Positions 1 to 19,884 of a DNA stretch of 19,884 bases are shown one piece after another. The translations under genes and the position numbers were made by a program. How positions within the stretch are numbered: the stretch's first letter is position 1; every line of letters starts with the position of its first letter. The notes below the pieces were generated by a model that saw nothing but the letters and a program-made list of their open reading frames with translations, did not search any database and was not told the origin of the DNA. This stretch comes from Candidatus Methylomirabilis sp. (GTDB taxonomy: Bacteria; DYJV01), in NCBI GenBank assembly GCA_020722945.1, contig DYJV01000018.1:1-19884 (forward strand). The letters run 5' to 3'.

Positions 1-32
1 ATACCTGATATACTTGCTATCAAAGTTGACAT
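1..32 (-). CDS. Phosphomannomutase/phosphoglucosamine mutase, N-terminal fragment
   Basis: Only the first ten codons are in the window, and the gene runs off the left edge. ATG at 32-30 is preceded by a strong Shine-Dalgarno (AAAGGAGG) with 5 bases of spacing. The visible residues MSTLIASISG match the usual opening of bacterial alpha-D-phosphohexomutases, which continues into a SISGIRG-type segment; this is recalled family knowledge. These enzymes interconvert hexose-6-phosphate and hexose-1-phosphate for cell-wall or polysaccharide precursors. The gene starts 25 bp after the stop of the LacI-type regulator on the same strand, so the two are probably cotranscribed. With so few residues the family call is tentative. 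Confidence 0.55.
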   Translation of the reverse strand, partial: MSTLIASISG

Positions 33-57
33 ATATTCCTCCTTTTAAAACTAAAAT

Positions 58-1062
58 TTAACATCCACAAGATTTTCTTATAATAAGTTTTTGTTCAAAC
101 TCATACTTATGTTCTTTCGGTTTTTCCTTATCTACAATCCATTTCAATAAAACTTCACTTGCCATTCTGCCCATTTCATAGGCAGACGGGTCAATTGTTG
201 TTAATGGTATATCTACAAATTCTGACAATTTAATATTATCAAAACCTGTAACTGATACTTGCTCAGGAACCTTTATTCGGTTTTCCTTTAACGCTTTTAT
301 TGCTCCTATCGCTATTGTATCATTTCCACACATTATGGCATCATAATTAAACTTATTTTGAGTTATTAATTCTTTTATAGTAGTATAACCAGAACCCATT
401 TCTGCAAAATTTGCCTGTGCTATATTAAAGTCAACTCCTGCTTTTTTTGATATTTTTTTCGCTCCTTTTATTCTCTCTTGATTTGTCTGGTAGTTCGCTC
501 CACCACTTAAAAATAAAATTTTTTTCCTGTTATGCTTTACAATCATATGTTCACATAATAACTCCGCTCCATTAATATTATTAGAAAATACATCAACGAT
601 ATTTTTAAATTTAGAAGTAAGTCTTTGATTTATTAAAACTATTGGGATTGAAAAAGAGTCAATTTCAGCTAAATCATCGTTAGAAAATATATCACCAACT
701 ATAATTGCTCCATCGACTCTATTCTCCATCACTATTCTTGCAAAAGTATTATTCTGTTTGCCATAATCTGCAAGAGTAATGGCAAACTGATAATCGTCAA
801 CAGGCTGGTCAATACCTTGTATTATTTCACCATAAAACTCACCACCGGGAAATTTCAGATATGGAAAAACCAATGCAATAGTTTTATTTATCTTCTTTTT
901 TAAACTATAAGCAGAAGCATTCGGTACATAATTCATCTTTTTAGCTATCTGCTGAATTTTCGCTCTCAATTCAGCACGAACAAGCGAACTATTATGCAGC
1001 GCCCTCGATACAGTTGAAACATCTACTTTAACAATCTTTGCAATATCTTTTAAATTTGTAAT
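58..1062 (-). CDS. LacI-family transcriptional regulator, probable ATT start
   Basis: This is a one-domain-plus-sensor repressor. A LacI helix-turn-helix occupies about residues 2-50 (LKDIAKIVKVDVSTVSRAL, then a hinge near NASAYSLKKK). A periplasmic-binding-protein-like effector domain follows to the end (VSVTGFDNIKLSEF, PLTTIDPSAYEMGR), closing with the family-typical IIRKSC. Length is normal. The GTG at 1071 lies inside the Shine-Dalgarno GGAGGTGA and cannot be spaced correctly. The in-frame ATT at 1062-1060 sits 8 bases after GGAGG and gives the standard opening M-T-N-L-K-D-I-A. An in-frame TAA at 1080-1078 rules out a longer start. It lies 25 bp upstream of a phosphohexomutase, so it may control sugar metabolism; the effector is unknown. 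Confidence 0.92.
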   Translation of the reverse strand: MTNLKDIAKIVKVDVSTVSRALHNSSLVRAELRAKIQQIAKKMNYVPNASAYSLKKKINKTIALVFPYLKFPGGEFYGEIIQGIDQPVDDYQFAITLADYGKQNNTFARIVMENRVDGAIIVGDIFSNDDLAEIDSFSIPIVLINQRLTSKFKNIVDVFSNNINGAELLCEHMIVKHNRKKILFLSGGANYQTNQERIKGAKKISKKAGVDFNIAQANFAEMGSGYTTIKELITQNKFNYDAIMCGNDTIAIGAIKALKENRIKVPEQVSVTGFDNIKLSEFVDIPLTTIDPSAYEMGRMASEVLLKWIVDKEKPKEHKYEFEQKLIIRKSCGC

Positions 1063-1092
1063 ACAAATCACCTCCAGTTAGATGTTTGATTA

Positions 1093-1120
1093 AAATTAAT
1101 AATTAAATCTGATAAGTCAA
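1093..1120 (-). promoter_or_regulatory. Putative promoter of the LacI-type regulator gene
   Basis: On the minus strand, TTGACT (1120-1115) is followed after 16 bases by TAATTT (1098-1093). It reads toward the regulator. The -10 is only partly consensus. It shares the 100-bp divergent gap with the promoter of the kinase fusion. I see no clear CG-centred palindrome of the usual LacI-operator type. Confidence 0.4.
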
Positions 1121-1140
1121 TTTAAAAAAAAAACAAAACA

Positions 1141-1168
1141 TTGATTTTTTATTTAATTTTATTATAAT
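1141..1168 (+). promoter_or_regulatory. Promoter of the kinase-reductase fusion gene
   Basis: TTGATT (1141-1146), a 16-base spacer and a perfect TATAAT (1163-1168). The predicted transcript starts about 6 bases before the ATG at 1181. There is no Shine-Dalgarno between the -10 box and the ATG, so translation would be nearly leaderless. Confidence 0.65.
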
Positions 1169-1180
1169 AGAGTTGTATAT

Positions 1181-3592
1181 ATGAAAAAAGAGAATAAAAA
1201 AGAACAAAAAACTATTTCAGATAATATACTAAAAATATTTTCTACCGGTGCTCATCAAATAAAATCTCCTTTAAATTCAATCTATACTTTATTAGATATT
1301 ATTCTATACTCATATAAAGATAAACTTCCAAATCAAGTTCAAAACCTTATACTCTCAGCAATTAAGAAAGCAGGGGATCTAAAAAACTTAACAGATGATC
1401 TGTTCCAACTCGGTAAGATAAAAGATAAAATAATCGAACAACAGAGTATCAATCTCGATGTCCTTATTTCAAAAATAAAAACTAAACTCGATGAAATCGC
1501 AAATCAAAGAAAAGTAACACTTCAATTAGACACACCTGAAACTTTGCCGGTTATTGAAAGTGATGGGACATTGTTATATAATATAATATACAATTTAGTT
1601 GAGAATGGTATAAGTTATACACCAACGGGCGGAATAGTAACATTAATAATTGATGTCAAGCAGGAAACAATAAAGTTCATTATTAAAGATACTGGTATAG
1701 GTATCCCATCTGACTCCCTACCAAAAATATTTGATGAATTCTATCGAGCACCCAATGCTAAAATAGAGAAAAAGTCCGGAACAGGACTTGGACTTGCAAT
1801 TGTAAAAAAAGCAGTTGAACTTTTAAATGGAACTATATATGTTGACAGTAAGGCAGGAAAAGGAACAACTTTTACAGTAGAGATACCAATAACAAAAAGT
1901 AAATCTGTTAAGGAAAAAAAACCAAATAAAAGAATAGTCATAATAGGCGGTAAAGCATCAGGACCAAAAACTGCTGCTAAATTAAGAAGAATGGATTCGG
2001 AAGCAGAAATAATATTAGTTGAAAAAGAAGAATTTCTTTCATATTCCGGGTGCGGATTGCCCTACTATATCTCCGGCTACGTTAAAGATAAAAAAGAACT
2101 GATGAGCAGCCCGGCTGGCGAACTTAGAAATCCCGACTTCTTTAAAAGAATAGGAAATATAACAGTTTATAATCATACAGAAGTTATTGACATTGATAGA
2201 AAAAATAAATTTGTAACATTAAAATCTCTTGAGAAAAAAAATATAAGCAGATTATCCTACGATTATCTGGTGATTGCCACAGGAGGAAGACCTTATATAC
2301 CAAAAATAAAGGGGATTAAACTAAAAAACATATTCACTCTCCATAATGTTACTGATGCTGATAGATTAAAAGAGATTCTTGCACCTCCAAAAGCCAAGGA
2401 TGGTATAATTATTGGTGCTGGATTAATTGGTATGGAAATGTCTGAATCATTAATTGCTCGTGGAACCAGAGTATCAATAATTGAAAAAGAAAAAAATATA
2501 TTAAAATTTTTTGATGATGATATTGCTTTACTAATAAAAAATAGAATAGAACTTAAAGGTATAAAATTTTATACAGACGAAATTGTTAAAGAATTTAGAG
2601 GAAAAGAGAAAGTAGAATTCGTAGTAACAGATAAAAGAATACTACCCGTTGATTTTGTTATTATTGCAACCGGTATAAAACCTGAAGTTCAACTGGCAAA
2701 AAAAGCAGGACTTGCAATAGGTGAAACAGGTGCTATAAAAGTTAATCAATCTCTCCAAACTTCTGACCCCTATATTTATGCTGTAGGAGATTGTGCGGAA
2801 AATAGAAATCTTGTAACTGGCAATGAATCCTTTATGCCTCTGGGCTCTACTGCAAACAAGCATGGAAGAGTTGCAGCCATTAATATCGGCGGTGGAAAAG
2901 CCAAATTTAAAGGGATTGTTAACACTGTTGTCTTTAAAATTTTTGATATCAGTGCTGGTAAAACTGGATTAACAACTGAAAAGGCAATAAAGGCTGGCTA
3001 TAAGCCCATCTCTGTTTTAGTTCCCACTCTTGATAGAGAACATTATTATAAAGAGGCTCAAAAAATAATTATTAAATTAATCGGGGATAAGAAAAGTGAA
3101 AAGTTACTTGGTGCACAAATATTCGGCTCAGGTGATGTTATAAGACGCATAGATGTTGTTGCAACAGCACTTGCTAATAAAATGAAAATTGATTCATTGC
3201 GTGAACTTGATTTAGCCTATTTCCCCGCTTTTGGATTGCCATTTGACCCCATTAATATTGCTGCAAATGTATGGGAAAATTTGAAATATGGAGATTACAA
3301 TAAAGTAGAGGCTATTGATTTATATAAACTTATTAAAAATAAAAAAGATATACTGATCATTGATGTAAGAAGACCTGAAGAGTTTGAAGAATATTCACTA
3401 CCATTCTCTTTAAATATACCTGTTGGGGCTATTCGGGCACATTCGGACTCTTTACCTAAAAATAAAAAAATAGTCTTAGTTTGTGATACAGGGATGAGAT
3501 CTTACAGTGCATACAATATTTTAAAAAGGTTTGGATTTAAAAATATTGCTATCCTGAATGGCGGACTTAGCTGCTGGCCTTATATCGACTGA
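1181..3592 (+). CDS. Histidine kinase - CoA-disulfide/persulfide reductase - rhodanese fusion
   Basis: Three modules lie in one 803-residue soluble protein. Residues 1-240 are a histidine kinase: H-box AHQIKSPL with His25, N-box NLVEN (138-142), G1 DTGIGI (170-175), F-box IFDEFYR and G2 GTGLGLAI (200-207). Residues 250-700 are an FAD/NAD(P)H pyridine-nucleotide-disulfide oxidoreductase of the CoA-disulfide-reductase type: FAD motif near 254, single redox Cys291 in SGCGLPYYISG, NAD site IIGAGLIGMEM (410-420), YIYAVGDC, and the C-terminal LAYFPAFG with Tyr680. Residues 705-803 are a rhodanese with active-site loop CDTGMRS (Cys768). The last two modules match known CoADR-rhodanese enzymes that reduce CoA or sulfur persulfides. 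I infer that the reductase/rhodanese part senses redox or sulfur state and controls the kinase. No membrane segment or PAS domain is seen. The start is the first ATG, after a TATAAT box. Confidence 0.93.
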   Translation: MKKENKKEQKTISDNILKIFSTGAHQIKSPLNSIYTLLDIILYSYKDKLPNQVQNLILSAIKKAGDLKNLTDDLFQLGKIKDKIIEQQSINLDVLISKIKTKLDEIANQRKVTLQLDTPETLPVIESDGTLLYNIIYNLVENGISYTPTGGIVTLIIDVKQETIKFIIKDTGIGIPSDSLPKIFDEFYRAPNAKIEKKSGTGLGLAIVKKAVELLNGTIYVDSKAGKGTTFTVEIPITKSKSVKEKKPNKRIVIIGGKASGPKTAAKLRRMDSEAEIILVEKEEFLSYSGCGLPYYISGYVKDKKELMSSPAGELRNPDFFKRIGNITVYNHTEVIDIDRKNKFVTLKSLEKKNISRLSYDYLVIATGGRPYIPKIKGIKLKNIFTLHNVTDADRLKEILAPPKAKDGIIIGAGLIGMEMSESLIARGTRVSIIEKEKNILKFFDDDIALLIKNRIELKGIKFYTDEIVKEFRGKEKVEFVVTDKRILPVDFVIIATGIKPEVQLAKKAGLAIGETGAIKVNQSLQTSDPYIYAVGDCAENRNLVTGNESFMPLGSTANKHGRVAAINIGGGKAKFKGIVNTVVFKIFDISAGKTGLTTEKAIKAGYKPISVLVPTLDREHYYKEAQKIIIKLIGDKKSEKLLGAQIFGSGDVIRRIDVVATALANKMKIDSLRELDLAYFPAFGLPFDPINIAANVWENLKYGDYNKVEAIDLYKLIKNKKDILIIDVRRPEEFEEYSLPFSLNIPVGAIRAHSDSLPKNKKIVLVCDTGMRSYSAYNILKRFGFKNIAILNGGLSCWPYID

Positions 3593-3596
3593 TACC

Positions 3597-3989
3597 TTAT
3601 TTATTTAATAACTTCTCAACTACGGCTAAAAATTTTTCGCTCTCAATAGGCTTCTCAATAAACTCATCTACAGATATCCATTCTTCATTCCTATTATCAC
3701 TTGCAGGAGAAAAATCCATTCCTGTAACCTGTGAAACTGAAGTTGACATAAGTATGGGGATATTTTTTAATTTGTCATCATTTTTTAATTTATATGCAAA
3801 TTGGAATCCCTCATCCGGACTGTCCATCATTACATCAAGTATTACTAAATCGGGTTTATCTCTATTTATGCTATTTAAACCATTCTCAGTGTTGTTCGCT
3901 GTATTAACATCATACCCATTAGATTCCAATAAAATTTTTACTGCATCAACAAATTCAATATCATCGTCAATAATTAATATCTTCTTCAC
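3597..3989 (-). CDS. Receiver-only response regulator
   Basis: A single REC domain of 130 residues with no output domain. The acidic pocket is D8-D9-D10, the phosphoacceptor is Asp52 in LVILDVMM, the switch serine or threonine is in ILMSTS (82-84) and the conserved lysine is Lys113 in IEKP. Between the switch residue and Lys113 there is a longer than usual stretch (TGMDFSPASDNRNEEW), a subtype I recall from anaerobes; I could not check this. A GTG start at 3989 has Shine-Dalgarno GGGAGG six bases upstream. The gene ends 4 bp from the end of the kinase fusion on the opposite strand. It is the obvious candidate partner, but it has its own promoter. Output must come from protein contacts or a phosphorelay. 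Confidence 0.93.
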   Translation of the reverse strand: MKKILIIDDDIEFVDAVKILLESNGYDVNTANNTENGLNSINRDKPDLVILDVMMDSPDEGFQFAYKLKNDDKLKNIPILMSTSVSQVTGMDFSPASDNRNEEWISVDEFIEKPIESEKFLAVVEKLLNK

Positions 3990-4016
3990 TTTTATCCTCC
4001 CAAATACATTTTTTAA

Positions 4017-4044
4017 AATTTACTTATTGTTATTAAAATGTCAA
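4017..4044 (-). promoter_or_regulatory. Promoter of the response regulator gene
   Basis: A perfect TTGACA on the minus strand (4044-4039), 16 bases, then TAAATT (4022-4017), reading toward the GTG at 3989. The leader would carry the GGGAGG ribosome site. Confidence 0.5.
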
Positions 4045-4076
4045 TATAAATCGCAATTTTCATTGTTACTTAATAA

Positions 4077-4104
4077 TTGACTTTATGCTTTATTCTATTA
4101 TATT
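4077..4104 (+). promoter_or_regulatory. Promoter of homoserine dehydrogenase gene
   Basis: TTGACT (4077-4082), 16 bases, TATATT (4099-4104), then only 8 bases to the ATG at 4113. The TTG at 4077 that opens the longest reading frame is therefore more likely the -35 box. No Shine-Dalgarno is present, pointing to a leaderless transcript. Confidence 0.6.
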
Positions 4105-4112
4105 TTAAAATT

Positions 4113-5414
4113 ATGAACAGAATAAATATTGGAATTATTGGACTTGGAACAATTGGAGCAGGCGTTGTCAAACTTATACATAAAAACTCGCAGGTTATCT
4201 TACAAAAGTCAGGTATAAAATTAAATATAAAAAAAGCTGCTGATATTGATAAAAGAAAAAAAGAAGAATTAATGTTATCAAACACTGTTTTTACTACTAA
4301 TGCAAACGATGTAATATCAGACCCTGAAATTGATATTATAGTTGAATTAATCGGCGGAACTACAAAAGCAAATGAGTTCATTATAAATGGTATAAAAGCA
4401 GGTAAACATATAGTTACAGCAAATAAAGCACTCTTATCTCAAACAGGGAATAAAATTTTTAATACAGCTTACAAGTATAACAAATTTATAGGCTTTGAAG
4501 CAAGTGTTGCTGGCGGAGTACCTATATTAAAATCAATAAGAGAGTCTTTACTTCCAAATAGAATAACTAAAATATATGGGATATTAAATGGAACAACTAA
4601 CTTTATACTCACAAAAATGGAAAAAGATAACCTTGAATTTAAAGATGCTTTACTATTAGCTCAAAAACTGGGATTTGCAGAAGCAAACCCTGAGTATGAT
4701 ATTAAAGGAACAGATTCAGCCCATAAATTGCAAATATTGGCTTCATTTGCTTTTAATACTGATGTAAAATTTAAAGATATATATTTTGAAGGTATAGATA
4801 AGATAACGCTTGATGATCTAAAATATATACATAGTTTAGGCTATAAAGTTAAATTATTATCAATAGCAAAATTAGATTTGAGACATAAAATATACGAGTG
4901 CAGAGTTCATCCAACAATGATACATACATCAAATCCTTTATCAACTGTTAGTCAGGAATATAATGCTATTTTAATAGATGGAGATGCTGTAGGAGAGCAG
5001 ATTTATTATGGCAAAGGTGCGGGGGCATTCCCAACCGCCAGTGCTGTTGTATCTGATATCATTGATATTGCAAAAAAGATACTGAATAATAATGAAAAAA
5101 TTTTTGACAGGTCTTTTCAAATATCTGATGATTTAACAATGAAAAAGTTTGGTGATATTTCAAGCCGATACTATCTAAGGTTCAAAACTTGTGACAAACC
5201 GGGCGTTCTTGCAAAAATTTCAGGAATACTGGGAAAGAATAATATTAGCCTATCTTCTGTTCTACAAAAAGAGACAGGCCAAAATATTGTTCCAATTGTA
5301 ATGTTAACTCATATTTCAAAAGAGAGTGATATCCAAAGAGCAATTAAAATTATTGATAAACTTGATATAATAAAATCAAAAACTAATATCATCAGAATTG
5401 AAGATAATATGTAG
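4113..5414 (+). CDS. hom: Homoserine dehydrogenase with ACT domain
   Basis: This enzyme makes L-homoserine from aspartate semialdehyde with NAD(P)H, feeding threonine, methionine and isoleucine synthesis. The nucleotide fold opens with IGIIGLGTIGAG (residues 6-17). TANK (Lys105), GGVPILKSI, GILNGTTNFIL and DIKGTDSAHKL (195-206, with Lys205) form the catalytic domain. A C-terminal ACT domain (about 352-428, CDKPGVLAKISGIL) indicates feedback control, usually by threonine. At 433 residues it has the normal length. I chose ATG 4113 over the upstream TTG because the protein then starts MNRINIGIIG and the extra 12 codons overlap the promoter. It stands alone between convergent genes, 16 bp from the glycosyltransferase end, with no visible terminator. 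Confidence 0.95.
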   Translation: MNRINIGIIGLGTIGAGVVKLIHKNSQVILQKSGIKLNIKKAADIDKRKKEELMLSNTVFTTNANDVISDPEIDIIVELIGGTTKANEFIINGIKAGKHIVTANKALLSQTGNKIFNTAYKYNKFIGFEASVAGGVPILKSIRESLLPNRITKIYGILNGTTNFILTKMEKDNLEFKDALLLAQKLGFAEANPEYDIKGTDSAHKLQILASFAFNTDVKFKDIYFEGIDKITLDDLKYIHSLGYKVKLLSIAKLDLRHKIYECRVHPTMIHTSNPLSTVSQEYNAILIDGDAVGEQIYYGKGAGAFPTASAVVSDIIDIAKKILNNNEKIFDRSFQISDDLTMKKFGDISSRYYLRFKTCDKPGVLAKISGILGKNNISLSSVLQKETGQNIVPIVMLTHISKESDIQRAIKIIDKLDIIKSKTNIIRIEDNM

Positions 5415-5430
5415 TATAGATTTTAGAATA

Positions 5431-6513
5431 TCACTTAATACCCTCATAAACTTTCAAAGTCTTTAAAGCAGCAGTTTCCCAACTAAATCTTCTTGAGTAT
5501 TCTCTTCTTTCATTTTCTCTTTCTTTCGGCTCCTTTCTAAGACTCTTGATAATTCCATCTGCAATTGATTCTATATTGAAAGGGTCAACATAAATAGTAT
5601 ACTTTTTCCCAATCTCCTTAAGCGAGGAGTTGTTTGAAGTTACAACAGGTAAACCATAAGCAAACGCCTCTATTACAGGTATACCAAACCCTTCATAGAG
5701 GGAAGGATAGACAAAAGTTTCGGCACATCTGTAAAAAAGACTCAAATCCTTATTATCTATATAGTTATAATATACCACCCCTTCTTTTTTTAACTCCGCT
5801 ATAGACTTATTTATAAAATGATAACCAAATCCCTTGCCGCCTATTAGAACCAATTTTATCCCTTTAATCTTCGTTTTAGCCTTTATATATGCCATTAAAA
5901 GATTTAAAATATTCTTCCTCGTCTCTATTGTCCCTACAAAAAGAATATATTTATCTTGTAACCCATATTTTTTCGTTAATATTAAACGAGCTTGTTTTTT
6001 GTTCTGCTTTAAAAAAAATCTTTCATCAACTCCATTATATACAACTCCAACCTTATCTGCTGGTATATTAAAATATTTTATAATATCCTGCTTCGTATTT
6101 TTTGAAACAGCAATAATTTTATCAGAGTGAATAATACTTCTTTTCAATCTCCTTCGGGCTTTCTTCCTGAATTTTTCGGACATAAAATCATCATTAAATA
6201 ATGAAGTTGTATCATGTATTGTAACAACACTTTTGGCACCATTCAATTTAATCAGTCTAAAGGAAGTATCATGAATAATGTCAAGTCTATCAATGTTAAA
6301 TTTGAAAAATTTTGGGATAAAATATTTATGCTTAAAATTTTTATTTTTTAATTTTAAAAATTCAGTCCTTTTAACTTTCTGAAAATTATAATATAAGATA
6401 TATTCGTTTTTATTGTCCACTTTGGCAAGATTTTTAATAAGATTTAATGTATATATTCCAATACCTGTTTTATTTTTTAAGACTGCATTAGTAGCATTTA
6501 TCCCTATTCTCAA
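5431..6513 (-). CDS. GT4-family glycosyltransferase
   Basis: A retaining GT-B glycosyltransferase of 360 residues, likely transferring a sugar from a nucleotide donor to a cell-surface glycan. The N-terminal acceptor half has the G-x-G loop GIGIYTLNLIKNL (17-29) and VVTIHDTT (96-103). The donor half has LFVGTIETRKN (191-201), VLIGGKG and the E-x7-E motif in SLYEGFGIPVIEAFAYGLPVV (Glu274 and Glu282). No membrane segment is visible. The start is TTG 6513, with AAAAGG upstream. Its first bases overlap the stop of the preceding 53-residue gene (TTGA), so translation is probably coupled. It is the last gene of the minus-strand run beginning at the lytic transglycosylase. The sugar and acceptor cannot be told from sequence. 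Confidence 0.9.
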   Translation of the reverse strand: MRIGINATNAVLKNKTGIGIYTLNLIKNLAKVDNKNEYILYYNFQKVKRTEFLKLKNKNFKHKYFIPKFFKFNIDRLDIIHDTSFRLIKLNGAKSVVTIHDTTSLFNDDFMSEKFRKKARRRLKRSIIHSDKIIAVSKNTKQDIIKYFNIPADKVGVVYNGVDERFFLKQNKKQARLILTKKYGLQDKYILFVGTIETRKNILNLLMAYIKAKTKIKGIKLVLIGGKGFGYHFINKSIAELKKEGVVYYNYIDNKDLSLFYRCAETFVYPSLYEGFGIPVIEAFAYGLPVVTSNNSSLKEIGKKYTIYVDPFNIESIADGIIKSLRKEPKERENERREYSRRFSWETAALKTLKVYEGIK

Positions 6514-6671
6514 TCTTTTATCCTTTTATAAAAATAGGCTTCTTTGAAGTTCTCTTCTTTTAATTCAAACTTAATCTTTCTTGCAACTCTTCCTGCAAGA
6601 GCAATTCCAGTAAAATAGAATATACTATTCAAAAACTCGCGTCTTGAAAACTTTTCAATCTCTTTTTTCAT
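6510..6671 (-). CDS. 53-residue Tat-signal-like peptide, possible detached AmrS N-terminus
   Basis: ATG 6671 opens a short frame with a twin-arginine motif at residues 9-14 (SRREFL), a hydrophobic stretch (NSIFYFTGIALAG), basic residues and a tail ending ENFKEAYFYKRIKD. The frame stops at TGA 6512-6510, which overlaps the TTG start of the glycosyltransferase; that arrangement supports it being translated. No Shine-Dalgarno precedes it. The tail resembles the segment that, in many AmrS-type radical SAM proteins with a Tat signal, comes just before the first cysteines (EA-x-F/Y-Y-x-K-L-x-x-G-x-V-x-C, recalled). The AmrS gene immediately upstream begins exactly after that segment. It could be a real small exported or anchored peptide, or a gene remnant. 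Confidence 0.6.
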   Translation of the reverse strand: MKKEIEKFSRREFLNSIFYFTGIALAGRVARKIKFELKEENFKEAYFYKRIKD

Positions 6672-6721
6672 ATTTTAAATTTAAACAAAATGTATTATAA
6701 ATTCAAGAATAAATTTATCTT

Positions 6722-7702
6722 TCACCACCAGATTCCATATATTTTATTACCACAATATTTGCATCTACCTTTTGAATCTATATTGTATGAGGTTATATTG
6801 TAACCATAACGTTCTACAACTTTATTATTACAATTTGGACAGAATGTTGTTTCGCCATCCTCTGTATAAACATTCCCGACATAGACAAAATCAAGTCCAA
6901 CTTCAAGTGCTATTTTCCTTGCCTCAATCAAAGTTTCAACTGGTGTGGGCGGCAAATTCTTCAATTTATACATTGGATAAAATCTGGAAAAATGGAGCGG
7001 AAACTGCGAGCCTAAATTTCTATAAATCCATTTACACATCTTCTTTATTATTTCCATATCATCATTTAATGTTGGAACTATAAGATTTGTAATCTCTAAT
7101 ATAACCCCCTCTTCTGCTAAAATCTCAAGGGTCTTTAAAATAGGTTTTAAAGCACCAAAACATACATCCCTGTAATACTCTTCAGTAAAGCCTTTTAAAT
7201 CTATATTGGCAGCATCTGTATATTTCGCAAGTTTTCTTAAAGGGTTGATATTGATAAATCCAGCACTGACAAGAACATTTTTTATGCCTTTACTTTTAGC
7301 AATAACAGAAGTATCATAAGTATATTCATAAAATACAGTAGGCTCAGAATAGGTATATGCTATTGATTTGCATCTATATGTTTTTGCAAGTTTAACAACC
7401 TCTTCAGGGGGCATTGTATAACTTTTATTATCTTCAGGATTGGATTGGGATAACTGCCAATTCTGACAAAACTTACATCCAAGATTACAACCAAAAGTTG
7501 CAATTGAAAAAGCTTTAGAGCCTGGCAACATATGAAAAATTGGCTTTTTTTCTATTGGGTCAATGTGAACAGCAGCAGGTTTTCCATAAACAAGAGAGAC
7601 TAATTTACCATCAATATTTGCTCTTACTCTACATACCCCTCTCTCTCCCTCATCAAGCACACACTTAAAAGGACATAAAAGACATTGAACCTTTTTTCCC
7701 AT
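6722..7702 (-). CDS. amrS: AmmeMemoRadiSam-system radical SAM enzyme (AmrS-like)
   Basis: A radical S-adenosylmethionine protein of 326 residues. The cluster-binding motif is C72-N-L-G-C76-K-F-C79. An N-terminal CxxCxxxC (7, 10, 14) plus C24 in GERGVCRVR and the segment IDPIEKKPIFHMLPG are hallmarks of this family. A C-terminal zinc-ribbon-like part (FCPNC, CKYCG) follows. Its partners MEMO1 and AMMECR1 are not in the window; the chemistry is unsettled. ATG 7702 gives MGKKVQCLLC, which is short compared with members that carry 10-60 residues before the first Cys. Upstream in frame, six more codons (FWDKLS) run back to a TAA, with no usable start. The ribosome site is poor (GGGAT, far away). 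It follows the FMN-domain gene by 43 bp. Confidence 0.88.
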   Translation of the reverse strand: MGKKVQCLLCPFKCVLDEGERGVCRVRANIDGKLVSLVYGKPAAVHIDPIEKKPIFHMLPGSKAFSIATFGCNLGCKFCQNWQLSQSNPEDNKSYTMPPEEVVKLAKTYRCKSIAYTYSEPTVFYEYTYDTSVIAKSKGIKNVLVSAGFININPLRKLAKYTDAANIDLKGFTEEYYRDVCFGALKPILKTLEILAEEGVILEITNLIVPTLNDDMEIIKKMCKWIYRNLGSQFPLHFSRFYPMYKLKNLPPTPVETLIEARKIALEVGLDFVYVGNVYTEDGETTFCPNCNNKVVERYGYNITSYNIDSKGRCKYCGNKIYGIWW

Positions 7703-7736
7703 ACTTAATTTATCCCAAAATTATTTTATGCTATTA

Positions 7737-7762
7737 ACTTACTACTTAATCACTTACTACTT
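7737..7762. repeat. Short tandem duplication at gene junction
   Basis: ACTTACTACTT occurs at 7737-7747 and again at 7752-7762, a 15-bp period. It spans the last codons and stop of the FMN-domain gene and the start of the 43-bp gap before the AmrS gene. It looks like a slippage duplication. Confidence 0.7.
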
Positions 7763-8717
7763 TATAATTATATGCTTCCTTACCAGATAGTTCACCATTA
7801 TTTATCCTCTTTTTAAACTGTTCTTTATTAAATCTCTGAATCCCCCATTTGGGATGCAAGATTATCTTTTCTATATTTGTCTCTTTTTCAACATTGCTCT
7901 CCAAAATTCTACTCTTAACCGCTACTTTACTCTTTTTTATAATATTTTCAGTTTTACTATAATGAAATGTTATGATATAAAACAGTACTAATAAAAAAAA
8001 TAGTTCAAATATTATTAAAAAAATAAGAAGCACCTTACGTTTTTTAAGTTTTATATCTATCCCAAGAAAAATAAGAAAAAAGAAAACCATAATAACAGCA
8101 TAATAATAGTATAAATTTTTGTTAACCTTGGGCAATCCCATCAATTTTTTAGTAACGGTTTTTTGGTGAGTTGGAATTTTTCTAATCGCACTTTTAACTT
8201 TTGCTCTTTTCTCTACTCTTTTCGAATAAGGAAAAAATATATCTGCCATTATTTTAGAAGTTCTCTTTACTGATTTAGCCACGGCGTTAACTGTAACTGT
8301 TGCACCAGTTATTCCATTAATTTCTTTACCAACAGCAAAAGGAGCATCTATCTTTTTACCAGAAAATTGTAATTGAAACCAATCCTCTCTTATTCTATCA
8401 GCTTCTGGTATGTCTTCTATGTGAGAAATAATTTTTATTCCTGCGATAGTCCGATTTTTATAAATACCAACCAGTATTTTTATAGGTCCCATATAACCCT
8501 TTATGGAACTGTCAATATCAGTGGTAATAAAACAGATACCAATAACTCTCTTTCCAATGAAAGCATCCCAATGTGGATATCTACCAGATTTTGCGGAAAA
8601 TGAGGTTGCAGAAGGCATAACATAATGCAAATCCTTATCTGTTATACCTGAAAATAATTCAGTAGTTACTATATAAAAAATTAGTATTGAAATAATTACT
8701 ATTTTTTTAATAATCAT
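7746..8717 (-). CDS. FMN-binding-domain membrane protein, probably flavinylated
   Basis: A 323-residue protein with an N-terminal membrane or signal segment (5-20), an FMN-binding domain of the RnfG/NqrC/NosR type (about 55-160) and two later membrane helices (204-222 and 228-250) separated by KLKKRK. A basic tail of about 70 residues follows. The motif TGATVT (137-142) fits the S/T-G-A-T-x-T site where ApbE attaches FMN through phosphate to the last threonine, here Thr142. Positive residues between the helices put that loop in the cytoplasm and the FMN domain outside. It probably carries electrons across or at the cytoplasmic membrane; donor and acceptor are unknown. Its ATG overlaps the lytic transglycosylase gene by 11 bp, so coupling is likely. 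Confidence 0.88.
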   Translation of the reverse strand: MIIKKIVIISILIFYIVTTELFSGITDKDLHYVMPSATSFSAKSGRYPHWDAFIGKRVIGICFITTDIDSSIKGYMGPIKILVGIYKNRTIAGIKIISHIEDIPEADRIREDWFQLQFSGKKIDAPFAVGKEINGITGATVTVNAVAKSVKRTSKIMADIFFPYSKRVEKRAKVKSAIRKIPTHQKTVTKKLMGLPKVNKNLYYYYAVIMVFFFLIFLGIDIKLKKRKVLLIFLIIFELFFLLVLFYIITFHYSKTENIIKKSKVAVKSRILESNVEKETNIEKIILHPKWGIQRFNKEQFKKRINNGELSGKEAYNYKVVSD

Positions 8718-9867
8718 TTACTTTCACAGATTTATGAGATATCTCTTCTTTATTCAGCATCTTATCTATCTCTTTTGCTTTATCAAGTCCACTTATAGGA
8801 ATAATGATATAATCGCCTATTCTTATTTGAGATGGATTTTTAAGTTTATTCATTTCAATTATCATTTTTCTCGGAACTTTATATTTTGATGCCAAACTCC
8901 ATATAGATTCACCTTGTTTAATTTTATGTCTTCTAAAAGTTATTCTGTCTTCAGGAGCTATATTGTTAAAATTCTGAAGGAAGGTCTGTAAGGTCCCATA
9001 AGGAATTCTTAACCTATAATTAAAATATCTCGGAGGTGTAGCCCATCTTTTAAGTTCAGGATTTAATTTTTTTATCTCTTCATAAGTTGAATTACAACAT
9101 TGAGCAATTATTTTCAAATCAGTTGCATCTGGAATTTCAACAACATCATAAAGCATAGGTTCCTCTTTTGTTATATTAGTAAACCCAAAATTATCAAGAT
9201 TCTCACAAATAATAACAACTGATAAAAACTTTGGCACATAGTTAGAAGTCTCTTTTCGCAATATACCCCATCGTTTATTACTTATTTTCCAGAAATCTCT
9301 CGATTTATACTTTTTAATAGCCTTTATAACTTTACCACCACCGGCATTATATGCAGCAAGGGCTAAATACCAGTCTTTAAGCCAATGATATAAATCGCGT
9401 AAATGTTTCGCAGCCGCTTCTGTAGATTTTTCAAAACTGCGTCTCTCATCCACCCACCAGTCTGAATGAAGTCCATACATTCGTGCAGTTCCCTTCATAA
9501 ACTGCCATGGACCACTTGCACTTTTTGGTGAGTATGCTTCGGCAGTGAAGCCACTCTCAATAATTGGAAGATATACCAATTCAGGGGGAAGTTCCTGTTG
9601 AATAAATGTTTGTTTTATCATAGGAAAATATTTATAAGCCCTGGACACAATCTTTTCAAGTTGTTTTCTGCCTCCGCCTGTATAAATTTTGATATATTCA
9701 TATACTCTGTCGTTTATTACAAACGGTATATGTGTGGATGCATCAATATTTTTATTAGTCCTCAAGTCATTTAATGTTGCGGTTACATCTATCTTTGAAA
9801 AATTGTTTATTCCAGTGCATCCAAATAGAGAAATAATTAAAACAATCAACAATAAAAGTTTATACAT
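8707..9867 (-). CDS. MltD-like lytic transglycosylase lipoprotein with LysM
   Basis: A 386-residue murein hydrolase. The lipoprotein signal ends in the lipobox LFGC (Cys17). An SLT/goose-lysozyme-like domain (about 85-215) holds the catalytic Glu105 in LPIIESGF, then SPKSASGPWQFM and the ALAAYNAGGGKV segment. A single LysM (about 313-357, IKQGESIWSLASKYKVP to IRIGDYIIIP) binds glycan strands. Order and motifs match membrane-bound lytic transglycosylase D, which cleaves peptidoglycan to 1,6-anhydro ends. The Cys17 signal implies an outer membrane. The ATG lacks a Shine-Dalgarno and lies 8 bp after a -10 box. It is the first gene of the five-gene minus-strand run. Confidence 0.94.
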   Translation of the reverse strand: MYKLLLLIVLIISLFGCTGINNFSKIDVTATLNDLRTNKNIDASTHIPFVINDRVYEYIKIYTGGGRKQLEKIVSRAYKYFPMIKQTFIQQELPPELVYLPIIESGFTAEAYSPKSASGPWQFMKGTARMYGLHSDWWVDERRSFEKSTEAAAKHLRDLYHWLKDWYLALAAYNAGGGKVIKAIKKYKSRDFWKISNKRWGILRKETSNYVPKFLSVVIICENLDNFGFTNITKEEPMLYDVVEIPDATDLKIIAQCCNSTYEEIKKLNPELKRWATPPRYFNYRLRIPYGTLQTFLQNFNNIAPEDRITFRRHKIKQGESIWSLASKYKVPRKMIIEMNKLKNPSQIRIGDYIIIPISGLDKAKEIDKMLNKEEISHKSVKVNDY

Positions 9868-9875
9868 AATAGTCT

Positions 9876-9904
9876 AATTTAACAATAGTTTATAGTAAAG
9901 TCAA
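9876..9904 (-). promoter_or_regulatory. Promoter of the lytic transglycosylase operon
   Basis: On the minus strand, TTGACT (9904-9899), a 17-base spacer and TAAATT (9881-9876). Only 8 bases separate the -10 box from ATG 9867, and none form a Shine-Dalgarno. A leaderless mRNA is predicted. Confidence 0.6.
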
Positions 9905-9946
9905 ACTTTGATTGCTTTTTCAATAATTTGTATATAACAAATAGAA

Positions 9947-9974
9947 GAGATATTGAAACAAGTTCAGAATGACA
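9947..9974. repeat. Intergenic repeat half-unit ending ATGACA
   Basis: A 28-bp segment that starts GAGAT and ends GAATGACA, with TGAAACAAGTTCA inside. It resembles a repeat type scattered through intergenic DNA of many environmental genomes. It shares both ends with arm 2 of the palindromic element near 19800. It sits in the 191-bp gap between dciA and the lytic transglycosylase; nothing else stands out there apart from the promoter. Confidence 0.45.
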
Positions 9975-10058
9975 CAATAAGATGTATTTCTATCTGGTTC
10001 AAATATATTTCCTTTATAACCCTTACCACCACTTACTTGCACCTTGAAACTTCGCAGT

Positions 10059-10349
10059 TTATATATGGGATTTTGCTTGAAAAAATATCTCATCAACAAT
10101 AGATTTCTTGAAAAACCCGTTTATCTTCTTAATAATATCCTGCTGCAAAAAATTTAACTGCGTAGCCCATGCAGGAGAATCTACATCTATAAATAATCGT
10201 TTCCCTGAAATAAAGGATGGAGATGTATGCGATGCTATTGCTTTTCCCACACAATTCTCCCACTCTTCTTTTATATACTCTAAAGCAAATCGTGGTTCCC
10301 ACTTTTTTTTTGAAATTATTTTTTTAATAATATCTCCTGCTTTATCCAT
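10059..10349 (-). CDS. dciA: DciA-like protein (DUF721)
   Basis: A 96-residue basic protein of the DUF721 family, members of which (DciA) help load or operate the replicative helicase DnaB in bacteria without DnaC/DnaI-type loaders. The WEPRFALEYIKEEWENCVGKAIASHTSP segment, then FISGKRLFIDVDSPAWATQLNFL (about 46-68), is the conserved core: a KH-like fold with the W-A-x-x-L motif. It is short and lacks the long tail of some relatives. ATG 10349 overlaps the end of recF by 8 bp. The place after dnaN and recF at the origin is typical and supports a role in replication start. Confidence 0.87.
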   Translation of the reverse strand: MDKAGDIIKKIISKKKWEPRFALEYIKEEWENCVGKAIASHTSPSFISGKRLFIDVDSPAWATQLNFLQQDIIKKINGFFKKSIVDEIFFQAKSHI

Positions 10350-11442
10350 CCAATATTATAACCTCTTTATCATTCATCTCTTTATACTCTTTATCATCTA
10401 CTGCAACTAAGAAAAACTGAGCATCAATACTTTTAATAAAATCAATAATAATATACCTGTTTTCATTATCAAGTTCAACCAAAATGTCATCCATTAAAAT
10501 AACAGGCACATCATTTATCTTATCTTTTAAAAAATTGAATTCTGAAAGTTTCAATGCAGTAACTGTTATCCTTTTTTCTCCAATAGAAAAAATCTCACTT
10601 AAATCGTATTTTCCATTCATTTTGAATATTATATTATCACGATGAGGTCCTAACATAGTATATCCTAAAGCAGTTTCCTTGTTTAAACTGTTTTTTAGTT
10701 TTGAATTATATTCATCCTTAAGTTTTTCTGGTGTAAAATCATTTTCATCATCAATAATATTGGATATATAATCTATTCCAATGCCATCCAGATTTTTAAT
10801 ATTTAAATTTTTCAATGTTTTAAAAAAATTCGATTCTATTTCTTTTATGTATTGCTTTCTCTTAAGAATTATCTTTGTTCCATACTCTATAGTTGGCTTA
10901 TTTAATACTTCTAAATTGTTATACTTCTGTTTTTCATCTGGCTGTTTTAGGACAAAATTTCTTGATTCAATTATCTTATTATATTTAATTAAATCAGAAT
11001 AATATTCTCTATCTATTTGTGAAAAAAGTCTGTTCAAAAAATCTCTTTTAAAATCAGGAGAGCCGTCAATTAATAACAGGTCATTCTGATAAAATAAGAT
11101 TGAGTTTATAATACCTATTACATCCTCTAATCTCTTTATTTTAATTCCATCTTTTTTAAACTGTTTTTTTCTGTTTCTGCTTGAATAGATTATCTCAAGT
11201 TTCTCGTCCATCCCTTTTTTGTTTGCCAAACATGATATAGAAAAAAAATCTTCTCCATATTCTGTCATAGAGAAATCGAGACTTCTGAAAGATTTAGTTG
11301 TGGAAAGATAATAGATTGCTTCAATAATAGAGGTTTTTCCTGCCCCATTTCTTCCTGATATAACATTCTTTTTATCATAGAATTTAAATTTCTTTAAAGT
11401 ATGATTTCTAAAATGTTTTAATTCAAGGTATTTTATCCACAT
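10342..11442 (-). CDS. recF: DNA replication and repair protein RecF
   Basis: An SMC-like ATPase of 366 residues that helps RecOR load RecA at gapped DNA. The opening is typical (IKYLELKHFRNH). Walker A is GRNGAGKTS (30-38, Lys36). The region after it (STTKSFRS) is the usual RecF follow-on. The ABC-like signature FSIGEKRITVTALKLSEF and Walker B VPVILMDDILVELD come near the C-terminus. LLLIDGSPDFKRDFLNRLF matches the lid region. Its ATG overlaps the dnaN stop by one base (TAATG), and its end overlaps dciA by 8 bp, so all three are translationally coupled. Confidence 0.96.
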   Translation of the reverse strand: MWIKYLELKHFRNHTLKKFKFYDKKNVISGRNGAGKTSIIEAIYYLSTTKSFRSLDFSMTEYGEDFFSISCLANKKGMDEKLEIIYSSRNRKKQFKKDGIKIKRLEDVIGIINSILFYQNDLLLIDGSPDFKRDFLNRLFSQIDREYYSDLIKYNKIIESRNFVLKQPDEKQKYNNLEVLNKPTIEYGTKIILKRKQYIKEIESNFFKTLKNLNIKNLDGIGIDYISNIIDDENDFTPEKLKDEYNSKLKNSLNKETALGYTMLGPHRDNIIFKMNGKYDLSEIFSIGEKRITVTALKLSEFNFLKDKINDVPVILMDDILVELDNENRYIIIDFIKSIDAQFFLVAVDDKEYKEMNDKEVIILDG

Positions 11443-12554
11443 TAATTTAACTTAATAGGCATTATAAGACATAAAAAGTTATCATTAGATTCTTCTTTAC
11501 CCATAGCAGCACTTTCTGCCTCATTAAAACCCATTACAAATTTTTCAGTATCAATTGAATTTATAAAGTCTAATATATATTCGTTACTAAAGGCTATTTC
11601 AAAATCTTCATAATCATATAAAATATCTATCTCTTCCCGAGCTTCACCTATTTCAGGATTAGCCGATTCCAGTACCAATTTATTCTTTTTAAAAATAAAA
11701 TTTATTTTTCCGCTCTTGTTATCTATTGTAAGAATTGAGACTCTTTTTACTGCATTAATCATTTTGTTAGTATAAAAGATTACTTTTTTGCTGTAATTTT
11801 TTGGTATTACCTGTGTATAATCAGGAAATTTACCGTCAATCAGACGAGAAATAAGTTCAATATCACTAATCTTAAAGTATATCTGATTTTGGCTTAATCC
11901 CATTTCAATCTGTCCCTCATCTGTAAGAATCTTTAAAAGTTCACCCAATACTTTATGAGGTACTGTTATACCATCCAGTTCATTATCAGTTTTAACTTCA
12001 TTTTCTATTAGAGCAAGACGTCTTCCGTCAGTTGCAACAAATCTAAGTTTTTTATCTTTTAATTCAAGTTTAACTCCTTTTATAGTTGAAGTTAAATCCT
12101 CGTTTGATACTGCAAAAATTGATTTTCTTATCATAGTTGATAAATCTTTTTGAGAAATATTTATAAAAAAGTCTACATTCTTTTCAGGCAATACAGAATA
12201 ATCATTTTTAGGCATACCTTTTATTTTAAATTCTGCTTTTACTTCTTCATTTTTGCTTTTTATAGAGACTATGTTATTTTCATCTACTGAAATCATAATA
12301 TCATCATTTGGAAGAGCTTTAACAATATCAGTTAACTTTTTTGCATGTATTGTTATTGAGCCTGGTTCTATTACTTCTGATTTTATAGGTATTTTTATTG
12401 CAACTTCTAAGTCTGTTGATGCTATTATTATATGGTCATCTAATGTTTCAATAAGAATATTTGACAATATAGATATAGTAGTTTTTGAAGTAATTATATT
12501 TTCTGCAAAATGTAAAGCATTTGCTAATTTTTCTTTTGCTGCAATTATTTTCAT
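11442..12554 (-). CDS. dnaN: DNA polymerase III sliding clamp (beta subunit)
   Basis: A 370-residue beta clamp with three repeated folds of about 125 residues each. It opens MKIIAAKEKLANALHFAENI and contains KDLSTMIRKSIFAVSNED at the domain 1/2 boundary and VRFVATDGRRLAL-like text in domain 2 (KLRFVATDGRRLALIE), a strong family marker. The end, NFLCLIMPIKL, matches the usual Y-x-x-M-P-x-R-L tail. The clamp encircles DNA and tethers polymerase III. ATG 12554 has Shine-Dalgarno GAGAGG 7 bases upstream. It follows dnaA by 212 bp that carry DnaA-box-like sites, so DnaA may influence its transcription. Confidence 0.97.
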   Translation of the reverse strand: MKIIAAKEKLANALHFAENIITSKTTISILSNILIETLDDHIIIASTDLEVAIKIPIKSEVIEPGSITIHAKKLTDIVKALPNDDIMISVDENNIVSIKSKNEEVKAEFKIKGMPKNDYSVLPEKNVDFFINISQKDLSTMIRKSIFAVSNEDLTSTIKGVKLELKDKKLRFVATDGRRLALIENEVKTDNELDGITVPHKVLGELLKILTDEGQIEMGLSQNQIYFKISDIELISRLIDGKFPDYTQVIPKNYSKKVIFYTNKMINAVKRVSILTIDNKSGKINFIFKKNKLVLESANPEIGEAREEIDILYDYEDFEIAFSNEYILDFINSIDTEKFVMGFNEAESAAMGKEESNDNFLCLIMPIKLN

Positions 12555-12591
12555 ATTAACACCTCTCTTATTATTATTCTATATATAAATA

Positions 12592-12782
12592 TAGAAGTAG
12601 TAATAGTAACACTTGTTGAAATGTGTAAAACTCTATTATTATTTATAACATAAAGAATAATATCAAGTATAAATATGTGGAAAGTAAATAAACTTTTACA
12701 CATATACACAGATATTACTCTTTTTTTTAACTTAATGTAATTATTAACAATTTTTCAACAATTAATTCACAGACTATCCACA
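12592..12782. other. Probable oriC part 2: DnaA boxes, DnaA-trio and AT-rich DNA
   Basis: The dnaA-dnaN gap holds several near-matches to the DnaA box TTATCCACA (complement TGTGGATAA): TGTTGAAAT (12614-12622), TGTGTAAAA (12622-12630), TGTGGAAAG (12676-12684), TTTTACACA (12694-12702) and CTATCCACA (12774-12782, inside the last codons of dnaA). A run TAG-AAG-TAG-TAA-TAG-TAA (12592-12609) points into the first two boxes in the same relative orientation as the Bacillus DnaA-trio. The rest is almost pure A and T. This is the expected place for the unwinding site. Confidence 0.6.
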
Positions 12783-14125
12783 CTTAAATCTTTGATTATT
12801 TTTTCAATTGCATTGTTTAAAGATTTATCCATTTTTCTTAAATTTTTGATTTTTTCAATTGCATGAATAACTGTTGAATGGTCTTTACTTCCGAATGCTC
12901 TACCGATTTCAGTGGTAGATGAGTTTGTTATCTCTTTAATTATATACATTGCAACCTGTCTTGGAATTAGAATTTCAGATATCCTTCTTTTTGATATCAA
13001 AGATTTGTGTTCAATACCATAATAATCTGCAACAGCATGCTGTATCTGTTCAATGTTAGTTCCTTCTTTAACATTATCTTTTATCATATCTTTAACAGCT
13101 TTCCTTGCAAGTTGTAAATCAATCTCTTTATTTAATAGTGTAGATAAAGCTATCAGTTTTATGAATGCACCTTCGAGTTCTCTTATATTATGCTTTATTC
13201 TTTTCGCAATATAATGGATAACTTCGGGTTGTATTTTAATTTTTTCTGCATCTGCTTTTTTGTATAATATTGCTTCGCGTATTTCTAAGTCAGGCGGAAC
13301 TATATCAGATATCAGCCCCCATTGGAATCTTGATTTTAAACGTTCTTCCAAATGATTTATCTCTTTTGGAGGTCTATCTGATGTTAATATTATCTGCTTT
13401 TCTGCATTGTGGAGAGTATTAAAAGTATGAAAAAATTCTTCTTGAGTTGCTGTCTTGCCTGCGATAAAATGAACATCATCAACCAGAAGCACATCTATCT
13501 TTCTATATTTATTTCGGAAATTATCCATTTTTCCATTTTGTAAAGAGTGAATAAGGTCGTTTGTAAATTTTTCGCCTGATACATATAAGACAGATAATTC
13601 AGGCTTTTCACTTAATAGTTTGTTTCCAATTGCATTTAAAAGATGTGTTTTGCCAAGCCCTGCACCACTATATATAAAAAGTGGGTTGTATGTTTTAGCA
13701 GGACGATTTGAAACAGCCATACATGCAGCATGTGCAAATTGGTTGCTCGCTCCAACAACAAAATTGTTGAAGGTATATTTTGGATTTAAGTTTGAGTTAT
13801 ATTTATCTATTTTTGTTTTATTTTCTTTTGATTGTGTTGGAATCTTTCTTATTGTTGTATTTGTGATTTTAGGGCTATTATCCTTGGCTATGGTAAATAA
13901 GACTGATATATCCTTATTTAAAAGTTGCTGAAGATTTGCCCTTATTTTTGGAAGAAGATTTTTACTTAAGTAATCTTTATGAAATTTACTGGAAACTTCT
14001 ACGACAACCTTATCATCATTTATATCTAACTGCCTCGTCTCTTTTAAATAGCTGTTAAATATATGAGAATCAACGTTCTTTTCCATCAATAAAAGAAGGT
14101 TATCCCATAAATTTTCTTTGTTCAT
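12767..14125 (-). CDS. dnaA: Chromosomal replication initiator protein DnaA
   Basis: The 452-residue initiator ATPase. Domain I (1-75) opens LWDNLLLLMEKNVDSHIFNSYL. A short linker follows. The AAA+ domain starts NPKYTFNNFVVGASNQFAHAA (114-134). Walker A is GAGLGKTH (154-161), Walker B LLVDDVHF (213-220), and the sensor and arginine-finger stretch is HLEERLKSRFQWGL (258-271). Domain IV ends with the DNA-binding signature FGSKDHSTVIHA, which reads the DnaA box. The Shine-Dalgarno GAGGAG lies 7 bases before ATG 14125. Two box-like sites and a palindrome sit just upstream, consistent with self-repression. Length is normal. Confidence 0.98.
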   Translation of the reverse strand: MNKENLWDNLLLLMEKNVDSHIFNSYLKETRQLDINDDKVVVEVSSKFHKDYLSKNLLPKIRANLQQLLNKDISVLFTIAKDNSPKITNTTIRKIPTQSKENKTKIDKYNSNLNPKYTFNNFVVGASNQFAHAACMAVSNRPAKTYNPLFIYSGAGLGKTHLLNAIGNKLLSEKPELSVLYVSGEKFTNDLIHSLQNGKMDNFRNKYRKIDVLLVDDVHFIAGKTATQEEFFHTFNTLHNAEKQIILTSDRPPKEINHLEERLKSRFQWGLISDIVPPDLEIREAILYKKADAEKIKIQPEVIHYIAKRIKHNIRELEGAFIKLIALSTLLNKEIDLQLARKAVKDMIKDNVKEGTNIEQIQHAVADYYGIEHKSLISKRRISEILIPRQVAMYIIKEITNSSTTEIGRAFGSKDHSTVIHAIEKIKNLRKMDKSLNNAIEKIIKDLSVDSL

Positions 14126-14142
14126 TCAAAATCTCCTCATAA

Positions 14143-14174
14143 TTTTCCACAGGGTTTTCCACAATTGTGGAAAA
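14143..14174. promoter_or_regulatory. DnaA-box cluster upstream of dnaA, with 20-bp palindrome
   Basis: TTTTCCACA occurs at 14143-14151 and 14155-14163, and its complement TGTGGAAAA at 14166-14174. The last two form the perfect palindrome TTTTCCACAATTGTGGAAAA (14155-14174). Each differs from TTATCCACA at one position. The cluster ends 18 bp before the dnaA ATG, fitting autorepression and one half of a bipartite origin. Confidence 0.7.
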
Positions 14175-14318
14175 CTGTATAATACATTACTAAATAAATA
14201 ATTATAATACTTTATGCTTACTGTATTAAAAGTAAACAGGTTTATAATTATCGGAATATAAACAATTTATATATAAAACGTTACTAAATCATTCACCTTT
14301 AATTTATAGTTCTCTTGT

Positions 14319-14342
14319 GCAAAGATTGAGTAAAATCTTTGC
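14319..14342. repeat. Inverted repeat (hairpin) in dnaA leader
   Basis: A perfect 9-bp stem, GCAAAGATT / AATCTTTGC, with a 6-base loop. No T-run follows on either strand, so it is not a classical terminator. It is the only stem with appreciable GC in a very AT-rich leader. Confidence 0.65.
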
Positions 14343-14446
14343 TGACTATAATTTATCTATTTATTAATTATCAAAGAACATATATATTTATTATTTAACC
14401 TTATCATATAATAATAAGATTAAAAAAACCATATTTTGTGTTCACT

Positions 14447-14475
14447 ATATTAACAGTTTGTAAAACTAATGTCAA
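14447..14475 (-). promoter_or_regulatory. Putative distal promoter of dnaA
   Basis: A perfect TTGACA on the minus strand (14475-14470), 17 bases, then TAATAT (14452-14447). It reads toward dnaA, about 310 bp away. It follows directly after the AT palindrome that may end pckA transcription. Confidence 0.55.
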
Positions 14476-14479
14476 CTAA

Positions 14480-14509
14480 AAAAGAAAAAAAATTAATTTT
14501 TTTTCTTTT
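14480..14509. terminator. All-AT-rich 30-bp palindrome, possible pckA terminator
   Basis: A perfect 30-bp palindrome: AAAAG, eight A, TTAA, eight T, CTTTT. It starts 13 bp after the pckA stop and on the minus strand runs into TTTTTT. The stem has a single G-C pair per arm, so a terminator role is uncertain. As DNA it could also be a cruciform or a bent site near the origin. Confidence 0.4.
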
Positions 14510-14521
14510 ACGAACAATATC

Positions 14522-16396
14522 CTATAATTGTAATGGCGAAATGTAATCTCCTAATTCATTTCGGAACTTTTCCAGTCTCTGCTTCTGTTCTTCAAGAACA
14601 TTGAATAGTATATCAGGTGTATCTGAAACTTTATTCTTGTAAATATCCATTATTCTATCCAGTTTATTTAACTGTTCGGGAATTCTAATTGTGAACTGTT
14701 TTATATAGGATTCTTCACTATATTCGCTACTCAGAAGCTCTTTAAATAATTTTTTCAAATCACTATATTTAGGTATAAGTCCCGTTGGTGTTTTTATAGC
14801 ATCAACTTCATTGTAGCATCGCAATTCCATCCATTTCAGCCACACTCTTTTGTCCCATTTATCGTTTAAATAATCACCATTATTATCTTTTAAGAAGTAG
14901 TTTACAGAAAAAATTTTCGGAGGATTTTCTACATCTTTAACAAAGTCTAAATTATTTTTAATATATTTGCCAATTGGTATTGATAAAAAGTCAAGATTTG
15001 ACATTGGATTGAACTTTCGTATACCAATCTTCCCTAAAGTTGCTGCTGTGGTCTCAGATTCTAAAGATGCCCCTTTTGTGATTATTCCGTGAACCCAGTC
15101 AAAGGACTCTTCAACTGGCACGGAAGTATCAGAATCACGTCCTCCGTATATAATACCTCCGACAACAACCCCGGCCGGATTATGTAGATTTTCATCAACA
15201 TTGGGAACTGAGTCCAGACTGGCTGTAAATCTGGCATTTTTATGTGATACTGGTATCTCTTTACCACTGGCATCTTTTTTCCCTTTAAACCACTCCCCTG
15301 AAAAATTTACACCTTTTTCTGGGATAGTATCACTTTTTCCTTCCCAGAACGGTTCGTTATTTTCAGTAACAAGTATATTGGAGAATATTATCTCTCCTGG
15401 GGAATTTAGAACTTGCCATAAAACAGGGTCATCTTTTTGGTTAATTCCTGCAATAATTCCAAAAATACCTTTTTCAACATTTACAGCACGAATTTTACCG
15501 TCAATAACTCTAAGATACGAGATATCATCGCCAACGATTCTTTCTCCTGGTATCATTGAAGTAGAGGTTTTACCGCAGGCACTTGGAAATGCACCTGTAA
15601 AATATGTCTTTCTTCCATTGGGACCATTTACACCCATTAAAAACATATGCTCCGTAAGCCAACCCTCATTTGAACCTTTATTGATTGCCAGTCTCATTGC
15701 TAATTTTTTCAACCCGAGCGTATTTCCACCATACTGTGTATTTACACTGTAAACAAGATTATTTTTTATATCAATATATACTCTTCGCTTATCAATATTT
15801 TTTGAAACGCCATTTTCAAGTTCTCCTTCACTATGAACAAACTTAAAGAAATTATTAGAGCCGTTCATTCTCTTAAATTCCTTGTAACCCTGCCTATAAA
15901 GGAGAATTTCACTATGTGCAATATAAGCAGAATCTGTAATCTGCACGCAGGGAATAGAAAATTTAGAGTTTTGAGGTCCGAGACAGAAGAACATAATATA
16001 CATTCTATGTCCGTTCATAATGTTATTCATTATACCTTTTATTTCTTCAATACCCTGGTTCCTTTCAATCTGATTCAAATTTTTGTCAAAATTTTCGTCT
16101 GCTTCAACAAGATACTTTGTGTTTGCCTTATCCCTTGCCTGGTCATCTATCCCGTCAAAATGAATAGTATGACCATCCATTTTCAGCTTCTTCTCTTCTC
16201 CAGTATTTACTGCCTCATCTCTTATAAAAGAGATTCTTTCGTCAGAATCATCACAGACAAAAACATCTGATGGATTACAAAGTTTTATGTAATCCGAAAT
16301 AAAATTTTCCAGATGGACGTTATTCAAATTTTTAATAATAGTATAATCTTCTTTGCGTAGTTTTTGCTTGAGAATCTGTTCATTATTTTCATTCAT
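14522..16396 (-). CDS. pckA: Phosphoenolpyruvate carboxykinase (GTP)
   Basis: A 624-residue enzyme that converts oxaloacetate and GTP to phosphoenolpyruvate, CO2 and GDP, or the reverse in anaerobes. The phosphate loop FPSACGKTS (about 270-278), the metal motif GDDISYLR (289-296), YGGNTLGLKK and NPAGVVVGGIIYGGRDSDT are diagnostic of the GTP form rather than the ATP form. The longer frame begins at GTG 16405, but that codon is part of the Shine-Dalgarno GAGGTG. The ATG at 16396, eight bases further on, gives MNENNEQILKQK and is the better start. It has its own strong promoter and lies upstream of dnaA on the same strand, separated by 396 bp. Confidence 0.96.
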   Translation of the reverse strand: MNENNEQILKQKLRKEDYTIIKNLNNVHLENFISDYIKLCNPSDVFVCDDSDERISFIRDEAVNTGEEKKLKMDGHTIHFDGIDDQARDKANTKYLVEADENFDKNLNQIERNQGIEEIKGIMNNIMNGHRMYIMFFCLGPQNSKFSIPCVQITDSAYIAHSEILLYRQGYKEFKRMNGSNNFFKFVHSEGELENGVSKNIDKRRVYIDIKNNLVYSVNTQYGGNTLGLKKLAMRLAINKGSNEGWLTEHMFLMGVNGPNGRKTYFTGAFPSACGKTSTSMIPGERIVGDDISYLRVIDGKIRAVNVEKGIFGIIAGINQKDDPVLWQVLNSPGEIIFSNILVTENNEPFWEGKSDTIPEKGVNFSGEWFKGKKDASGKEIPVSHKNARFTASLDSVPNVDENLHNPAGVVVGGIIYGGRDSDTSVPVEESFDWVHGIITKGASLESETTAATLGKIGIRKFNPMSNLDFLSIPIGKYIKNNLDFVKDVENPPKIFSVNYFLKDNNGDYLNDKWDKRVWLKWMELRCYNEVDAIKTPTGLIPKYSDLKKLFKELLSSEYSEESYIKQFTIRIPEQLNKLDRIMDIYKNKVSDTPDILFNVLEEQKQRLEKFRNELGDYISPLQL

Positions 16397-16425
16397 TATT
16401 AACACCTCGTAGTAAGATTTTTGCC

Positions 16426-16454
16426 AAGATATAAGTTTTAATTTTAAATGTCAA
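16426..16454 (-). promoter_or_regulatory. Promoter of pckA
   Basis: A perfect TTGACA on the minus strand (16454-16449), 17 bases, then TATCTT (16431-16426). The leader would be about 23 bases and carries GAGGTG before ATG 16396. Confidence 0.6.
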
Positions 16455-16515
16455 ATTTAATTTGGGATTTTTTTGAATTTTTTTTATTAATCGGTTATTG
16501 TTAAAGAAATATATG

Positions 16516-16543
16516 TTGTCTTTATTTTATATTTTGTTATAAT
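16516..16543 (+). promoter_or_regulatory. Promoter of the small lipoprotein gene
   Basis: TTGTCT (16516-16521), 16 bases and a perfect TATAAT (16538-16543). The ATG starts 7 bases after the -10 box, so the transcript should begin at or within one base of the start codon. Confidence 0.6.
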
Positions 16544-16550
16544 ATATAAT

Positions 16551-16868
16551 ATGAAACATCTATCTATTATGCTAATTTTACTTTTAACACTACTGCTGGC
16601 GTGCAAAGAGGAGTATAAGACAGAGGGATACTTTGTAGATGATAATTACTATGAAGTTATTGCCTATGGAAAAGCCCCGAGCAAAGTTGAAAATAAAGTT
16701 AAAAGCAGAAATATGGCAAAAGAGGCAGCGTTAATATATGCACAAAAATATATTCAGGATAAATTTAAAAATTCGTCTGAAATTATTGGAAATGGTATTA
16801 TAGTTGAAACTTCATTCTATAATGATAAATTCTGCAAGATAATTTATAGGGTCAAAGTCAAGCGATAA
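16551..16868 (+). CDS. Small lipoprotein of unknown function
   Basis: A 105-residue protein. A lipoprotein signal peptide (MKHLSIMLILLLTLLLAC) puts the lipidated residue at Cys18. The mature part reads EVIAYGKAP, then an alanine-rich helix (SRNMAKEAALIYAQKYIQDKF, about 53-73) and a closing beta strand (CKIIYRVKVK). This pattern, a short strand followed by an A-rich helix, recalls LPP20-type lipoproteins, but similarity is weak and I do not assign it. It is a single gene, divergent from pckA, with a promoter that places the transcript start at the ATG and no Shine-Dalgarno. A role in the cell envelope is all that can be inferred. Confidence 0.8.
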   Translation: MKHLSIMLILLLTLLLACKEEYKTEGYFVDDNYYEVIAYGKAPSKVENKVKSRNMAKEAALIYAQKYIQDKFKNSSEIIGNGIIVETSFYNDKFCKIIYRVKVKR

Positions 16869-16971
16869 TTATAGTTAACTGCGAAAATAAATGTACATTT
16901 TTTGCCAGTGCTATCATTTGCATGAACAGACTGTGTTATAACAATATTTTAACGGACAATTTACGCATAGT

Positions 16972-16987
16972 GGCAGGTTTACCTGCC
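16972..16987. repeat. GC-rich hairpin between lipoprotein gene and hicA
   Basis: A perfect stem GGCAGGT / ACCTGCC with a 2-base loop, clearly richer in GC than the surroundings. No T-run follows on either strand, so a classical terminator is unlikely. It lies 22 bp past the hicA stop and may belong to an acquired segment including hicBA. Confidence 0.6.
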
Positions 16988-17008
16988 CATTGGGGCTTAC
17001 CAGTTTAT

Positions 17009-17248
17009 TTACGACTTCTTATAAGCACCCAGAAACTCATTTCTTGTAATTCCGGATTGAGTACAAATTGTCCTTAAGGTGGACGCCTTTATCTTTGGAT
17101 GATTTGGCATAGTTAAAGGAGTCTTACTTCCATCAGGGTTATTACGAATCATAGAAATATGCTCTTTTTCCCTTATGATTTGAAAGCCTAAAATCTCTAA
17201 TGCCTTTACTACCTTTCGCTTAGGTGCATCAGATGGAAATTTTAACAT
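17009..17248 (-). CDS. hicA: HicA-family mRNA interferase toxin
   Basis: A 79-residue toxin with the double-stranded-RNA-binding-like fold. The core is FQIIREKEHISMIRNNPDG with the catalytic histidine in KEHISM, then TPLTMPNHPKIKASTLRTICTQSGITRNEFL. HicA proteins cleave mRNA and tmRNA in the absence of HicB. I took ATG 17248, which forms TGATG with the hicB stop; a GTG one codon earlier is possible. The antitoxin gene comes first here, the reverse of the E. coli order but known in other lineages. GC content is visibly higher than in neighbours, suggesting transfer. Confidence 0.9.
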   Translation of the reverse strand: MLKFPSDAPKRKVVKALEILGFQIIREKEHISMIRNNPDGSKTPLTMPNHPKIKASTLRTICTQSGITRNEFLGAYKKS

Positions 17249-17472
17249 CACACATTCACCATTGTCTCGGCAACGAAAGCCTCAATAATTCGTGGTTTTG
17301 CATTAATTACTTCTTTTCCAAAAGTTTCAATATGAAAATGAATTGCTGACCTTACATCAGCAAGCGCCTCTTCATAAGTATCCCCTTGACCAACTACAAC
17401 CCCTTTGAGCCCCAATGGATATGCTATATATCCATCAGGATGTTTCTCTACGATGATTTTAAATTGTTTCAT
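17248..17472 (-). CDS. hicB: HicB-family antitoxin, short form
   Basis: A 74-residue antitoxin with the partial RNase-H-like HicB core: FKIIVEKHPDGYIAYPLGLKGVVVGQGDTYEEALADVRSAI. It binds and blocks HicA. The usual C-terminal HTH or ribbon-helix-helix domain is missing, so the protein may not bind DNA by itself. The ATG at 17487 lies within the Shine-Dalgarno (ATGGAGGG). ATG 17472, eight bases after GGAGG, gives MKQFKIIVEK and is the likely start. It overlaps hicA by one base. Confidence 0.9.
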   Translation of the reverse strand: MKQFKIIVEKHPDGYIAYPLGLKGVVVGQGDTYEEALADVRSAIHFHIETFGKEVINAKPRIIEAFVAETMVNV

Positions 17473-17540
17473 TATAATTCCCTCCATAATTCATTAAATT
17501 AAAAAAGTGATTTACCTTATTGCTCAAAATAACACATTTC

Positions 17541-17582
17541 ATAATATTTATATTATAGTATCTTATTAAAATCAAAAGTCAA
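17541..17582 (-). promoter_or_regulatory. Promoter and inverted repeat upstream of hicBA
   Basis: On the minus strand, TTGACT (17582-17577) is followed after 16 bases by TACTAT (17560-17555), or after 19 bases by TATAAT (17557-17552). The -10 region overlaps a perfect inverted repeat, ATAATAT-TT-ATATTAT (17541-17556), a plausible operator. A 10-bp direct repeat ATTGCTCAAA lies on both sides (17519-17528 and 17604-17613). Confidence 0.5.
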
Positions 17583-17862
17583 TTGTTTTTTCCATCATAA
17601 ATAATTGCTCAAATGTCCCTATGTGAATTTGTGCAGTTATGTGTGTATAGGTGCTTATGATTTAAAGTTTTTTATCAAAGATTTAATTGCATTAAGGTTG
17701 TTATGTATTCGCTCAAAAATCTCTTTAAGTTCATCTTGTTTTTCTTTTTTTATATCCTGTTTCATACTATACTATTCGGCTGGAATAAAAAATTATAGAG
17801 TAAAATTTTTGTAAATTAAAAGTATTATTAAAGAATTTACAGGGAGACTGAGTTTAAAAACT
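17583..17862. other. 280-bp gap without a clear gene
   Basis: Between the hicBA promoter and the end of trxB I see only the second copy of ATTGCTCAAA, one weak 36-codon frame on the minus strand and an 8-bp inverted repeat (17810-17817 / 17834-17841, 16-base loop) after the trxB stop. The repeat has no following T-run, so a terminator cannot be claimed. Confidence 0.5.
17655..17765 (-). CDS. Possible 36-residue charged peptide
   Basis: ATG 17765 opens a 36-codon frame (start MKQDIKKEKQDELKEIFER) that would form one amphipathic, lysine-rich helix. A TATAAT lies about 25 bases upstream on the same strand, but no Shine-Dalgarno is present. Nothing identifies a family. It may be chance or a fragment of a larger lost gene. 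Confidence 0.25.
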   Translation of the reverse strand: MKQDIKKEKQDELKEIFERIHNNLNAIKSLIKNFKS

Positions 17863-18819
17863 TTATTCGTAAGCAGTTCCTTTTAGTTTTTCTACATAGA
17901 GTTGGGCAGAATACCCTGCATTTGCACCATCTCCTGTTGCTGTTACTATTTGTCTTAAATCTTTTTTAATACAGTCACCACAGGCAAAAATACCTGGTTT
18001 TGAAGTTTTCATTGAAGAATCAGCAATAATATATTTTCTATCATCCATATCAACTAATCTCTCAACAAAGTTTGTATTTGGAACAAGTCCGATATAGATA
18101 AAAATACCATCGCATTGAATCTCATCTTCTTTAGCAGTTTTAAGATTTTTTACTTTCACACCTGTTACTTTGCCATCCCCAAGAATTTCAGTTACAACTG
18201 AATCCCATACAAAATCTATTTTATCATTTGCAAAAGCCCTCTCCTGCAAAATTTTTGTTGCACGTAATCTATCCCTTCTATGAACTAATTTTATGTTTTT
18301 TGCAAATTTAGAGATATATAAGGCTTCTTCAACAGCAGTATCTCCACCTCCAACTACAACAACATCCTTTTCTTTAAAAAAGGGAGCATCACAGACTCCA
18401 CAGTATGAGACCCCTTTGCCGGTAAGTTCTTTTTCTCTTGGCACTCCAAGTTTGCTTGCTTTTGCACCTGTGGCAATTATAACAGATAAACTTTTATAAG
18501 TTCCGCTGTCCAAAACAACCTCCCACGCAGGATAATTGTCCAATTTAGATTCATTTATTCCATTAGTATTTCCAACAGTAAATTGAGTTCCAAATTTTTC
18601 AGCATGTTTTTTCATTTTTTCTAAAAGGTTAGCACCTGTTACTCCATCTGGAAAACCAGGATAATTTTCAATTCTATCTGTAAGAGAGACTTGTGAAACT
18701 TCAAGGTAACTTTCAACAACTAAAGTTTTCAGCCTTGCTCGTGATGTATATATGGCAGCGGTTAAACCAGCCGGCCCACCGCCTATTATTATTACATCAT
18801 AAACTTTATCATCTGTCAT
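17863..18819 (-). CDS. trxB: Thioredoxin reductase (NADPH)
   Basis: A 318-residue FAD flavoprotein that passes electrons from NADPH to thioredoxin. FAD binding: IIGGGPAGLTAAIY (11-24) and GIFACGDC (276-283). The redox disulfide is C140-G-V-C143 in VSYCGVCDAPFF. The pyridine-nucleotide site is VGGGDTAVEEALY (156-168) with HRRDRLRA (180-187), whose arginines usually mean NADPH. The end QLYVEKLKG fits the family. The Shine-Dalgarno AAGGAG is 8 bases before ATG 18819, and a strong promoter lies upstream, so it is transcribed on its own. Together with the persulfide-reductase fusion it points to thiol-based redox control in this organism. Confidence 0.96.
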   Translation of the reverse strand: MTDDKVYDVIIIGGGPAGLTAAIYTSRARLKTLVVESYLEVSQVSLTDRIENYPGFPDGVTGANLLEKMKKHAEKFGTQFTVGNTNGINESKLDNYPAWEVVLDSGTYKSLSVIIATGAKASKLGVPREKELTGKGVSYCGVCDAPFFKEKDVVVVGGGDTAVEEALYISKFAKNIKLVHRRDRLRATKILQERAFANDKIDFVWDSVVTEILGDGKVTGVKVKNLKTAKEDEIQCDGIFIYIGLVPNTNFVERLVDMDDRKYIIADSSMKTSKPGIFACGDCIKKDLRQIVTATGDGANAGYSAQLYVEKLKGTAYE

Positions 18820-18853
18820 ATTTACTGCTCCTTTTTAGAAATTAGTATTAAAA

Positions 18854-18882
18854 TATATATTCACAGAATCTATTTTTGTCAA
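18854..18882 (-). promoter_or_regulatory. Promoter of trxB
   Basis: A perfect TTGACA on the minus strand (18882-18877), 17 bases, then TATATA (18859-18854), in the 69-bp gap after the permease gene. The transcript would start about 30 bases before ATG 18819 and includes AAGGAG. Confidence 0.65.
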
Positions 18883-18888
18883 CATTAT

Positions 18889-19668
18889 TTAAAAATTAGA
18901 TGTATCATAAATTTTCCATTTATGTGTAATTTTTTCAAGATAAACAAAAAATTTTTCAAATAAAAAAGTCATAATAGATAAAATTAAAAGTGAAATAATT
19001 ATAATATCCATTCTTATCAAATTCTCAGCCCGCATCATTAAAGCCCCAATACCTGTTGGAATTGCTACCATCTCAGCAGCAATTATAACCCGCCATGCCA
19101 TACCTGCTTCCAATCTTAATCCTGTAAAAATATTTCCAAGTGCAAGAGGAAATACAATTGTGAAAAGTGTCCTCAATTTTGTTGCCCCCAGTGAATATGC
19201 AACTTCTATATATTTTTTATCAACACTTCTAATTCCATAAGAGGTATTATATGTAATTGGGAAAAATGAACAAATAAAAATTATCGTTATGGGAAGCACC
19301 TCATTTATCCCTATCCATAACATTAAAATTGGAAGCCATCCAAGTGCTGGTATCGGATAAAGAATACTTATTATTGGACTGAATGCTTTATTTAAAAGTT
19401 TATTCCAGCCGATTATAATTCCTACTATTATCCCTGATATTGAGCCAAGTGTAAATCCAATCAAGATGCGTATCAAACTTTTCATAAAATTTTTAAGTAA
19501 AATTCCAGTCTTAAGCAATTCAAAAAATTCTTTTAAAATTTCTGTAAATGGTGGAAAAATTTCTTTCGGAACTATATTTGCTCTTCCAATAATTTCCCAT
19601 ATTAGTAAAAAAATAATGATAGGCACAAAACCAATAAATCCTGATAATCTATCTCTTTTTAAATTCAT
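18889..19668 (-). CDS. ABC transporter permease, SsuC/TauC/nitrate type
   Basis: A 259-residue inner-membrane protein with about six hydrophobic helices and the binding-protein-dependent transport fold. The cytoplasmic EAA loop is EVAYSLGATKLRTLFTIVFPLALGNIF (about 159-185), which docks on the ATPase. PALGWLPILMLWIGINE and the closing helices match permeases for sulfonates, nitrate, bicarbonate or thiamine precursors. The substrate cannot be told. No ATPase gene is in the window; the tail of another gene on the same strand, 160 bp upstream, may be its binding protein. ATG 19668 has no Shine-Dalgarno; TAAAAT 5 bases before it may be a -10 box, though the -35 is poor. Confidence 0.92.
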   Translation of the reverse strand: MNLKRDRLSGFIGFVPIIIFLLIWEIIGRANIVPKEIFPPFTEILKEFFELLKTGILLKNFMKSLIRILIGFTLGSISGIIVGIIIGWNKLLNKAFSPIISILYPIPALGWLPILMLWIGINEVLPITIIFICSFFPITYNTSYGIRSVDKKYIEVAYSLGATKLRTLFTIVFPLALGNIFTGLRLEAGMAWRVIIAAEMVAIPTGIGALMMRAENLIRMDIIIISLLILSIMTFLFEKFFVYLEKITHKWKIYDTSNF

Positions 19669-19731
19669 AATCTATTTTAAAAATTAGAGTTGTTGCATAA
19701 TTCAACACAATAGCAATCATCTCCCGTTTAA

Positions 19732-19812
19732 TGTCATTTCCGCAAAAGTTGGAATCTCTATTTGGATTAAATTTTACATATTTAGGAGATTCCCGCCTGC
19801 GCTGGAATGACA
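19732..19812. repeat. Palindromic intergenic repeat element
   Basis: Two 27-bp arms (19732-19758 and 19786-19812) are inverted copies matching at 20 of 27 positions, separated by 27 bp. The ends are TGTCATT...GGAATCTC and GAGATTCC...ATGACA. Arm 2 (CCCGCCTGCGCTGG) is far richer in GC than the flanks. This is a REP/MITE-like element, and arm ends match the half-unit at 9947-9974. Confidence 0.7.
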
Positions 19813-19829
19813 AAAGAGAAATCCTGTTC

Positions 19830-19884
19830 CTATTTTAAAAATTGTAAATCTACTATTTCTTTTGCATTAAATTTCTCTTTAATA
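19830..19884 (-). CDS. C-terminal fragment, possibly an ABC substrate-binding protein
   Basis: An open frame enters from the right edge and ends at TAG 19832-19830. The 17 visible residues are IKEKFNAKEIVDLQFLK. Ends of this kind (FNA-x-EIVD) occur in SsuA/NMT1-type binding proteins, and the place just upstream of a SsuC-type permease fits. The evidence is thin because so little is seen. Confidence 0.4.
   Translation of the reverse strand, partial: IKEKFNAKEIVDLQFLK

Follow-up and report, generated by a model that had tools for sequence, protein, structure and literature searches.

A histidine kinase joined in one chain to a persulfide reductase and a rhodanese: a candidate cytoplasmic two-component sensor

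The known bacterial sensors of reactive sulfur species are mainly repressors and a few kinases. Among histidine kinases, HK853 of Thermotoga maritima is a transmembrane sensor that has no enzyme domain and in which the phosphorylated His is followed by Glu (HE motif). The acidic residue after this His has been described for HisKA kinases as a general base (PMC7005713), and four positions after the His most HisKA kinases have a Thr or Asn, which is required for phosphatase activity (PMC3510030). When the acidic residue was replaced by Gln, kinase activity was lost and phosphatase activity was kept in Myxococcus xanthus CrdS (E372Q), and E. coli NtrB (E140Q) was kinase-minus by phenotype with its phosphatase function kept (PMC3510030). 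On the side of sulfur chemistry, the NADH-dependent persulfide reductase (Npsr) of A. fulgidus is active on persulfides and polysulfide, with no detectable activity on CoA-disulfide; its NADH specificity is credited to Glu183, its rhodanese residue Cys519 is thought to hand sulfur to the bound CoA, and its lid loop reads TTYGAVR (PMC7969121).

The enzymes of A. fulgidus (6PFZ), Shewanella loihica (3NTA/3NT6) and B. anthracis (CoADR-RHD, 3ICR) share the reductase core and the C-terminal rhodanese with residues 251-799 of the protein analyzed here. They have no kinase, whereas in our protein the reductase is preceded by a histidine kinase of 250 residues. None of the open-access papers searched reported a kinase-CoADR/Npsr-rhodanese fusion. 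Both halves belong to known families, and there is a fair chance that the fusion represents a new type of sensor architecture.

Organization of the fusion gene

Within the window, the whole stretch of 19,884 nucleotides under analysis, a single frame on the forward strand runs from ATG to stop and encodes 803 amino acids. This gene, its parts and the gene beside it are as follows.

1181..3592, + strand: fusion gene encoding a histidine kinase, a predicted NADH-dependent persulfide reductase and a rhodanese, 803 aa (reading frame, Pfam, homologs)
1232..1897, + strand: histidine kinase module, HisKA-like DHp and HATPase_c, aa 18-239 (Pfam, HK853 alignment)
1250..1267, + strand: H-box AHQIKS, aa 24-29, with phospho-His H25, Gln26 and Ser29 at the phosphatase position (alignment; PMC3510030)
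1898..1930, + strand: short Lys-rich linker, aa 240-250, without an in-frame start codon
1931..3271, + strand: persulfide reductase core with FAD, NAD and dimerization domains, aa 251-697 (Pfam, 6PFZ alignment)
3317..3577, + strand: rhodanese domain, aa 713-799, with Cys768 (Pfam, A. fulgidus alignment)
3597..3989, - strand: stand-alone response regulator, receiver only, 130 aa, GTG start (Pfam Response_reg, subfamily adjacency)

The Pfam matches to the fusion protein were HATPase_c (128-238, 6.3e-29), Pyr_redox_2 (251-542, 1.3e-62), Pyr_redox_dim (586-684, 5e-14) and Rhodanese (713-799, 8.8e-18). HisKA was matched at 23-81 (2.3e-5) with 24.8 bits against a gathering score of 26.9, and the homologous fusion of genome G210, described below, gave 31.7 bits. 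The original prediction had read the locus as one continuous frame with three modules, and its coordinates and nearly all of its details are correct. Its statement that all key residues are kept holds for H25, the N, G1, F and G2 boxes, Cys291 and Cys768, but not for residue 26, which is Gln instead of Glu or Asp.

The best solved relative of the enzyme half is the A. fulgidus persulfide reductase 6PFZ, with which residues 251-799 were aligned end to end by phmmer (2.4e-127). In this alignment Cys291 corresponds to the active-site Cys42, Cys768 to the rhodanese Cys519 and Glu435 to Glu183, the residue of NADH over NADPH preference, and SPAGELR (aa 310-316) is aligned with the active-site lid TTYGAVR. 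The model of ordinary CoA-disulfide reductases (TIGR03385) gave 419.1 bits and its cut-off of 578.8 was not reached. Because the Npsr residues stand at the aligned places and the TIGR03385 cut-off was missed, Npsr is the better name for the enzyme half, and persulfide reductase activity is predicted for it. The earlier designation as a CoADR-rhodanese was thus right as to a disulfide-reductase core with a rhodanese, while Npsr is the better match than CoA-disulfide reductase. Fusions of the CoADR-rhodanese-TusA-DsrE type (L027, L031) are likewise Npsr cores extended by another module; their additional modules, however, are C-terminal and sulfur-carrier-like, and not a kinase. The genome of the window also encodes a second CoADR-type reductase, without a rhodanese (L002, G000:C181:2491-3849), which is sister to one in genome G001.

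Distribution and origin of the fusion

A full-length homolog was detected among 386 scanned genomes in G210, which belongs to a different phylum, as an open frame of 830 aa with 44% identity over aa 7-801. Two further full-length homologs, with 39-40% identity over aa 15-801, came from a third, large phylum, of which 355 genomes were scanned, followed by one of its orders; they belong to G640 and G786, both of one family. All four fusions have the same domain order, kinase, reductase and rhodanese, and the presence of three full-length homologs at 39-44% identity indicates selection on both halves and on their order. Npsr homologs without a kinase are common, for example as free-standing genes among the 50 genomes searched from the phylum of G279. 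The fusion was not found in G001, one other examined genome of the window's order, nor in viral contigs; none of the plasmid records among the matches listed covered 80% of the fusion protein, and a peptide-pattern scan of genome contigs yielded ordinary kinases only. Given this outcome across 1643 genome look-ups in all, many of them repeated, the fusion is rare and its distribution patchy.

The window comes from an assembly in 184 contigs, its contamination being estimated at 5.8%, which would leave some room for a joining of two genes by an assembly or sequencing error. The probability of such an error is negligible, since the full-length fusion is also present in three other genomes and the junction contains neither a start nor a stop codon. 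Assembly and frameshift artefacts are thereby ruled out, including a sequencing error near codon 245 that the original prediction had named as a possible refutation, and the fusion is real.

The window gene has no in-frame start codon in the last 30 codons before the reductase or in the first 12 codons of the reductase, so that an independent reductase is not easily made from it. In the fusions of G640 and G786 (L140:4357-6807; L142:6118-8550) an ATG stands precisely where the reductase begins; it is perhaps an old start codon and could permit an additional, free reductase. This ATG, together with the short, Lys-rich and poorly conserved linker, would suit two independent modules that are tethered for co-expression or localization without allosteric coupling. 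Such tethering is distinctly improbable, however, because the order of the modules has been retained across three phyla and the fused kinases have no N-terminal sensor of their own.

Trees were compared for both halves. In the reductase-half trees the fusions of the window and G210 are sisters (SH-aLRT 98 in one tree; 99/98 in another), as are those of G640 and G786 (100/100). The smaller kinase-half tree also pairs the window with G210 (97/91), a grouping that was no longer resolved after addition of G640 and G786. The two pairs stand apart in free trees, a clade of four fusions appearing in 1-2% of bootstrap trees, and such a clade was not rejected when imposed as a constraint (AU p 0.49 for the reductase, 0.39 for the kinase). 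The unusual H-box AHQ[IL][KR][SA]P, common to all four fusions, argues for one origin; this likeness could also be convergent. One possible course of events starts from a widespread subfamily of membrane-sensor kinases with their receivers; a pair of this subfamily would have given up the N-terminal sensor of its kinase and acquired an enzyme at the C-terminus in its stead.

As to the surroundings, an Rnf electron-transport operon of opposite transcription (L140:1-2463) lies some 1.9 kb away from the G640 fusion. No rnf operon was seen in the window, which encodes at 7746-8717 a membrane protein with an RnfG-like FMN-binding domain, adjoining a murein transglycosylase D-like gene. The genes recF, dnaN and dnaA lie together on the - strand at 10342-14125, and a replication origin may be near.

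The kinase half and the adjacent response regulator

The closest solved kinase by sequence is T. maritima HK853, aligned by phmmer with aa 18-238, and the DHp/CA layout is alike in the fusion protein and the HK853/RR468 system. Overall, the kinase half comes nearest to kinases with membrane sensors from Planctomycetota, Omnitrophota, Bacteroidota and others. For the HisKA kinases of Planctomycetota (L040), Omnitrophota (L043), Bacteroidota (L045/L046) and G171 (L110), kinase and receiver both belong to the subfamilies closest to those of the window and are encoded by neighboring genes. These kinases carry an N-terminal membrane sensor, Asp or Glu after the His and no enzyme domain, while the fusions carry Gln. 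In nearly all kinases of the comparison set, 170-445 residues precede the kinase core; only the fusions lack them, the DHp helix beginning almost immediately. The inverted architecture with near-absent N-terminal input, as originally proposed, is therefore supported.

Gln follows the phospho-His in all four fusions and in no other kinase of the comparison set with an aligned H-box. Four positions after the His, Ser stands in three fusions (window, G640, G786) and Ala in that of G210. A search with a short query for Gln after the His in other natural kinases (TctE type) gave no match. In four related kinases (L111, L112, L113 and L115) this position is occupied by Asn (HN), indicating that it varies naturally and that an acidic residue is not strictly defining. 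All four fusions retain the phospho-His together with the N, G1, F and G2 boxes, and the intact ATP-binding boxes argue against a dead kinase.

These residues bear on a rather unlikely alternative, in which the kinase half, poor in autokinase activity or dead through Gln26, acts on the receiver as a phosphatase or is a scaffold, with the reductase as its gate. Gln in four of four fusions and in none of the other aligned H-boxes is in agreement with this alternative, as is CrdS E372Q, kinase-dead yet phosphatase-competent (PMC3510030). Against it, a pure scaffold would not need the phospho-His and the N, G1, F and G2 boxes, Asn is tolerated after the His in the close relatives L111-L113 and L115, and the phosphatase position is Ser or Ala and not Thr or Asn.

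The receiver gene (3597-3989, - strand) is convergent with the fusion gene and separated from it by 4 bp. Its best matches among all loci fetched were stand-alone receivers in L110, L043, L134, L122, L114, L040, L046, L119, L045 and L124, loci that had been fetched for their kinases and not for their receivers. These approximately ten receivers are located 0-55 bp from kinases of the fusion's own kinase subfamily, or slightly overlap them. The G210 fusion is also adjoined by a receiver, in divergent arrangement, with 37% identity to the receiver of the window; other receivers of the window's own genome scored lower, even the best of them. Since the matching subfamily stands next to same-subfamily kinases and G210 has its neighbor receiver, it is very probable that the fused kinase has its partner in the receiver at 3597-3989. 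With this receiver adjacent and the N-terminal sensor absent, the proposal of a cytoplasmic two-component sensor gains support. No matching receiver was found for G640 and G786 within the 12-16 kb read. The model of DVU0259-type receivers (NF045717) gave 67 bits for the window receiver, short of its cut-off of 160. Several receivers of the widespread pair of sensor kinase and adjacent stand-alone receiver (L110, L043, L134, L122, L114, L040, L045, L046, L119 and L124) carry a VDDFxEKP-like motif.

Possible route and direction of the signal

The reading we favor, to which we give about an even chance, is that the fusion is a soluble two-component sensor with a catalytically complete persulfide reductase as its input. 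Sulfane sulfur, from persulfide or polysulfide, would be taken up by Cys768 of the rhodanese and passed through bound CoA to Cys291, where FAD and NADH would reduce it to H2S as in Npsr. The charge or occupancy of the catalytic dimer, such as the persulfide on Cys291, the redox state of FAD or the position of the rhodanese, would then be signaled to the kinase dimer by way of the short linker. In this manner the reductase dimer would set the balance of kinase and phosphatase activity toward the neighboring single-domain response regulator. The kinase may thus respond to the turnover of the reductase, to the redox state of its FAD or to persulfide bound by it.

Three points speak against the sensor reading. 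The fusions have Gln at the acidic position needed for autophosphorylation, and Ser or Ala in place of the usual phosphatase residue Thr or Asn. G640 and G786 are without a matching receiver in the region read. A C-terminal input is unusual for a histidine kinase. Structure prediction of the fusion protein from its single sequence was uninformative (mean pLDDT 34.8).

The reductase stands at the C-terminal place, where other multidomain proteins have their outputs, and the kinase has no other sensor, so that ATP state or receiver binding could be the input. The signal might then run in reverse, the kinase module and the receiver regulating the reductase as a signal-controlled enzyme. We regard this direction as quite unlikely, because kinase-to-enzyme control within a single chain would need no matching receiver next door, and the common Npsr enzymes without a kinase need no such control.

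The favored sensor reading extends, with a probability just short of even, to a new class of cytoplasmic sensors in which a C-terminal, working persulfide reductase is the input, its sulfane-sulfur flux or charge leading to phosphorylation or dephosphorylation of the receiver, and in which the conserved Gln would be part of an altered control. If this is true, a metabolic enzyme itself would be a two-component sensor with inverted domain order, providing a directly testable case, and an input would be assigned to one branch of a widespread subfamily of kinases with single-domain receivers. It suggests that the cell may read sulfur chemistry directly off a working enzyme.
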